A DNA stretch of 64,000 bases from Sporomusaceae bacterium (GTDB taxonomy: Bacteria; Bacillota; Negativicutes; UBA1444). Of this stretch, positions 1 through 64,000 are shown piece after piece. The stretch is from positions 62,001-126,000 of the forward strand of contig JAHDPL010000023.1 of assembly GCA_018434355.1 (NCBI GenBank). The letters are read 5' to 3'. Below the pieces are notes generated by a model, which had not been told where the DNA came from, ran no database searches, and was given only the letters and a program-made list of their open reading frames with translations. The position numbers and the translations under genes were made by a program. Numbering within the stretch: the first letter of the stretch is position 1; the number at the start of each line of letters is the position of its first letter.

Positions 1-1065
1 GACCCGTTTGTGAATTTTTTGGTCAAAAAAGCCGGCAACAATGTGGTGGCCATTACCGTGACCACGGCGCTGGTTGCTACCATCGCCCATCTGGACGGCG
101 CGCTTGCATCCACATTGCTGGTAACGGTCCCGGCAATGCTGCCGCTTTATAAACGGCTCAACATCAGGCCGCTGGTCCTGCTCGTTATCATCGGCGCAGC
201 GATGAGCATCATGAATTTGCTGCCATGGGGCGGACCGGTAGCCCGGACGGCCGCCATCACCAAGACCGACATTACCGTGCTGTGGCACAGCCTGATCCCC
301 CTGCAGGTTGTTGGCATGGGGCTGGTCATCGCATTTGCGGCATTTATGGGTGTGGTTGAGAAGAAACGCGGCGCCGGCGTGCAGCTGCTGGAAGGCGAGT
401 CAGAGGTGGCTGAGGCGGTGATCGATCCCAAGGTGGAAGCGCTTAAGCGGCCGAAACTGTTGTGGTTCAATACGCTGCTGACACTTGGAGTTCTCGGCTT
501 GCTTTGCTTTACCAAAATTCCGCTTTATGCGGCATTCATGCTCGGCTTATCGTTGGCCTTGATGGTGAACTATCCGAAGATTGAAGACCAAAACGGCCGC
601 ATCAAAGCCCACTCGGCCAATGCGTTGTCTATGGCGGCGATTTTGTTGGCATCCGGCGTGTTTCTCGGCGTCTTGTCCGGAACCAAAATGCTGGGTGCGA
701 TGGCCAATGCGATGATCGCAATCATTCCTGGCTTCATGGGTCCCTATATCCATGTTGTGATGGGAGTTCTGGCCGTTCCGGTCGGCATGTTGCTGGGAAC
801 CGACTCGTATTTCTTCGGTCTGGTTCCGCTTGCGATGGGGGTCGGTGCAAAATATGGCATTGAACCGACTAATATGGCAAACTGGATGTTGATCGGCAAA
901 AATTTTGGCGTGTTGACAACGCCGCATGCGGCAACGACTTATTTGGCTATCGGCCTAGCCGGCGTGGAATTGAAAGAGCATCTGAAATTCTGTACGCCCT
1001 GGTTATGGCTGTTAAGCATCGGATCGTTGTTGCTGGCGATGATTCTGGGAATCATCAGCATCTGA
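1..1065 (+). CDS. CitMHS family citrate-metal/H+ symporter, 5' partial
   Basis: Secondary carrier of the CitMHS family, which imports citrate complexed with Mg2+ or Ca2+ together with protons across the cytoplasmic membrane. The frame is open from base 1, so the N-terminus lies outside the window; about 354 residues are visible, against roughly 430 usual for the family. The visible part is a string of hydrophobic segments with a charged cytoplasmic loop (around residues 115-150) and family-like stretches such as LLPWGGPVARTA and GTDSYFFGLVPLAMGVG. It lies next to citDEF, which fits citrate uptake for fermentation. Its last 54 bases overlap the 3' end of the convergent LysR gene. The family call is firm; the substrate is inferred from family and context. 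Confidence 0.9.
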   Translation, partial: DPFVNFLVKKAGNNVVAITVTTALVATIAHLDGALASTLLVTVPAMLPLYKRLNIRPLVLLVIIGAAMSIMNLLPWGGPVARTAAITKTDITVLWHSLIPLQVVGMGLVIAFAAFMGVVEKKRGAGVQLLEGESEVAEAVIDPKVEALKRPKLLWFNTLLTLGVLGLLCFTKIPLYAAFMLGLSLALMVNYPKIEDQNGRIKAHSANALSMAAILLASGVFLGVLSGTKMLGAMANAMIAIIPGFMGPYIHVVMGVLAVPVGMLLGTDSYFFGLVPLAMGVGAKYGIEPTNMANWMLIGKNFGVLTTPHAATTYLAIGLAGVELKEHLKFCTPWLWLLSIGSLLLAMILGIISI

Positions 1066-1923
1066 AAAATCATAGGTTTCGACGAAATGGACGAAAGCAG
1101 CCAATGCTTTGATTTCAAGCGATTCCTGCTGATAAAGCAGCCATGACTTGCGCAGTATGGGATAGCCGGTTCGGTCTGTCAGCAAAATGCGACGCAGCTG
1201 CGGTATATCATTGAGAATGCGGCTCGGCATTACGGCATAACCCAAACCGTGCTTGACCATCTCTTTGCAGGTGGCCAGCTTGTCGACCTCCATGGTGACA
1301 TGCGGCGGAACACTGAAGTTATCCCGCCACCAACCATCGATCATCGCTTTGATCAGGCCGTCGCTTTGATAATCGATTCGCGGCAGGTCAGGCAGATTTT
1401 CCAGCTGTATTGCTTCGGCGGACGCGATATAGATCGATTCCTCGAACAATAGATGGCGGCAGTCTGACCAACCATAGTCAGAACTGACAAAGCCCAGATG
1501 CACTTCCTGATTATGCACCCGATTATAAATTTCACGACTCCAGGCCGTCAGCACCTTGAATTCGACCGCGGGGTGCAACTGTTTGAATTGTTTTAACAGT
1601 GGCGGTAGAGAGTACATGGTAAAGTAACTGGAAGCGCCGATACGCAGGGTACCGGAAATCGAATCGCTGAGGTTGGCGACTTGTTCACGGATCCGTTGCA
1701 GGTTTTGCAACACTTGTGTGGCCGATTTTGCCAAATATTCGCCCTGCGGCGTGAACTGAACCCCTTTGCTGCTGCGGTGGACAATTTTTAGTCCGAATTC
1801 TTTTTCAATCTGTTGAAGGCGGGCCGTTAGGGCCGGTTGGGACGTAAAAAGGCTCTGGGCCGTTTTGGTGATGCTCTTTTGTTCGTAGAGGACTTGCAGT
1901 ATCTTCCAGTCCCAGTTTTCCAT
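1012..1923 (-). CDS. LysR-family transcriptional regulator (probable citrate operon regulator)
   Basis: DNA-binding regulator of 303 residues, the normal LysR length. Residues 1-60 form the winged helix-turn-helix (SITKTAQSLFTSQPALTARL), followed by a substrate-binding-like effector domain. The frame stays open far upstream, but the ATG at 1923 is chosen because GGGAGG precedes it at good spacing and the protein then starts exactly at the HTH (MENWDWKILQ). It is divergent from citDEF across a 136-base gap, the standard arrangement for a LysR activator of the neighbouring operon, so it probably controls citrate lyase and perhaps the carrier. Its 3' end overlaps the carrier gene tail to tail. 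The effector is not known from sequence. Confidence 0.88.
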   Translation of the reverse strand: MENWDWKILQVLYEQKSITKTAQSLFTSQPALTARLQQIEKEFGLKIVHRSSKGVQFTPQGEYLAKSATQVLQNLQRIREQVANLSDSISGTLRIGASSYFTMYSLPPLLKQFKQLHPAVEFKVLTAWSREIYNRVHNQEVHLGFVSSDYGWSDCRHLLFEESIYIASAEAIQLENLPDLPRIDYQSDGLIKAMIDGWWRDNFSVPPHVTMEVDKLATCKEMVKHGLGYAVMPSRILNDIPQLRRILLTDRTGYPILRKSWLLYQQESLEIKALAAFVHFVETYDFSDADDSQNHRQQQRSDA

Positions 1924-2059
1924 CGGCGGCGCCTCCCATCGGTTGCATCGGGATACGGGGTTCAGGATTTCTATTCGGGGTCGAAGGTGGTTTCTCCTCT
2001 GAGGTGAGTATATTCCAGCATGATTGAGTTTAGCGAACAGGACGACAGGGAGTGATAAT

Positions 2060-2338
2060 ATGAGCGAAGGACGCCGCGAGGCGCAAGCCGGTACTCTGGA
2101 ATCGGCGGATATCCTGATCACGGTTGCGCTGACTGAACCAGGCGCAGGACTGCAAATCGATTTGGTATCGCCGACAATGAAGCAATATGGCGCGATGATC
2201 CGACAGGTCATCGAAAAAGTTCTGACCGCGAACGGAATTGCGGATGCGATGGTTCATGCCAATGACAAAGGCGCGCTGGATTATACGATCGAAGCCCGGA
2301 TGCAGACTGCGATCGATCGGGCCGTCGGCAAGGGGTGA
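2060..2338 (+). CDS. citD: Citrate lyase acyl carrier protein (gamma subunit)
   Basis: Small acyl carrier subunit of citrate lyase, 92 residues. It carries the phosphoribosyl-dephospho-CoA arm on which acetyl is exchanged for citrate. The attachment motif GTLESAD is present near the N-terminus; Ser15 matches the modified serine of the family. The start at 2060 is preceded by AGGGAG at good spacing and removes 12 unlikely residues from the longer frame. It is the first gene of citD-citE-citF; its stop overlaps the citE start by one base, indicating translational coupling. Confidence 0.93.
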   Translation: MSEGRREAQAGTLESADILITVALTEPGAGLQIDLVSPTMKQYGAMIRQVIEKVLTANGIADAMVHANDKGALDYTIEARMQTAIDRAVGKG

Positions 2339-3219
2339 TGAAGATGGAACAGCTGAAATTGCGTCGGGCAATGATGTTTATGCCGGGAAACAATCCGGCA
2401 ATGTTGCAGAATGCAGGAATCTACGGTGCTGACACGGTGATTTTCGATGTCGAGGATGCTGTGGCGGTCAGTGAAAAGGATGCGGCGCGCCAATTGGTGC
2501 ACAATGCGATCAAGCGGCTGCAGTATCCTTGTGAAGTGGCGGTGCGGATCAATCATATCCAGACACCGTTCGGCCTTGACGACCTCAAAGTCATTCTGCC
2601 GGCCAAACCGGACCTGATTCGTCTGCCCAAGGCGGAGACCGGCCAGGATATCAAGATCATTGATGAAATCATCGGCGAAGCGGAAGCAAAGTATGGTTTT
2701 GCAGCCGGTTCGATCGGCATGATGGCGGCGATTGAAACTGCCAAGGGCCTGATGCATGCTTACGAAATTGCCACAGCCAGTCCGCGTATGGTGGCGCTGG
2801 CGATCGGCGGGGAAGATTTTGTCGCCGATTTGAAGACTTCGCGCAGCCGTGAAGGCTGGGAATTGTTTGTCGCCCGCTCCCAATTGTTGCTGGCAGCCCG
2901 GGCCGCCGGTATTCAGGCGATTGATTCGGTGTTCGCCAATGCCAATGATGATGAAGGCTTTCTGGCGGAAACCCGCTTGATCAAGGAGCTGGGATTTGAC
3001 GGCAAGTCTGTGATCAATCCGCGCCAGGTTCGCATGGCGCAGGAAGTGTTTACCCCGTCGGAAAAAGAAATCAAAAACGCTGAACGGGTTCTGGCCGCCT
3101 ATAAGGAGGCCCTGGAACGGAAGTCCGGCGTGGTCGCTCTGGATGGAAAAATGATTGATACACCGATCGTGACGCGGGCGGAGCGGGTATTGGCCTATGC
3201 CGCGGCAGTCCGAAAGTAG
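2338..3219 (+). CDS. citE: Citrate lyase beta subunit (citryl-ACP lyase)
   Basis: Cleaves citryl-ACP to oxaloacetate and acetyl-ACP; 293 residues, typical for CitE. The TIM-barrel HpcH/HpaI-type fold is recognisable from LRRAMMFMPGNN at the start, FDVEDAV (acidic metal-binding region), AAIETAKG and GGEDFVADL. ATG 2338 overlaps the citD stop by one base; GTG 2335 and ATG 2344 are alternatives. It works in the cytoplasmic citrate lyase complex with CitD and CitF. Confidence 0.95.
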   Translation: MKMEQLKLRRAMMFMPGNNPAMLQNAGIYGADTVIFDVEDAVAVSEKDAARQLVHNAIKRLQYPCEVAVRINHIQTPFGLDDLKVILPAKPDLIRLPKAETGQDIKIIDEIIGEAEAKYGFAAGSIGMMAAIETAKGLMHAYEIATASPRMVALAIGGEDFVADLKTSRSREGWELFVARSQLLLAARAAGIQAIDSVFANANDDEGFLAETRLIKELGFDGKSVINPRQVRMAQEVFTPSEKEIKNAERVLAAYKEALERKSGVVALDGKMIDTPIVTRAERVLAYAAAVRK

Positions 3220-3240
3220 CGGGCCGGAGGAGGAGAGTTC

Positions 3241-4779
3241 ATGATCAACGCAGCAGGACGCGAAATTCCTGAAATCATTAAAGGCATAACGAAGGTTACC
3301 CCTTATGCCGGTCCGTTTGCGATTTGTCCGCAAGGCCGGATGGTCGGACCGAAAATTCGCGCCGGCAAGCCGGGATCGGAGAAGTTGCTGAAATCGCTGG
3401 AGCAGGCGATTGATGCCAGCGGTTTGCGTGACGGAATGACGATCTCTTTTCATCACCATTTTCGCAATGGCGATTATGTGCTCAACCAGGTTGTCGAGGC
3501 GATTGCCCGCAAAGGAATTCGTGGTCTGACGCTAGCCCCCAGTTCGCTCAACGATGTGAACGACGCGATTATCCCCCACATCGAGGCAGGGGTGATCACT
3601 GCGATCGAAACGTCCGGCGGCAGAGGCAAGCTGGGGCGGTTGATGACACTCGGCAAACTGAGCAAACCAACGATCATTCGATCCCATGGCGGACGGGCCC
3701 GCGCAATCGAGTGCGGCGACCTCCATATCGACGTGGCGTTTCTCGGTGCTCCCTGCTGTGACCGTTATGGCAACATGAACGGCGTGGAGGGCCGCTCTGC
3801 CTGCGGCTCGCTCGGCTATGCGATGGTGGATGCCGCTTATGCCGATACCGTGGTTGCAATCACTGACAACCTTGTGCCGCATCCGGTTCATCCGATCAGT
3901 ATTCCCCAGACGCAGGTGGATTTTGTCGTAGTGGTCGATAGTATCGGCGATCCGGCGGGAATTGCTTCCGGCGCACTGCGAATCAGCCGTAATCCGCGGG
4001 AGTTGTTGATGGCCGAGTATGCCACCGGCGTAATCGAGCACTCGGAGTATTTTCGTCAGGGGATTTCACTGCAACTTGGCAGCGGCGGCGCGTCACTGTC
4101 GGCAGCGAAATTTATTCAGGAGAAAATGCTGGCGCGAGGGATTACTGGCAGTTTCGGCGTTGGCGGGATCACCAATCCATTTGTTGAAATGTTGGAACAA
4201 GGGTTGTTTGAAACCATGTTCGACACACAGGATTTTGATTTGCCATCGATTCAGTCGCTGCGCAACAATCCGCGGCATGTCGAGATGTCAGCTTCCTATT
4301 ACGCCAATCCGCATAGCGCCGGGCCGATCGTCAACAATCTCGACGTGGTCATTCTGAGCGCAACTGAAGTTGATGTCGATTTCAACGTCAATGTCATTAC
4401 CGATTCCAACGGCATTATCATGGGTGCATCCGGCGGGCACAGCGATACGGCGGCCGGTGCGAAACTGGCGATTGTCGTGGCGCCGCTATTGCGGGGACGT
4501 CTGCCGATGGTGCTGGACCGGGTCGATACGATTGTCACGCCGGGCGAAACCGTCGATGTGATCATTACCGAACGGGGAATCGCGGTCAATCCAAGACGCA
4601 CAGACTTAATCGAGAGTCTGAAAGGCAGTCGGCTGCCTGTGCTGCATATTCAGGACTTGCAACGGATGGCGGTTGAGTTGGCCGGCAAACCGGAACCATT
4701 GCCGGCAGGCGATGAAGTGGTCGCCCTGATCGAGTACCGGGACGGCAGCATCATTGATGTGGTTCGAAAACCGAAGTAA
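3241..4779 (+). CDS. citF: Citrate lyase alpha subunit (citrate:acetyl-ACP transferase)
   Basis: Transfers the ACP arm from acetyl to citrate, forming citryl-ACP for CitE; 512 residues, full length for CitF. Family landmarks include the N-terminal ISFHHHFRNGDYV segment, GGRGKLGRLMTLGKLSKPTI, YGNMNGVEGRSACGS and the C-terminal ERGIAVNPRRTDL. A strong GGAGGAGAG site precedes the ATG. It ends the operon and is followed by a 12-bp stem terminator. No citC (ligase), citX or citG (prosthetic group genes) adjoin it, so activation of the lyase must rely on genes elsewhere. Confidence 0.96.
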   Translation: MINAAGREIPEIIKGITKVTPYAGPFAICPQGRMVGPKIRAGKPGSEKLLKSLEQAIDASGLRDGMTISFHHHFRNGDYVLNQVVEAIARKGIRGLTLAPSSLNDVNDAIIPHIEAGVITAIETSGGRGKLGRLMTLGKLSKPTIIRSHGGRARAIECGDLHIDVAFLGAPCCDRYGNMNGVEGRSACGSLGYAMVDAAYADTVVAITDNLVPHPVHPISIPQTQVDFVVVVDSIGDPAGIASGALRISRNPRELLMAEYATGVIEHSEYFRQGISLQLGSGGASLSAAKFIQEKMLARGITGSFGVGGITNPFVEMLEQGLFETMFDTQDFDLPSIQSLRNNPRHVEMSASYYANPHSAGPIVNNLDVVILSATEVDVDFNVNVITDSNGIIMGASGGHSDTAAGAKLAIVVAPLLRGRLPMVLDRVDTIVTPGETVDVIITERGIAVNPRRTDLIESLKGSRLPVLHIQDLQRMAVELAGKPEPLPAGDEVVALIEYRDGSIIDVVRKPK

Positions 4780-4815
4780 AATAAGCTGAAAAACGAACGA
4801 CGGCAGGCAATATTT

Positions 4816-4855
4816 CCACCAGTTATCTGTCATGGATAACTGGTGGTTTCTTTTT
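4816..4855 (+). terminator. Intrinsic terminator of citDEF
   Basis: Perfect 12-bp inverted repeat (4816-4827 with 4835-4846), 7-base loop, followed by TTTCTTTTT. It lies 37 bases after the citF stop. Confidence 0.9.
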
Positions 4856-4967
4856 GCCGATTTTTTTAGCTGTCAGCGTGAATAGCTGCAGACAGATTCG
4901 CTTGTTAGAATATAATCAGAAAAAACCTGATAAATTCTGCGGCAATATGCGAATGGAGCAGAAAAAG

Positions 4968-6860
4968 ATGGAAAATGAGCAAAAACTTCAACATAAAATG
5001 ACCCGAGAGAATGAGCTGCTGCGCCGTCTGCAGAAACTCTCGGCAAAACTATTGCGACAACGCGATAAGGAAGCTTTGTTGCAGGAAATTCTGTTGCACG
5101 CCACCCAATTTCTTGGTGCGGCCAATGGAGCAGTTGCCTTGTTGGAAGACGATCAGCGGCATTTCCGGTTGCGCTACGGGCTGGGCATCCAAGCCGGTAG
5201 GGTGGGTGCATTGATCAAAGTTTCGGAAGGGTTGGTCGGTGAAGTCTGGCGTAGCGGCACGGTTCAGGTGGTCGCAGATTATCGCAGTTGGGAACGACGG
5301 ATCAATGCTCCGGAACTGGCTAACACAACAACGATGATCATCGCGCCGCTGCGGGTGAATGAAAAGATCGTCGGCATGCTCGAAGTGTCCTGGATTGATG
5401 TCGGTTTTCCGGTAAAAGGGGAAACTGTGGCGGCCTTTGAACAGTTTTCGCTATTGGCATCGGTTGCTCTGGAGAATGCCACTCTGTTCCAGCAGGCTGA
5501 GCGGGAACGGGTGTTTTCCGACGCGGTGCTGGACAGCGTGCCGGGAATGCTCTACCTCTACGATTCCCAGGGAAAATTGATCCGTTGGAATAAGCAACAT
5601 GAGGCGATGACAGGTTATTCGAGCGACGAAATGACCGGCAGGCACATCATGGAATGGTTTACCGGCGATCAGGCGGCGCAGCGGACCATTGCAACCGAAA
5701 TTGAAAAGGCGTTGCAGGGCAATTTTGCCGACGCCAGGGTCGATTTGCGCCGCAAGGATGGAACGCCGATCGCCATGTATTTTACCGCGGTAGGCATGCA
5801 AATGGGCGGTGAAAAATACATCACCGGCGTCGGGCTTGACATTACAAAAATTAAGCAAGCTGAAGATATTTTGAAACACGCTAACGTAACCCTCGAGCGA
5901 AAAGTCGAGGAACGTACGCAGGAACTCAATGCGATGAATCAGGAACTGATGGCGATGAACAGCGAAATGACGGCAATGAACCAGGAACTGGGCGCCATGA
6001 ACGAATCGTTGCTGTATACGAACGAACTGCTGAGCAAGGAGGTTGCCGAGCGTCAGCAAGCCGAGCAGGCGCTGCAACAGTCGCTTGATAATCAAAAGAC
6101 AATGCAGGAATACCTGATTCAGTCGGAAAAGATGGCTGCACTTGGCGGGTTGGTGGCCGGAGTGGCGCACGAAGTCAACACGCCGGTGGGTGTGGGAGTG
6201 ACCGCAGCATCGCATCTGAAACAAATTACCGATCAGTTTCGCGAACGCTTTACCACCGGGACCATGCGTCGTCAGGATTTGCATGAGTACCTCCAAGATA
6301 CTGCCGAAGCGTCGGATATTTTGCTGAAAAACCTGGAGCGGGCCAGCCAGTTGATCAAGAGTTTCAAACAGGTGTCGGTCGATCAGTCGAATGAAACGCC
6401 GCGCCGGTTCAAAGTGAAGCAATATTTGGATGAGATTTTGCTCAGCATGAATCCACGGTTGAAGAAACTGCGGCATACCGTTAGCGTGGAATGCGCCGAA
6501 GACCTTGAAATCGACGGGTATCCCGGCGCTTTTGCCCAAATCGTGACCAATCTGGTGATGAATTCGCTGATTCATGCATACGAGCCGGACATGGCAGGCA
6601 GTATGCATATCGTAATGTTTCGTGAGCAGGACAGTATTAAAATGATTTTTTCTGATGATGGTAAAGGGATACCGACCGATGTGCTGCCGAAAATCTTCGA
6701 TCCGTTCTTTACGACCAAACGCGGCGCCGGCGGTACCGGACTCGGTTTATTCGTGATTTACAACATCGTGGTGAAGCAGTTTGGCGGCAGTATTTCCTGC
6801 GACAGCGAACCAGGTCAGGGCACGATTTTTACGATCCAGTTTCCGATTCAGGGAAAGTAG
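4968..6860 (+). CDS. GAF-PAS sensor histidine kinase
   Basis: Predicted cytoplasmic sensor kinase of 630 residues with no membrane segment. Order: N-terminal coiled coil, GAF domain (about 25-170), PAS domain (about 180-300), a long Gln/Met/Asn-rich coiled coil with repeats of MNQEL/MNSEM (about 305-385), HisKA-like region with phospho-acceptor His401 in AHEVNTPVG, and HATPase with DDGKGIP and GGTGLGL. ATG 4968 is chosen because GGAG lies 9 bases upstream; in-frame ATGs at 4947 and 4953 are weaker. It is followed directly by a REC-HD-GYP response regulator, its likely partner. The GAF/PAS ligand cannot be read from sequence. Confidence 0.9.
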   Translation: MENEQKLQHKMTRENELLRRLQKLSAKLLRQRDKEALLQEILLHATQFLGAANGAVALLEDDQRHFRLRYGLGIQAGRVGALIKVSEGLVGEVWRSGTVQVVADYRSWERRINAPELANTTTMIIAPLRVNEKIVGMLEVSWIDVGFPVKGETVAAFEQFSLLASVALENATLFQQAERERVFSDAVLDSVPGMLYLYDSQGKLIRWNKQHEAMTGYSSDEMTGRHIMEWFTGDQAAQRTIATEIEKALQGNFADARVDLRRKDGTPIAMYFTAVGMQMGGEKYITGVGLDITKIKQAEDILKHANVTLERKVEERTQELNAMNQELMAMNSEMTAMNQELGAMNESLLYTNELLSKEVAERQQAEQALQQSLDNQKTMQEYLIQSEKMAALGGLVAGVAHEVNTPVGVGVTAASHLKQITDQFRERFTTGTMRRQDLHEYLQDTAEASDILLKNLERASQLIKSFKQVSVDQSNETPRRFKVKQYLDEILLSMNPRLKKLRHTVSVECAEDLEIDGYPGAFAQIVTNLVMNSLIHAYEPDMAGSMHIVMFREQDSIKMIFSDDGKGIPTDVLPKIFDPFFTTKRGAGGTGLGLFVIYNIVVKQFGGSISCDSEPGQGTIFTIQFPIQGK

Positions 6861-6869
6861 GTGGCAACA

Positions 6870-7982
6870 ATGCATCAAGTTTTATTTGCCGATGAACCGA
6901 TGAATTTTGAGGCAGAACCGGCGTTGACAAGTATGTCGGCGGCAGACCGCTGGAAAGTGCTGATCGTCGATGATGAAAAAGATGTCCATGATGTTACGAT
7001 TCTGGCGCTGAAACGTCTGGAATTTGAGTTGCGCGGCATCGAATTTTTAAGCGCTTATTCGGCGGCTGAGGGAATCGCGTTACTCGAAGCGCATCCGGAT
7101 ATTGCCGTGGTGCTGCTTGATGTGGTGATGGAAGACGACCACGCTGGACTGGCGATGGTGCGAAAAATAAGGGAAAACTTGAAAAATGACCGGGTTCGGA
7201 TTATCCTGAGGACCGGACATCCCGGACAAGCGCCGGAAGAAAGTGTGACCCGTGATTATGATATCAACGATTATCGGGAAAAAACGGAATTGACAGCCAA
7301 GAGTCTGCGGACGGTGTTGATTACGGCATTGCGTTCCTTCCGGGCGATTTCGACGATACATAGTCTGCATCAGGAAATTGATGCTACGCAACGGGAATTG
7401 ATTTATTCATTGGGGGAAATTGCTGAGAGCCGTTCTACAGAAACGGGTCGCCATGTGCGGCGGGTCGGTGAAATTTCAGCGATTTTGGCGGAAAAGTTTG
7501 GCTTGCCGCAGCCGGAAGTTGAATTGATCCGGATTGCTGCGCCGATGCACGATTTGGGCAAGCTGGCGATCAATGACTCGATCCTTAATAAACCCGGTCC
7601 GCTGACAGCGGAAGAATTTGCCGTCATGAAGACGCACACAGACCTGGGTTATGAGATTTTGGGCCAGTCTGAGCGACCGTTGCTGAAAATGGCGGCAACG
7701 ATTGCCCGGGAACATCATGAGAATTATGATGGGACCGGTTATCCGCGCGGACTCGGCTACGCAGACACCAGCATATACAGCAAAATTGTCGCGTTGGTAG
7801 ATGTGTTTGATGCACTGGGAACAAAACGCGTTTACAAGGAAGCCTGGCCGCGGGAGAAGATTCTTGAGTTCATCCGGACCGAAAGCGGTCGCAAATTTGA
7901 TCCGCAGTTGGTGGAGTTGCTGTTTGCCAATAGTGACGAGATATTCCAGGTACGTCAACAATTGGGCGATGAGCAAGCTTGA
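6870..7982 (+). CDS. Response regulator with HD-GYP phosphodiesterase output
   Basis: Two-domain signalling protein of 370 residues. The REC domain (about 28-150) has phospho-acceptor Asp84 in LLDVVMED. A linker leads to an HD-GYP domain (about 175-365) with intact motifs HDLGK (His227/Asp228) and HHENYDGTGYPRGL, predicting hydrolysis of cyclic-di-GMP. It starts just after the kinase stop, so phosphorylation by that kinase probably controls the phosphodiesterase. ATG 6870 is preferred because AGGTGG precedes it; GTG 6861 is the alternative. Confidence 0.92.
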   Translation: MHQVLFADEPMNFEAEPALTSMSAADRWKVLIVDDEKDVHDVTILALKRLEFELRGIEFLSAYSAAEGIALLEAHPDIAVVLLDVVMEDDHAGLAMVRKIRENLKNDRVRIILRTGHPGQAPEESVTRDYDINDYREKTELTAKSLRTVLITALRSFRAISTIHSLHQEIDATQRELIYSLGEIAESRSTETGRHVRRVGEISAILAEKFGLPQPEVELIRIAAPMHDLGKLAINDSILNKPGPLTAEEFAVMKTHTDLGYEILGQSERPLLKMAATIAREHHENYDGTGYPRGLGYADTSIYSKIVALVDVFDALGTKRVYKEAWPREKILEFIRTESGRKFDPQLVELLFANSDEIFQVRQQLGDEQA

Positions 7983-8085
7983 GATTATATGAAAAATGAG
8001 TAAGGAAAACAAAGATCGGTTACAATATCATTAAGTCATCAAACGATAACAGGGATTCCGAAGCAATCAACAGGAAGGTGAGCGC

Positions 8086-10236
8086 TTGAAACTTGGCGTA
8101 AAGGTGGCGTTGTCCCAGCTGTTGTTCGGGCTAGTTGCCCTAGTGGCGATTTATGGCCTAGTCATGTTTGTCTGGGTCAAAAACTATGAACAACTGGAAC
8201 AGAATGTCGTGCACGATAACATCCGGCGCGCCCAACACCTCTGGAACAAGGAGCAGTCGACGCTGGTATCCAGCGTGGGCGACTGGGCGCCATGGGACGA
8301 TTTGTATGCGTTTGCCCGGCAGCCACAAGCCCGTGAGTTTGTGGAAAAAAATCTGCAGGATGCTTCGATGGCAAATTTGCAGATTGATATTGTCTTGGTC
8401 ACTGATCCGACAGGCAAAATCCTGTTTGCCAAGGCGGTCGACCAATCAAGCAAGAGCGAAATGCCGGTTCCGGTCGAATTGCATCGATACATCAGGCCGC
8501 AACAAAAATTTCTGTTGGACTTGCAGCAGGAAACCCCGCTCAGCGGAATGCTTTGGTTGGAAAATCGGCCGGTATTTTTGGCAGCCCAGCGGATTTTCAA
8601 GAGCGATCATTCGGGGGAGAGTCCCGGAATATTGGTATTTTTGCGTAAAGTTGACGAAAAACTATTGCGGGACATGGCCGACATCTTGCAGACGCCGGTG
8701 CAAATCATCGCCAGTCCTGAAATCGTATCCCGGATTGAACAGCATGACGGGCATGGACACCACGCTGCAGGCGAGGTCATCAGGGCGTACATTCCTGTGC
8801 AAGATTTGACGGGAACGACCACTTTTGCCGTTGCCATCGATACGGTGCGAACTTTTTATTTGGAGGTCCGCAAACAAGTCAAGTATTTTCTGGTGCTGAT
8901 GGTGTGCCTGATTGGGGCGATCGTGGCGCTTTCCATTACTGGACTCAATTTGATCGTAATCCGACGGCTGCGGCAAATCGATGCGTTTCTCAACCAGGTC
9001 GATATTTCCGGCGGTACAATCCAAAAGATCGCGTTGACAGGTCGGGATGAACTGAGCCAGGTAGCGGCAACAATGAATCAGATGCTGGACCGGATTGCCG
9101 CAGACAGTCAGAAAATAGAACAAATCAACATCCAACTGCAAGAAGAGTTGGCGGAAAGAAAGCGTGCGGAACAGGTGCTGCAATATTCCAGTGAACACGA
9201 TACGCTGACCGGGTTGTTCAATCGCCGTTATTTTGAAATCGTGCTGGCGCGTCTGCGACAAACTGGCGCTAAAGGCGTCGGTGTGATCTGCTGCGACCTG
9301 GACGGGCTGAAACTGGTGAATGATACGTTTGGTCACGCAGCAGGCGATGTCATGCTGCAACGCACGGCTGCGATGCTGCGCGAAGTGTTGCCGGAGTCGG
9401 CGTTGATCGCCAGGGTGGGCGGTGATGAGTTCGTCGTGTTGCTTACGAATGTTGAGGAGCCGTTATTGCGGCAAGCCTACAGAAAGTTACAGGAATATAA
9501 GCAAGCAGGCGTAAAAGCGGCCGAAGAGTTTCCTTTGCAGATTTCGGCGGGTTACCGCTTCCAGTCTGTGTGTGGTCCGGACTCCAACGACTTGGATCAG
9601 ATGTTGAAAGAAGCCGACGATGAAATGTATCGGCAAAAGTTGTCTAGTACCCACAGCAACCGCAATGTGGTGGTGCAGACCATCATGAAGATGCTGGAAA
9701 TCCGCGACTATGCGACAGAAGGACATTCACAGCGCATGGGCGAGCTGGCGGTGGAACTGGCGGAGCGTATCGGCCTGCCGAACAACAGCAAGAATGATTT
9801 GCGTTTACTGGCGCAATTCCATGATTTGGGGAAAATCGGGATTCCAGACCAGATTTTGTTGAAACCGGGGCCGCTGACCGCCGAGGAAAGGAAGGAAATT
9901 GAGCGGCATGCTGAAATCGGACACCGGATTGCGATGGTGGTACCCGAATTCCTGCCGGTGGCCGATCTGATCCTGAAACACCATGAGTGGTGGAACGGCG
10001 CCGGTTACCCGCTGGGATTGCAGGAAGAGGCGATTCCGGTGGAAAACCGAATCCTGTCGATCGTCGATGCCTATGACGCGATGACTAGCGATCGCCCCTA
10101 TCGGGCGGCGATGACGCAAAACGCGGCAATTGAAGAATTGCGCCGTTGTCGCGGGTCCCAGTTCGACCCGGCGCTGGTCGATGAATTTGTCGCTCTACTT
10201 ACTGAGAGCACTGACCGGCGCGTTGACTTTGAATAG
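8086..10236 (+). CDS. CHASE4-like/GGDEF/HD-GYP membrane protein
   Basis: Predicted bifunctional cyclic-di-GMP enzyme of 716 residues. TM1 (about 8-28), an extracytoplasmic CHASE4-like sensor region containing WAPWDDLY (about 35-260), TM2 (about 265-290), HAMP-like linker, GGDEF domain (about 370-520) with intact RVGGDEF near residue 444, and HD-GYP domain (about 530-700) with HDLGK and HHEWWNGAGYPLGL. Both synthase and phosphodiesterase signatures look complete. The TTG start at 8086 follows AGGAAGGTG. It lies about 100 bases after the REC-HD-GYP gene. The -35 of the leuS promoter lies within its last codons. Confidence 0.92.
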   Translation: MKLGVKVALSQLLFGLVALVAIYGLVMFVWVKNYEQLEQNVVHDNIRRAQHLWNKEQSTLVSSVGDWAPWDDLYAFARQPQAREFVEKNLQDASMANLQIDIVLVTDPTGKILFAKAVDQSSKSEMPVPVELHRYIRPQQKFLLDLQQETPLSGMLWLENRPVFLAAQRIFKSDHSGESPGILVFLRKVDEKLLRDMADILQTPVQIIASPEIVSRIEQHDGHGHHAAGEVIRAYIPVQDLTGTTTFAVAIDTVRTFYLEVRKQVKYFLVLMVCLIGAIVALSITGLNLIVIRRLRQIDAFLNQVDISGGTIQKIALTGRDELSQVAATMNQMLDRIAADSQKIEQINIQLQEELAERKRAEQVLQYSSEHDTLTGLFNRRYFEIVLARLRQTGAKGVGVICCDLDGLKLVNDTFGHAAGDVMLQRTAAMLREVLPESALIARVGGDEFVVLLTNVEEPLLRQAYRKLQEYKQAGVKAAEEFPLQISAGYRFQSVCGPDSNDLDQMLKEADDEMYRQKLSSTHSNRNVVVQTIMKMLEIRDYATEGHSQRMGELAVELAERIGLPNNSKNDLRLLAQFHDLGKIGIPDQILLKPGPLTAEERKEIERHAEIGHRIAMVVPEFLPVADLILKHHEWWNGAGYPLGLQEEAIPVENRILSIVDAYDAMTSDRPYRAAMTQNAAIEELRRCRGSQFDPALVDEFVALLTESTDRRVDFE

Positions 10237-10251
10237 GGTGTGAACTATAAT
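10223..10251 (+). promoter_or_regulatory. Promoter of leuS
   Basis: TTGACT (10223-10228), 17-base spacer, TATAAT (10246-10251). The predicted start near 10258 places a GC-rich terminator-like hairpin about 20 bases into the leuS leader. Confidence 0.75.
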
Positions 10252-10278
10252 TATGGCAAAAGCGGAACCGTCTGCATG

Positions 10279-10302
10279 GCCCCGCGCTTAGCGGGGCTTT
10301 TT
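10279..10302 (+). terminator. Terminator-like hairpin between the GGDEF/HD-GYP gene and leuS
   Basis: GCCCCGC (10279-10285), loop GCTTA, GCGGGGC (10291-10297), then TTTTT. It can end the upstream transcript, but it lies downstream of the leuS promoter and so is also part of the leuS leader. Confidence 0.75.
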
Positions 10303-10320
10303 AGTTTGAGGAGGATGTTG

Positions 10321-12801
10321 ATGAACGAGAAGTACGTCCCGCGAGAGATTGAGCCCAAGTGGCAAAAAATCTGGGCAGATTCCGGTGCATTCCATACGGA
10401 AGTGGATCGGACCAAACCGGAATACTATGTACTGGAAATGTTCCCTTACCCCTCAGGCGCCTTGCACATGGGACATGTTCGCAACTATTCGATCGGCGAC
10501 GTGGTTGCGCGGTTCCAGAAAATGCGCGGCTACAACGTGCTGCATCCGATGGGCTGGGATGCGTTCGGCATGCCGGCGGAAAATGCCGCGATTAAGAACA
10601 AGGTTCATCCGGCGGAGTGGACCTGGAGCAATATCGCCAACATGCGGCGGCAGCAACAGGAACTGGGCCTTTCCTACGACTGGGACCGTGAAGTGGCGAC
10701 CTGCCACCCCGAATACTACCGCTGGACCCAGTGGCTGTTTTTGCTGTTCTTCGAGCGCGGACTCGCCTATAAAAAGAAGGCGGCGGTCAACTGGTGCGAC
10801 GAGTGCAATACCGTGCTGGCCAACGAGCAGGTTATCGACGGAAATTGTTGGCGTTGCAACTCGGTCGTGGTCAAAAAAGAGCTGGAACAGTGGTTCCTGA
10901 AAATCACCGATTATGCCGACCGGCTATTGAAGGACCTCGATCTGCTCGGCGGCTGGCCGGAGCGGGTCCGTACGATGCAGGAGAACTGGATCGGTCGCAG
11001 TGAAGGGGCCGAGTTCAGTTTTGACGTGCCGGAATTGGGCGAAAAGATTCCTGTCTATACAACCCGTCAGGACACGTCGTTCGGCGTGACTTATGTCGTG
11101 TTGGCGCCTGAACATCCGTTGGTGGAAAAACTGATCGAAGGCAAGTCGGAAGCGGCGGCGGTCCGCGCTTTTGTCGAGCGGGTTCGCAACCTTAGCGAAA
11201 TCAATCGCACGGCAACCGACGTAGAAAAAGAAGGCATGTTCACCGGCGCTTATGCCGTGAACCCTTTCAATGGAGAACAGGTACCAATCTGGGTAGCAAA
11301 TTATGTATTGTTTGAATACGGCACCGGTGCGGTGATGGGAGTGCCGGCCCATGATGAGCGCGACTGGGCGTTTGCGACCAAGTATGGTTTGGAAAAACGG
11401 CTGGTGGTACAGACGCCGGCTACGCCGCTGACGATCGCCACGATGGACGGCGCTTACGACGGAACCGGCGTGATGGTCAACTCCGGCCAATTCGATGGAC
11501 TCGATAATGAAACCGCCAAGGGCAAGATGGCCGACTGGCTGGAAACGCAAGGTGTCGGCCGTCGTCGGGTGACGTACCGGCTGCGCGACTGGTTGATTTC
11601 GCGCCAACGCTATTGGGGTGCGCCGATTCCGATCATTTATTGCGATGATTGCGGCGCGGTCGCCGTACCGAAGGAAGAACTGCCGGTGCGTTTGCCGGAA
11701 AACGTGCGTTTTGACGCTGGATCGGTTTCCCCGTTGGCCTCGGCTGGAGACTTTATCAACTGCCAGTGTCCGAAATGCGGCAAACCGGCCCGCCGCGAAA
11801 CCGATACGATGGATACGTTCATCTGCTCGTCCTGGTACTATTTCCGCTATACCGACCCGCGCAATGCGAAAGCGCCCTGGGACGTCAACAAATGCAACTA
11901 CTGGACACCGGTCGATCAATATATCGGCGGCATTGAACACGCGATTTTGCATCTGCTTTATTCGCGTTTCTTCACCAAAGTTCTCAAAGACGCCGGGCTG
12001 GTTGACACCGACGAACCGTTCAAAAACCTGTTGACGCAGGGCATGGTGATCAAAGACGGGGCGAAGATGTCGAAATCCAAGGGGAATATTGTTTCGCCGG
12101 AAGAAATTGTGAAAAAATACGGCGCTGATACAGCGCGACTGTTTATCCTGTTTGCTTCGCCGCCGGAACGTGATCTGGAGTGGAGCGACCAGGGGGTTGA
12201 GGGGGCAGCCCGTTTCCTCGGCCGCCTGTGGCGGATCGTTCATCACTTTGCCGATGCGGTGGTCGGTGCGCCGGCGACCTACGACGCGGCATCGCTCGAT
12301 GCGAATGAAAAGGAATTGCGGCGGGCCTTGCATGCGACGATCCGCAAGGTAACCGACGACGTAGCCGACCGGTTCAACTTCAATACCGCAATCAGTTCGA
12401 TCATGGAGTTGGTCAATGCGATGCATGCGTATCGCGACGCCGCGGCGACGGTTCATCCGGCCCTGCTGCGCGAAACGGTGGAGGCCTTGCTGCGATTGCT
12501 GGCGCCGTTTGCGCCGCACATCGCCGAGGAAATCTGGCAGCAGTTGGAGCGAAGCGGCAGCATTCACCAACAGGCTTGGCCCAAATGGGATGCAGAAGCA
12601 ATCAAGACCGATTCGGTCGAGATCGTGGTGCAGATCAATGGCAAAGTCCGCGACAAACTGACTGTGCCATCCGAACTGAGCAGCGCTGAACTGGAAAAAG
12701 TCGCCCTGCAACAGGAAAAAGTGCAACAGTTGGTTGAAGGCAAGACGGTTGTCAAAGTGATTGCCGTACCGAATAAATTGGTCAACATTGTAGTCAAGTA
12801 A
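10321..12801 (+). CDS. leuS: Leucyl-tRNA synthetase
   Basis: Charges tRNA-Leu with leucine; 826 residues, typical of bacterial LeuRS. The class I HIGH-type motif is [14 protein letters not shown] (near residue 48), the editing (CP1) domain includes the threonine-rich TTRQDTSFG region, and the KMSKS motif is AKMSKSKGN near residue 581; a C-terminal anticodon-binding domain follows. ATG 10321 lies 6-7 bases after GAGGAGG; upstream in-frame codons run into the hairpin leader. No T-box (no AGGGTGG-type sequence) is present. It is followed by its own terminator. Confidence 0.98.
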
Positions 12802-12869
12802 CCTTCAAGCGGTTTTGACCACGATTCAATAAAACGACTTTTCGTCGACATGCGATATGGTTTTCTGCG

Positions 12870-12902
12870 CCGGTCTGTTAGCACAGACCGGTTTTCTTTT
12901 TG
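12870..12902 (+). terminator. Intrinsic terminator of leuS
   Basis: CCGGTCTGT (12870-12878) pairs with ACAGACCGG (12883-12891), four-base loop, then TTTTCTTTTT. Confidence 0.92.
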
Positions 12903-12926
12903 GCAAGAATGCGGGGAGGCGAAGCG

Positions 12927-13568
12927 ATGAGAAAAGTGGATGAATCGGCGGAACAGGCGGCGAACTTGCGGCGCAGGCGAAAAATCCTCGGACTGGCCGC
13001 AGCTGGACTGATATTGGTATGTGGAGTCGGTTGGTGGCAAAAGACGTCGCCGCCGGCGGATGCGATCCTGGTTAACCGGAGCGGCAATGCCGAAGCGGCG
13101 CGGAGCACGCCGCAAGAAATTGTTGTTTATGTGAGCGGCATGGTTGGACACCCCGGCGTATTGAAGGTGAATGCCGGCGCCCGGGCGATAGACGTGGTGA
13201 ATGCGGCAGGCGGATTACTGCAAGGCGCCGACGTGACAAAAATCAATCTTGCCCAGACGGTGAAGGATGGGATGCAGATCCACATTCCCGGTCGGCCGCA
13301 GGAGTCGTCTGCGCTGACAACCCGCTACCCGTCCGATCCGAGTGCGCAGGCTGCGGCGAAATCTTCGCCACAGCAAGAAAAGATCAACATCAATACCGCC
13401 GGCGCGGCGGAACTGGATAAACTGCCTGGCGTAGGACCGGCGCTGGCCGGACGGATTATCGAGTATCGCAATGCGAACGGGCTGTTCAAGGATGGCGAGG
13501 AGTTGAAAAAAGTCAAAGGGCTCGGCGAATCGAAATATGAAAAACTCAAGGACAAGATCGTGTGGTAG
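12927..13568 (+). CDS. comEA: Competence protein ComEA (DNA receptor)
   Basis: Membrane-anchored double-strand DNA receptor for natural transformation, 213 residues. An N-terminal anchor (about 22-45) precedes an SLBB-like domain (about 65-125: VYVSGMVGHPGVLKV) and a C-terminal helix-hairpin-helix DNA-binding domain (about 150-213: INTAGAAELDKLPGVGPALAGRIIEYR, one motif). ATG 12927 follows GGGGAGG. It overlaps comEC by 7 bases, so the two are translated together. The pilus genes at 30-53 kb could supply the uptake machine. Confidence 0.94.
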   Translation: MRKVDESAEQAANLRRRRKILGLAAAGLILVCGVGWWQKTSPPADAILVNRSGNAEAARSTPQEIVVYVSGMVGHPGVLKVNAGARAIDVVNAAGGLLQGADVTKINLAQTVKDGMQIHIPGRPQESSALTTRYPSDPSAQAAAKSSPQQEKININTAGAAELDKLPGVGPALAGRIIEYRNANGLFKDGEELKKVKGLGESKYEKLKDKIVW

Positions 13569-15961
13569 CCCTGACTGTTGCTTTTGCACTCGGAATCTGG
13601 GCCGCCGACCAGCCGGACCCGAATTTTTCGCTGTTGCTGCTGTGGACCGGCGGAGTGGCGCTGATGCTGACAGCGGTGCTTGACCGGCTGCGCCGGCGCG
13701 ACAAGGGCCGCTGGCTATTGGCCGCGATATACCTGACCTGGTTCGCTGCCGGAATGCTGCGGCTCGGCTGGGTCAGTCAACTGCCGACCGACTTGTTGCA
13801 ATACCGATTGGGCGAGACGGTCAGCATTCAGGGAATTGTCGACGAGCCGCCGCGCGTTGCCGCCGGAACAGCCGGTGAATGGTCGGTTCGTTACCGGATA
13901 CGAATTGACAGTCTCAAATCGGCTGCTGCGAGCCCGTTGACGCAAACGGTACAGGGCGGAGTTGCTCTCACAGTGCGGCAGGATGGGCCGAAACCGGCGG
14001 CGGTTGACGGCGATAGGGTTTTTGTCAGCGGCAAGCTGCGGGCGATACATTTCTACCAAAACCCGGGCCAACCCGACCGAAGGGCGGCGCTTGCCGCACA
14101 GGGCGTTGACGCCAGGCTGTCGGTCGTGCCGGGCAGTTTTCGGGTCATCCGACATTCAGCGTCCGATTCGCTGCAAGGTCGCCTGGCGCGCTGGCGCGAA
14201 CAATTGCGACAGAAGCTGTTAACGGCGATGCCGGAACCCGATGCGGCATTGATTATGGGAATGCTGTTCGGCGGCTATGATGGAATTGAGCGGCAGACAG
14301 TGCGCGATTTTGCCGCAACCGGCATCGTACATATACTTTCGGTGTCAGGGGCTCACATCGCGTTATTGGCTGGTGCGGTCTTCTGGCTGGCCGGTCGGTT
14401 GCGGCTGGGTCAGGGCTGGGCGGCGGCCATCGCTGCGTCAACGCTGCTCGGCTACGGTTTTCTGTGCGGGTTTTCCGCACCGGTGATCCGGTCGGTGATC
14501 ATGGGGTTGATTACGATGGCGGCCTTGGCGCTGGAACGGCGGGCATCGGCAAAACGGGCTCTGGCGCTGGCGGTGTTGGCGATGTTGGTTTACCAGCCCT
14601 ACAACCTATTTGACATCAGTTTTCAGCTGTCTGTCGGCTGCACGGCAGGGCTCCTGTACCTGCAACCAATTTTGCTGCAGTGGCTGAGCAGCGGTTTGTC
14701 TAAACCGGTGGCCCAGGCAATGGCGGCGACGTTGGCGGCGCAACTGGCGGTGGTTCCGTTTTTGGCCTGGTACTTTGGCACGTTTCCCGTGATTTCGCTA
14801 TTTGCGAATTTGCTGGTCGCGCCGCTGCTGGAGACGGTGATTCTGCTCGGCCTATTCGCAACGGCTATGGCTGGCGCACTGGAGCCGCTGGCCCGGCTAA
14901 TGTTTGTCGGCCTAAGTTTGTTGCTGGGGCTGGGGGTCGAGCTGAACCGGTTTCTTAGTCGTTTGCCGGGAGGGACGCTGCAATTGCCGGCGATGGGGAT
15001 TGCCGCGAGTGCGGCTTATTATGCGTTGTTGCTCTGGGCTTGCGGCTTTACGGAAAAATGGGGCCCGAGTCCTCTCGTTATCTGGCGACAGGTGCGTCGT
15101 CATGCTTGTGCGTATGGCGCAGCGGGATTGCTGTTGGCTTTCGGGCTGAGCTGGTTTATCCTGCGGCCCGGTCCGTTGCAGGTTCATTTCATCGATGTGG
15201 GGCAGGGCGATGCGACGCTGATTATCACGCCGAATCGCCGGGCTATTCTGGTGGATGCCGGCGGGGCGCTGGGGGTTCAGAATGATTTTGATGTCGGCGA
15301 ACGGGTTGTCGTGCCTTATTTGCGGCATGTTGGGGTTAACCCAATCGACTGGCTGATTTTGACGCATAATCATCAGGACCATGCCGGCGGGGCGGCGGCA
15401 GTGGCGGCGTTCGTCGGAGTGCGGCAGGCGCTGTTGCATCAGGAGCAGCCGGTTCCATCGGCAATTTTGCGGTTGCAGCAGGCGATGCAGTTTCGCAATC
15501 TGCATTCGCCGGACGAACTGGCCGAAATCGAACTCGACGGAGTGCGAATGCAATTGTTACAGGCAGGCGACGCTGATGCCAACGCTTCCGAGAACGGCCG
15601 GTCGACCGTGGTGCGGCTGATTTATGGGCGGCATCAGTTCCTGTTGACAGGAGATTTGGAGGGCGAGAGCGAAAAGAAACTTATGCAACAGTCGCAATTG
15701 ACAGCTACCGTGTTGAAGGTCGGCCACCATGGCGGACGCAAGTCGAGCCAGGCTGCTTTTTTGCAGCAGGTGGCGCCGCAATACGCGGTGGTTTCAGTCG
15801 GCGCAGACAACCGGTTTGGTCACCCGGCACAGGAAACGCTACAGCGGATCAGGCAGCTACCGGCATTATTGTTGCGGACCGACCAGGACGGCGCAGTCGT
15901 GTTTCGCAGCGACGGGCAATCCTTGTCATTTCAGCGGACTGCACATCAAATAAACAGATGA
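13562..15961 (+). CDS. comEC: ComEC/Rec2 DNA uptake channel
   Basis: Inner-membrane channel for single-strand DNA uptake, 799 residues. Order: N-terminal hydrophobic segments and an OB-like region (DUF4131, about 30-180), the multi-pass Competence domain (about 215-480, containing VSGAHIALLAG), and a C-terminal metallo-beta-lactamase domain (about 540-790) with HFIDVGQGDATLI, THNHQDHAGG and GHHGG metal-binding motifs. The GTG start at 13562 lies inside the end of comEA, with AAGGA upstream. The MBL motifs are intact, consistent with a possible nuclease role in degrading the second strand. Confidence 0.94.
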   Translation: MVALTVAFALGIWAADQPDPNFSLLLLWTGGVALMLTAVLDRLRRRDKGRWLLAAIYLTWFAAGMLRLGWVSQLPTDLLQYRLGETVSIQGIVDEPPRVAAGTAGEWSVRYRIRIDSLKSAAASPLTQTVQGGVALTVRQDGPKPAAVDGDRVFVSGKLRAIHFYQNPGQPDRRAALAAQGVDARLSVVPGSFRVIRHSASDSLQGRLARWREQLRQKLLTAMPEPDAALIMGMLFGGYDGIERQTVRDFAATGIVHILSVSGAHIALLAGAVFWLAGRLRLGQGWAAAIAASTLLGYGFLCGFSAPVIRSVIMGLITMAALALERRASAKRALALAVLAMLVYQPYNLFDISFQLSVGCTAGLLYLQPILLQWLSSGLSKPVAQAMAATLAAQLAVVPFLAWYFGTFPVISLFANLLVAPLLETVILLGLFATAMAGALEPLARLMFVGLSLLLGLGVELNRFLSRLPGGTLQLPAMGIAASAAYYALLLWACGFTEKWGPSPLVIWRQVRRHACAYGAAGLLLAFGLSWFILRPGPLQVHFIDVGQGDATLIITPNRRAILVDAGGALGVQNDFDVGERVVVPYLRHVGVNPIDWLILTHNHQDHAGGAAAVAAFVGVRQALLHQEQPVPSAILRLQQAMQFRNLHSPDELAEIELDGVRMQLLQAGDADANASENGRSTVVRLIYGRHQFLLTGDLEGESEKKLMQQSQLTATVLKVGHHGGRKSSQAAFLQQVAPQYAVVSVGADNRFGHPAQETLQRIRQLPALLLRTDQDGAVVFRSDGQSLSFQRTAHQINR

Positions 15962-15978
15962 CGGAGTAACGGGACGGA

Positions 15979-16950
15979 ATGGATTTGAATCAGAAACCGC
16001 GCGGCCGTTTTGCGCCGAGTCCTTCGGGCCGGATGCACCTCGGCAACGCCTGGACCGCACTGCTGGCCTGGCTGGATATACGCAAACTGGGCGGGACGAT
16101 GGTGCTGCGAATGGAAGACCTCGACCCCGACCGTTGCCGGCCGCAGTTTGCCGAGGGCTTGGTCGAGGATCTGCAATGGCTGGGGTTGGATTGGGACGAG
16201 GGGCCGGACCGGCCCGGCGTTGCCGCATCATACAAACAAAGTGAACGGTCGGATTTGTACCAGGCGGCATTTGACAGTCTGGGGCAACGGGGGCTGGTGT
16301 ATCCCTGTTTCTGCAGCCGGGCCGAGCTGCGCTCTGTGGCCTCGGCGCCGCATGCCGGAGAAGCCGAACCGGTCTACTCGGGACGTTGCGCAGGGCTTTC
16401 AATGACTGAACAGGCGGAAAAACTGTCTGTCCGGCGTCAAGCGGCTTACCGGCTTCGGGTCGGCGAGGCGGAAATATCGTTCACCGATCAGCTATTTGGC
16501 CCGCAGCGACAGAAGCTGAATCAAAGCTGCGGCGATTTCGTGATTCGCCGCTCCGACGGTGTGTATGCCTATCAACTGGCTGTCGTGGTCGATGATGCGA
16601 TGATGCAGATTGATCGGGTCTTGCGGGGCGCCGACCTGCTTGCCTCGACGCCGCGGCAGATTTATCTGTGGCAGCTGCTGGGATATCCGCCGCCGACATT
16701 CATCCATGCGCCGCTACTGCTTGCCGCTGATGGCAGTCGCCTGTCGAAACGGCAGGGGTCGCTGACGATCGAAGCGCTGCGAGGCTCCGGCGTCAGGCCC
16801 GAACAGATCATCGGCCAGTTGGCGGTCTGGGCGGGACTGATTGAACAGCCGGAACCGCTGCGACCGGATGAATTGATCGATGTTTTCTCGCTGGACAAGT
16901 TGCCGCGCGAGCCGGTCGTTGTCGGCGATACCTTGACGAACCTGATCTGA
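15979..16950 (+). CDS. gluQ: Glutamyl-Q tRNA(Asp) synthetase
   Basis: GluRS-like enzyme lacking the anticodon domain; family members attach glutamate to queuosine-34 of tRNA-Asp. 323 residues, about the GluQ-RS length. HIGH-type motif in FAPSPSGRMHLGNAWTA, a Zn-binding region (CFCSRAELR then YSGRC), and a KMSKS variant GSRLSKRQG. It follows comEC closely and precedes holA. Queuosine synthesis genes (queC, folE2) at the end of the window fit a Q-tRNA substrate. A full GluRS is unlikely given its length. Confidence 0.88.
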   Translation: MDLNQKPRGRFAPSPSGRMHLGNAWTALLAWLDIRKLGGTMVLRMEDLDPDRCRPQFAEGLVEDLQWLGLDWDEGPDRPGVAASYKQSERSDLYQAAFDSLGQRGLVYPCFCSRAELRSVASAPHAGEAEPVYSGRCAGLSMTEQAEKLSVRRQAAYRLRVGEAEISFTDQLFGPQRQKLNQSCGDFVIRRSDGVYAYQLAVVVDDAMMQIDRVLRGADLLASTPRQIYLWQLLGYPPPTFIHAPLLLAADGSRLSKRQGSLTIEALRGSGVRPEQIIGQLAVWAGLIEQPEPLRPDELIDVFSLDKLPREPVVVGDTLTNLI

Positions 16951-16973
16951 TTGGCAAGAAGGAGTAGCAAAGC

Positions 16974-18059
16974 ATGGCAGGCATAAAAAAAACACCGCAG
17001 GTTTATCTTTTCTACGGTGAAGAAAGTTATCTGGTGCAAAAAATGGCGGCGAACTTGGTCGAAAGTTTGCTGGACCCGTCGGAACGCGAGTTCAACCTGA
17101 CATCGCTGGAAACGGATCCGACAATCGGCGAGCTGCTGCATCTGGTGGAAAGCGCGCCGTTCTTTGGCGAGCGCAAGGTTGTACTGGTGCGCAATTCCAA
17201 ACTGTTTCAGGCGCCGCGCCGCAAGGCGGCCGACGTCGAAGACGGTGAGGATGCGGACAGCGCCGACTCGGCATCCGGCGGCGAAGCGGAACCGAAGGAA
17301 AGCGGCGATGCAGCCGACCCGCGGCTGTGGCAGCTGGTTGCCAACATGCCGGATTATTCCACGCTGATATTCACTGCAATGAAAGCCGATAAACGCAAGA
17401 AATTGGTCAAGCTGGTTGCCGAACACGGGCAGGTCCGTGAGCTGAATCCGTTTAAGCCGCGGGAAGAGCAGGAAATCCGCCAGTGGGTCGAAGCTCATCT
17501 GGCCGAATTGGGCAAACGGCTGAACCGGGATGCGATGGAGCATCTATTGACCGTGATTTCGACAATGAATCAAGTCCCTCGCGGTTTTTTGTCGGCCGAA
17601 ATCGAAAAGGCGGCGTTGTATGTCGGTGCGGACCCGGTCATCAGCAAGCAGGCGCTGGAAGCGGTGATGGCGGCTGTCCCCGAGATATCGGCATTTGCAA
17701 TGACCGATGCGTTGGCCCGTCGAAATGTTGGCCAGGCGCTGGCCCGGCTGGAAGAACTGTTCGGCAGCAAAGAGCCGCCGCTGAAAATCATCGGCCTGTT
17801 GGCCTACAATGTGCGACGATGGTGGCAGGTGCGGCAGGTCATGGACCGGCGCGGCAGTGAAGCGGAAATGCTGGCTGCGCTAGGGGCAAAAACTGAAAAT
17901 CCCGGTATGGCCAGACGCACGATCAACCAGAGCCGAGCTTTTCGCGACAGTTCACTCAAACAGGCCTTGTTGACGCTGGCTGATGCCAATGTGGCGATCC
18001 GGTCCGGCGGCGACCCCAAACCTTATCTGGAAAGGGTGATCATCGAACTCTGTCAGTAG
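16974..18059 (+). CDS. holA: DNA polymerase III delta subunit
   Basis: Clamp-loader delta subunit, which opens the beta clamp; 361 residues. The N-terminal AAA+-like fold starts PQVYLFYGEESYLVQ; the C-terminal collar domain follows with LLAYNVRRWWQVRQ. An acidic insert (about 75-112: DVEDGEDADSADSASG and following) appears as a low-complexity loop. ATG 16974 follows AAGGAG. The gene order holA next to rpsT is common in Firmicutes and supports the call. Confidence 0.93.
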   Translation: MAGIKKTPQVYLFYGEESYLVQKMAANLVESLLDPSEREFNLTSLETDPTIGELLHLVESAPFFGERKVVLVRNSKLFQAPRRKAADVEDGEDADSADSASGGEAEPKESGDAADPRLWQLVANMPDYSTLIFTAMKADKRKKLVKLVAEHGQVRELNPFKPREEQEIRQWVEAHLAELGKRLNRDAMEHLLTVISTMNQVPRGFLSAEIEKAALYVGADPVISKQALEAVMAAVPEISAFAMTDALARRNVGQALARLEELFGSKEPPLKIIGLLAYNVRRWWQVRQVMDRRGSEAEMLAALGAKTENPGMARRTINQSRAFRDSSLKQALLTLADANVAIRSGGDPKPYLERVIIELCQ

Positions 18060-18077
18060 AGCAGTGCGCGAACAGAA

Positions 18078-18108
18078 CAAGCCCCTGTCCACTCTGGACA
18101 GGGGCTTG
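18078..18108 (-). terminator. Terminator of rpsT (minus strand)
   Basis: 13-bp perfect stem (18078-18090 with 18096-18108), loop ACTCT. Read on the minus strand it is followed by TTCTGTTC, so it mainly serves rpsT. It may also slow + strand transcripts from holA. Confidence 0.8.
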
Positions 18109-18134
18109 GCTTGAAAACAAGGGTACAAAACGCC

Positions 18135-18401
18135 TTATTTTGCTGCGGCGTTGAGTTTTTTCGCCAGACGCGATTTCTTGCGTGCGGCAGTGTTTTTATG
18201 GAGCACGCCTTTGGACGCAGCCTTATCGATCGTGCTTGCCGCCTTGGCAAGCAGGGTCGTGGCTTCTTCTGTTTTGCCGGCGGTAATGGTTTCTGCTGTT
18301 TTGCGGATAGCAGTTTTTACCGACGACTTGACGGAAAAGTTTTTGGCGCGCAGTTCAGCATCAGTTTTTACACTACGGATCGAAGATTTGATTTGTGGCA
18401 A
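18135..18401 (-). CDS. rpsT: 30S ribosomal protein S20, TTG start
   Basis: Primary 16S rRNA-binding protein S20, 88 residues, rich in Lys/Ala (PQIKSSIRSVK, LHKNTAARKKSRLAKKLNA). The true start is TTG at 18401: AAGGAGGTG lies just upstream, and the protein then begins (M)PQIKSS as in other S20 proteins. The longer ATG frame at 18422 would place the ribosome site inside the coding sequence. Convergent with holA. E. coli rpsT also uses a UUG start and is autogenously controlled; whether that holds here is inference. Confidence 0.96.
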   Translation of the reverse strand: MPQIKSSIRSVKTDAELRAKNFSVKSSVKTAIRKTAETITAGKTEEATTLLAKAASTIDKAASKGVLHKNTAARKKSRLAKKLNAAAK

Positions 18402-18445
18402 GGGATTCACCTCCTTGTGCAAAGGTTACACAGGTTACGGGGAAA

Positions 18446-18474
18446 ATTTTAGCATGTCACCGGCGAAATTGCAA
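18446..18474 (-). promoter_or_regulatory. Promoter of rpsT
   Basis: On the minus strand: TTGCAA (18474-18469), 17-base spacer, TAAAAT (18451-18446). The predicted start is about 40 bases upstream of the TTG start codon. Confidence 0.65.
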
Positions 18475-18571
18475 GGGAAAACCGGCGTTGTTTGCGGATA
18501 AATTGAAATAAGTTTCTGCGTTGACCGGCGTGGGGCCTGTTGTGCGGCGGTTTATCGCAAAATGGGATGCA

Positions 18572-18601
18572 TTGACGGAACGGTCGTCAAGCGACTACAA
18601 T
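18572..18601 (+). promoter_or_regulatory. Promoter of the YhaM-like gene
   Basis: TTGACG (18572-18577), 18-base spacer, TACAAT (18596-18601). Transcription would start near 18608, about 15 bases before a terminator-like hairpin. Confidence 0.65.
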
Positions 18602-18622
18602 AAGAACAGGAAACAGCAGTAA

Positions 18623-18653
18623 AACGCGCTCTGACCGTTTCAGGCGCGTTTTT
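18623..18653 (+). terminator. Terminator-like hairpin in the YhaM-like gene leader
   Basis: AACGCGC (18623-18629) plus CTGA (18631-18634) pair with TCAG (18640-18643) plus GCGCGTT (18644-18650); T30 bulges, loop CCGTT, and a T run follows. No + strand gene lies between the promoter and this hairpin, so it is either an attenuator, a 5' stabiliser or the end of a tiny RNA. Confidence 0.7.
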
Positions 18654-18693
18654 GCTTGCAGAGCGGAAAAAAGCGACAGGGAGTGAGCAATCT

Positions 18694-19626
18694 TTGAAAC
18701 TGGCGGAATTACGCGTTGGCAATAGATTGGAAAAACAGGAAGCAATTCTTTGGGTGCAGAAAAGTTCGCAATCGGCCAATGGGTCCTGGTTCGTCCGGGG
18801 AACGTTGGAAGACCCCAGTGGCGCTATCGGATTCATCTGTTTCAATGCCGAGTCGGTGGCGCGGATCAAGGAATTGACCGAAGCGGCGCCGGCGGTCGTC
18901 AGCGGTCAGGTTCAGGCCGATCGCTACGGCGGCGAAGGAAAACTGCAATTTTTGGCCGATTATATCGATTTGTTGCCGCCTGGCAAGGATGTTTCGCATT
19001 TGTTGCCGGCTGCGTCCAAAGACATGGAAGAATATAAGAAGAAATTTTTGAAACTGGTGGCGGGGATCAGCCGCCCGCCAGTGCGGGAGCTGCTGGGAGA
19101 GATCTTCAGCGGTTCGCGTTGGGAGCAGTTTATCCGCAACCCGGCCGCCAAACGGTTTCATCACGCCTATATCGGCGGTTTGCTGGAACACTCGGTCGAT
19201 GTGGCCGAGATGGCGTTGGCAATTGCTGCAACCGTGCCGGGAGTCGACCGTGACATGGTCATTGCCGGCGCTTTGCTGCACGATATCGGCAAGACGGAAG
19301 AAATTTCGGCTGACATCGGTTTTTCCTATACGGAAGCCGGGCATTTGGTCGGCCATATCACCGCAGGCGCCCTGATCATCGACGCTGCGGCGCGTCAGGT
19401 GCAGTTCCTGTCGGAAGCGGAGCGAAAGTCGCTGCTGCACATCGTTCTGTCGCACCACGGTTCGCGCGACAAAGGATCGCCGGTCGGCTGCGCCACGCGG
19501 GAAGCAGTCATCGTGCACTATGCGGACGAGGTGAACGCCGTGTTACAGCAGTTTGTCGAAACCGGCGAAAAAGAAGGCGCCGGCTGGAATTTTAACAAGA
19601 TGATGGGTTCGATGATCCGGGTTTGA
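18694..19626 (+). CDS. YhaM-like 3'-5' exoribonuclease (OB fold + HD domain)
   Basis: 310-residue protein of the YhaM/Cbf1 family, 3'-5' exoribonucleases that trim RNA (and act on single-strand DNA) in Gram-positives. The N-terminal OB-fold (about 1-95: WFVRGTLEDPSGAIGFICFN) is followed by an HD domain (about 145-300) with FHHAYIGGLLEHSV, LLHDIGKTEE and LSHHG metal-binding motifs. The TTG start at 18694 follows GGGAG at 10 bases; the longer frame would begin inside the T run of the leader hairpin. It stands alone, with rnpB downstream. Confidence 0.85.
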   Translation: MKLAELRVGNRLEKQEAILWVQKSSQSANGSWFVRGTLEDPSGAIGFICFNAESVARIKELTEAAPAVVSGQVQADRYGGEGKLQFLADYIDLLPPGKDVSHLLPAASKDMEEYKKKFLKLVAGISRPPVRELLGEIFSGSRWEQFIRNPAAKRFHHAYIGGLLEHSVDVAEMALAIAATVPGVDRDMVIAGALLHDIGKTEEISADIGFSYTEAGHLVGHITAGALIIDAAARQVQFLSEAERKSLLHIVLSHHGSRDKGSPVGCATREAVIVHYADEVNAVLQQFVETGEKEGAGWNFNKMMGSMIRV

Positions 19627-19651
19627 CCAGTCGCGGCGGTTGTGGTATCCT
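19623..19651 (+). promoter_or_regulatory. Probable promoter of rnpB
   Basis: TTGACC (19623-19628), 17-base spacer, TATCCT (19646-19651), overlapping the stop of the YhaM-like gene. It predicts a start about 38 bases before the P1 helix, so a short 5' trailer would need trimming; TATAAC at 19651 is an alternative -10. Confidence 0.45.
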
Positions 19652-19695
19652 ATAACCCCGAACAACAATCCCCGGATTGCAATGCCTGCAGATTT

Positions 19696-20060
19696 TGGCT
19701 GTGAGTAGAAAAGGCGATCGCGGCCGCACTTTGAGGCGGTCGAGGAAAGTCCGGGCTCCACAGGGCAGGGTGCTGGATAACGTCCAGCGAGGGCGACCTT
19801 AGGGCCAGTGCCACAGAAATGAAGACCGCCGGCCTTCGGGCAGGTAAGGATGCAACGGTGCGGTAAGAGCGCACCAGCGGCCGGGTGACCGGCCGGCTAG
19901 GTAAACCCCACCCGGAGCAAGACCGAATAGGGAAGGGATGAAGCGGCCCGCTGAACCTTCCGGGTTGCGTCGCTAGAGCCGCCGGGCAACCGTCGGCCCA
20001 GACAGATGATCGCCACCGCGCAAGCGGCACAGAACCCGGCTTACTGATCACTCACAGCCA
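19696..20060 (+). ncRNA. rnpB: RNase P RNA, class A
   Basis: Catalytic RNA that trims tRNA 5' leaders. The conserved core GAGGAAAGTCCGGGCTCC and the 3' core (ACAGAACCCGGCTTA) are present, with AGGGTGC-type and GGTAAACCCC elements between them. The ends are set by the P1 helix: GGCTGTGAGT (19697-19706) pairs with ACTCACAGCC (20050-20059). Length about 365 nt and overall order fit the ancestral class A, not the Bacillus-type class B. A bidirectional terminator follows. Confidence 0.96.
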
Positions 20061-20069
20061 AATAAAAAG

Positions 20070-20112
20070 AGCGCGTTCAAAGTTTCGGCTTTAAACGCGC
20101 TTTTTTATTTTT
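20070..20112. terminator. Bidirectional terminator between rnpB and the nitroreductase gene
   Basis: AGCGCGTTCAAAG (20070-20082) pairs with CTTTAAACGCGCT (20089-20101), one mismatch. TTTTTTATTTTT follows on the + strand and TCTTTTTATT on the minus strand, so it ends both rnpB and the convergent gene. Confidence 0.9.
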
Positions 20113-20121
20113 CAGCGGTTG

Positions 20122-20679
20122 CTAAAAATAATATACTTCCGGCGTCTTTCGCGGCACCGGCGGGTGATCGACCGCCGGGTAGCCGAGGATCATCGGCGCG
20201 GCCGCCACATATTCCGTAGGGATGCCGACTTCGGCCTTGAATTCGGCGCTATCCAGCAGATAGCGGGAAAAACCGATCCAGCAAGTGCCCAGTCCTTCGT
20301 TGTGGGCTGCCAACATGAAGTTTTGCGCCGCCAGGCAGGCGTCGGTCTCCGGTTCCGGTCCTTCCGGTTTGGCATAAATCACGACCAGCGCCGGTGCATT
20401 GTAAAAAATATTGAAGCCGCGCTTGGACAAAGCGCCGCGATATTTTTCCAGCAGCGGGTGTTCGTGCATGCCCTCCAGCACCAACGCTTTGGCGCGAGTC
20501 GAATATTCCTCAAGCTTGGTTTTGTCGGTGAACACGGCGAAAACCCAAGGTTGGGCGTTCATCGCACTTGGCGCTTGTGTAGCCAGTTGAATCAGTTTGT
20601 CGACGATTTCCCGTTCCACCGGCCGGTCCGCGTATTTGCGCACCGAGCGCCGGGTTTCCAGAGCATTTATCAGGTCCAT
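20122..20679 (-). CDS. Nitroreductase family FMN-dependent oxidoreductase
   Basis: 185-residue flavoprotein of the nitroreductase superfamily, using FMN and NAD(P)H to reduce nitro or quinone-like compounds. The FMN-phosphate motif is RRSVRKYADRPV near the N-terminus, with APSAMNAQPW and a C-terminal GLGTCWIGF segment typical of the family. AAGGAT precedes the ATG on the minus strand. It stands alone and is convergent with rnpB. The natural substrate cannot be told from sequence. Confidence 0.9.
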   Translation of the reverse strand: MDLINALETRRSVRKYADRPVEREIVDKLIQLATQAPSAMNAQPWVFAVFTDKTKLEEYSTRAKALVLEGMHEHPLLEKYRGALSKRGFNIFYNAPALVVIYAKPEGPEPETDACLAAQNFMLAAHNEGLGTCWIGFSRYLLDSAEFKAEVGIPTEYVAAAPMILGYPAVDHPPVPRKTPEVYYF

Positions 20680-20937
20680 TTTCGAACATCCTTTCTTAAT
20701 CCGACATTGCGGGAAGAGTTTTATATATTATAGCGGAAACGCAATGCGTCTGCGTGCGACAATACGCTGGAGAAAGCTATACTACTGGGTTGTATAGCTA
20801 TTTTTTTGTTTGTTGGCAACTTGACAGCCGGCAGGGTGGCTAGCCAAACCAACCGTTTTTTTACTATACTATAGGGGCGGTCTTGAACGGAGACGTTGCA
20901 GCTGGTCCAGTTTTATAAAAGATTCGAGGAGAATGTG

Positions 20938-21948
20938 ATGAAAGCTTATATCAAAGGGATTGCTTCTTATTTGCCTGTTCATGTCGAGTACAATGACGCC
21001 GAGTCGCGAATCACCAAGAAAACCGGCATCTATGAACGGCACATCGCTGCCGCCGGCGAATGTTCTTCCGACATGGCGGTTTGCGCAGCCGAGAATTTGT
21101 TCGCTAAATATGGAATCGACCGCTCAACAGTCGACTTCATTATTTTGTGCACACAGTCGCCGGATTATTTTTTGCCGACTACTGCCTGCTTGTTGCAGCA
21201 CCGGCTAGGGATCCCCGATCATTGCGGCGCGTTTGATTTTAACCTCGGCTGTTCCGGCTTTGTCTATGGATTGTCGATGGCAAAAGGCTTGATCGAAACC
21301 GACCAGGCCAAGCACGTCCTGCTATTGACCGCGGAAACCTACAGCAAGTTCATTCATCCGCAGGATGGAGCAGCGCGGGCCATTTTTGGCGATGCGGCCA
21401 CCGCAACGCTGATCACGGCGGATCATGTTGAACGGGATGGACTCGGATCGTTCGTGTTCGGAACCGACGGGTCAGGCGGCGACGATATCATTGTGCCGGT
21501 CGGCGGAATGCGCAATCCGGCAGTGACCTGCCCCAGCGTCGAAACCGTCGATGCGGCCGGAAACATCCGAACCAATCATAATTTTTACATGAATGGCCGT
21601 TCGGTGATCACCTTTGCGCAAGCCGTGGCGCCTGACGCGCTGCGGAAAGTGCTGAAAAAAGCAGGCTTGAAACGCGAAGAAATCGATTATTATGTTTTCC
21701 ACCAGGCGAATCGGTTCATGCTGGAGTCGCTGCAGCACAAATGCAAGCTGCAGGGGTTGCCCTTCTGGAACAAACCGGACCTTTGCGGCAATACGGTGTC
21801 CAGCACGATTCCGTTGGCGCTGGAAGAACTTTTGTCGACCGTCGGAGCGGCGCGACTGAAAAAAGTCGTTGGGCTGGGCTTTGGCGTAGGTTTGTCCTGG
21901 GCGGGTTGCTTACTGGATTTGTCGCGAACTTTACCGGAAAAATCATAG
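20938..21948 (+). CDS. 3-oxoacyl-ACP synthase III family protein
   Basis: FabH-like ketoacyl synthase III, 336 residues, which condenses an acyl-CoA starter with malonyl-ACP. The catalytic triad is readable: Cys105 in NLGCSGFVYGL, His255 in VFHQANRFM and Asn285 in CGNTVSS. ATG 20938 follows GAGGAG; GTG 20935 is an alternative. No other fatty acid genes adjoin it, so it may be a second KAS III serving a special starter rather than the main FabH. Confidence 0.88.
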   Translation: MKAYIKGIASYLPVHVEYNDAESRITKKTGIYERHIAAAGECSSDMAVCAAENLFAKYGIDRSTVDFIILCTQSPDYFLPTTACLLQHRLGIPDHCGAFDFNLGCSGFVYGLSMAKGLIETDQAKHVLLLTAETYSKFIHPQDGAARAIFGDAATATLITADHVERDGLGSFVFGTDGSGGDDIIVPVGGMRNPAVTCPSVETVDAAGNIRTNHNFYMNGRSVITFAQAVAPDALRKVLKKAGLKREEIDYYVFHQANRFMLESLQHKCKLQGLPFWNKPDLCGNTVSSTIPLALEELLSTVGAARLKKVVGLGFGVGLSWAGCLLDLSRTLPEKS

Positions 21949-21967
21949 TATCGATCAGTAACAGCGA

Positions 21968-21996
21968 TTGACTTTTCGGCAAATTTTTCTTACAGT
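21968..21996 (+). promoter_or_regulatory. Promoter of trxA
   Basis: TTGACT (21968-21973), 17-base spacer, TACAGT (21991-21996). The predicted start near 22003 is only a few bases before a C/G hairpin at 22006-22021. Confidence 0.65.
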
Positions 21997-22005
21997 TAAG
22001 ACAGA

Positions 22006-22021
22006 CCCCCCCGGAGGGGGG
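22006..22021 (+). other. 5'-terminal C/G hairpin of the trxA leader
   Basis: Seven C, GGA, then six G: a six-pair hairpin with a 3-base loop right at the predicted mRNA 5' end. No T run follows, so it is not a terminator; a stabilising role is inferred. Confidence 0.5.
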
Positions 22022-22041
22022 ATTAGAAAGAGGTGTCAGAT

Positions 22042-22362
22042 ATGGCTGTTATTAATGTAGGCAATGAATCGACGTTCGACGAGAAACTGTTGACGGCGCA
22101 GCAGCCGGTACTGGTAGATTTTTGGGCTTCCTGGTGCGGTCCCTGCAAAATGGCAGGACCGGAAGTGGAAGCGGTGGAAACAGAGCTGTCCGGCAAGGTG
22201 ATTGTGGCCAAAGTGAATATCGACGAACTGCCGGGCCTTACCAGTCGGTTCAATGTGAAAGCGGTGCCGACTTTCATCGTGTTCAAGGGCGGCAAGGAAG
22301 TCAGCCGGTTTACCGGCTACAAGACCCGCAAAGACTTGGCGGCGGCTGTCGAGAACATTTAA
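22042..22362 (+). CDS. trxA: Thioredoxin
   Basis: Cytoplasmic disulfide reductase of 106 residues, the normal thioredoxin size. Active site WCGPC at residues 31-35, cis-proline in VKAVPTFIVF, C-terminal FTGYKTRKDL. ATG 22042 follows AGAGGTG; the slightly longer frame (GTG 22033) overlaps that site. It has its own promoter and terminator. Confidence 0.96.
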   Translation: MAVINVGNESTFDEKLLTAQQPVLVDFWASWCGPCKMAGPEVEAVETELSGKVIVAKVNIDELPGLTSRFNVKAVPTFIVFKGGKEVSRFTGYKTRKDLAAAVENI

Positions 22363-22378
22363 CCGGCGTCTATATGGA

Positions 22379-22407
22379 AGCTCCCGGAGCCTCTCCGGGA
22401 GCTTTTT
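22379..22407 (+). terminator. Intrinsic terminator of trxA
   Basis: AGCTCCCGGAG (22379-22389) pairs perfectly with CTCCGGGAGCT (22393-22403), 3-base loop, TTTTT. Confidence 0.93.
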
Positions 22408-22428
22408 GCGGAATGTGGAGGGAAATGC

Positions 22429-23130
22429 ATGGCGCAGTCCAGAGTATTGGTTGCCGATGATGACGAAAAAATCCGTGAACTGCTTGAACTGTACCTGACC
22501 AAGGAGGGTTTTGCCGTTGAGCAGGCTGCTGACGGAGCGGAGGCGATCCTCAAGGCGCAGCAGCTAAAGCCGGACCTGATCGTGCTGGACATCATGATGC
22601 CGGTACTGGACGGAATGGAAGTCTGCCGGCAGGTGCGCAAGTTTTCGCAGGTGCCCGTAATCATGCTGACGGCGCGGACTGAGGATGAAGACCGGATCCT
22701 GGGGCTGGAACTGGGGGCCGACGATTACCTGGCCAAGCCGTTCAATCCCCGCGAGCTGGTGGCTCGGGTCAAGGCGGTGCTCCGGCGGATGACTCATGCC
22801 GCCGAAGAACCGGCCGGCAAGGACACGCTGCTTTCGTTCGCCCAGTTGACGATCAACCGCCAGGAATATGTGGCGACATCGTCCGGGCACACGGTGCAGC
22901 TGACCGCCAAAGAGATGGATCTGCTATGGCACCTCGCTTCGCATCCGGGGCGGGTGTTTTCGCGCGAACAACTGCTGGAGTCGATCTGGGGCTATGAATA
23001 TTTTGGCGATACCCGCACGGTAGATACGCATATCAAGCGGATCAGGCAAAAGCTTGATGTCCGCGAGGACTCGCTTTGGGACATCAAGACCGTCTGGGGC
23101 GTCGGCTATAAGTTTGAGGTCCGTTCGTGA
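22429..23130 (+). CDS. OmpR/PhoB-family response regulator
   Basis: DNA-binding response regulator of 233 residues. REC domain (about 4-120) with phospho-acceptor Asp54 in VLDIMMPVLDG and the conserved Lys in YLAKPFNPREL; C-terminal winged helix (about 135-230) ending in DTHIKRIRQKLD and WGVGYKFEV. GGAGG precedes the ATG. Its stop overlaps the GTG start of the sensor kinase by 4 bases, so they form a classical pair. Confidence 0.95.
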   Translation: MAQSRVLVADDDEKIRELLELYLTKEGFAVEQAADGAEAILKAQQLKPDLIVLDIMMPVLDGMEVCRQVRKFSQVPVIMLTARTEDEDRILGLELGADDYLAKPFNPRELVARVKAVLRRMTHAAEEPAGKDTLLSFAQLTINRQEYVATSSGHTVQLTAKEMDLLWHLASHPGRVFSREQLLESIWGYEYFGDTRTVDTHIKRIRQKLDVREDSLWDIKTVWGVGYKFEVRS

Positions 23131-24674
23131 AACCGTCACTGCAAACCAAACTGCTGGTCAACTTCATGCTGGTTGTGGCGCTGATTTTGGCCGGCTTTGC
23201 CATCGGCTCCTCCGCGCTGATCCGACAGTATTTTCTCTCGGCAAAACAACAGGAACTGATTGGCAAAGGCCAGGAAATGGCCCGGGTGATGGATGATTTC
23301 ATGACCGGTCGCTTGAGTGCGCCGGAACTGGTGGAACTCGCCGACCGGATCGATGGATTTCTCGGCGCCCGGATCTGGGCGGTGGATGCGTCGGGCCGGA
23401 TCATTGTCATGTCTTCGGCGCCGCGCCGCAGTATGCCGGATCGACCAGCCACCCCTGTAGGTCCAAGGCTGGCGCCCGGACAAGCGCCCGGGCCTGGCGG
23501 TTCACAGGCCGGCAATTCCGGCGCCATGCGTTCATCGACTTCCACGGCGGTTCGCCACTTGCTGAAAGACATCGAACCGGTGTTTTCCGGCAATATTTTG
23601 ACCCGGACATTTTTTCACCCTTACTACAATGAGGACATGATGCTTGTGGCGGTGCCGATTGTCAATGTCGGCGGCGCGATCAGCGGCGCGGTCATTTTGA
23701 ATGCACCGGTGCAGGGCGTCAATGATTTTCTGGCCCGCGTATACATGACGATCGGCGTGATCGGCCTGTTGGCTCTCGGCTTGACGCTGCTGGTTGTCAG
23801 GCGCCTGTCGCGCGGCATCGTACGGCCTTTGAAGGAAATGCAGGAAACGGCGGCGTTCATGGCCGAAGGGCGTTATGACAATCGGGTCAAGATCGCCAGC
23901 CAAGACGAGGTCGGGCAACTCGGCCAGTCGCTCAATACTCTGGCGCAGGAGCTGGGCCGTTTTGTCGAGCGGACCGAGCAGATGGAAAAATTGCGGCGCG
24001 ACTTTGTTGCCAACGTTTCACATGAGCTGCGAACGCCGCTGACGATCATCAGGGGCTACACCGAAGCGCTGCAGGACGGGACCGTCACGCGGCCCGAGCA
24101 GGCGCAGCGATTCACCAAACTGATCGTGAATGAGACAGAACGGCTGGAGCGGCTGATCAGCGACTTGCTCGACCTCAGCCGGTTGCAGGCCCGCCAGTTC
24201 GTCATGGAACTGGAAATGATCCCGCTGGCGGAAGTGGTGGACAATGTCGTGACGATGCTGCGGGGGAAATACGCCGAAAAAGGCGTGGAGCTCATTTGGC
24301 ATGGCGCGGAAATGATTCCCCCTATTCCCGGCAATGGGGATCGTCTGGTACAATTAATGTTAATCTTGCTTGATAACGCGCTCAAATATACGCAGCCGCA
24401 AGGCAGGGTCCAGGTGGAACTCAACTGCGCGGATCAGACGGTCACGCTCGTCGTCTCCGATGACGGGGCCGGGATTCCGGCTGCTGACCTGCCGTTTATC
24501 TGGGAGCGGTTTTATAAAGTGGACAAAGCCCATACGCGGGAGAATCATGGAACTGGCCTGGGGCTGTCGATCGCCCGGGAAATCATTGAACGGCATGGCG
24601 CTACGGTGGCAGTGTCCAGTGAACCTGGCAAAGGCGCTTCGTTCGTATTGCAGTTTCCGGTTCGGTCGTTATAG
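23127..24674 (+). CDS. Membrane sensor histidine kinase
   Basis: Partner of the preceding OmpR-type regulator, 515 residues. TM1 (about 9-30), an extracytoplasmic sensor with a Pro/Gly/Ser-rich insert (about 95-135), TM2 (about 205-228), HAMP (about 229-282), HisKA with His299 in VSHELRTPLTII, and HATPase with DDGAGIP and GTGLGLSIA. GTG 23127 overlaps the regulator stop by 4 bases. The sensed signal is unknown. Confidence 0.94.
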   Translation: MKPSLQTKLLVNFMLVVALILAGFAIGSSALIRQYFLSAKQQELIGKGQEMARVMDDFMTGRLSAPELVELADRIDGFLGARIWAVDASGRIIVMSSAPRRSMPDRPATPVGPRLAPGQAPGPGGSQAGNSGAMRSSTSTAVRHLLKDIEPVFSGNILTRTFFHPYYNEDMMLVAVPIVNVGGAISGAVILNAPVQGVNDFLARVYMTIGVIGLLALGLTLLVVRRLSRGIVRPLKEMQETAAFMAEGRYDNRVKIASQDEVGQLGQSLNTLAQELGRFVERTEQMEKLRRDFVANVSHELRTPLTIIRGYTEALQDGTVTRPEQAQRFTKLIVNETERLERLISDLLDLSRLQARQFVMELEMIPLAEVVDNVVTMLRGKYAEKGVELIWHGAEMIPPIPGNGDRLVQLMLILLDNALKYTQPQGRVQVELNCADQTVTLVVSDDGAGIPAADLPFIWERFYKVDKAHTRENHGTGLGLSIAREIIERHGATVAVSSEPGKGASFVLQFPVRSL

Positions 24675-24698
24675 GGTCAATAACAGGGAGGAATACAA

Positions 24699-25883
24699 TT
24701 GATAGGGTTCACCAAATTGTTGTGCGGAACCGCCACGATTTCCAGCGTAATGCGCCAGCGTCACGGCATGAGCGAAATGCAGGCCGGCTTGCTGCAGTTC
24801 TCGTCCGACCGGTCGCCGGTAGTGGTCTGGAATATTACTTCCCAGTGCAATCTGAAATGTCGTCATTGTTATATCGAAGCGACCGAAGCGGCGCGGGACA
24901 ATGAAATGACCACCGCCGAGGGCAAAGCGTTCATAGACGACCTGGCTGCGGCGAAAGTACCGGTGTTGATGTTTTCCGGCGGCGAACCGCTGGTGCGGCC
25001 GGACATTTTTGAACTGGCAGCCTATGCCGTGGAAAAGGGGCTGCGGATCGTCCTGTCGACGAACGGCACGCTGATTGACGACTTTACGGCGCAGTTGATC
25101 AAAGAAGCCGGCTTTCAATATGTCGGCGTCAGTATCGACGGCTGCGAGAAAATCCATGACGAGTTCCGCGGCGAACAGGGCGCATTCAAAGCGGCCATCG
25201 CCGGGATCCGCGCCGCCAAGGCTGCCGGCAACCGGACCGGCGTGCGGTTTACGCTGAACAACATCAACAAGAGCGATCTTCCGGCGGTGATGGACATCAT
25301 CGAACAGGAAAAAGTCGACCGTTTCTGCATGTATCATCTGGTATACGCCGGACGCGGCAGCGACATGAAGAACCTTGACCTGTCGACCGAAGAAAAGCGC
25401 GAAATCTGCCAGTTCCTGATCGACAAGACGCTCGACTTCAACCGGCGCGGCGTGGATATCGAGATCCTGACCACCGATAACCATGCCGATGGTCTGTATC
25501 TGCTCGATTATATCAAACAGACGAATCCCGAACGGGTCGACGAAGTGCGGCAACTGCTGGCGCTGCATGGCGGCTGCTCGGCCGGCGACCGGATGGCGGA
25601 CGTCGACTATCTGGGCAACGTGCACCCTTGCCAGTTCTGGAGCGACCTGACGCTGGGCAATGTGCGCGAGCGCAAATTCAGTGAGATATGGAACGATCTC
25701 GAGGCGAACGACGGAATCCTGGCTCGTTTACGCAGCAAGCCGGAACAACTGAACAGCCAGTGCGGCCAATGTTCACAGAACGAGTTGTGCGGCGGCTGCC
25801 GGATCCGGGCGGCGGTGGACGGCGATATCTGGGGCGACGATCCGGCCTGCTTCTGGCAGGACCCGGCGAAGGAAGCAAAATAA
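24699..25883 (+). CDS. nirJ1: Radical SAM/SPASM protein, NirJ1/AhbC-like (alternative heme pathway)
   Basis: 394-residue radical SAM enzyme. The N-terminus MIGFTKLLCGTAT followed by VVWNITSQCNLKCRHCYIEA (CxxxCxxC 4Fe-4S site) and FSGGEPL is typical of the NirJ/AhbC group that remodels siroheme-derived tetrapyrroles. The C-terminal SPASM region has further Cys clusters (CGQCSQNELCGGC). The TTG start at 24699 follows GGGAGG. The next gene is NirJ2-like; the pair is known from anaerobic Firmicutes with siroheme-dependent heme synthesis. No ahbA/ahbB are adjacent. The exact step (deacetylation of didecarboxysiroheme) is inferred. Confidence 0.75.
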   Translation: MIGFTKLLCGTATISSVMRQRHGMSEMQAGLLQFSSDRSPVVVWNITSQCNLKCRHCYIEATEAARDNEMTTAEGKAFIDDLAAAKVPVLMFSGGEPLVRPDIFELAAYAVEKGLRIVLSTNGTLIDDFTAQLIKEAGFQYVGVSIDGCEKIHDEFRGEQGAFKAAIAGIRAAKAAGNRTGVRFTLNNINKSDLPAVMDIIEQEKVDRFCMYHLVYAGRGSDMKNLDLSTEEKREICQFLIDKTLDFNRRGVDIEILTTDNHADGLYLLDYIKQTNPERVDEVRQLLALHGGCSAGDRMADVDYLGNVHPCQFWSDLTLGNVRERKFSEIWNDLEANDGILARLRSKPEQLNSQCGQCSQNELCGGCRIRAAVDGDIWGDDPACFWQDPAKEAK

Positions 25884-26869
25884 TGCTGATCTCCTGGAAT
25901 ACGACGCAAGCCTGCAATATTTCCTGTCTGCATTGCTATCGCGATGCAGGGGATTGCCTGCGCGATGAACTGACGACAGAAGAGGGTAAGCGACTGTTGG
26001 ACGATGCGTTTGCCTGCGGCTTTCGCATATTTGTCTTCAGCGGCGGCGAACCATTGCTGCGTCCCGATTTGCTGGAACTGATCGCCTACGCCCGCTCGAT
26101 CGGACTGAGGCCAGTGCTCGGCACGAACGGGATTCTGCTGACGCCGCAGAAGGTGGCCGAACTGAAGCAGGCAGGGCTGGCGGCTGCCGGCATCAGCGTG
26201 GACAGCGTATCGCCCGAGCGGCATGACTGGTTCCGCCAGTCGGCCGGCGCCTGGGCCGCCACCGTCGAAGGGATGCGGGTATGCCGCGAGGCGGGGCTGC
26301 CGTTTCAGGTCCATACCACGGTGATGGACTGGAACGAGGCGGAAGTGCTGGATATCACCGACAAGGCGATCGAATGGGGCGCGGCGGCGCATCATATTTT
26401 CTTCCTGGTGCCGACCGGTCGCGGCGACAATATCAAGGACCGCAGCTTGCCGACCACGCAGCAGGAAATCCTGCTGTCAAACATCCTGGAAAAGCAGCGG
26501 CAGGTTTCGATCGAGCTGAAACCGACCTGTGCGCCGCAATTCATGCGGATCGCTTCGCAAAAGGAGATCCCGATGCGGTTCAGCAAAGGCTGTATAGCCG
26601 GAACTGCGTACTGTGTGATCCTGCCGAACGGCGACCTGCAACCCTGTCCGTACTTTCCGCTGAAAGCCGGCAATGTCCGTGAAGGCGGCTTTGCCAAACT
26701 GTGGCGGGAATCGCCGCTGTTTCTCGAACTGCGCACGACAAAGCTGGGCGGCGCTTGCGGCGCCTGCGGTTACCAGGATATCTGCGGCGGCTGCCGGGCC
26801 AGAGCTTGGCACGCCTCAAGCGGCGACTACATGGCGGAAGACCCCAGCTGCATTTTCAGCGGCAATTAA
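25883..26869 (+). CDS. nirJ2: Radical SAM/SPASM protein, NirJ2/AhbD-like
   Basis: Second radical SAM enzyme of the pair, 328 residues. It begins MLISWNTTQACNISCLHCYRDAG (4Fe-4S motif CNISCLHC), with FSGGEPLLRPD and a C-terminal SPASM Cys cluster CGACGYQDICGGCRAR. ATG 25883 overlaps the stop of the upstream gene by one base and GAAGGA precedes it, so the much longer open frame is not used. Probably acts in the same heme-type pathway; a peptide-modifying role is less likely because no precursor peptide is seen. Confidence 0.75.
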   Translation: MLISWNTTQACNISCLHCYRDAGDCLRDELTTEEGKRLLDDAFACGFRIFVFSGGEPLLRPDLLELIAYARSIGLRPVLGTNGILLTPQKVAELKQAGLAAAGISVDSVSPERHDWFRQSAGAWAATVEGMRVCREAGLPFQVHTTVMDWNEAEVLDITDKAIEWGAAAHHIFFLVPTGRGDNIKDRSLPTTQQEILLSNILEKQRQVSIELKPTCAPQFMRIASQKEIPMRFSKGCIAGTAYCVILPNGDLQPCPYFPLKAGNVREGGFAKLWRESPLFLELRTTKLGGACGACGYQDICGGCRARAWHASSGDYMAEDPSCIFSGN

Positions 26870-26893
26870 CGGCAACAAGAGGAGGGCCCAGAC

Positions 26894-27274
26894 ATGCTCA
26901 GAGGAGTGCGCGGCGCAACCACCGCGCTGGCCAACGAACCGGAAGCAGTCCGGACGGCTACGAAGAATCTGCTGGTCGCCATGACCAAAGCCAATGCGTT
27001 GAAGCCGGGCGATATCGCGGCAGTCATCTTCAGTTCCACGCCGGACCTCAATGCGGCGTTCCCGGCCTCGGCGGCCCGAGAACTCGGCTGGAACGAAGTG
27101 CCGCTATTCGGTACGCAGGAAATCGACTGCCCGACCGGAGTTCCCTTGTGCATCCGGGTGCTCATTTTGCTGAACACCGACAAGAAACAACATGAGATTC
27201 AGCCGATTTATCAGGCCGGCGCGGTGGTGCTGCGTCCCGATATTTCGGTAGATGGACGCCGCCAGCCGGAATGA
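26894..27274 (+). CDS. aroH: Chorismate mutase, AroH type
   Basis: Converts chorismate to prephenate for Phe/Tyr synthesis; 126 residues, the monofunctional AroH size and fold. Active-site residues align with the Bacillus enzyme: Arg6 in RGVRGATT, Glu76 in GTQEIDC, Arg88 in CIRVLIL. GGAGGG precedes the ATG. It follows nirJ2 by 24 bases and may share its transcript. The chorismate synthase gene is 26 kb downstream. Confidence 0.93.
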   Translation: MLRGVRGATTALANEPEAVRTATKNLLVAMTKANALKPGDIAAVIFSSTPDLNAAFPASAARELGWNEVPLFGTQEIDCPTGVPLCIRVLILLNTDKKQHEIQPIYQAGAVVLRPDISVDGRRQPE

Positions 27275-27297
27275 ATGGAGAGAAACGGGACGATTGC

Positions 27298-28242
27298 ATG
27301 GAACAGATGGAACAAAAACTGATTTCGATCGCGGTGCCGGTCTATAACGAGCAGGACAATATCGACGTATTGCACCAGGAGATTGTTCGCTATATGGAGC
27401 CGCTGCCGTATCGGTTCGAACTGATTTTTGTCGATGACGGGTCAAGGGATGCGACGCCGCTGGTGCTTGACCGGCTGACCCAGCAGGACGCACGGGTGCG
27501 GGCGCTGATTCTGGCCCGCAACTACGGCTTTCAGACCGCGCTGACCTGCGGCATGGAAAACGCCGATGGCGCAGCAGTCATTACGATGGACGGCGACTTG
27601 CAGCATCCGCCTTCGCTGCTGCCGGAACTGATCCGGCGCTGGGAGGCGGGCGCGGAGGTCGTCCAGACCATCCGCAAGGATACCGAAGGCGCTTCGCTGC
27701 TGAAAAAGTGGACTTCCCGCTTTTTTTACAAGATGATCAACGTCATTTCCAAGATTCACATCACCGAGGGCGGATCAGATTTTCGCCTGCTGGACCGCAA
27801 GGTCGTGCTGAGTTTCCGTCGGTTTGGCGAGCGGGCCAAGTTTATCCGCGGCATCATCAGCTCGATCGGCTATCGCCAGGAGTTTGTCTATTTTGTGGCG
27901 CCGCCGCGAATGGCCGGCGTATCAAAGTTTTCGCTCGGCAAGATGCTGCATTTTGCCTTGGACGGAATCACGGCCTATTCCAAACTGCCGCTGCGAATCG
28001 CATTTTATATGGGATTGCTGTTAGGCTTGGGCAGTTTCTTCTTGCTAGGTCATGTGTTGTTCATCAAGTTTTTCACCGAAGAAGCGGTGCCCGGCTGGGC
28101 CACGACTTCGGCCAGCGTCTTTCTGTTAGGCGGTTTGCAGCTGGTCGGATTGGGCATTGTCGGCGAATATGTCGGCCGAATCTTTGAAGAGGTCAAAGGA
28201 CGCCCGCTGTATCTGGTTCGCGACGAACTGCGAAAAAAATAG
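27298..28242 (+). CDS. GtrB/DPM1-like family 2 glycosyltransferase
   Basis: About 314 residues. A GT-A domain (SIAVPVYNEQDNID, FVDDGSRDAT, MDGDLQHPP, GGSDFRLLDRKVV) is followed by two C-terminal membrane segments (about 232-260 and 270-295). Such enzymes transfer a sugar from a nucleotide to polyprenyl phosphate at the cytoplasmic membrane. Start uncertain: ATG 27271 overlaps the aroH stop by 4 bases but lacks a good ribosome site; ATG 27298 and 27307 lie nearer the conserved fold. The sugar is unknown. Confidence 0.88.
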   Translation: MEQMEQKLISIAVPVYNEQDNIDVLHQEIVRYMEPLPYRFELIFVDDGSRDATPLVLDRLTQQDARVRALILARNYGFQTALTCGMENADGAAVITMDGDLQHPPSLLPELIRRWEAGAEVVQTIRKDTEGASLLKKWTSRFFYKMINVISKIHITEGGSDFRLLDRKVVLSFRRFGERAKFIRGIISSIGYRQEFVYFVAPPRMAGVSKFSLGKMLHFALDGITAYSKLPLRIAFYMGLLLGLGSFFLLGHVLFIKFFTEEAVPGWATTSASVFLLGGLQLVGLGIVGEYVGRIFEEVKGRPLYLVRDELRKK

Positions 28243-28259
28243 TTTCAAAATACTGATGC

Positions 28260-28277
28260 CGGCAGGATTTTTTGCCG
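28260..28277. repeat. 18-nt intergenic hairpin motif, copy 1
   Basis: CGGCAG-GATTTT-TTGCCG. The same 18-base layout recurs at 29820-29837 and 47701-47718. Function unknown. Confidence 0.4.
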
Positions 28278-28287
28278 ATATAACGAA

Positions 28288-28425
28288 TAGTTACAATCGT
28301 GAGCTTTTAACTCGCCGAATCCAGCTCAGGTACGGGGGAACCAAAATTTGGGGTGAAACTCGGATCACCGAGTAGGGTGCCTTCAACCCTAACCCGTCAG
28401 CTAACCCCGGAGGCAACAGAGAGGA
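28288..28425 (+). promoter_or_regulatory. ydaO-yuaA type c-di-AMP riboswitch
   Basis: The leader carries the conserved ydaO/yuaA blocks in order: CTCGCCGAATCC, TACGGGGGAACCA, TTTGGGGTGAAACTC, GAGTAGGGTGCCTTCAACCC, and AACCCGTCAGCTAACCCC. Known members bind cyclic-di-AMP and usually turn off cell-wall hydrolase or K+ transport genes. It sits directly before an NlpC/P60 hydrolase, the commonest partner of this class. No separate terminator stem was resolved between aptamer and start codon, so control may be at translation. The 5' edge is approximate. Confidence 0.92.
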
Positions 28426-28434
28426 GCGCTGTAT

Positions 28435-29136
28435 TTGCGCAAGGTCCGTGTAGCATTGTTTGTATTGTTGACTCTCTCGTTTCTGGTGTCGGCGGTCAGC
28501 GCCGCACCGCAGGTCGAAACCGCGAATCAGACTGCCGCAGAACCTCTTCAGGTCGGCGATCGCGGCGACGAAGTGCTGGCTCTCCAGCAAAAATTGTCCC
28601 AAATGGGCTATGTGGTCGGCTCGATGGATGGCGTGTACGGCGATGTGACGGCAGAAGCCGTCAAGATGCTGCAACGCGACAAAAAGTTGCCGGTGGACGG
28701 CAAAGTGACGCCGGAACTGTATCGGTTGATGCTGGGGCGGGACCTGCCGGTCAGCCGCGGTGCGCCTGTCGCCACGGTCCGTCGCCTGATTCAGACGAGT
28801 TTCCAGTACATCGGCGTTCCCTACTGGTTTGGCGGCAACACGCCGCGCGGCTTTGACTGCTCGGGCTTCACCCGTTACGTCTTCGCCAACATCGGAATCA
28901 ACCTGCCGCGCATGGCGGATGGCCAGTATGCCATCGGTCGGCCGGTTTCCACCGAACGGTTGCAGTCTGGCGACCTGGTATTCTTTGAAACCTACGAACC
29001 CGGCCCGTCGCATGTCGGCATTTACATCGGCAACGGCCAGTTCATCAGTGCGACTTCCAGCCGCGGCGTCGCGGTGGCCGACATGTTCGGTCATTATTGG
29101 GGCGAGCGGTATCTGGGGGCACGGCGGGTTTTATAG
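28435..29136 (+). CDS. Secreted NlpC/P60 peptidoglycan endopeptidase
   Basis: Cell-wall hydrolase of 233 residues. Signal peptide (about 1-23), a PG_binding_1 repeat (about 38-100: GDRGDEVLALQQKLSQMGY), then an NlpC/P60 domain (about 115-233) with catalytic Cys142 in FDCSGFTRY and His193 in PSHVGIYIG. TTG 28435 follows GAGAGGAG. A c-di-AMP riboswitch leads it, linking wall remodelling to that messenger, and a terminator follows. Confidence 0.95.
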   Translation: MRKVRVALFVLLTLSFLVSAVSAAPQVETANQTAAEPLQVGDRGDEVLALQQKLSQMGYVVGSMDGVYGDVTAEAVKMLQRDKKLPVDGKVTPELYRLMLGRDLPVSRGAPVATVRRLIQTSFQYIGVPYWFGGNTPRGFDCSGFTRYVFANIGINLPRMADGQYAIGRPVSTERLQSGDLVFFETYEPGPSHVGIYIGNGQFISATSSRGVAVADMFGHYWGERYLGARRVL

Positions 29137-29148
29137 CAGGGAAACAGC

Positions 29149-29175
29149 AAAGGACCGCTGCGCGCGGTCCTTTTT
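29149..29175 (+). terminator. Intrinsic terminator of the NlpC/P60 gene
   Basis: AAAGGACCGC (29149-29158) pairs with GCGGTCCTTT (29164-29173), loop TGCGC, T run. Confidence 0.92.
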
Positions 29176-29205
29176 CATTGCAGGAAATGACGGGAGGTTT
29201 AACTG

Positions 29206-29772
29206 ATGACGGAAACAAGACAAAAAGCCTGGGCTGAGCTGCGCAAGCACGTGACCAGCGAAGTGCTGCTGAAACATTGTCTGGCAGTCGAAATCGCGAT
29301 GCGGGCCTATGCCGAGAAGTTCGGCGAGGATGTCGAATACTGGGGCAGCGTCGGTTTATTGCACGATGTCGATTTTGAAAAATTCCCCCACGAACATCCG
29401 CACCACGCGCGGGAAATCTTGTCGGCGGCCGGCTATGATGACGCGTTCATCACCGATGTCGAATCGCATTGCCGCGTCTGGGAAGGCGAACGCAGCATGC
29501 TGCAAAAGACGCTGCTGGCGGTGGATGAGATGACCGGTTTTATCATTGCCTGCGCGCTGGTAAGGCCGGATCGCAGCCTGGAGAATCTGGAAGTGAAATC
29601 GGTGATGAAGAAGATCAAGGATAAGGCGTTTGCCAGAGCGGTCAACCGCGAGACGCTGACTGGCGGCGCGCAGGAAATGAATGTCGACTTTGCCGAGCAT
29701 GTGGCGTTTCTGACCCAGGCGCTGGCTGCTGCGGTCAAGCAGCCGGATTATCAGGAAGTGCCGTTGATTTGA
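29206..29772 (+). CDS. HD-domain hydrolase
   Basis: 188-residue HD-superfamily protein. Metal-binding residues are in LLKHCLAVE, GLLHDVDFEKFP and ESHCRVW; this resembles the group of predicted HDIG phosphohydrolases found across Clostridia. GGGAGG precedes the ATG. It stands alone between two terminators. The substrate is not predictable. Confidence 0.82.
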   Translation: MTETRQKAWAELRKHVTSEVLLKHCLAVEIAMRAYAEKFGEDVEYWGSVGLLHDVDFEKFPHEHPHHAREILSAAGYDDAFITDVESHCRVWEGERSMLQKTLLAVDEMTGFIIACALVRPDRSLENLEVKSVMKKIKDKAFARAVNRETLTGGAQEMNVDFAEHVAFLTQALAAAVKQPDYQEVPLI

Positions 29773-29810
29773 GCGCGGACTAGTTGGGCTACGTACTGGC
29801 GAAATGAAAA

Positions 29811-29852
29811 AACTTCCTGTGGCAGGATTTTCTGTTGCAGGAAGTTCTTTTT
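29811..29852. terminator. Bidirectional terminator
   Basis: AACTTCCTG (29811-29819) pairs with CAGGAAGTT (29838-29846); CTTTTTTTA follows on the + strand and TTTTTTC on the minus strand. It ends the HD gene and the small minus-strand gene. Its loop region holds copy 2 of the 18-nt motif (29820-29837). Confidence 0.88.
29820..29837. repeat. 18-nt intergenic hairpin motif, copy 2
   Basis: TGGCAG-GATTTT-CTGTTG, inside the loop of the bidirectional terminator. Confidence 0.35.
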
Positions 29853-29942
29853 TTATTCGTGGAACAGCTGGTCCCAGTTGAAGTAGAGCAATGCCAATAT
29901 TAACAGGATGATGACTCCTGCATCGCCGATATAGGGTTCCAT
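29853..29942 (-). CDS. 29-residue single-pass membrane protein
   Basis: Small gene on the minus strand: ATG at 29942, stop TAA at 29853. It is preceded by a strong GAGGAGG site at 8 bases and by TATAAT further upstream. The product starts MEPYIGDAG, has one hydrophobic stretch (VIILLILALLYF, about 10-21) and ends NWDQLFHE. Its stop runs straight into a bidirectional terminator. Start, ribosome site, membrane helix and terminator together argue that it is real. Function unknown; small one-helix proteins are common among sporulation and stress factors, but nothing specific can be claimed. Confidence 0.7.
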   Translation of the reverse strand: MEPYIGDAGVIILLILALLYFNWDQLFHE

Positions 29943-30127
29943 GGCCCGACCTCCTCGCCTTTCGTAGTATCATTATAAAACATTTTCGCCGCGAATGGAT
30001 GGGAGACGGATAAAAATCATCGACCGAGTTGGCTAAGAAGTCCGAGAAAGCAGGAGTTTTTCGTCTGCCCGTTGAAAATTTTATCAATGAGTAATGACAG
30101 GAATAATTCCCCATGGGAGGCAACCGC

Positions 30128-31810
<1,683 letters not shown>

Positions 31811-31845
31811 ATTGATGCGGCGTCGCGGAAGGGAAGCATAACACG

Positions 31846-32901
31846 ATGGACATGGAGTCTCTGCTGCGGGAAGCGGTTGCCCGCCATGCGTCCGACCTGC
31901 ATGTAACGGTGGGTGTGCCGCCGCTGATCCGGATCAACGGCGCGTTGATCAAGCTCGACCTGCCGCCGCTCGGCGTGGACGATACCGCGCAACTGTTTGA
32001 AGAGATTGTCGCCGAAGACCGGCGCACCCAGTTCAATCAAAATGGCGAAGTCGATTTTTCTCATACGGTGTTTGGCCTCAGTCGGTTTCGCGTCAACGTG
32101 TTCCGTCAACGCGGTTCGATTGCGATTGCGATCCGGATCATTCCCGAGCGGGTGCCGAGCCTGCAGGAACTGAAACTGCCTGATGTCTTGCGGGAATTGG
32201 CCCGCAAGCCACGCGGCCTGGTGCTGGTTACCGGACCGACCGGCAGCGGCAAGTCGACTACGATGGCGGCGATGATCGACCAAATCAACCACGAACGGGC
32301 CTGCAACATCCTGACGCTGGAAGACCCGATCGAATATCTGCACCGTCACCGCAACTGCATCATCAACCAGCGCGAAATCGGCTCCGATACACGGACTTTT
32401 GCCAATGGACTGCGGGCGGCATTGCGCGAAGACCCCGACGTCATCCTGGTCGGCGAAATGCGTGACATGGAGACGATGAGCATCGCGGTGCGGGCGGCCG
32501 AGACCGGTCATCTCGTATTGGCGACGCTGCATACCAGCGATGCGGCCCAGACGGTGGACCGGATCATCGATGTGTTCCCGCCGTATCAGCACCAACAGGT
32601 GCGGACTCAACTGTCGCTGGCGTTGCAGGGCATCGTTTCGCAGCAACTGCTGCCGCGCAAGGATGGCAAAGGTCGTATCGTGGCGGTGGAGACGCTGGTC
32701 ACGACCCCGGCGGTGCGCAACTTGATCCGTGAAGGCAAGAGCCACCAGCTGTTGTCGGTTATCCAGACCGGCGCCAAATTTGGCATGCAGTCGATGGACA
32801 CGGCGCTGCGCGACCTGTGCAGGGCGGAGTTGATTGCCGAAGACGAGGCGCTGATGCGTTCGAGCGATCCCGATACGTTGCAGCGGTTACTGAGAGGATA
32901 G
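31846..32901 (+). CDS. pilT: Type IV pilus retraction ATPase PilT
   Basis: Retraction motor, 351 residues. It begins with the PilT-type N-domain (ASDLHVTVGVPPLIRINGAL), with Walker A GPTGSGKSTT near residue 130, LTLEDPIEYLH, and the family signature AIRAA-like AVRAAETGHLVLATLHT. It lies between pilB and pilC and is co-transcribed. Presence of PilT predicts retractile pili for twitching or DNA uptake (comEA/comEC are in the window). Confidence 0.96.
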   Translation: MDMESLLREAVARHASDLHVTVGVPPLIRINGALIKLDLPPLGVDDTAQLFEEIVAEDRRTQFNQNGEVDFSHTVFGLSRFRVNVFRQRGSIAIAIRIIPERVPSLQELKLPDVLRELARKPRGLVLVTGPTGSGKSTTMAAMIDQINHERACNILTLEDPIEYLHRHRNCIINQREIGSDTRTFANGLRAALREDPDVILVGEMRDMETMSIAVRAAETGHLVLATLHTSDAAQTVDRIIDVFPPYQHQQVRTQLSLALQGIVSQQLLPRKDGKGRIVAVETLVTTPAVRNLIREGKSHQLLSVIQTGAKFGMQSMDTALRDLCRAELIAEDEALMRSSDPDTLQRLLRG

Positions 32902-32911
32902 GACAAGCAAG

Positions 32912-34135
32912 ATGGCAAGACAATACGAGTACAAGGCCCGCGATGCCAGCGGACAGTTGTTTAGCGGCATGATCCTGGCCGATGACGAAGCCGGGGTTGC
33001 CGGACATATCCGCACCAAGGGCCTGTACGTCACGCAAATCAGGCCTGCGAAAGCAAACCTGGACATTGGTGTGTTGCTGCAGAACCGACGCAAGATCAGC
33101 ACCCGCGACTTGTCGATCTTGTGTCGTCAGTTTGCCACGATGCTGGAAGCCGGCATGCCGATTTTGAACTGTCTGGCAGTGCTGGCTGAACAGACGGAAA
33201 ATCCTCGCCTAAAGGATAACCTGCACAAAGTGTATAAGAACGTCCAGGAAGGCATGGCGCTGGCCCGGGCGATGGAAGAGCAGAAGGGGATATTTCCCGA
33301 CATCATGACCAGTATGGTGGCGGCAGGCGAACTGGGCGGCGTGCTGGATGACGTGATGCTGCGTCTGTCGGTCCACTTTGAAAAGGAACACCGGTTGAAT
33401 GAAAAGGTAAAAGCTGCGCTGACCTATCCGGCCGTCGTTATGGCGATGGCTGTGGTGGTGGTCGTGTTCGTGCTGACCTTCATTTTGCCGACTTTTGTCG
33501 GCATGTTTGCTTCGATGAAGGTCGAATTGCCGCTGTTGACACGGGGGCTGCTGGCAATCAGCGGCTTTATCACCAAGTATTGGTGGTTGTTGCTGCTACT
33601 GGGACTGGCAATAAGTATCGGCGTTAACTGGGGACTGCAAAAAACCGCCGGCAAGGAGCTGCGGGACCGGATCATCCTAAAACTTCCGGTGTTCGGTCCG
33701 CTGGTGAAAAAAGTCGCGGTGGCCCGGTTCACCCGGACGCTGGCCAGTCTGCTGCGCGGCGGGGTGCCGTTGCTGTCGGCGCTCGACGTGGTGAAAAGCT
33801 CGACCGGCAATATGGTGGTGAGCAACGCGCTGGCTGCCTCGCAGGAAAGCATCAAGGAAGGCGAAGATTTATCGACTCGGCTCGGCGCCAGCAGGATTTT
33901 CCCGCCGATGGTGGTGCAGATGGTGGCGGTCGGCGAGGAGGCCGGCGAACTGGACAAGATGCTGGACAAAGTGGCCGATTTTTACGAAGAGGACGCGCAG
34001 GACCTCGTCAACCGGCTGAGCAGCCTGCTGGAACCGTTTTTGATCGGGTTTCTCGGCATTACCATCGGCCTGATCGTTATTTCGATCTTGTTGCCGATGT
34101 TTGATGTGATCGGCAATATCAACAAGGTGATGTAA
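32912..34135 (+). CDS. pilC: Type IV pilus inner-membrane platform protein PilC
   Basis: Polytopic platform protein, 407 residues, with the typical N-terminal YEYKARDASGQ start, two T2SSF/GspF cytoplasmic domains and membrane segments near residues 170-190, 215-235 and 375-398. It couples PilB/PilT action to pilin movement. It starts 11 bases after the pilT stop. Confidence 0.96.
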   Translation: MARQYEYKARDASGQLFSGMILADDEAGVAGHIRTKGLYVTQIRPAKANLDIGVLLQNRRKISTRDLSILCRQFATMLEAGMPILNCLAVLAEQTENPRLKDNLHKVYKNVQEGMALARAMEEQKGIFPDIMTSMVAAGELGGVLDDVMLRLSVHFEKEHRLNEKVKAALTYPAVVMAMAVVVVVFVLTFILPTFVGMFASMKVELPLLTRGLLAISGFITKYWWLLLLLGLAISIGVNWGLQKTAGKELRDRIILKLPVFGPLVKKVAVARFTRTLASLLRGGVPLLSALDVVKSSTGNMVVSNALAASQESIKEGEDLSTRLGASRIFPPMVVQMVAVGEEAGELDKMLDKVADFYEEDAQDLVNRLSSLLEPFLIGFLGITIGLIVISILLPMFDVIGNINKVM

Positions 34136-34229
34136 GGAGGGGAGGGAAGCGACAAAATCAACTTAGGAAAACAGAGGGAAATGCCGATAAATTAGGTGAG
34201 GAAAGCTTTTTCCGAATTGTTCGTTCTGC

Positions 34230-34258
34230 TTGACAAATTGTCTGACGACAGCTATCAT
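34230..34258 (+). promoter_or_regulatory. Promoter of the major pilin gene
   Basis: TTGACA (34230-34235), 17-base spacer, TATCAT (34253-34258), giving a leader of about 65 bases. A separate strong promoter fits a highly expressed pilin. The rest of the 195-base gap before the pilin shows no gene. Confidence 0.75.
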
Positions 34259-34330
34259 TATTAAGGAAAGTCATTATCAAGATTCGCCGGAAGCATCGAA
34301 TTTACTATTAAAAGGGAAAGAGGGAGTTCT

Positions 34331-34732
34331 ATGTTGCAATTATTCAAAAAACGTCTGTCCAATCGTAAAGGTTTCACCCTGGTCGAGTTACTGGTGGTCG
34401 TAGCGATTATCGGAATTCTGGCGGCGATCGCGGTGCCGCGATTTACAGATGCAAATGCGGCAGCACGTGGTGCAAAGATATTGGCTGATCTGCGAACCAT
34501 TGATAGTGCGGCAGCAATCCATTTGGCTAATACCGGAAGTTATCCAGCAACTATTGCGGCATTAACGACTGCAAACTTACTCACCACGACTCCGACACCT
34601 CCAACGGGAGCGTATAGAGTTAATAATACTGATTATACTGCAGCGACGGGGTATACTTTTGCTGGAGGAAGGGCCAAAGTGGTTGGAGGTTCGGGCGCAA
34701 ACATGATTGCTGATGGAACGATTGTTCCATAA
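34331..34732 (+). CDS. pilA: Type IV major prepilin
   Basis: 133-residue prepilin. Leader of 14 residues ending KG, cleaved before Phe15 in GFTLVELLVVVAIIGILAA, with the conserved Glu19. The short globular part is rich in Thr/Ala and has no Cys pair. GAGGGAG precedes the ATG. It follows pilBTC with its own promoter and terminator, as for a major pilin; a minor pilin is possible. Confidence 0.9.
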   Translation: MLQLFKKRLSNRKGFTLVELLVVVAIIGILAAIAVPRFTDANAAARGAKILADLRTIDSAAAIHLANTGSYPATIAALTTANLLTTTPTPPTGAYRVNNTDYTAATGYTFAGGRAKVVGGSGANMIADGTIVP

Positions 34733-34782
34733 TCAGTTTTTTTCTGTCAATTAAGTATTTGGTGTTAATTTTTTTCTTTACT

Positions 34783-34825
34783 CAACGCGTCTCCTCTTTA
34801 CCGAGGCGGGCGCGTTGTTCTTTTT
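34783..34825 (+). terminator. Terminator of pilA, repeat-family copy 1
   Basis: CAACGCG (34783-34789) pairs with CGCGTTG (34811-34817), with an inner CCTC/GAGG stem, then TTCTTTTT. Near-copies occur at 35471-35517 and 36306-36346. Confidence 0.85.
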
Positions 34826-34912
34826 CATGGCTGAAATCAAGTGGAAAAATTAAGATATAATCAATTTGGACGAATTGCTTTCAATAAGCGTTTAGGATGG
34901 TAAGCCGCAGCC

Positions 34913-35227
34913 ATGAGCGTCAATCTAAGCGACAGACTCATCACGCAGATTCATGACCTGGCCAGCAAGCACCCCATCCACCGGGTCGTGCTGTTTGGTT
35001 CGCGGGCGCGGGGAGATCATCATGCCGCGAGTGATATTGACCTGGCGATTTTTCCGTCGCCGGATTTCAACAGCAGGGAACTAGTGAGCAATGAAGTCGA
35101 TGAGCTGCCTACGCTGCTCAAAATCGACCTGGTTTTTGTTGATGAACAGACAGCTGATGATTTGCTGGACCGCATCAATCGGGAAAGAGTGCTTCTCTAT
35201 GAGCGACCTGAATCGAAAACTAAATAA
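34913..35227 (+). CDS. MNT-type nucleotidyltransferase (MntA-like antitoxin)
   Basis: 104-residue minimal nucleotidyltransferase. The active-site motif is complete: VVLFGSRARGDHHAASDIDLAIF. Such proteins pair with HEPN/HepT-like toxins and neutralise them by nucleotidylation. AGGATGG precedes the ATG. Its stop overlaps the start of the HepT-like gene by 29 bases. The partner is truncated, so the module is probably inactive as a toxin-antitoxin pair. Confidence 0.85.
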   Translation: MSVNLSDRLITQIHDLASKHPIHRVVLFGSRARGDHHAASDIDLAIFPSPDFNSRELVSNEVDELPTLLKIDLVFVDEQTADDLLDRINRERVLLYERPESKTK

Positions 35228-35438
35228 CTTTTCCACGGCGTTGTCCTGTTTACAAGAAGGGGGGGGGCAGCTGGAACAGGCCGGCGACCTCGGGCGTGAC
35301 GGCTTGATTCAGCGTTTTGAGTTCACTTTTGAATTAGCCTGGAAAACATTGACGGCCTGCTTTGAACAGGAAGGGTTAACCGGATTGGTATCACCGGAGG
35401 GTTCCAGGAGTTGGCGACTCGATTGCGATCCAGAGTAA
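35199..35438 (+). pseudogene. HI0074-family (HepT-like) toxin, truncated
   Basis: Family landmark GLIQRFEFTFELAWKTL is clear, but the frame stops after 79 residues where relatives run about 130. After LVSPEG the reading is unlike the family (RSWRLDCDPE); a shifted frame reads GFQELATRLRSR and also stops soon. The C-terminal half is therefore lost. A run of nine G at 35259-35267 near the start (EGGGQ) could slip. It overlaps the MNT gene, the usual arrangement of the pair. Confidence 0.7.
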
Positions 35439-35470
35439 TAGCGGAGTAGCCAAGTAATTAGTCTCATGTT

Positions 35471-35517
35471 CTGCGACGCGGCAACCTCTTTGCGGAGGAT
35501 GTCGCGTTGATTGCTTT
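35471..35517 (+). terminator. Terminator-like repeat-family copy 2
   Basis: GCGAC (35473-35477) pairs with GTCGC (35501-35505), inner CCTC/GAGG stem with CTCTTT loop entry as in the pilA terminator; T run weak. Confidence 0.5.
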
Positions 35518-35570
35518 TATTGAGAATTTACGCTAGAGTGCGCAAGTGCTGTATTACCTTGATAAATAAT

Positions 35571-35604
35571 ACGTATTGAATGAACACGTACTGAATGATA
35601 GAAT
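35571..35604 (+). promoter_or_regulatory. hicAB promoter with operator-like direct repeat
   Basis: TTGAAT (35576-35581), 17-base spacer, TAGAAT (35599-35604). Overlapping it are two 13-base direct repeats, ACGTATTGAATGA (35571) and ACGTACTGAATGA (35586), one mismatch, 15 bases apart. Position suits binding by HicB or the HicA-HicB complex. Confidence 0.55.
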
Positions 35605-35625
35605 TATTCTAAGGAGGTCCCTCGC

Positions 35626-35808
35626 ATGACCTTTCGAGAACTGGAAAAGTTGGTTCTCGCTGATGGCTGGCGACGCAAAAATTGTGTTGGTTCGCATAAC
35701 CAGTATGTTCACTCGCAAAAACCAGGCAAGGTGACGATTCCAAATCACACAGGCGATATATCTAAAGCAGTTGTGCAGTCTGTTCTGAAGCAGGCGGGAT
35801 TGAAATAG
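35626..35808 (+). CDS. hicA: HicA-family mRNA interferase toxin
   Basis: 60-residue toxin with the double-stranded RNA-binding-like fold. Family pattern: FRELEKLVLADGW, GSHNQYVH containing the catalytic His, and VTIPNHTGDISKA. AAGGAGG precedes the ATG. HicA cleaves mRNA and is held in check by HicB, encoded 33 bases downstream. The genes look intact. Confidence 0.93.
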   Translation: MTFRELEKLVLADGWRRKNCVGSHNQYVHSQKPGKVTIPNHTGDISKAVVQSVLKQAGLK

Positions 35809-35841
35809 CGCATGCAAATCCTTTGAAAGGAGCAGTTTAAA

Positions 35842-36252
35842 ATGATTTCAGCCTATCCGGCTTGTTTTTATAAAGAAAAATCTGGCGGTTATTCGGTGAT
35901 TTTTCCTGATCTCAATCACTTGGCGACTTGCGGCGATACGTTGGATCATGCTTTGGCCATGGCTGTGGATTGCCTGGCCGGGTATCTTTATACCGCCGCC
36001 AGGGATGGCGAGAAGGTTCCTGGGCCCTCTGCCATTGGGTCAATCCAGCCAGATCAGGAATACGATGCGTATGAGGAAGTCTTTGTGAGTTTGGTTGCGG
36101 TAGACGTGGCTGAGTATGCGAAAACGCATTTTGAAAAAGCAGTCAAGAAAACACTGACCATCCCAAAGTGGTTGAATGAGCGGGCCGAGCGTGAGGGCGT
36201 CAATTTTTCACAACTGCTGCAGGCCGCGCTGCGGCAAAAGCTAGGCGTGTAG
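35842..36252 (+). CDS. hicB: HicB-family antitoxin
   Basis: 136-residue antitoxin. The N-terminal degraded RNase H-like fold (YPACFYKEKSGGYSVIFPDLNHLATCGDTLDHAL) precedes a C-terminal ribbon-helix-helix DNA-binding part (TIPKWLNERAEREGVNFSQLLQAALRQ). It neutralises HicA and represses the operon. AAAGGAG precedes the ATG. Confidence 0.93.
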   Translation: MISAYPACFYKEKSGGYSVIFPDLNHLATCGDTLDHALAMAVDCLAGYLYTAARDGEKVPGPSAIGSIQPDQEYDAYEEVFVSLVAVDVAEYAKTHFEKAVKKTLTIPKWLNERAEREGVNFSQLLQAALRQKLGV

Positions 36253-36305
36253 TTCCGTGTCATTCGATAAAGCAAGTGCTGGAAAAATATCAATTCAATG
36301 CTCTG

Positions 36306-36346
36306 CAACGCGTCCCCTCTTTACCGAGGAGGGCGCGTTATTTTTT
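36306..36346 (+). terminator. Terminator of hicAB, repeat-family copy 3
   Basis: AACGCG (36307-36312) pairs with CGCGTT (36334-36339), inner stem, then TTTTTT. It is nearly the same as the pilA terminator. Confidence 0.85.
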
Positions 36347-36418
36347 ACCTGCTTTTCAGCAGGGATTTGCCAGCTTGTGGCGAAATGTATCTGGGAAAAA
36401 GCTTGGCAGGAGGAAAGC

Positions 36419-37852
36419 ATGGGAAAACAGATTTCATTCAGCGAATTGGATTTGATGTTTTTTGAAGAAGCGGCCGAGATGCTGGAAAATGCTTCGAACC
36501 TACTGGTCGAAGCCGAGAAATCTGCCCAGGTCATGTCGGCGATTCCGGAAGTTTTTCGCACCTTTCATACCATCAAGGGCGGAGCGCAGCTGGTCGGCTG
36601 CGATATGCTGGCGGCATTCGCCCATAAGATGGAGGATTTGCTCGATGATGTGCGGAACGGGCGGCGAGTTGCCGACGCGGATATCGTCGAATTGATTCTT
36701 CAGGCGATGACGCTGATGGAACAGGAGGTCGAGCGCTATCGCAGCGGCGAGACGCCCGACGAACTGGAAGAGCGGCAGTCGGAGCTGCTGGAGCGGGCCG
36801 AAAGTCTGGCGTCGCCGAAAGCGGCCTTCAAGGCGGCGCGTAGTGTTGTAACTCCAGCAAAACCGGTTGAAGCGGCTCCAAAGCAAGTGCAGCCGATTGT
36901 ACCCGCTCCGGTTGAAGCGGCTCCGCCGATAGCTGCTCCCGAGCCTCTGCCTGGCAGCCGCCTGGTTTTTGCCTTGTTCATTTTTGATTCGGCGGCGCCG
37001 ATGCCGGAAATCACCGAGTTTTTGGTTCGTCAGCGGCTGGAGGAGAGCGGCGCGATTTTGCATACGGCAGCGCCTGGCAACGGCTCGCTGGGGCTGGAGG
37101 CAATCGTCCGGACCAACCTCGGCGACGAAGAGCTGCGCCGGCATTGCAACGCAGCCGATATTAACGAGATTTATCTGCAGGAGCTGTCCACTAGCCTGTT
37201 TCATCTGGGGATTTTACCGCATCAGGCCGTGGAAGAGTTCATGGCGCTGATTGCCCGATTGGATGCGGCGTTCAGTCAACCACTGACCACGCTGAAGCAG
37301 ATCGAGTCGCTGATCCGGCAGGTGGCCGACTGGGGAGACCGCCATGTCGAGTCGTCCGGTTGCTTCCCCGGCGGCTGGCAGGAATGGCAGCGGGCGCTGG
37401 AGTTGTTGCGGCAGGCGGGGGCGCTTTGGACCGGTCCGCGCTCGACCCCGGAGCAAATCCTGTTGATGACCGGTTTGGTGCAGCACCTTTGGGACTGGGT
37501 ATATGCCGGGTTACGCAACAAAATTTATTTTTCCGCTTTGTGTCCGGTAGGACCGAGCGGACTCGCAACGCTGCTGCAGGATGTAAAGTCCCGCAGCAAA
37601 GGCGGGACAACCAAGGTCGTGATTGTTGACTTGTCGCGGATTCCTGTGCTGGAGTCGGCGGATCTTGCAGCGCTGCTGGAGACAAAGCAATGGCTCGCGG
37701 GCAGAAACCTTGCGCTGGTGCTGCTGGCGGAAGGCGAATACCGGCATCGTCATCAAAACGCGTTGGAAGCAACGCAGGGCGAAGCGGGCGGCGAAATCTA
37801 CCCGTCGGTGTATCGGGCCATCGTGGAAAGCAAGTGGCTAGCCACTAAATAA
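36419..37852 (+). CDS. CheA-like Hpt-P2-STAS protein without kinase domains
   Basis: 477 residues with an unusual layout. Residues 1-115 form an Hpt (CheA P1) domain with phosphorylatable His50 in FRTFHTIKGGAQL. A Pro/Ala/Val-rich linker (about 140-175) leads to a region resembling CheA P2, the CheY-docking domain (about 178-255: FALFIFDSAAPMPEITEFLV). A helical part follows, then a STAS-like domain (about 365-465: VVIVDLSRIPVLESADLAALL). The P3 dimer, P4 ATPase and P5 CheW-like domains are missing, so it cannot phosphorylate itself. Two response regulators follow at once. ATG 36419 follows AGGAGGAAA. A phosphorelay hub fed by a kinase in trans is inferred. Confidence 0.75.
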   Translation: MGKQISFSELDLMFFEEAAEMLENASNLLVEAEKSAQVMSAIPEVFRTFHTIKGGAQLVGCDMLAAFAHKMEDLLDDVRNGRRVADADIVELILQAMTLMEQEVERYRSGETPDELEERQSELLERAESLASPKAAFKAARSVVTPAKPVEAAPKQVQPIVPAPVEAAPPIAAPEPLPGSRLVFALFIFDSAAPMPEITEFLVRQRLEESGAILHTAAPGNGSLGLEAIVRTNLGDEELRRHCNAADINEIYLQELSTSLFHLGILPHQAVEEFMALIARLDAAFSQPLTTLKQIESLIRQVADWGDRHVESSGCFPGGWQEWQRALELLRQAGALWTGPRSTPEQILLMTGLVQHLWDWVYAGLRNKIYFSALCPVGPSGLATLLQDVKSRSKGGTTKVVIVDLSRIPVLESADLAALLETKQWLAGRNLALVLLAEGEYRHRHQNALEATQGEAGGEIYPSVYRAIVESKWLATK

Positions 37853-37868
37853 AGGGAGAGAGTGCGAA

Positions 37869-38225
37869 ATGGGCAAGAAAGTGATGCTGGTCGATGATGC
37901 GACCTTTATGCGGCTGAAACTGAAGGCAATCTTGACGGAGTTCGGGCATGAAGTCATCGGTGAAGCAGGTACAGGCAGGATTGCGATCGACCAATACCGT
38001 AGCTTGAAACCGGAGGTGGTGCTGATGGACATCACCATGCCGGATATGAACGGCCTCGATGCGCTGCGGGAAATCAAGAAAATCGACCCACAGGCGACCG
38101 TCGTGATGGTTTCGGCGATGGGCAGCCAGGAGTTCGTGCTGGATGCGATCCGGGCCGGGGCGCGCGATTTCATAGTCAAACCGTTTGAAAACGAGAGAAT
38201 CCGCAAGGTGCTGGATAGTCTATAA
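37869..38225 (+). CDS. CheY-like single-domain response regulator
   Basis: 118 residues, REC domain only: acidic pair in MLVDDA, phospho-acceptor Asp54 in VLMDITMPDMNG, Thr/Ser switch in VSAMGS and Lys in VKPFE. GGGAGAGAG precedes the ATG. It lies 16 bases after the Hpt-P2-STAS gene, so it is the likely phosphoryl partner docked by the P2 region. Output target unknown; pilus or chemotaxis control is possible. Confidence 0.93.
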   Translation: MGKKVMLVDDATFMRLKLKAILTEFGHEVIGEAGTGRIAIDQYRSLKPEVVLMDITMPDMNGLDALREIKKIDPQATVVMVSAMGSQEFVLDAIRAGARDFIVKPFENERIRKVLDSL

Positions 38226-38241
38226 CGGAGGAGGATGCAAG

Positions 38242-38685
38242 ATGACGCAGAAAGCAACGCTGTCGGAAAATCGCGTGTTGGTTGTGGATGACGATGCGTC
38301 CACGACGTTGTTGCTGAAGAAGGTGCTGGAAACAGAGAATTATCAGGTCGATACGGCCAATTCGGCTGCTGTGGCGATGAGTCTGATCAACAAGCAGAAG
38401 TATCATGTCGTGATCACCGACATCATGATGCCGGACAAGGACGGGCTGGCGCTACTGGAAGATTTGCGAAAACGCGACCCGCTGATTCAGGTGGTGATCA
38501 TGACCGGCGGCGTAAGTATGAGCCGGACCCTGTCGGCGCTCGAACACGGCGCAGCCGACTTCATCCTGAAGCCGATCAATGTGGAAGAACTGATCATGAT
38601 CGTGCGGCTGTGCGCGGCGAAACTGGAGCGTTGGCGGGGAATTCTGCGCGCCTCGGCGCATCAACAGTCGGCGGCGAAAGCGTAG
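38242..38685 (+). CDS. REC-domain response regulator
   Basis: 147 residues: REC domain with VLVVDDDASTT, phospho-acceptor Asp60 in ITDIMMPDKDG, and ILKPINVEEL; about 20 extra C-terminal residues without a known output domain. GGAGGAGG precedes the ATG at 38242. Third gene of the Hpt-P2-STAS block, 16 bases from the CheY gene. Confidence 0.92.
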   Translation: MTQKATLSENRVLVVDDDASTTLLLKKVLETENYQVDTANSAAVAMSLINKQKYHVVITDIMMPDKDGLALLEDLRKRDPLIQVVIMTGGVSMSRTLSALEHGAADFILKPINVEELIMIVRLCAAKLERWRGILRASAHQQSAAKA

Positions 38686-38722
38686 CCGAATCCGGCCAAT
38701 CCTTTGATTCTCATAGATGCAG

Positions 38723-38770
38723 ACGGTCTGGCAGCGCCAATTTTTATGGCAAAGCAGGCCGTTTCATTTT
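38723..38770 (+). terminator. Weak terminator after the response-regulator block
   Basis: ACGGTCTG (38723-38730) pairs with CAGGCCGT (38755-38762) including a G-T pair, then TTCATTTT. Long loop; moderate support. Confidence 0.45.
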
Positions 38771-38841
38771 GCCTTTTTGCCGCCGAAGGAGTAGAATGAA
38801 AATCTGGAAGTTTTGCGCAGGCGAAAAGGAGGCGACGTATC

Positions 38842-40020
38842 ATGGAAATGTGGCGGAAGAATCTATGGATCCTGGTTGTCGCCGTGATTTTGTGTGGTTC
38901 GAGTTATACGATGCTGGTGCCGTTTTTGCCGATTTATCTGCTTGACCTGGGCGTGACGACCGGGCAGGTGAAAATGTGGTCCGGCGTGATTTTTGCGGCG
39001 AGTTTTCTGGTGGCGGCGGTGCTGGCGCCTTACTGGGGGCGACGGGCCGACCGGTCCGGCAAAAAGAAGATGATCATGCGGGCCGGATTTAGTTTGGCGT
39101 TGGTGTACTTTCTCGGCGCGTTCGTCCGCGATCCGTGGGAACTACTGGCGGTACGGGTGCTACAAGGACTGGCCAGCGGCTTCGTACCGGCGGCGATGGC
39201 ATTGGTGGCTACCGCTACGCCGCCTGAGAAGCTGGGGTTTTGCATGGGAATCATGCAGACCGGTCTGGTGGTGGGCGGCATCATCGGTCCGCTGCTTGGC
39301 GGGACGCTTTCCCATTGGTTCGGCATGCGTCTTTCCTTTGTTGTGGCGGCAGGCATCATTTTCCTTGCCACTCTGGCGGTGATCCGGTTGGTCAAAGAAC
39401 CGGCCAGTGCGCCGGCGCCGAAGGAAGGCAGTCTGTGGGCCGACTTGCGGCAGGCGTTTGGCAACCGGATTTTGGTCCGAATGCTGCTGCTGCTGTTTGG
39501 CGTGCAGATGGTGATTATGACGCTGCAGCCGCTGACTTCGTTGTATGTGGCGGAGCTGCAGGGCAGTTTTACAGGGGTTTCGCTGATTGTCGGCGTGATT
39601 TTCGGCCTGTCGGGCTCGGCTAGTGCGATCGCCGCGCCGCTGTGGGGACGTGCCGGGCAGTCGCGGGGCGGCTACCGGATTCTGGTTGCGGCGTTCGTCG
39701 GAGCGGGGTTTTTCAACCTGGGCCAGGCGCTGGTCGGCGACATTTATCAGTTCGGCGCGCTGCAGTTCATGGTGGGCTTGTTTTTGATCGGCGTGTTCCC
39801 GTCGATCAATGTGATTGCGCTCGGTGCGACCGAGGCGAATTTTCAAGGTAGGGTGTTTGGCCTGACCAATGCGGCGAATCAGCTGGGCTCGATGGTGGGG
39901 CCGCTGGTCGGCGGCTTTATCAGTTCGCTGGTCGGAATCCGGCCGGTATATTTTCTGACAGGGTCGACGCTACTGATCCTGGGCGGCTATGTTTTCTGGG
40001 GGTTGTTGAAGAAAAAATAG
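38842..40020 (+). CDS. MFS transporter (drug/efflux type)
   Basis: 392 residues with about 12 membrane segments. The MFS motif A-like loop after TM2 is GRRADRSGKKKM, and the TM5 region contains GIMQTGLVVGGIIGPLLGGTLS, an antiporter-type motif C. This suggests proton-driven export, as in multidrug MFS proteins. AAGGAGG precedes the ATG. It stands alone; no terminator is evident after it. Substrate unknown. Confidence 0.88.
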   Translation: MEMWRKNLWILVVAVILCGSSYTMLVPFLPIYLLDLGVTTGQVKMWSGVIFAASFLVAAVLAPYWGRRADRSGKKKMIMRAGFSLALVYFLGAFVRDPWELLAVRVLQGLASGFVPAAMALVATATPPEKLGFCMGIMQTGLVVGGIIGPLLGGTLSHWFGMRLSFVVAAGIIFLATLAVIRLVKEPASAPAPKEGSLWADLRQAFGNRILVRMLLLLFGVQMVIMTLQPLTSLYVAELQGSFTGVSLIVGVIFGLSGSASAIAAPLWGRAGQSRGGYRILVAAFVGAGFFNLGQALVGDIYQFGALQFMVGLFLIGVFPSINVIALGATEANFQGRVFGLTNAANQLGSMVGPLVGGFISSLVGIRPVYFLTGSTLLILGGYVFWGLLKKK

Positions 40021-40039
40021 CGATTCATTGCAAATTTAT

Positions 40040-40068
40040 TTGACAAACCCTTTTGTTTGATTTAATAT
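40040..40068 (+). promoter_or_regulatory. Promoter of the primase element
   Basis: TTGACA (40040-40045), 17-base spacer, TAATAT (40063-40068), in an AT-rich stretch (40021-40110) that stands out from the GC-rich surroundings. Confidence 0.7.
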
Positions 40069-40113
40069 TATCATTGTTAAGTGAATGTGTTAAATAAATA
40101 GGAGGGTTTTATT

Positions 40114-40722
40114 ATGACGCCGCATGAAGTCCGCGCGCGCTGCGCCGAGCTGGGCACGCCGGTCGTGCAGAGCACGCTGGCCAATTACAAATCCGCCGGC
40201 CTGATTTATCCGCCGGTGGTGCAAAGTATGGGCCGCAACGTCGGCAAAATTTCCACCTACCGCGACGAAGTCCCCTATGAGATTTATACGGCGCAGCGGC
40301 TGTCCGGCCGCGACTTCGGCTTTTCGCTGGAATCGGTCGCGCTGTTTCGGGCCCAGTGGCTGGCTGGCGGCAATGAGTTTGCCGATGGATTGCCGGTCGA
40401 CCTGTATGTCGGCGGCGGGGCCATGCTGTGGGGACTAGTGTACAATCTTGCCCAAATCGGCATGCCGCTAGTCGGACAATATCTGTTCTTTTTCTATCCA
40501 CCGCAGCAAATGACGCAAATCATCGACTATGTGAAGCGGCAGGAACCGGACAGCCTGACCGACGACCTGCCGACAGGCACGACATCCGATACCGGCGAGG
40601 AACTGCGCGGGCTGGTGCTGCTGCGCCGCAAGGTCGACGGGCATCATCTGCTGGCCCTGCTCTATGATACGGAAGCCCGCGTGCTGACGATCATGGGGGT
40701 CTTGCCCGAGGCGTTGCAATGA
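40114..40722 (+). CDS. MerR-like helix-turn-helix protein of the primase element
   Basis: 202 residues. The first 60 resemble a MerR-type winged helix: STLANYKSAGLIYPP, then GRNVGKISTYRDEVPYEIYTAQRL. The rest is not recognised; it includes a hydrophobic stretch (MLWGLVYNLAQIGMPLVGQYLFFF, in two parts around 110-130). AGGAGG precedes the ATG and the stop overlaps the primase start by 4 bases. Its placement suggests control of, or a helper role in, replication of the element. Function otherwise unknown. Confidence 0.55.
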   Translation: MTPHEVRARCAELGTPVVQSTLANYKSAGLIYPPVVQSMGRNVGKISTYRDEVPYEIYTAQRLSGRDFGFSLESVALFRAQWLAGGNEFADGLPVDLYVGGGAMLWGLVYNLAQIGMPLVGQYLFFFYPPQQMTQIIDYVKRQEPDSLTDDLPTGTTSDTGEELRGLVLLRRKVDGHHLLALLYDTEARVLTIMGVLPEALQ

Positions 40723-42860
40723 GCTGGCAGAGCTGGCTGGAGTCGGTCTGCGGCCCGATCCGCTGGAAAAACAATCAGGGGACTTGCCGCTGTCCGCTGC
40801 CGGGACATGGCAGCGACGACAAACATCCTTCCTTTTCGGTAAATGCCGTAACCGGGCAATTTAACTGCCACAAGGAAAATATTGGCGGCGGTCCTTACAA
40901 ATTGGCAAGACTGACCGGCCACCCGCTACCGGCCAATCAGGACTGCAAACCGCGCCAGATATCGGCGCAGCAGATCGACAAACGCTATGACTATAAGGAT
41001 GCAGACGGCAAGCTGATTTATCAGGCGGTCCGGCTGCGACCGAAAGGTTTTTATGTCAGGCGGCCAGATCCCGCGTGCGCTGGAGAATGGCTGAATAACC
41101 TGAAGGATTGCGAACCGCTCCCCTACCGGTTGCCAGAGCTACTGGCGGCCATAAAGGCGGGTGAGACGGTGTTCGTGGTGGAAGGCGAGAAAGACGCCGA
41201 CGCCCTGGCCGGGTTTGGCCTGGCGGCCACCACCAACCACGGCGGCGCGGGCAAATGGACTCCCGCGTGCTCCCGGCACTTTGCGGCCGGCGCCAGGGTC
41301 GTTGTGATCGCGGATAACGACCTTCCTGGGCAGGACCACGCACTGGATGTGGCCCGCAAGCTCCAGGACCAGGGTTGTGACGTTTGCAACCTCACATTGC
41401 CTGGTCTCCCGGAAAAGGGAGACGTATCCGACTGGATACAAAATGGCGGCGATAAGGCGGAACTGCTACGGCTTGTAGAACTGCAGCGGGCGCAGGCCGA
41501 ATTCGCCTTTACCGACCTCGGCAATGCCGAGCGGTTTGCCGCCAGTTACGCCGGCCAGCTCCGCTATTGCGGCGACTGGAAAAAATGGCTTTATTGGGAT
41601 GAAACCCATTGGCGCATCGACAACACCGGCGAAGCCGACCGTAAGGCGGCCGAAGTCGTGCGCGAAATCCTGCGTCTGTCGGCTTTGCTGCCGGACGAAG
41701 CCAAACAAAAGGCAATGGCCGGTTTTGCCCGGCGCTGTGAATCGGCGGCTCGGCTTAGCAGTCTGCTTTCGCTGGCCCAGTCGCAGGCGCAGCTGGCGAC
41801 AACCGCCGATGCGTTTGACCGGGACCCTTGGCTGTTTAACACGCAAAATTGCCTGATCGATCTGAGAACCAATCAGGTGCTGCCGCATGATCCGTCGCGG
41901 CTGGTGACCAAACTGTCACCGGTGGTCTATGATCCGGCGGCGACCTGCCCGACTTGGGATGATTTTCTGTCGAGGGTGCTGGCGGACCGAACGGAGTTGA
42001 TCCGCTACCTGCAAAAAGCGGTCGGCTATTCGCTGACCGGCGAAACCGGCGAACAGTGCCTGTTTCTGCTGTACGGCCAGGGGGCCAACGGCAAGAGCAC
42101 ATTTTTGTCTACAATCATGGGGATTCTCAACACTTATGCCCGTCAGTTGCCGATGGACGCGCTGCTATGCAAAAACAGCCGTCAGATTCCCAACGATATC
42201 GCCGCGCTGCGCGGGGCGCGTTTTGCTTCGGCAGTCGAGGCGGACGACGGTTCGCGCATGGCAGAAAGCCTGGTGAAGCAGATGACCGGTCAGGACAAAC
42301 TGACGGCTCGTTTTCTGCATGGCGAATGGTTCGAATTTGAAGCACAGTTCAAGCTGTGGCTGGCGACCAACCACAAACCGGTGATTCGCGGCTGCGATGA
42401 AGCGATCTGGCGTCGGATGCGGCTGATTCCCTTTACGGTAACGATTCCTGCTGCCGAGCGCGACCCGCGTCTCGGTGAAAAGCTGCGCCAGGAATGGCCC
42501 GGTATCTTGAACTGGGCACTGACAGGCTGTCGCCTGTGGCGCGAAGAAGGACTGACGCCGCCAGAGGATGTGTTGGCGGCGACCGAGGAATATCGGGACG
42601 AAATGGATATCCTGGGCGATTTTGTCGTGCAGTGTTGCGTGCAGAATCCGTTCGGCGCGGCGGTAGTGGCCGATACCTACCGGGCTTACGAGAACTGGTG
42701 CGTCGAAACCGCAGAACGGCCGGTCACCAAACGGACCTTTATCAGCCGAATGCGCGAACGGGGACAAAAGACGAAGCACGGCAGCGGTCATGTGCTGGTC
42801 TGGGACGGGTTGGCTCTGGCGGAAGCAATGCCAGGTAACGAGGTAACGACGGTAACGTAG
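40719..42860 (+). CDS. P4-type phage/plasmid primase-helicase
   Basis: 713-residue replication protein like the phage P4 alpha family. An N-terminal CHC2-like zinc motif (CRCPLPGHGSDDKHPSF then FNCHKEN) is followed by a Toprim domain (about 148-235: VFVVEGEKDADAL, VVVIADNDLPG), a D5_N region (about 290-430) and an SF3 helicase with Walker A LYGQGANGKST near residue 452 and FKLWLATNHKPVIRG. It looks intact. No integrase or capsid genes are nearby. The last codons (GNEVTTVT) are themselves made of iteron repeats that are mirrored downstream. Confidence 0.9.
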   Translation: MSWQSWLESVCGPIRWKNNQGTCRCPLPGHGSDDKHPSFSVNAVTGQFNCHKENIGGGPYKLARLTGHPLPANQDCKPRQISAQQIDKRYDYKDADGKLIYQAVRLRPKGFYVRRPDPACAGEWLNNLKDCEPLPYRLPELLAAIKAGETVFVVEGEKDADALAGFGLAATTNHGGAGKWTPACSRHFAAGARVVVIADNDLPGQDHALDVARKLQDQGCDVCNLTLPGLPEKGDVSDWIQNGGDKAELLRLVELQRAQAEFAFTDLGNAERFAASYAGQLRYCGDWKKWLYWDETHWRIDNTGEADRKAAEVVREILRLSALLPDEAKQKAMAGFARRCESAARLSSLLSLAQSQAQLATTADAFDRDPWLFNTQNCLIDLRTNQVLPHDPSRLVTKLSPVVYDPAATCPTWDDFLSRVLADRTELIRYLQKAVGYSLTGETGEQCLFLLYGQGANGKSTFLSTIMGILNTYARQLPMDALLCKNSRQIPNDIAALRGARFASAVEADDGSRMAESLVKQMTGQDKLTARFLHGEWFEFEAQFKLWLATNHKPVIRGCDEAIWRRMRLIPFTVTIPAAERDPRLGEKLRQEWPGILNWALTGCRLWREEGLTPPEDVLAATEEYRDEMDILGDFVVQCCVQNPFGAAVVADTYRAYENWCVETAERPVTKRTFISRMRERGQKTKHGSGHVLVWDGLALAEAMPGNEVTTVT

Positions 42861-42954
42861 TTTGCATTTATTTTCGATATTTTGGTAGGGACATTAGTAT
42901 GGTTGAAATTATTATAAACAATCCATATTTCGTTACCTTCGTTACCTCGTTACC
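42834..42954. repeat. Mirrored triple iteron array, candidate replication origin
   Basis: Three GGTAACG units at 42834, 42842 and 42851 (spacing 8 then 9) are mirrored by three CGTTACC units at 42931, 42940 and 42948 (spacing 9 then 8). The two 24-base arms match at all but one base as an inverted repeat around a 73-base AT-rich centre. The left arm lies within the primase gene's 3' end. P4-family primases bind short iterons at their origin, so an origin is a reasonable reading; an attachment or regulatory site is possible. Confidence 0.6.
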
Positions 42955-42974
42955 TGTAAAGCAAAGAATAATTG

Positions 42975-43003
42975 TTGGATAATTGGCGTTGATACAGTAG
43001 AAT
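42975..43003 (+). promoter_or_regulatory. Promoter of minor-pilin operon A
   Basis: TTGGAT (42975-42980), 17-base spacer, TAGAAT (42998-43003), about 34 bases before the first gene of the operon. Confidence 0.55.
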
Positions 43004-43036
43004 AGAGGTAGAAGGCGGATAAAGGGGATTCTAGCG

Positions 43037-43495
43037 ATGGCGTTGCTAATGGACGGTAGAAGGAATAATGGTTTCTCCATGCTGGAATTACTACTGGTGG
43101 TTGCAATCCTTGGGATTGTGGCAGCCATTGCCGTGCCGCGCTTCACCAATGCAAATGCGCAAAGAGACCTGGATAATGCCGCTAGGCAGCTGGTCGTCGA
43201 TTTGCGCTGGACTTCGCAGATGGCGGCGAACTCTGTCGATACGGTGAAAGTGGTATTTGTGAACACATCGCCCTTCGGCTACCGGGTGGTGCAAGGGACG
43301 GCCGAAACAGTGATAAAACCAACCTACTCCTTTCCCGCCACGGTGCTGTTTCCATCGGCAGTGAGCTCCATTACTTATGATATCTATGGAAAACCGACCG
43401 GAGGCGCCGATGTTTCAATCACTCTGCAAAATACGGCCGGACAGTCCCGGACCGTCAACATCGACTATTTGACCGGGCGGGTGCGTATGCAATGA
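43037..43495 (+). CDS. GspH-like minor pseudopilin (operon A)
   Basis: 152 residues. Short leader ending NNG, cleaved before FSMLELLLVVAILGIVAAIAVPRF, with the conserved Glu at +5. The rest has the GspH/FimT look (NAARQLVVDLRWTSQMAANS, DYLTGRVRMQ). The mature N-terminal helix is much like that of the major pilin. First of a four-gene set H-I-J-K; its stop overlaps the next start. Minor pilins of this type prime pilus assembly at the tip. Confidence 0.86.
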   Translation: MALLMDGRRNNGFSMLELLLVVAILGIVAAIAVPRFTNANAQRDLDNAARQLVVDLRWTSQMAANSVDTVKVVFVNTSPFGYRVVQGTAETVIKPTYSFPATVLFPSAVSSITYDIYGKPTGGADVSITLQNTAGQSRTVNIDYLTGRVRMQ

Positions 43496-43938
43496 TGTGG
43501 ACAGAAAAATTGAAACAAATTGGTTGGAATGGTTTGCGTAATCAAAAAGGTTTTCTGTTAGTAGAGAGCCTGCTGGCAATACTGGTGATCACGATTGCGC
43601 TCACCGCCGCAACGGTGATGTATGTTCAATCCAGCAAGGCCGGGGTCGTCAGCGTGGAAACCAGCACGGCGACCGCCTTGGCGCAAAAGCAGATGGAACT
43701 GTTGAAAACGCAGCCGGCGACTTATTGGGCCACGTTAACATTGACTTCGCCGCAGAATATTGCCTGGCAGGATACCAGTCAGACAATGCCGCTGGTCAAG
43801 AACAACATTTCATATACAGTTACGACGACTGCCGAGCAGGCGACGCAGGATCTCAGTCTGGTTCAGGTCACTGTCCAGGTTAGCTGGAGCGGCAAGTCCA
43901 TCTCGCTGGTTTCGCTCTTCTCCAAAACTGCTTTATGA
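43492..43938 (+). CDS. GspI/PilV-like minor pseudopilin (operon A)
   Basis: 148 residues. Prepilin leader ending QKG, cleaved before FLLVESLLAILVITIALTAA. The region ALAQKQMELLKTQPA is usual for GspI/PilV proteins. ATG 43492 overlaps the upstream stop by 4 bases; 43495 is an alternative. The ATGA overlap with the next gene shows translational coupling. Confidence 0.85.
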   Translation: MMWTEKLKQIGWNGLRNQKGFLLVESLLAILVITIALTAATVMYVQSSKAGVVSVETSTATALAQKQMELLKTQPATYWATLTLTSPQNIAWQDTSQTMPLVKNNISYTVTTTAEQATQDLSLVQVTVQVSWSGKSISLVSLFSKTAL

Positions 43939-44465
43939 CAATTCAGGGGGCAAAGGTGAAAAAACAATCACAGCTAGGCTTTAGTTTAGTCGAATTGCTG
44001 GTGGCAATGGGGCTGCTGGTGTTGCTTTTGGCAGCGATCTCCGGCGTCTTGTCCGTTTCCGTCAACTCCTGGCTCCAGGGCAGCAGCAAGACCGAAGTCC
44101 AGCAGGTTGCAAGACAGGCGATGGATACGATGGCGCGTGAAATACAATTCGCCAGCAGTATCACCCGCAATAGCGCGACAAGTATCACCTTTACGACGGT
44201 ACAGGCTGGCAGTGTCCGTACAATCAATTACTACCTCGACACCTCCGCAAGCCCTCAGGTGATTTATCGCAACGATGGCAGTGGCGCCAGACCTTTGACA
44301 GGAGGATCGAATATTACTGTCAGCATTTCCGCTTTGACGTTTACTCTGTTTCCGGCCAGCGGAACCGCGCGGGCGGTCGAAATTAAAATGACGGCAGTGG
44401 ACCTGAACCGCCCTGCCAACCAGATTCAGCTGGAAACGGCGGTATCGGCGATTAATATTCCATAA
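43935..44465 (+). CDS. GspJ/PilW-like minor pseudopilin (operon A)
   Basis: 176 residues. Leader ending QLG, cleaved before FSLVELLVAMGLLVLLLAAI; then QQVARQAMDTMAREIQFASS, typical of GspJ/PilW. Start overlaps the previous stop by 4 bases. Third gene of the set. Confidence 0.86.
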   Translation: MTIQGAKVKKQSQLGFSLVELLVAMGLLVLLLAAISGVLSVSVNSWLQGSSKTEVQQVARQAMDTMAREIQFASSITRNSATSITFTTVQAGSVRTINYYLDTSASPQVIYRNDGSGARPLTGGSNITVSISALTFTLFPASGTARAVEIKMTAVDLNRPANQIQLETAVSAINIP

Positions 44466-44499
44466 TAATGTTAAAGCCGAAACAATAAAGGTGGTTTGG

Positions 44500-46065
44500 A
44501 TGATAACGATGCAATGCAGACGATGGCTGCAACAAGGGTCAGCAGGGATATTGGCAATGATCAGCATGGCATTGCTTGGCGTGCTAGGAACGGCTTATGT
44601 AGCGATGTCTTCGTCAGAAGTAAGCACCGGTGCGCAATACCGCGATGGAGCGACAGCGCAGTATCTGGCGGAAGCGGGTGGCCGCTGGGCGGCGATTCAG
44701 CTGAAAAACAAGGTGACGGCAGTCGTCGACGCCTCTAATACAGCTGTGGGTGTAACTTACAATTCAGGCGCGATTGGCACGACGCCGACCGCGGGAAGTT
44801 ATAGCGTGACCATACGGCGCAATCCTGCGACACCAACTGATGCAGAAAGGCGGCAGGTCGTGGTGACAGGTACGGTGGGGCAGGCGAATCGACGGGTTGT
44901 GTTTACGGTTACGCTTGGCGGTGAAAATGCATACCCGGTAAAATATGCAAGTTTTGGCGGCGGAAACGTCCGACTGGCAGGAACGATTGTTGGCGACCTG
45001 GGAGCAACCGAAGTAGCGATTTTAAACTGGGGATATAGTGCGACAAAGATTGAAGCGGCGCAAATTCAATACCCGGACGGAAAAACGACAACCGGAACGG
45101 CTGCGACGGGTTCCGTTACGGTGGTACTGCCGCCGATGCCGGTTTCTTTTGATATCAACAATGCCAGCTATCAGCAGTATTTAAGCGGGGCGACGACCCA
45201 GGCGACAAATGGGAAAATCAAAGGTGTAAATACGTTGAGTCTCACCAGCGGAACAACCAGTTGGTCCGGCAACAATTACATCAATGGCGATTTTCAAGTT
45301 TCCAGCTCGGCCACATTGTCGATGACAGGATCTGCTTCAGCAATCTATGTCAACGGAAATTTTTCCGTGCTCAACAACTGCACGATCAATGCGGCTGGAA
45401 ATCTGGCGATTGTCGTCAATGGAAGCGCTTTGCTTGACCCCGGAAAAATAAACATCCCCGCCGGCAGTATGCTGACCTTGTACGCGAAGAACGGCGTAAC
45501 GGTGACTTCCGGTTCGACCATCACCGGCAATACGACGCTTATTTCGCCAGGGGTCATATCCTTTAGCGGAGACGGCAAGATCATCGTTGGCAACAACGGT
45601 ATCATCAACGTTTATACGCAGCAGAATTTCACGGCCACCAGTGGCATGTCGTTCCGCGTGTCCAATACATCTACCCAAAGCGCCGCATTCACAATCATGT
45701 CGTCGCAGAACATCAGTATATCAGGAGGCACCCCGTTCAACCCCGGCGTCAATGGTACGGTGAAAATGTATGCCGGTGGTACGTTTACCATGTCAGGCGG
45801 CGCAACGATCGGCGGAAATGGGCTGGTCATGGCCGCCGACACCAGTGCTAACAGCATTCGCTTAACTGGCGGCAGTAGTGCCGCGAACACAGTATTCATC
45901 TCAGCAGGCGACATTTATTCCGCATCTACGACAACAGGAGCCTTGCTAGCTGCCAACAACGTGTTTATCGACTATGGCTCAACGGCAACGTTCAGCCAGA
46001 GCGTACTGGATGCAGTCGGTTTGTCGGCGAGCGTTTATTCGATGTCACAATGGAATAACCAATAG
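44500..46065 (+). CDS. PilX/GspK-like pilus protein with long beta-repeat C-terminus
   Basis: 521 residues. The N-terminus (RWLQQGSAGILAMISMALLGVLGTAYVAMS) followed by YRDGATAQYLAEAGGRWA is like PilX/GspK minor pilins. From about residue 150 to the end it is a Gly/Ser/Thr/Asn-rich region with recurring short beta-strand patterns (for example VNGNFSVLNNCTINAAGN, and ISFSGDGKIIVGNNGIINV), suggesting a beta-helix or similar repeat. No such extension is present in the matching gene of operon B. ATG 44500 follows AAAGGTGG. A tip-located adhesin role is inferred. Confidence 0.7.
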   Translation: MITMQCRRWLQQGSAGILAMISMALLGVLGTAYVAMSSSEVSTGAQYRDGATAQYLAEAGGRWAAIQLKNKVTAVVDASNTAVGVTYNSGAIGTTPTAGSYSVTIRRNPATPTDAERRQVVVTGTVGQANRRVVFTVTLGGENAYPVKYASFGGGNVRLAGTIVGDLGATEVAILNWGYSATKIEAAQIQYPDGKTTTGTAATGSVTVVLPPMPVSFDINNASYQQYLSGATTQATNGKIKGVNTLSLTSGTTSWSGNNYINGDFQVSSSATLSMTGSASAIYVNGNFSVLNNCTINAAGNLAIVVNGSALLDPGKINIPAGSMLTLYAKNGVTVTSGSTITGNTTLISPGVISFSGDGKIIVGNNGIINVYTQQNFTATSGMSFRVSNTSTQSAAFTIMSSQNISISGGTPFNPGVNGTVKMYAGGTFTMSGGATIGGNGLVMAADTSANSIRLTGGSSAANTVFISAGDIYSASTTTGALLAANNVFIDYGSTATFSQSVLDAVGLSASVYSMSQWNNQ

Positions 46066-46115
46066 AAAGTGCTATAATATAATCAGAGAATTCCCATAAC
46101 AGGAGGTGCTTGAGC

Positions 46116-46556
46116 ATGTCGCTGATTAGAAAAATTCTGGTGGCGTATGACGGGTCTCCCCATAGCAAGGAAGCTCTGAACTGGGCCATTGACCTGAGTC
46201 TTTTGACCCAGGCGCAGATTATGGCTGTAAAAGTATTTGAAGGCAATCAGTTGTTTATGGCGGCGGAAACCGGCGGGACCCGGTTCCTGGAAGCGCTGGA
46301 TGAAATGCGCCGCGAAGATGCGCGGTTGATGGAGGAAGCGGCAGCTATCGGCGAAAGCCGCGGTGTCAAAGTCACCGGTGAGATTTTGCAGGGAAATATC
46401 GCTGCTGAAATCATCGCCTTTGCCACACGAAACAACATTGACCTGATCGTTACCGGCACCAAAGGGCACGGCGCGCTGGCGGAGCTGCTGATGGGCAGCG
46501 TCACCCGCAACCTGATCAGTCTGGCCCACATCCCGGTGCTGGTCGTTAAGGATTAG
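46116..46556 (+). CDS. Universal stress protein UspA family
   Basis: 146 residues, single Usp domain. It starts IRKILVAYDGSPHSKEALNWA and ends with the ATP-binding type motif GTKGHGALAELLMGSVTRNLISLAHIPVLVVKD. AGGAGGTG precedes the ATG; TATAAT lies at 46073 but without a good -35. It is next to an unknown gene on the same strand. Confidence 0.93.
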   Translation: MSLIRKILVAYDGSPHSKEALNWAIDLSLLTQAQIMAVKVFEGNQLFMAAETGGTRFLEALDEMRREDARLMEEAAAIGESRGVKVTGEILQGNIAAEIIAFATRNNIDLIVTGTKGHGALAELLMGSVTRNLISLAHIPVLVVKD

Positions 46557-46561
46557 CGCGC

Positions 46562-46906
46562 GTGAAACACAAATCGCAGCCCAAGGGCCCGGTATCAGCG
46601 ACCGATCTGGTGTCGGTCAGGCGCAAATGGGATAGCTGGGAAATGGCCGAAGTTTATGTTGGCGAAGTCGCCAATCCGCTGTGGGATATTGAAAGCGGCG
46701 GCGTCAAAGAAACTGCGCCGGAAGCACTGATTTACGGCTATGTATTCTGCGACGCCATCGTGTCCGGCAGCCTGGCCCATTCCTGTTTGCACGGAACAGG
46801 TCCGCACAGCATCAAAGTCTGCATCCTGCGCAAGGATAATCCGCCGCGCATTTACAATTATTTTCTGGCGCTGGCAGGACCGAAGCCGACGAATTGGCAG
46901 CGTTAA
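46562..46906 (+). CDS. Conserved-looking hypothetical protein
   Basis: 114 residues, GTG start at 46562 with AAGGAT inside the end of the UspA gene, so probably co-transcribed with it. No signal peptide or membrane helix. Three Cys, and Trp/Tyr/Pro-rich stretches (VRRKWDSWEMAEVYVGEVANPLW in part; SGSLAHSCLHGTGPHSIKV). I do not recognise the family. Confidence 0.65.
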   Translation: MKHKSQPKGPVSATDLVSVRRKWDSWEMAEVYVGEVANPLWDIESGGVKETAPEALIYGYVFCDAIVSGSLAHSCLHGTGPHSIKVCILRKDNPPRIYNYFLALAGPKPTNWQR

Positions 46907-46931
46907 AAATGAAATAAGGATTGTATTATCA

Positions 46932-46971
46932 TTGACAACACCGATGAAAATAGCTAATATTAAATTAGCTA
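46932..46971 (+). promoter_or_regulatory. Promoter and palindromic operator of the Phd/PIN module
   Basis: TTGACA (46932-46937), 17-base spacer, TAATAT (46955-46960). The palindrome TAGCTAAT-N5-ATTAGCTA (46951-46971) covers the -10, as expected for an autorepressing antitoxin. Confidence 0.75.
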
Positions 46972-46986
46972 AAAGGGGTGATGGCG

Positions 46987-47256
46987 ATGAATTTGATTGT
47001 TAGAGCAACTGATGTTAAAAATAATTTTGGCCGCTATTTACAGCATGCGGTGGATAATGGCGAGGTCATAATCGAAAAGAATGGCCGACCCATCGCTAAA
47101 CTGATTTCTTTGGCGCGACCTAGCGGTAGTGACAACAATAAAGAGAAGAACTTTATAAGCGATCGTTTGCTTGGGGCTCTGCAGCCAGAACCATTGGCTG
47201 ATTATAAAGTGGCCCGTGCTGGAGCGTTGGAGAAAAAGTATGGTCGTACTGATTGA
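46987..47256 (+). CDS. Phd/YefM-family antitoxin
   Basis: 89 residues. The Phd fold is shown by VRATDVKNNFGRYLQHAVDNGEVIIEKNGRPIAKLIS, followed by a flexible C-terminus that would wrap the toxin. AAAAGGGG precedes ATG 46987 at better spacing than ATG 46981. The stop overlaps the PIN toxin start by 17 bases. A perfect palindrome over the promoter predicts autorepression. Confidence 0.88.
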   Translation: MNLIVRATDVKNNFGRYLQHAVDNGEVIIEKNGRPIAKLISLARPSGSDNNKEKNFISDRLLGALQPEPLADYKVARAGALEKKYGRTD

Positions 47257-47674
47257 TACCAACATCCTGCTGGATGTTTTGCTGGCGCGTCAGCCATATT
47301 GCGAAGACGCGCTGCGTGTGCTTAAACTGGCGGAAAGCGGCGCGATTAAGGGTTGGATTGCGGCGAATAGCGTTGATAATATCTATTATATTTCACGGCG
47401 TCAGTTGTCGCCGGAACAAACCCGAAAGCTGCTAAAAGATTTGCTGCAGATTGTCCATGTTGCATCGCCGGCGAAAAAGGATTTGCTGTGGGCGATCGAT
47501 AGCGAGATGCCTGATTTGGAAGATGCCATCCAGACTGCCTGTGCGGTCAAAGCCGGTGCGAAAGCTATCATCACCAGAAATGAAAAAGATTACGCCGATT
47601 CGCCGGTGAAGCCGATTTCGCCGCCGGCGTTTTTGAAAATGCTGAAAGCAAAAAGTATTTTGCAGATTGACTGA
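47240..47674 (+). CDS. PIN-domain toxin (VapC-like ribonuclease)
   Basis: 144-residue PIN nuclease. The fold starts VVLIDTNILLDVLLARQP, with acidic residues again in DLEDAIQTACA and ITRNEKDY, completing the metal-binding set. It overlaps the antitoxin gene by 17 bases. Such toxins cut tRNA or rRNA. The start ATG 47240 is chosen to begin at the PIN fold. Confidence 0.9.
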   Translation: MVVLIDTNILLDVLLARQPYCEDALRVLKLAESGAIKGWIAANSVDNIYYISRRQLSPEQTRKLLKDLLQIVHVASPAKKDLLWAIDSEMPDLEDAIQTACAVKAGAKAIITRNEKDYADSPVKPISPPAFLKMLKAKSILQID

Positions 47675-47700
47675 ACCGCAAACGCAAAATTATTGATTCA

Positions 47701-47718
47701 CGGCAGGATTCTCTGCCG
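47701..47718. repeat. 18-nt intergenic hairpin motif, copy 3
   Basis: CGGCAG-GATTCT-CTGCCG, a perfect 6-bp stem, 21 bases before the pilD start. Confidence 0.4.
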
Positions 47719-47738
47719 CAGGCCCGAATATTTATTTT

Positions 47739-48527
47739 ATGAGTGAAGAAATCATTTGGCTGTTTAACATAGGCTTTTTCGCCGCAGGCGGCTTTGTTTT
47801 CCTGCTCGGCTTGGCCATCGGTTCGTTTCTCAATGTCTGCATCTGGCGCTTGCCACGCGAAGAATCGATCATCCGGCCGGGCTCACATTGCCCGGCTTGC
47901 AGCTCTCCGCTCGGGATACGGGACTTGGTTCCGCTCCTGAGCTGGCTTTTTTTGCGGGGGAAATGCCGTTTTTGCGCCGCAAAGATTTCGCCGCGCTATC
48001 CGGCGGTCGAGCTGCTCACCGGTGGGTTATTTTTCGTAACCTACCTGCATTACGGACCATCCCCGGCTATGATCGCGGCGATGGTTTTCTCGGCGTTCAT
48101 GGTGGCAATCACCTTTATCGACCTGGACCACCAGATTATTCTGGACGGGATGCTGGCGCTCTTGGCGGCTAGCGGTCTGGTGCTGCAGCTGGCGACCGGC
48201 GCGGTCGGTTTTTGGTCGATGTGGCTGGGCGCGTTGGTCGGCGGCGGGCTACTGCTGGCAATGGCGATCATCAGTCAGGGCGGCATGGGCGGCGGCGACG
48301 TGAAGTTCGCGGCGGCGCTTGGGTTTTGGCTTGGCTGGCCGGGGATATTGCTGGGCCTATTCATCGGTTTTGTTGCCGGCGGGCTGGTCAGCCTGTTGCT
48401 GCTGGTGTCGGGCCTGCGCGGTCGCAAGGATTTTATTCCGTTCGGGCCGTTCATTGCGCTGGGGGCCTGGATAGCATTACTGTACGGGAAACAGATTTTG
48501 GCCTGGTATTTCAGCTTTCTGGTTTGA
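47739..48527 (+). CDS. pilD: Prepilin peptidase/N-methyltransferase PilD
   Basis: 262-residue membrane aspartyl peptidase that cleaves and methylates prepilins. Two CxxC pairs (CPAC, CRFC) form the cytoplasmic zinc site, and the catalytic Asp residues lie in FIDLDHQII and GGGDVKFAAA. GSFLNVCIWRLPREES is the family signature. The ribosome site before ATG 47739 is weak. It heads the stretch leading to minor-pilin operon B. Confidence 0.95.
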   Translation: MSEEIIWLFNIGFFAAGGFVFLLGLAIGSFLNVCIWRLPREESIIRPGSHCPACSSPLGIRDLVPLLSWLFLRGKCRFCAAKISPRYPAVELLTGGLFFVTYLHYGPSPAMIAAMVFSAFMVAITFIDLDHQIILDGMLALLAASGLVLQLATGAVGFWSMWLGALVGGGLLLAMAIISQGGMGGGDVKFAAALGFWLGWPGILLGLFIGFVAGGLVSLLLLVSGLRGRKDFIPFGPFIALGAWIALLYGKQILAWYFSFLV

Positions 48528-48542
48528 TCTGAGGTGGTCGCA

Positions 48543-49016
48543 TTGCGATGGTGGCGGAGCGGTTTCAGCCTGCTGGAACTGTTGGTCGTGACGGCAATGA
48601 TCTCGATGATCTGTGCGATGGGCCTGCTGCGGTTGGGGGATTCCCTGGCTGCGGCCGAATTGTCCGCTGCGGCGCTGGAACTGGCAGCCGATCTTCGCTG
48701 GATGCAGCAAGCTTCGGTCAACTCGCCGGTCGGCGCCGGCGGGCCTTTTTATTCCCTGACGTTCAATCAGGCTACTGGCGCCGGCTATGTCGTGAAAGCG
48801 GGGCTCAATGTCTATAAACGCGGCGCGTTCCCCGACTCGGTCCGTCTGGCGAATCTGCCGCAGGCGGTGTCGTTCACGGCATTCGGCAGTCCGACCCGCG
48901 CCCAGTCGATTGCGCTGAAAAGCCTGCGGACCAATAAGGTCCGTTATGTGATCATCGCGGCGGTGACCGGACGGGTGCGGCTGAGCGATTCCGCCGCCTG
49001 GGAGAGCGGCGAATGA
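48543..49016 (+). CDS. GspH-like minor pseudopilin (operon B)
   Basis: 157 residues. Very short leader (RWWRSG) before FSLLELLVVTAMISMICAMG; GspH-type body (LELAADLRWMQQASVNS, AVTGRVRLSD). TTG 48543 is preferred because GAGGTGG precedes it; GTG 48534 would lie inside that site. First gene of the second H-I-J-K set, closely following pilD. Confidence 0.83.
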   Translation: MRWWRSGFSLLELLVVTAMISMICAMGLLRLGDSLAAAELSAAALELAADLRWMQQASVNSPVGAGGPFYSLTFNQATGAGYVVKAGLNVYKRGAFPDSVRLANLPQAVSFTAFGSPTRAQSIALKSLRTNKVRYVIIAAVTGRVRLSDSAAWESGE

Positions 49017-49444
49017 GCCGGTGGCATTGGTGGAATCGGCGCGGCGCGCTACTGGCGGATGTGGTGGTCGCCATTTTTATCCTCAGCGTCGGTTTGTTGG
49101 CGGTGGTCGGGCTATTCATCCAGGTCGCGCAGGCCGGCAAAACGCTGGCGCGGCAGGAACAGGCCGCCTGCCTGGCGCTGCAGGCGATGGAAGAGTGGCG
49201 CAACTTGGCCTCGGAAGACAATTCCGCCGAAAACCTGGCCAGTGTGGCCGGTAGCGAGCGGATCAATCGAGGCGGCATTGTTTTTGAACGGGTCACAACG
49301 TATTGTCTGCGCACGGATCTCGACCCGAACGGTCATCTGGCCGAAGTGGCGGTGCGGGTCGACTGGCAGGAAGGCCTGCAGCAACAGTCCTGCGCTCTCT
49401 TGACTTACTTTGTCGTCGATGCGCCGCTGGAGAATCTGCGATGA
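49013..49444 (+). CDS. GspI/PilV-like minor pseudopilin (operon B)
   Basis: 143 residues. The N-terminus NRRGALLADVVVAIFILSVGLLAVVGLF is pilin-like, with Ala in place of the usual Phe after the leader Gly; the +5 position holds Asp rather than Glu if the leader ends at RRG. CLALQAMEEWRNLA fits GspI/PilV. Start overlaps the previous stop by 4 bases. Confidence 0.8.
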   Translation: MSRWHWWNRRGALLADVVVAIFILSVGLLAVVGLFIQVAQAGKTLARQEQAACLALQAMEEWRNLASEDNSAENLASVAGSERINRGGIVFERVTTYCLRTDLDPNGHLAEVAVRVDWQEGLQQQSCALLTYFVVDAPLENLR

Positions 49445-49947
49445 AGCGGCGACTGCAGGGCGGCTTCTCGCTGGTGGAAATGCTGATCGGGCTGATGCTG
49501 ACGGCGCTGCTGCTGCAAGCAATCCCGCCGCTACTGTCGACGGCTTTCGTTTCCTGGCGGCATTCTGTTGCCCGCACGGCGACGCATCAGTCAGGCCGTA
49601 TGGCGCTGGAAGCAATGACGCGTGAGCTGCGTCTGGCTTCGCAGATTGTATCGCCGTTACCCGGCCAGGCAGCTGCGGCGGTTTCAGTGGATACGACGGA
49701 TGAAACCGGCAAAACGACCCGGTTGACGTTCCGGCTCGGTACGAATCTCGGCGCAAATCGGCGGACACTATACCGTATCAGCGCAGGCGGGCAACCGACA
49801 CCGCTCACCGAGGACACGGTCAGCGAGTTGCGGTTCTGGTACAAACCGCCGCATTTATTGGTTGTCGATCTGACGCTGACTGACCGCGAGACCGGCGTGA
49901 GCGACAGCCTGACCAGCGCGGTGACCTGCCTGAACCTGTCGGAGTAA
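49441..49947 (+). CDS. GspJ/PilW-like minor pseudopilin (operon B)
   Basis: 168 residues. Leader MKRRLQGG before FSLVEMLIGLMLTALLLQAI; then ATHQSGRMALEAMTRELRLASQI as in GspJ/PilW. ATG 49441 overlaps the upstream stop by 4 bases; the frame is open further upstream but the pilin start fixes the choice. Confidence 0.87.
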   Translation: MKRRLQGGFSLVEMLIGLMLTALLLQAIPPLLSTAFVSWRHSVARTATHQSGRMALEAMTRELRLASQIVSPLPGQAAAAVSVDTTDETGKTTRLTFRLGTNLGANRRTLYRISAGGQPTPLTEDTVSELRFWYKPPHLLVVDLTLTDRETGVSDSLTSAVTCLNLSE

Positions 49948-49956
49948 GCGGCGGTT

Positions 49957-50391
49957 ATGGCAAAGAAGGTGGGAATACTGGCTCAATATCATGCCCGGCG
50001 CGGTTCGGCGGCGGTGGCTGCGCTGGTTTCATTGTCGCTGTTGATTTGTCTGGGAACGGCATTGGCTCGCTTGATGAAGATTGAAGCGGACGCCACGCAA
50101 AATTTTCATGAAGGAATTGCTGCTCAATGCATTGCAGAAGCAGGACTACGCAGGGCGATTGTAGTATTATATAATAATGGAAACCCGCATGGGCTGGTGG
50201 AAACAATCCAGCGGCCCCCCTTTGTCGGACAGTACCGGCTGTCAACCAGCGCCGAGGGCGGTTTGCTAAGACTACGGTCGGTTGGCAATGTCGGCGGCGC
50301 CATACGCACGACGTCAGTATTGGTGCGTTTGACACCGGGCGCGGCGGATGAACCGTCGCCGGAACTGACGATCTTGTCCTGGAACAATTAG
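49957..50391 (+). CDS. PilX/GspK-like minor pilus protein (operon B), short
   Basis: 144 residues. A pilin-like hydrophobic N-terminus (RRGSAAVAALVSLSLLICLG) and the IAAQCIAEAGLRRAIV segment match the K-type protein of operon A, but there is no long repeat region. Fourth gene of the set; comFB follows. Confidence 0.72.
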   Translation: MAKKVGILAQYHARRGSAAVAALVSLSLLICLGTALARLMKIEADATQNFHEGIAAQCIAEAGLRRAIVVLYNNGNPHGLVETIQRPPFVGQYRLSTSAEGGLLRLRSVGNVGGAIRTTSVLVRLTPGAADEPSPELTILSWNN

Positions 50392-50406
50392 AGGAGGCGT
50401 GGCAGA

Positions 50407-50691
50407 GTGGAACTGAAGAATTATATGGAAATCCTGATGTGGCAACAGCTGGATGATGTGCTGGCTTCGCATCAGGGAGTATGCAAATGTGAAAAGTGTC
50501 GTTACGACATTGCCGCCCTGACGATGAACTTTCTGCCGCCTCGCTATGTCGTGACGGACAAGGGGCAGATGTTCACCAAGATCAAAGCGCTGGAACAGCA
50601 GTTTACGATTGATATCATTACGGCGATCACCCATGCGATCAAAATCGTCAGTGGCACGCCGCATCATCTGGAGGCAGGGAAACCGGACTGA
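50407..50691 (+). CDS. comFB: ComFB-family protein
   Basis: 94 residues. Family pattern: YMEILMWQQLDDVL, a Cys cluster CKCEKCRYDIAALTMNFLPPRY, and FTIDIITAITHAIKIV. ComFB was first known as a late competence protein and has since been reported as a cyclic-dinucleotide receptor family. GTG 50407 follows GAGGAGG; the stop overlaps pilM by one base. Placement between minor pilins and pilMNO suggests a regulatory role in pilus function. Confidence 0.86.
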   Translation: MELKNYMEILMWQQLDDVLASHQGVCKCEKCRYDIAALTMNFLPPRYVVTDKGQMFTKIKALEQQFTIDIITAITHAIKIVSGTPHHLEAGKPD

Positions 50692-51761
50692 TGCGTCTGA
50701 AGGGATTGTTGGAGAAATTTGCCGGTCGGCGTGAAGATGCGATCGGCATTGATATCGGCAGCGGCTCGATCAAGATGGCCGAAGTCGTGATGCGCGCAGG
50801 CAAGCCATTTCTGAAAAAAATGGCGATTTTTGATACGCCTGCTTCGGTGGTTAAGGACGGTGTGATTGTCGATGAGGCGCTATTGGCGGATACGCTGCAA
50901 CGGATGGCTTCCCGCAACGGTTTTGCCGGGCGGCAGGTGGCGGCGGCGCTCGGCGGGCGTTCTCTGTTCATCCGTGAGGTGACGTTTCCTCGCATGACGG
51001 AAACAGAACTGCGGCAGGCGATTCGCTGGGACCTCGACAAATATGTGCCGTTTTCGCCGGAGCAGCTGTATTTTGATTTTTGGCTGACCGGACCCGGTGC
51101 GACCGAGTTTGAGACAAGGGTGCTGCTGGTGGCGGTGCCGCGCGATGTGACTGATTCGTTGGTGAGAGTTCTGAGTCGCGCCGGTTTGAAGCCGGTGGCG
51201 ATCGATATCGAACCGCTGGCGATTCAACGCACCCTGCCGGAAACCAGCGATTGCATGCTGATTGACTGCGGCTCGGCGATTTCGCAGGTCACCCTGTTTC
51301 AAAAGGGCAGTCCGGTGTTTACCCGCAATATTCCCATCGGCGGCAACCAGCTTACTGAAATGATGATGGAAGGTCTCGACGTCAGCCGCGAGGAAGCAGA
51401 GTTGCTGAAACAGCGCAGCGGTGAATTTTTTGACGAACCAGGCAACGATATCGGCAAAACGACGGTAAAAGAGCAACTGGACCGGATTGTCGGCGAACTG
51501 GCCGGCGAAGTGCGGCGCACACTGGAGTATTATCAGGTGCAAAACCGCAGTGTCAGCATTTCACAGGTGTTTATCACCGGCGGCGGGGCAAAACTGGAGT
51601 TTTTGCCTGACAAACTGGCCAAAATCCTCGATTTGCCTGTGTCGCTGCATGACCCGCTGGCATCCATTGAACTGCCGGCTTCTTTCAATCTGCAGTACTT
51701 GCGCGGCGTGGGTCCGCAGATGTCGGTTGCGGTGGGACTGGCAATGAGGAGTATCGACTGA
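50691..51761 (+). CDS. pilM: Type IV pilus assembly protein PilM
   Basis: 356-residue actin-like protein of the inner-membrane alignment complex. FtsA/PilM signature IGIDIGSGSIKMAEV, LIDCGSAISQVTLF and VFITGGGAKLEFL. It binds the cytoplasmic N-terminus of PilN. Its start overlaps the comFB stop and its stop overlaps the pilN start, so the genes are tightly coupled. Confidence 0.95.
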   Translation: MRLKGLLEKFAGRREDAIGIDIGSGSIKMAEVVMRAGKPFLKKMAIFDTPASVVKDGVIVDEALLADTLQRMASRNGFAGRQVAAALGGRSLFIREVTFPRMTETELRQAIRWDLDKYVPFSPEQLYFDFWLTGPGATEFETRVLLVAVPRDVTDSLVRVLSRAGLKPVAIDIEPLAIQRTLPETSDCMLIDCGSAISQVTLFQKGSPVFTRNIPIGGNQLTEMMMEGLDVSREEAELLKQRSGEFFDEPGNDIGKTTVKEQLDRIVGELAGEVRRTLEYYQVQNRSVSISQVFITGGGAKLEFLPDKLAKILDLPVSLHDPLASIELPASFNLQYLRGVGPQMSVAVGLAMRSID

Positions 51762-52294
51762 TGAAGATACGGATCAATCTGCTGCCGCCGGAACAACAAC
51801 CGCCCAAGTGGCGTTATGGCAGGTTATTGCTGTTGCCGGTCGTCCTGATGCTGCTGGTGGTCGCGGCGTTGTTCGGTTATGGCGAATACCGATATTGGAA
51901 TTTGGAACAGGAACTGGCGCAGGCTCGCAGTCGCTATGAATCGCTGGCAACCGGCGAACAGCAGATGCGTATCGCCCAGACCCGGTTAGCGGCGGTTCAG
52001 GCGCGGGAAAAAATTCTGCTGCAACTGAGTGGCGGGCGTTATTCCTGGCACGGCGCGATGTCCCATTTGGGCGTTTTTATGCCCCGCCGTGTCTGGCTGA
52101 CCGAGATCGGCAGCGCACAGAAAGGCGTGGTGCTGCTGAAGGGAAACTCGCTGAACTATGAGGAACTGGTCATTTTTCTCAGCAAATTGGAACAGGACCG
52201 TTTTTTTGTCGATCCCACCTTGCTGAAAGCCGAACAAACCGAGCGCGGTTCGTTGACCCAGTTTGAAATCACGGCCAAGATCAGGGGGTTGTGA
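51761..52294 (+). CDS. pilN: Type IV pilus assembly protein PilN
   Basis: 177 residues. The N-terminal INLLPPEQQ, which docks to PilM, is followed by one membrane segment (about 20-42) and a periplasm-side coiled coil and ferredoxin-like part. One-base overlap with pilM. Confidence 0.93.
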   Translation: MKIRINLLPPEQQPPKWRYGRLLLLPVVLMLLVVAALFGYGEYRYWNLEQELAQARSRYESLATGEQQMRIAQTRLAAVQAREKILLQLSGGRYSWHGAMSHLGVFMPRRVWLTEIGSAQKGVVLLKGNSLNYEELVIFLSKLEQDRFFVDPTLLKAEQTERGSLTQFEITAKIRGL

Positions 52295-52914
52295 TGATGG
52301 GAAAACAAAAGTTGATTGAATTGCTCAAAGGCGTTGCGCCGAGTTATCTGGTTGCATTGTACCTGGTGCTGGTGCTCGCGCTGGGCATGCTGATTTCGTC
52401 GCTGTTGTTGTACCCGCAGGAGCAGCGGATCGGCGAATTGACCCGCCAGTTGCAGGTTGAGCAGCAAAAACTGACTGTGGTGGAAAATTTTATCCTGGCG
52501 AATCCGGATGCCGACAAGCGTTTGTTTGAACTGCAACAGTCGTTGGCGCGGGTGGAAAAGGCGTTGCCGGGTTCGCTTGATGTGTCGCTGTTCATGGCGC
52601 AGTTGCAGCGGGATGCTGCGGCGACAGGCGTCAAACTAACCAATGTCAAGCCGTCGGCGTTGGTCGACCGCGCCGGTTACCGGGAAATGCCGATCGAAGT
52701 GGCAATCGAAGGCAATTATCATGCGACGCTGGCGTTCCTGAAAAAGCTGGAAGATGGCGAACGGTTCAACCTGCCGACCGGGTTCCTGGTCCAGCGAAAG
52801 CAGGACAAGTTGACGACGAGGCTGAATATGCAGATATTCTGCTATGGGGTCACGCCGCGTCCGGCGGCGGGAACGGCGACGCCCGCTGCGGTTCCCGTTC
52901 CGGCGGCCCGTTAG
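52294..52914 (+). CDS. pilO: Type IV pilus assembly protein PilO
   Basis: 206 residues: a membrane segment (about 18-40), coiled coil (IGELTRQLQVEQQKLTVVE) and a ferredoxin-like domain that pairs with PilN, ending in a Pro/Ala-rich tail. Start uncertain among GTG 52291, ATG 52294 and ATG 52297. It is the last gene of the pilus operon; pilP and the secretin gene pilQ do not follow. Confidence 0.9.
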   Translation: MMGKQKLIELLKGVAPSYLVALYLVLVLALGMLISSLLLYPQEQRIGELTRQLQVEQQKLTVVENFILANPDADKRLFELQQSLARVEKALPGSLDVSLFMAQLQRDAAATGVKLTNVKPSALVDRAGYREMPIEVAIEGNYHATLAFLKKLEDGERFNLPTGFLVQRKQDKLTTRLNMQIFCYGVTPRPAAGTATPAAVPVPAAR

Positions 52915-52924
52915 ATTTTTCGCG

Positions 52925-52951
52925 GCAGGCCTGGCAATCGGGCCTGCTTTT
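52925..52951 (+). terminator. Terminator after pilO
   Basis: GCAGGCC (52925-52931) pairs with GGCCTGC (52941-52947), then four T. Confidence 0.7.
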
Positions 52952-53019
52952 CGTATTATCGCGTTTGGTTTGGTTTCGCGTGATGTAGCATGGTAGCAAG
53001 GAAAGTTGGAGGGGTAGTT

Positions 53020-54090
53020 ATGTTACGGTTTTTGACTGCGGGAGAATCGCATGGTCCGTGCCTGACCGCGATTGTCGAAGGGTTGCCGGCCGGGTTGTCG
53101 CTGGACGAGGCGCGGTTCAACCAGGAAATGGCCAGACGGCAGGAAGGGTTTGGCCGCGGCGGCCGGATGAAGATTGAGCGAGACCGGGCAGAGATATTGT
53201 CCGGGGTGCGGTTTGGCCAGACGCTCGGCAGCCCGGTCAGTTTGCGCGTCGTCAATGCGGATTGGGTGAACTGGGAAACGAAGATGGCGGCGTTCGGCGA
53301 ACCTGCCGGACCGGCGGTGACAGCGCCGAGGCCTGGGCATGCCGATCTTGGCGGTTGTCAGAAATATGACCGCGCTGATGTGCGCGACATCCTGGAACGG
53401 GCCAGCGCGCGTGAAACGGCGGCGCGGGTGGCGGTCGGCGCTTTGTGCCGGCAGCTGCTGGAAGCCTGCGGGATTTTGGTTGCTTCAAGGGTGGTGTCGA
53501 TTGGTGGCGCGACGGAGACGGCAGCCCAGGAGGCTTTGATTGCCGGGGCCAAGGCAGCCGGCGACACGCTGGGCGGCTGTTTTGAAGTCACGGCGACCGG
53601 CTTGATGCCGGGTCTGGGCAGCCATATCCAGTGGGACCGCCGGCTTGACGGGCAGATTGCGGCGGCGATCGTGTCGATTCCTGCAATCAAAGGCGTGGAG
53701 TTCGGTGAAGGTTTTCGCTGCGGTGAGTTGCTTGGCAGTCAGGTGCATGACGAGATTTTTTATAGCGAATCCCGCGGCTATTATCGCAATACCAATCGGG
53801 CCGGCGGCATCGAGGGCGGCATGACGAACGGCGAGCCGATCGTGCTGCGGGCGGTGATGAAGCCGATTCCCACGTTGACCCGACCGCTGCATTCGGTGGA
53901 TATCCTGTCGCAGCAGCCGGTACTGGCGAACAGCGAACGCAGCGACGTCTGCGCGGTGGCGGCAGCGGCCTGCGTGGCCGAAGCGATGCTGTGCATCGCT
54001 TTGTCGTCGGCGCTGCTTGATAAATTCGCCGGCGACTCGCTGCCGCAACTACTGGCGGCGATTGCTCATTACCGGCAAAATCTGCGGTAG
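53020..54090 (+). CDS. aroC: Chorismate synthase
   Basis: Last shikimate-pathway enzyme (EPSP to chorismate, FMN-dependent); 356 residues. Signatures: FLTAGESHGPCLTAIVEGLPAG, RQEGFGRGGRMKIE, and GIEGGMTNGEPIVLRAVMKPIPT. TGGAGGGG precedes ATG 53020. Heads aroC-aroK-aroB. Confidence 0.97.
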   Translation: MLRFLTAGESHGPCLTAIVEGLPAGLSLDEARFNQEMARRQEGFGRGGRMKIERDRAEILSGVRFGQTLGSPVSLRVVNADWVNWETKMAAFGEPAGPAVTAPRPGHADLGGCQKYDRADVRDILERASARETAARVAVGALCRQLLEACGILVASRVVSIGGATETAAQEALIAGAKAAGDTLGGCFEVTATGLMPGLGSHIQWDRRLDGQIAAAIVSIPAIKGVEFGEGFRCGELLGSQVHDEIFYSESRGYYRNTNRAGGIEGGMTNGEPIVLRAVMKPIPTLTRPLHSVDILSQQPVLANSERSDVCAVAAAACVAEAMLCIALSSALLDKFAGDSLPQLLAAIAHYRQNLR

Positions 54091-54096
54091 TCGCAA

Positions 54097-54651
54097 ATGA
54101 AAAACATTGTCTTGCTAGGCTTCATGGGCAGCGGCAAAAGCTGCGTCGGCCAACTTCTCGCCGAGCGGCTGGGCCGCAACTTTATCGATATTGATGCGCA
54201 GGTGGAGCAGGCGATTGGCATGAGTATCGCCGATTACTTCGCGCAGTTTGGCGAAGCGGCGTTTCGCGAGCGTGAATCGGCGGCGGTGGAGGTCGTGGCG
54301 GCGCAGTCCGGCGCGGTGATTTCAACCGGCGGCGGCGTGGTGTTGCGGCAACAGAACATTGACCGGCTCAAAACAAACGGAATTCTATTCTGCTTGTCGG
54401 CTTGCGAGACAACGATTGTGGAACGGACGGCCGGCGATCGGCTAAGGCCGCTGCTTAACCGACCGGACCGGCTGCAGGAGATCCGGCGACTGTTGGCCGA
54501 GCGGCAACCGCTATACCGACAGGCCGATCATTGGATCGAAACCGACGGCAGGACGGCGGTGGAAGTGGCCGCGGCGATTTTGCGAATCTTAGATGGGGAG
54601 GCGTATGTGCATGGAAACGATCCGGGTCAATCTGGGCAGTCGCAGTTATGA
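54097..54651 (+). CDS. aroK: Shikimate kinase
   Basis: 184 residues. Walker A GFMGSGKSCVGQ, DIDAQVEQ, STGGGVVL and the lid Arg in AGDRLRPLLNR identify shikimate 3-phosphate synthesis. It starts 6 bases after aroC and overlaps aroB by 41 bases. Confidence 0.95.
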   Translation: MKNIVLLGFMGSGKSCVGQLLAERLGRNFIDIDAQVEQAIGMSIADYFAQFGEAAFRERESAAVEVVAAQSGAVISTGGGVVLRQQNIDRLKTNGILFCLSACETTIVERTAGDRLRPLLNRPDRLQEIRRLLAERQPLYRQADHWIETDGRTAVEVAAAILRILDGEAYVHGNDPGQSGQSQL

Positions 54652-55702
54652 CATCCGGGTTCAGGTAGCCGGCCTGGCCGCCATCGGCAACTGGGCCGCC
54701 GGTTTCCCGATAGAAAAAAAAGTGATGGTCGTGGCGGACGAAAACACCGCCTTTTTATTTGGCAGGCAGGCGAAAGACAGTCTGCAACAGGCCGGATTTA
54801 GCGTGACAATGGCAGTCGTACCGGCGGGTGAGGCTTCCAAGTCTCTGTCGCAAGCGGATGTGCTGTATGCCCAGGCGATTGTAGCCGGCTTGGACCGCAA
54901 CTGCGCGATTATGGCGCTGGGCGGCGGCGTGGTCGGCGATCTGGCTGGGTTTGTTGCTGCAACCTATCTGCGTGGCGTGCCATTTCTACAAGTTCCCACC
55001 ACTTTGCTGTCGCAGGTCGACTCCAGTGTCGGCGGCAAAGTCGCGGTGAACCATCATCTGGGCAAAAATCTGATCGGCGCTTTTTATCAACCGATGGGGG
55101 TTTTGATCGATCCGCAGACGTTACAGTCATTGCCGCCACGCGAGTTTGCCTCCGGCATGGCGGAAGTGATTAAATACGGCTTGATCTTTGACGCAGATTT
55201 TTTTGCCAAACTGTCGGACGCCGCAGCAGCGGTGCAGAATCGCGACCCGCAGCAACTGGCAGGCATTGTGGCCGATTGTTGCCGGATGAAGGCGGCGGTG
55301 GTGGAGCGTGACGAACAGGACCTCGGCGAGCGGATGCTGCTGAACTTTGGGCATACGGCAGGACATGCGATTGAGACGGCAGGTGAATTTAGCCGCTTCA
55401 CGCATGGTGAAGCAGTAGCGCTGGGGATGCTGGTAGCCGGCCGATTGAGCGAGCTGACCGGAATGCTACCGCAGGGGACGACCGATGAAATCCGCCGCGT
55501 AGGTTCTGCTTACGGGCTGCCGCTGTCTGCCGACGGATTGGACGCAGCGGAGTTGATTTCTCATATGGGGACGGACAAGAAGCGGGCCGCAGGCCAATTG
55601 CGCTGGGTCTTGCTGGAGCGCATCGGTCAGGCGACGCTGCGCAGCGGGATCGCAACCGAATCTATTGAAAAAGCGTTGCGGGAAATTCTGCCGATAGAGT
55701 AA
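54611..55702 (+). CDS. aroB: 3-dehydroquinate synthase
   Basis: Converts DAHP to 3-dehydroquinate, NAD+ and Zn dependent; 363 residues. Signatures: ALGGGVVGDLAGFVAATYLRGV, PTTLLSQVDSSVGGK, and the Zn ligand region NFGHTAGHAIE. ATG 54611 follows GGGGAGG at good spacing, although ATG 54593 and 54605 are in frame. Overlaps the end of aroK. Confidence 0.96.
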   Translation: METIRVNLGSRSYDIRVQVAGLAAIGNWAAGFPIEKKVMVVADENTAFLFGRQAKDSLQQAGFSVTMAVVPAGEASKSLSQADVLYAQAIVAGLDRNCAIMALGGGVVGDLAGFVAATYLRGVPFLQVPTTLLSQVDSSVGGKVAVNHHLGKNLIGAFYQPMGVLIDPQTLQSLPPREFASGMAEVIKYGLIFDADFFAKLSDAAAAVQNRDPQQLAGIVADCCRMKAAVVERDEQDLGERMLLNFGHTAGHAIETAGEFSRFTHGEAVALGMLVAGRLSELTGMLPQGTTDEIRRVGSAYGLPLSADGLDAAELISHMGTDKKRAAGQLRWVLLERIGQATLRSGIATESIEKALREILPIE

Positions 55703-55790
55703 AATGAAGTGATAGGCATTTTGCATTCGAGTATGTCAAAAAAATCAGGTTTTCTTCCGTCGAAAAAAATGAAAAGAAGGTTGAACAAAA

Positions 55791-56945
55791 TTGCGGTTCT
55801 TCAGTTCATTACAAGCGCCCCGTAAAAAATGGCAGATCATCGGGATTGGCCTGTTAGTCTGCCTGATTCTGTTCATTGCCTATAAAATAACTTCCAACCT
55901 GATGCGGGAGAAAGAGCGGGCGGCCCGGGCGCTGGCCGGCCGGACGGTGACCGTCGAGGCGGCGGTGGTAGGCAAACGCGACATTGCGCCGGCCTTCAGT
56001 TTCTCCGCCAACCTGGAGGCGATCTGGTCGACCGATGTTTCGCCGAAAGCCGACGGTCGGATCGATAAACTGTTTGTCGATGAAGGCGATGCGGTGACGG
56101 CCGGTATGTTGCTGGCCCAGCTGGATGTTAACGAATTGGCGGCCCAGGTCATGCAGGCCGAAGGACAACTGCTGCAGGCCAAGGCTACTCTGGAGCTGAG
56201 CGTGCTCAACTTCCAGCGGATGGATGCGTTGTATCAGAAAAATGCCGTTTCCGCCCATACGCTCGATAGTGCAAGGACCCAGCGCGATCTGGCCCAAGGT
56301 AGCGTGAACGCGGCGCAGGGGAATTTGTTGCTGCTGAAAGCGCGGCTGGATAACGCCCGAATTATATCGCCGCTTGCCGGCGTTGTCATTAAGCGTTATG
56401 TACAGGCAGGCACCTTTTCAAAAGCCGGCTCGCCGATTTTCGCCGTGGCCGATACTTCGACCCTGTTAGCAAAAGCAATGGTCGGCGAAGCACAGATTGC
56501 CGAACTTTCGGTGGGAACGCCGGTGAAAATCAGTCTGAACGCCCTGCAAGGACAAGAATTCAAAGGCGTGTTGACCCGGCTATCGCCGGCAGCCTCGGTG
56601 CCAACCCGCACCTTCACGGCCGAAGTCAGCATCCCTAATCCGGACAATAGGCTAAAGGTCGGCATGTATGCCAATGCCTACATCGGCGGCCAGGTTCGCA
56701 AGAATGTGCTGGCGGTGCCGGAAGGCGCGCTGGTGCTGCGCGAAGATCAAAAGACGGTGTTCGTAGTGCTTTCTGACAACAAGGTCATGCAGCGGGTGCT
56801 GAAGCTGGGCGATGCCGCCGGCGGCTGGGTGGAAGTAAAGGATGGCGTCAAGGAAGGCGAACGGATCGTGGTGGCCGGTCAGCATAAACTGAAAGACGGT
56901 CTCTCGGTCAGGCTGGAAGCCGCCGGAGGACAGCAAACAAAATGA
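55791..56945 (+). CDS. RND efflux periplasmic adaptor (membrane fusion protein)
   Basis: 384 residues. N-terminal anchor (about 16-34), a lipoyl-like half (ADGRIDKLFVDEGDAVTAGMLLAQLD), alpha-helical hairpin (about 105-160), second lipoyl half (ARIISPLAGVVIKRYVQAG) and beta-barrel. TTG 55791 follows AGAAGG. It overlaps the pump gene by 4 bases. No outer-membrane factor gene is adjacent. Confidence 0.93.
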   Translation: MRFFSSLQAPRKKWQIIGIGLLVCLILFIAYKITSNLMREKERAARALAGRTVTVEAAVVGKRDIAPAFSFSANLEAIWSTDVSPKADGRIDKLFVDEGDAVTAGMLLAQLDVNELAAQVMQAEGQLLQAKATLELSVLNFQRMDALYQKNAVSAHTLDSARTQRDLAQGSVNAAQGNLLLLKARLDNARIISPLAGVVIKRYVQAGTFSKAGSPIFAVADTSTLLAKAMVGEAQIAELSVGTPVKISLNALQGQEFKGVLTRLSPAASVPTRTFTAEVSIPNPDNRLKVGMYANAYIGGQVRKNVLAVPEGALVLREDQKTVFVVLSDNKVMQRVLKLGDAAGGWVEVKDGVKEGERIVVAGQHKLKDGLSVRLEAAGGQQTK

Positions 56946-59900
56946 TCAGGACATTCATCCGTCGTCCCGTATTTACTACGATGCTGGTCATGTTGCTCGT
57001 GGTGTTCGGCGTGACCTCCTATCCATCGCTTGGCATCGACCTCTACCCCGATATCGACTTTCCCATCGTCAATGTGACGGTTACCTATACCGGCGCTTCG
57101 CCGGAGGAAATGGAAGGCCTGGTCACCAAACCGATCGAGGATGCGGTCAGTTCTGTCTCCGGCATCAAGACCCTGTCGTCGGTTTCGCGCGAGGGAATCT
57201 CGCAGACCACGATCGAGTTTGAGTTGGGGACCAATGCTAAACTGGCGGCCAACGACGTGCGGGAGAAAGTCGCCGGCGTGCGGCGACGACTGCCGGATCA
57301 GATCGACGAGCCGGTGGTGCAGCGTTACGACATTACCGCCCAGTCAATCCTCAACTTCAGTCTGGCTTCGACCGCCCGCGAACGCGGCGAGATCCGCAAG
57401 ATCGCCGAAGACGTGGTGAAAGACGAACTGCAGCGACTGGAAGGCGTGGCCGAAGTTAACGTCTACGGCGCAGGCAACCGTGAAATCCGCATCTATGTGG
57501 AACCAGCCAAACTGGAAGCCTATAACGTCGGGTTCCAGACCATCTTTGACCTGGTGAACTCCCACAACTACAATACGCCGGGCGGCCGGGTCAAATCCAA
57601 CGGCAACGAGATGACGATCCGCACCCTCGGCAAATACAAGACGGTGGACGAAATCGGCAAGATCGTGGTTTCAAACCAGGGTGGCCGGGTGATCCGACTG
57701 TCTGACGTGGCCAAGATTGAGGACGGTTGGGCCGAAGAGCGGGTGTTCGCCCAGACGATGGGAACCCCCAGCGTACTGGTCTGGGTGCAGAAACAGTCCG
57801 GCACCAACACCGTGCAGATCGCCGAGCGAGTCAAAGCAAGAATGATACAACTGGAAAAGAACGTATTGCCGGAAGATATCAAAGTGGCGATCGTCCGCGA
57901 TAACTCGGTCTATATCCGCGACAATGTCGATGATGTCATGTCGTCTCTGGTATTGGGCGGCTTGCTGGCGGTGTTGATCACATTCCTGTTCATCCGCGAC
58001 TGGCGGGCCACGGTAATTGCCGGCATTTCGATCCCCACTTCGATCATCGCGACGTTTTTCCTGATGAAAGCAATGAACTTCACACTGAACAACATGTCGC
58101 TGCTGGCACTCAGTCTGGCGGTCGGCATTCTGATTGACGATGCGATTGTTGTTGTCGAAAATATCGTCCGGCACGTCGAAGAAGGCAACACGCCGCTGGA
58201 AGCAGCCGGTTCCGGCACCAACGAGATTGCGCTGGCGGTTTTCGCGGCCACCTTGTCGCTGCTGGCGGTATTTGTGCCGGTCGGCAGCATGGGCGAGATC
58301 ATCGGCCAGTTTTTCAAACAGTTCGGCCTGACCGTTGCCTTTGCCATCGCATTTTCCCTGTTTGTCGCATTTACGATGGTTCCGACGATGTCGGCTTATT
58401 GGCTGCGGCCGCTCGACAAGAAAGCGGTGCCGGCAAGTGCGGTCGGTCGCTGGATCAAGGCGGTGCTGGACCGCTGGCAATACTGGTTTGAATCGCTCAG
58501 CGTACTGTATGTTGAACTGCTGCGCTGGTCTTTGAAAAGGCCGAAAAAAATCCTCGCGGTCGCGTTTCTGACCCTGTTCATAAACTTGCTATTGGTCCCA
58601 TTTATTGGCTTTGAATTCCAGCCGACCTATGACTCAGGCGAGTTCAGCATCGGCATCGCCGCACCGGCCGGCACTTCTATCGAGAAGATGAAGGAACTGG
58701 TGGCGCCGGTCGAAAAGGAAATCCTGGCGATTCCAGAACTCGACAGGGCGTTCCTATTGCTCGGCGCGGGCCGGCAACCGCCATACAAGGCCAGCATGGG
58801 GATCAAACTGGTTCCCAGCAGTGAGCGTAAACGCACGATGACCCAGATCACCGATGAACTGCGGACCAAGCTGCGCAAATTCACCGCATTGAAACTGTCG
58901 GTGCAGATTGCCCAGATGTCGGGTCGCGGCGACGTGCGTCCCCTGCAGATCGCTCTGCGCGGACCGGATCTGCACAACCTGACGCAATATGCCCAGACGT
59001 TGGCTGAAGCGATGAAGCAGATTCCCGGTACTGCCGATGTGGATTATTCCGGCGAGCAGTATGAACCGGAGATCATCATCAAGTTTGATCCGGTGCGGGC
59101 CGGTGAAGTCGGACTGGAGCCGACTTCGGCCGGAACCGTCGTTCAGATGGCCTTCCTGGGCCTGGCGACCAAGAATCAATATACTGCCGGTGACAAGGAC
59201 TATGTGATCCGGGTACAGATGCCGGAGCAATCGCGGCGCGATATCAACGATGTCGCCAATATGCGGATTTCCACCAAGACCGGCCTGTTTGTCCGGTTGG
59301 GCGACGTGGCCGATGTCCAGTTGTCTTCCGGGCCGACCCAGATCGACCGCGAAGACCGGCAGCGTCAGATTATCGTTTACTCCAATGCGGTCGGCGTTTC
59401 GGTCGGAGAACTGGTGCAAAAGGTCGAAGCGTTGGTTCCCGGACTGAACATGCCGCTCGGCTATTCGCACAAATTCGTCGGTCAGGCCAAAATGATGGCG
59501 GATTCCTTTGCCGTTATCGCCCAGGCGCTACTGATGGCGGTCATTCTGATTTATATGGTGTTGGCGGCTCAATTCGAAAGTTACATCCATCCGCTGACGA
59601 TCATGCTGTCCTTGCCGTTCGCGATGGTCGGCGCCTTGCTCGGCCTATTGATCGGCGGCCACACCATCAACATCATGTCGTTGATCGGCGTGATCCTGCT
59701 GATGGGCCTGGTCACCAAGACCTCGATCCTGCTGGTCGACTACACGATCCAGCTGCGTGATGAAGGGGTGCCGATCGTGGAAGCACTGGTAAAATCGGGC
59801 TCGGTGCGTTTGCGGCCGATCATGATGACTACGCTTTCGACGATTCTCGGCATGTTGCCGCTGGCGCTCGGATTGGGTGCGGGGGCTGAACTGCGGGCCT

Positions 59901-60040
59901 CGATGGCGGTCGCGGTTATCGGCGGACTGATTACTTCGTCGCTGTTGACGCTGGTCGTGGTGCCGCTTGCTTATTACATGATCGACCGGTTCCAGATCGG
60001 CCTGAAACACAAGAAAATGAGCCACATTCATCCGGAATAG
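56942..60040 (+). CDS. RND efflux transporter, HAE1 family
   Basis: 1032 residues, the full RND length: 12 membrane segments, TM1 near residue 11, two large periplasmic loops, and TM2-6 with LSLAVGILIDDAIVVVENIVRHVEEG holding the proton-relay Asp pair. It pumps drugs or amphiphiles from periplasm or membrane across a tripartite system with the upstream adaptor, which implies an outer membrane. Substrate unknown. Confidence 0.96.
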   Translation: MIRTFIRRPVFTTMLVMLLVVFGVTSYPSLGIDLYPDIDFPIVNVTVTYTGASPEEMEGLVTKPIEDAVSSVSGIKTLSSVSREGISQTTIEFELGTNAKLAANDVREKVAGVRRRLPDQIDEPVVQRYDITAQSILNFSLASTARERGEIRKIAEDVVKDELQRLEGVAEVNVYGAGNREIRIYVEPAKLEAYNVGFQTIFDLVNSHNYNTPGGRVKSNGNEMTIRTLGKYKTVDEIGKIVVSNQGGRVIRLSDVAKIEDGWAEERVFAQTMGTPSVLVWVQKQSGTNTVQIAERVKARMIQLEKNVLPEDIKVAIVRDNSVYIRDNVDDVMSSLVLGGLLAVLITFLFIRDWRATVIAGISIPTSIIATFFLMKAMNFTLNNMSLLALSLAVGILIDDAIVVVENIVRHVEEGNTPLEAAGSGTNEIALAVFAATLSLLAVFVPVGSMGEIIGQFFKQFGLTVAFAIAFSLFVAFTMVPTMSAYWLRPLDKKAVPASAVGRWIKAVLDRWQYWFESLSVLYVELLRWSLKRPKKILAVAFLTLFINLLLVPFIGFEFQPTYDSGEFSIGIAAPAGTSIEKMKELVAPVEKEILAIPELDRAFLLLGAGRQPPYKASMGIKLVPSSERKRTMTQITDELRTKLRKFTALKLSVQIAQMSGRGDVRPLQIALRGPDLHNLTQYAQTLAEAMKQIPGTADVDYSGEQYEPEIIIKFDPVRAGEVGLEPTSAGTVVQMAFLGLATKNQYTAGDKDYVIRVQMPEQSRRDINDVANMRISTKTGLFVRLGDVADVQLSSGPTQIDREDRQRQIIVYSNAVGVSVGELVQKVEALVPGLNMPLGYSHKFVGQAKMMADSFAVIAQALLMAVILIYMVLAAQFESYIHPLTIMLSLPFAMVGALLGLLIGGHTINIMSLIGVILLMGLVTKTSILLVDYTIQLRDEGVPIVEALVKSGSVRLRPIMMTTLSTILGMLPLALGLGAGAELRASMAVAVIGGLITSSLLTLVVVPLAYYMIDRFQIGLKHKKMSHIHPE

Positions 60041-60068
60041 CGATAAAATGACGAATGGAGTGTAGTGG

Positions 60069-60821
60069 ATGGATCGCGACGCGGTCATAGAAATACTGGA
60101 AGGTTATCGGTCGGGCTCAGTCAGTCAGGCGCAGGCGCTGGAGAAGCTGACCTGCCTGCCATTCGAAGACCTGGACGATATCAAGATCGACCATCACCGG
60201 GCGCTGCGGCAGGGGTTTCCTGAAGTGGTGTTTTGCCCAGGCAAGGCCACGGAACAAATCGTGCGGGCGATGAGCGAACTTGCCCGAATCAGTCCGAATG
60301 TACTGGCCAGCCGGGCTACGGCGGAAGTTTTCGCCGCAGTGAAGGCAGTGCTGCCTGATGTAGTCTATAACGAACGGGCCAGACTGGTGATCCTGGAGCG
60401 CGAGCCGCTGCCGAAGGACCCGGATCGGTTCATCCTGGTAATGACGGCAGGTACCGGCGATGTGCCGGTGGCCGAGGAAGCGGCGGCGACCGCCGAAGTG
60501 ATGGGCAACCGGGTAGAGCGGGTGTTTGATGTCGGGGTGGCGGGGATTCACCGTCTGCTGGCGCATACGCCACTGATGCGACAGGCAAATGTGATCGTGG
60601 TTGCGGCCGGCATGGAAGGGGCGCTGGCCAGCGTGGTCGGCGGCATGGTCAATAAGCCGGTGATCGCGGTGCCGACCAGTATTGGTTATGGGGCCAATTT
60701 CCAGGGGCTGTCGGCCTTGTTGGCGATGCTGAACAGCTGCGCCGCCGGAGTGGGCGTGGTGAATATCGACAACGGTTTCGGCGCAGGGCGGCTTGCCGCG
60801 ATAATCAATCGGTTGAGGTGA
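60069..60821 (+). CDS. larB: LarB, pyridinium-3,5-biscarboxylate mononucleotide synthase
   Basis: 250 residues; carboxylates nicotinic acid adenine dinucleotide in the first step of nickel-pincer cofactor synthesis. The C-terminal PurE-like domain shows MTAGTGDVPVAEEAAATAEVMG and VVAAGMEGALASVVGGMV. The LarC gene follows at once. The cofactor serves lactate racemase and related enzymes; larA and larE are not in view. Confidence 0.94.
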   Translation: MDRDAVIEILEGYRSGSVSQAQALEKLTCLPFEDLDDIKIDHHRALRQGFPEVVFCPGKATEQIVRAMSELARISPNVLASRATAEVFAAVKAVLPDVVYNERARLVILEREPLPKDPDRFILVMTAGTGDVPVAEEAAATAEVMGNRVERVFDVGVAGIHRLLAHTPLMRQANVIVVAAGMEGALASVVGGMVNKPVIAVPTSIGYGANFQGLSALLAMLNSCAAGVGVVNIDNGFGAGRLAAIINRLR

Positions 60822-60825
60822 AGTT

Positions 60826-61998
60826 GTGCGGGCTGCATATTTGGATTGCTTTTCAGGCATCAGCGGCAATATGTTCCTGGGGGCGCTGGTTGACGCCGGT
60901 CTGCCGGAAGCGGTATTGCGCGATGCGATAGCCAAGATAGATCTAAGGGGATTTTCAATCAAGATCAAACCGGTCGATAAATGGGGCATACGGGCCACGC
61001 ATCTGGATGTGGACCTGACGTCGAAGCACCATCACCGAGGTCTGGCCGATATCCTGAAACTGATCCGCGCAGCGGAGTTGCCGGACACGGTCAAGGACAA
61101 AGCCTGTCTGGTGTTTGAACGCCTCGGCAAGGCTGAAGCCAAAGTGCACGGCATGCCGCTGGACAAGGTGCATTTTCATGAAGTCGGCGCCGTGGATGCG
61201 ATCATCGATATCGTAGGCACGGTGTTTGGCTTTCATTATCTCGGCGTGGAGCGGATCTACTGCTCGCCACTGCGGGTCGGCCGCGGCTTTGTCAAGGCGG
61301 CGCACGGCATTATGCCGATCCCGGCCCCGGCCACTGCCGAACTGTTGCACGGTATTCCCTGGTATCCCGGCGATATCGACAAGGAACTCGTGACGCCGAC
61401 CGGCGCAGCGTTGGTAGCGGAACTGTGCAGCGGCTTCGGCGACCGACCGTCCGGGTTTCTGGCCGAGAAAACGGCGTACGGCGCAGGAACTTGGGATCTG
61501 GTGATCCCCAATGTGATGCGGCTAAGTCTGGGAAGCTTGTCCGAACAAAAGACCAGCGACGAAATCTGGCAGCTGGAGGCGAATGTCGACGACAGTACGC
61601 CGGAAGTCATTGCCTATGCGATTGACAAGCTGCTTGCAGCCGGCGCGGTCGATGCCTGGATTACGCCGATCATCATGAAGAAAGGTCGCCCGGCCTTTTT
61701 GCTGTCGGCTTTGTGCACGGAAGCAAACAAAACGGCGGTCGAGGATGTCGTATTCGCCGAAACCTCAAGCATCGGCGTGCGCTGGCAACAGGTCCGGCGA
61801 ACGGTGGCTGACCGCAGCATGGTGGCGGTGCAGACGGAGTGGGGCACCGTCGGGGTCAAGGTCGCCGAGCGCGATGGTCAGGTGATCAATGTGGCGCCGG
61901 AATTCGGTGATTGTCGCCATTTGGCCGAGCAATCGGGCGCGCCGCTGAAAAAAATCTATCAGGCGGCCCTGCAGGCGTGGAACGGACTGAAACGATGA
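60826..61998 (+). CDS. larC: LarC, nickel insertase of the nickel-pincer cofactor pathway
   Basis: 390 residues in one open frame; in Lactobacillus plantarum larC is read through a programmed frameshift. LarC inserts Ni into the pincer nucleotide in a CTP-dependent reaction. Signatures: YLDCFSGISGNMFLGALVDAG, a His-rich stretch TSKHHHRGL, VHFHEVGAVDAIIDIVG, and VDDSTPE in the C-terminal half. GTG 60826 follows GAGGTG. Confidence 0.95.
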   Translation: MRAAYLDCFSGISGNMFLGALVDAGLPEAVLRDAIAKIDLRGFSIKIKPVDKWGIRATHLDVDLTSKHHHRGLADILKLIRAAELPDTVKDKACLVFERLGKAEAKVHGMPLDKVHFHEVGAVDAIIDIVGTVFGFHYLGVERIYCSPLRVGRGFVKAAHGIMPIPAPATAELLHGIPWYPGDIDKELVTPTGAALVAELCSGFGDRPSGFLAEKTAYGAGTWDLVIPNVMRLSLGSLSEQKTSDEIWQLEANVDDSTPEVIAYAIDKLLAAGAVDAWITPIIMKKGRPAFLLSALCTEANKTAVEDVVFAETSSIGVRWQQVRRTVADRSMVAVQTEWGTVGVKVAERDGQVINVAPEFGDCRHLAEQSGAPLKKIYQAALQAWNGLKR

Positions 61999-62975
61999 AC
62001 GCGCTGAACGGGGCTAAAACGTTTGAGGCGTATGTTGCGGCAGTCAGGGCGCTGCTTGCCGGGGCGAACATCGGAGTGAGCGGCGAGAAACCGGTTCCTT
62101 ACGGTTTGCGGCTGGATTTGCGGCAGGCTGATGAAACGGTTCCGCTGACGTTATATTATGGAAAAAAAGGCTTCTCACTGGTGCTGGCTGGCAAAGCGGG
62201 CGCGCTGAAAGCGAAGCTGGAAGCGTTGTTTGAACTCGCGCCGACCCCTGCCTCGATCAGCGAAGCGGCATTGTTCGATGCTGCGCCCAAATCAAACAAG
62301 CCGTATGGGTTTGAAGCGCTGGAGGGATTTGAGTCCGGCTGGATCGGCACCGATGAATCCGGCAAAGGCGATGTGTTTGGACCGCTGGTGGTGGCGGCGG
62401 TGGCGGTGAATCCGGCGATCGTGAGTGAACTGGAGCGCATCGGCGTCAAAGACTGCAAGCAGCTGTCCGATAAAAAAGTGAGTGAATTTGCTGCCAAGAT
62501 TCGCCAGATCTGTCAGGGACGCTATCAGGAACTGGTACTGATGCCAAGCCGCTACAATAGTTTGTATGCGACGCTGAAACAGGAAGGAAAAAACCTCAAC
62601 CACCTGATGGGCTGGGCCCACGCCCGGGTCATCGAGGATACGCTGGCGATCGCTCCCTGCAACTTTGCGATTGCCGATAAATTCGCCGATGTACGGCTGA
62701 TCGAAAACCGGCTGATGGCCCGCGGGCGAGCAGTCAAGTTGATTCAAAAGACCCAGGCGGAGCAGAATATCGCGGTGGCGGCGGCTTCGGTGCTGGCTCG
62801 CGACAGTTTTCTGAAGGGGTTGACCGGATTGTCGCAAAAATTTGGCGTAGATTTTCCCAAAGGAGCGGGCGCACAGGTTTCCACTGCGATCCGCCAGTTT
62901 GTCGCGCAGCACGGCAAACAATCACTGCCGGAAGTGGGCAAGGTTCATTTCCGCACGTTTGAAGGAGTGCTTTAA
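61995..62975 (+). CDS. rnhC: Ribonuclease HIII
   Basis: 326 residues; degrades the RNA strand of RNA-DNA hybrids. An N-terminal TBP-like substrate-binding domain (DUF3378, about 1-85) precedes the RNase H fold with GTDESGKGDVFGPLVVAAVAV, a family start with the catalytic Asp-Glu. ATG 61995 overlaps the larC stop by 4 bases. Confidence 0.94.
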   Translation: MNALNGAKTFEAYVAAVRALLAGANIGVSGEKPVPYGLRLDLRQADETVPLTLYYGKKGFSLVLAGKAGALKAKLEALFELAPTPASISEAALFDAAPKSNKPYGFEALEGFESGWIGTDESGKGDVFGPLVVAAVAVNPAIVSELERIGVKDCKQLSDKKVSEFAAKIRQICQGRYQELVLMPSRYNSLYATLKQEGKNLNHLMGWAHARVIEDTLAIAPCNFAIADKFADVRLIENRLMARGRAVKLIQKTQAEQNIAVAAASVLARDSFLKGLTGLSQKFGVDFPKGAGAQVSTAIRQFVAQHGKQSLPEVGKVHFRTFEGVL

Positions 62976-62977
62976 TA

Positions 62978-63658
62978 ATGAAGGCAATCGTATTGCTGTC
63001 CGGCGGACTGGATTCGACGGTCTGCATGGCGGTGGCGCGGGACCAGGGGTTTGAGCCGCTGCCGATCAGTTTCAATTATCAGCAGCGTCATGCGCGGGAA
63101 GTCGAATGCGCCCGCCGGGTCGCGGATTTTTATAAAGTTAGCAGGCACTTGGTGATCGACACCAATATGGCGGCGATTGGCGGCAGTGCGTTGACCGATG
63201 CTTCGGTCGTCGTGCCGTCCGGCGACGTGACCCGCCACGATATTCCGGTGACTTATGTTCCTGCGCGCAATCTGATCTTTTTGAGTTATGCGCTCGGTTA
63301 CGCAGAAGTGACCGGGGCCGACCACGTTTTTATCGGCGTCAATGCGCTCGACTATTCGGGTTATCCCGACTGCCGGCCCGAATTTATTCAATTGTTTCAG
63401 CAACTGGCCGATTATTCGACGAAAGCGTCGGTGGCCGACGGCAGAAAAATTAAGATTGAAACGCCGTTGATCCAGCTCTCGAAAAAACAGATCATTGAAT
63501 TGGGCGCGAAATTGGCTGCGCCGCTTGAGCTGACGACCAGTTGCTATCGCGGCGGCGAAGTCGCCTGCGGGACCTGCGACAGCTGCCTGCTGCGGCTCAA
63601 AGGCTTTGCCGAAGCTGGACTTACCGATCCGATAGCTTATAGCGAGGGGGTGCGCTGA
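62978..63658 (+). CDS. queC: 7-cyano-7-deazaguanine synthase QueC
   Basis: 226 residues; converts 7-carboxy-7-deazaguanine to preQ0 with ATP and ammonia. PP-loop LLSGGLDSTVCMA at the start and a Zn site CYRGGEVACGTCDSCLLR at the end. First queuosine gene; its stop overlaps the folE2 start by one base. GluQ-RS upstream in the window acts on the final queuosine in tRNA-Asp. Confidence 0.96.
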   Translation: MKAIVLLSGGLDSTVCMAVARDQGFEPLPISFNYQQRHAREVECARRVADFYKVSRHLVIDTNMAAIGGSALTDASVVVPSGDVTRHDIPVTYVPARNLIFLSYALGYAEVTGADHVFIGVNALDYSGYPDCRPEFIQLFQQLADYSTKASVADGRKIKIETPLIQLSKKQIIELGAKLAAPLELTTSCYRGGEVACGTCDSCLLRLKGFAEAGLTDPIAYSEGVR

Positions 63659-64000
63659 TGAAGGATGTTCAGAATCAGGCCGATCTGCGGGGAATTCCGA
63701 TTCAAAAAGTCGGTGTCAATGATGTGCATCTGCCATTTCAGATCAAGACCAAGGCCGGTTCGTTCCAGTCGGTGCTGGCCTGCATCCGCCTGACAGTCGA
63801 CCTGCCACAGGAATACAAAGGAACCCACATGAGCCGGTTTATCGAAGTGCTCAGCGACTGGCGGCAAAAACCGGTATCCAACCGGGAAATGGACGCGATG
63901 CTGCGTGATATCATGAACCGGTTGGGGGCGCAGCGGGCCCATATCGAGATCCGGTTCAAGTACTTCATTGAAAAAATCGCGCCGGTCAGCGGACTGAGCA
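63658..64000 (+). CDS. folE2: GTP cyclohydrolase FolE2 (type IB), 3' partial
   Basis: The frame runs open to the end of the window: 114 of the usual 250-300 residues. It starts MKDVQNQADLRGIPIQKVGV and contains LTVDLPQEYKGTHMSRFIEV, the FolE2/COG1469 signature. It makes dihydroneopterin triphosphate for folate or queuosine. Its position after queuosine gene queC suggests it feeds that pathway. Confidence 0.93.
   Translation, partial: MKDVQNQADLRGIPIQKVGVNDVHLPFQIKTKAGSFQSVLACIRLTVDLPQEYKGTHMSRFIEVLSDWRQKPVSNREMDAMLRDIMNRLGAQRAHIEIRFKYFIEKIAPVSGLS

Follow-up and report, generated by a model that had tools for sequence, protein, structure and literature searches.

A primase-helicase gene with a mirrored iteron array in a type IV pilus locus: a probable integrase-less minimal replicon

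What is a segment of about 2.9 kb, with a regulator gene, a primase-helicase gene and a mirrored repeat, doing among type IV pilus genes, where it lies between an MFS gene and the gene of a GspH-like pilin? We analysed it within a 64-kb stretch of DNA, hereafter the window, in which an initial annotation had suggested a minimal or relic replicon. We argue that the segment (40040-42955; Table 1) forms a self-contained replicon of PICI/SaPI5 type with its own bipartite iteron origin, an orphan devoid of an integrase, and we place the probability of this reading at roughly 0.85. The mirrored repeats are, on our analysis, almost certainly the site where the primase-helicase starts DNA copying.

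Table 1. Features of the segment (positions within the window)
Feature	Position	Strand	Remark
Sigma-70-type promoter TTGACA-17-TAATAT, start of element	40040..40068	+	
MerR-like regulator gene, 202 aa	40114..40722	+	60-62% identical copy in sister species
P4-family (D5/SF3) primase-helicase gene, 713 aa	40719..42860	+	
C-terminal domain (about aa 640-704), proposed iteron-binding part	42636..42830	+	model
Left iteron set, GGTAACG x3 (spacing 8, 9), inside last codons of primase gene	42834..42857	+	
AT-rich spacer, 73 nt, proposed melting site	42858..42930	.	GC content 24.7%
Right iteron set, three mirrored units (spacing 9, 8), end of element	42931..42954	-	

The segment opens with the AT-rich promoter that had been proposed for it; the region 40021-40113 has a GC content of 24.7%, and the same -35 element with a 17-nt spacing is present in a sister species (L022, 5125) and in a decayed copy of the segment (L014, 7496). 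The regulator gene overlaps the start of the primase gene by ATGA, the two forming one operon. Its designation as MerR-like is reasonable, because two relatives (in L059 and L070), alignable with its N-terminal part, give weak Pfam MerR matches that stay under the curated threshold, though the protein of the window itself has no Pfam match. The N-terminal 50 residues of its structure model reach a pLDDT near 90, while the model as a whole is weak and gave no fold match for the whole protein, and a search for the gene in viral contigs, phages and plasmids returned no match.

The primase gene is indeed of P4 type and intact, as the initial annotation held; it passes TIGR01613 ('phage/plasmid primase, P4 family') with 296.8 bits against a cut-off of 108.7. 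The protein comprises a zinc-finger-like N-terminus, a Toprim domain (aa 152-237), D5_N (aa 270-420), an SF3 helicase with Walker A Lys459 and a C-terminal winged-helix-like domain; D5_N and DUF5906 lie above their Pfam cut-offs and Toprim_2 just below its own. An archaeo-eukaryotic primase domain was not what we found in it, given this Toprim_2 match and matches to Toprim-containing primase families. A structure model of aa 262-713, built with 46 related sequences (pLDDT 93.5), matched best the ASFV primase C962R (Z 33.0), followed by the SaPI5 primase-helicase 7ola (Z 30.9, rmsd 4.1, 386 residues aligned) and then poxvirus D5, and the match with 7ola spans the helicase and the C-terminal domain. 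The predicted helix-helix-hairpin domain at the end of the model (strand 379-388, helices 389-402 and 410-419, strands 423-426 and 432-439, in model numbering) is winged-helix-like by the order of its elements. The last seven residues, which are encoded by the left iterons, are disordered in the model. Relatives of this primase in public genome and viral contigs were few and distant.

The array itself proved to be as first described. Three GGTAACG units (starting at 42834, 42842 and 42851 on the forward strand) are mirrored by three CGTTACC complements (42931, 42940 and 42948) with spacings of 8/9 and 9/8, and the two 24-base arms are complementary at 23 of 24 positions. The left arm lies within the last codons of the primase gene, where it encodes GNEVTTVT*, the right arm ends 94 nt beyond the stop codon, and the centre between them is AT-rich against a GC content of 56% for the 64-kb window. 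No other 7-mer in the 64 kb has three close copies with a mirrored complement within 250 bp, and the inverted-repeat score of the array region was matched by none of 100 dinucleotide shuffles. Nor is the repeat widespread away from the primase, a pattern that the initial annotation had held against its own reading: the doublet GGTAACGN{1,2}GGTAACG has only two sites in the 3.9-Mb genome, one in the window and one in contig C49.

The site at C49 belongs to the decayed copy, which has an rsmH-like gene on one side and a gene of unknown function on the other and retains the promoter, fragments of the primase gene and the origin; its similarity to the window segment stops at 42955. The arms of the two copies match at 47 of 48 positions and the spacer (74 nt at C49) at only 45 of 74 (61%), which marks the iterons as the part under constraint. 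In a comparison over 114 nt the decayed copy has 90% identity with the window and 75% with the sister species, window and sister having 78% with each other; the decayed copy thus arose after the two species had separated or was acquired from a close relative. As terminal repeats or a target-site duplication we could consider only the 7-bp TAGCGAT (40018 and 43032), which we rejected as no more than chance, about 0.5 matches of this kind being estimated in the stretch compared; no flanking repeat like it was found at C49.

An inverted repeat just beyond a stop codon might also be the hairpin of a transcription terminator or attenuator. We regard this as negligibly probable here, given a loop of 73 nt, tandem units in each arm, the lack of a T-run directly past the right arm, the conservation of the arms and not of the spacer, and the absence of such repeats from other genes of the same loci. 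That the repeat is only an operator, through which the primase protein regulates its own gene, would agree with the position of the left arm inside the gene, and iterons in replicons often have both operator and origin roles. Yet the repeat lies 2.8 kb away from the promoter, and two sets around an AT-rich spacer are the layout of tested PICI origins (PMC6092414), which leaves the operator-only explanation very improbable.

The segment stands by itself with respect to mobility genes. As had been noted at the outset, the reading frames near it include no evident integrase, excisionase or capsid gene; an integrase with an attachment site, xis, a divergent repressor and capsid-sizing genes are likewise not evident in the frames around it, and the 64-kb window has no tRNA gene. 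What the sister species has behind pilT is the MerR-like gene and, as far as codon 318, the primase gene, both with open frames; its contig stops there, short of the origin, and the only other origin-bearing relative in the genus is the decayed copy. Between window and sister both genes have a dN/dS of about 0.3 at a dS of about 1, estimates of dS near 1 being rough, and their synonymous divergence equals that of pilT; the comparison is one of two genomes, that of the sister being 73% complete. Vertical descent of the element's genes under selection would fit these values. The element lies after pilT in the sister and between the MFS and GspH-like pilin genes in the window, and no element is found behind the sister's MFS orthologue, so either the element moved or the locus was rearranged; an orthologue of the GspH-like pilin is not in the sister's assembly (73% complete). 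The sister locus also has a gene of 833 aa between the pilin and pilT genes (L022 1507-4008), with no Pfam match and no homologue in the window, and the pilus locus of the window has toxin-antitoxin-like genes (34913-36252 and 47171-47674), namely a nucleotidyltransferase pair, HicA/HicB and a PIN-domain protein.

These observations bear on whether the origin is alive. It could be real and nonetheless dead, a leftover stranded by a prophage or satellite and surviving by chance only, as the want of integrase, excisionase and packaging genes beside it and the existence of the decayed copy may suggest; but both genes of the window are intact, and the open sister genes, with their dN/dS of about 0.3 at a dS of about 1, speak against it, and we hold a dead origin to be rather unlikely. 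For the same reasons the 'minimal replicon' half of the initial annotation fits the window segment and the 'relic' half does not: the window copy is an intact orphan, and the true relic is the decayed copy in the same genome. Our preferred reading is that the segment descends from an integrative element and that the genus has retained it intact as an orphan. Its location in a type IV pilus locus in either species, together with purifying selection, would also suit domestication, the host keeping the module for its own pilus or DNA-uptake use. This we consider quite improbable, as the positions differ between the species, no element stands behind the sister's MFS orthologue, the argument rests on two genomes of the genus, and selection for the benefit of the element itself accounts for the same data. 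Just as doubtful is the related idea of a satellite replicon, stripped of mobility and kept under selection in the pilus locus as a controllable secondary origin that serves the host; if true, it might serve, for example, local amplification or the handling of DNA taken up through the pilus.

What we observed of the segment is its anatomy, the family and fold of its primase, the constraint on its iterons and the recurrence of its layout. On the reading of an intact orphan replicon, its working can be pictured as follows. The MerR-like protein would control the operon promoter; with the operon on, the C-terminal domain of the primase would bind both mirrored iteron sets and two helicase rings would load facing each other. 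The AT-rich spacer would then melt, the primase domain would prime and the host replisome would take over, a course that would amount to autonomous replication.

We also looked for the heptamer in 380 genomes of the class, where the GGTAACG doublet is mostly single and within genes. Clusters on both strands occur between genes only, and such non-coding clusters are confined to the two sites described here and to genomes G095 and G298. In G095 (contig C41; L059 5926-17343) an integrative element carries a MerR-like gene, a zinc-finger primase, a 617-aa protein, an ERCC4 nuclease and an integrase, and a dense GGTAACG/CGTTACC array directly follows the gene of the 617-aa protein. This protein has no Pfam or PHROG match, and we detected no similarity between it and the primase of the window; the heptamer common to the two loci may hence be convergent. 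The genome that harbours the window segment has further integrated elements. One at C32 (L015 5091-11017) is compact and reminiscent of a capsid-encoding satellite, with an integrase, a repressor-like gene, a small HTH gene, a capsid gene and a D5 primase that is 33% identical and has mirrored TTGTCGCAGG iterons; another, at C30 (L016 3633-6061), has a MerR-like gene, a small HTH gene and the gene of a tyrosine integrase lined up in this order behind a tRNA-Lys, and is interrupted by the contig end.

If the array is an origin, does the layout recur behind related primases? The initial annotation had named absence of the repeat beside orthologous primase genes as evidence against it, and this holds for the heptamer, which most of them lack, and fails for the layout, as mirrored iterons of other sequence stand in the same place: past the stop codons of the nearest homologues we found AAGTAGAG, AAGTGACA, TTGTCGCAGG and GGTAGAGG. 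From viral contigs and genomes we gathered D5-primase homologues and de-duplicated them to 55 that shared 4-mers only to a limited extent. For each gene, the highest-scoring ungapped inverted repeat within 360 bp spanning its 3' end was compared with those of 100 dinucleotide-shuffled versions. An inverted repeat at p<=0.01 was present at 69% of the 55 primase 3' ends, as compared with 4% at the genes' own 5' ends (n = 53) and 5% at the 3' ends of other reading frames of the same loci (n = 105), in a test that detects inverted repeats, not iterons, and on homologues that were picked for their resemblance to the family of the window primase and are less than fully independent. A score of at least 14 was reached by 60% of primase 3' ends, 0% of own 5' ends and 3% of other 3' ends. 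A significant direct repeat was present too in 44% of the surveyed primases, and each mirrored repeat has its own sequence. A GTGAC core was seen in 9 of 42 survey arms, against 1.5 in shuffled arms; this recurrence hints at a shared recognition core and is suggestive only.

Among named phages, 6 of 11 primases have the mirrored repeat in non-coding DNA (phi105, Lactobacillus T25, a Listeria phage, Ganymede, Javan95 and AcaML1). The repeat is missing from about a third of the D5 primases in the survey and from both plasmid-borne primases that we examined (0/2), so the layout is common and not universal. An 8.5-kb Thermaerobacter plasmid (L288, NZ_CP037897.1), with genes for an integrase, MerR, HTH and P4 primase in a similar order, was rejected as a counterpart, having no mirrored repeat and a MerR protein of no detectable similarity; its record has the same protein accessions near both ends and may contain a duplicated overlap. 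It has been stated that no other known bacterial replicon has the PICI origin organisation (PMC6092414). This seems too narrow: the layout is not PICI-specific, because named phages such as phi105 and AcaML1 carry mirrored repeats too.

A compact and intact primase-iteron replicon free of mobility genes is useful for asking how such modules persist. Furthermore, the survey indicates that two iteron sets around an AT-rich spacer are common behind P4-family primases of ordinary phages and prophages, which offers a simple way to find hundreds of phage origins and lets each origin-binding domain be paired with its own iteron sequence.

The layout itself is already known from PICIs and SaPIs, while the segment stands alone, without genes for moving or packaging. 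The PICI/SaPI origin adjoins the rep gene on its 3' side and consists of two iteron sets with AT-rich DNA between them, and the rep-ori of one PICI maintained a plasmid in E. coli (PMC6092414); SaPI Rep recognises the iterons directly downstream of its own gene via its C-terminal domain, and SaPI5 Rep is a primase-helicase with a primase of archaeo-eukaryotic type (PMC7581432). The window segment shares with them a primase and D5/SF3 helicase in one protein, the fold of the helicase and C-terminal part, and an origin directly 3' of the gene with 3+3 iterons around an AT-rich spacer; it differs in having no int, xis, divergent repressor or packaging genes, and in a zinc-finger/Toprim primase part where SaPI5 has an archaeo-eukaryotic one. 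The D5-type helicase of the SCCmec Cch2 operon similarly binds iterons (AAGTG) right behind its gene via the C-terminal domain, but there a separate polymerase pair primes, and binding needs direct, not inverted, repeats (PMC7581432). PICMI satellites are likewise small elements with a regulator and a primase, yet they carry an integrase gene, along with an integrase-overlapping gene that excision requires, and are packaged by a helper phage (PMC10803314). Bacteriophage P4, a satellite, has genes for an integrase and for capsid sizing, and the likeness here is one of protein family, its alpha protein belonging to TIGR01613 and uniting a Toprim-type primase, a helicase and an origin-binding winged helix in one chain (PMC4234260). 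The minimal replicon of pRN1 (3097 bp), although from an archaeal plasmid with a stem-loop origin without iterons and an archaeo-eukaryotic primase, has the same succession of promoter, small regulator, primase-helicase and downstream origin, the same C-terminal winged helix and the same size of about 3 kb (PMC4234260).
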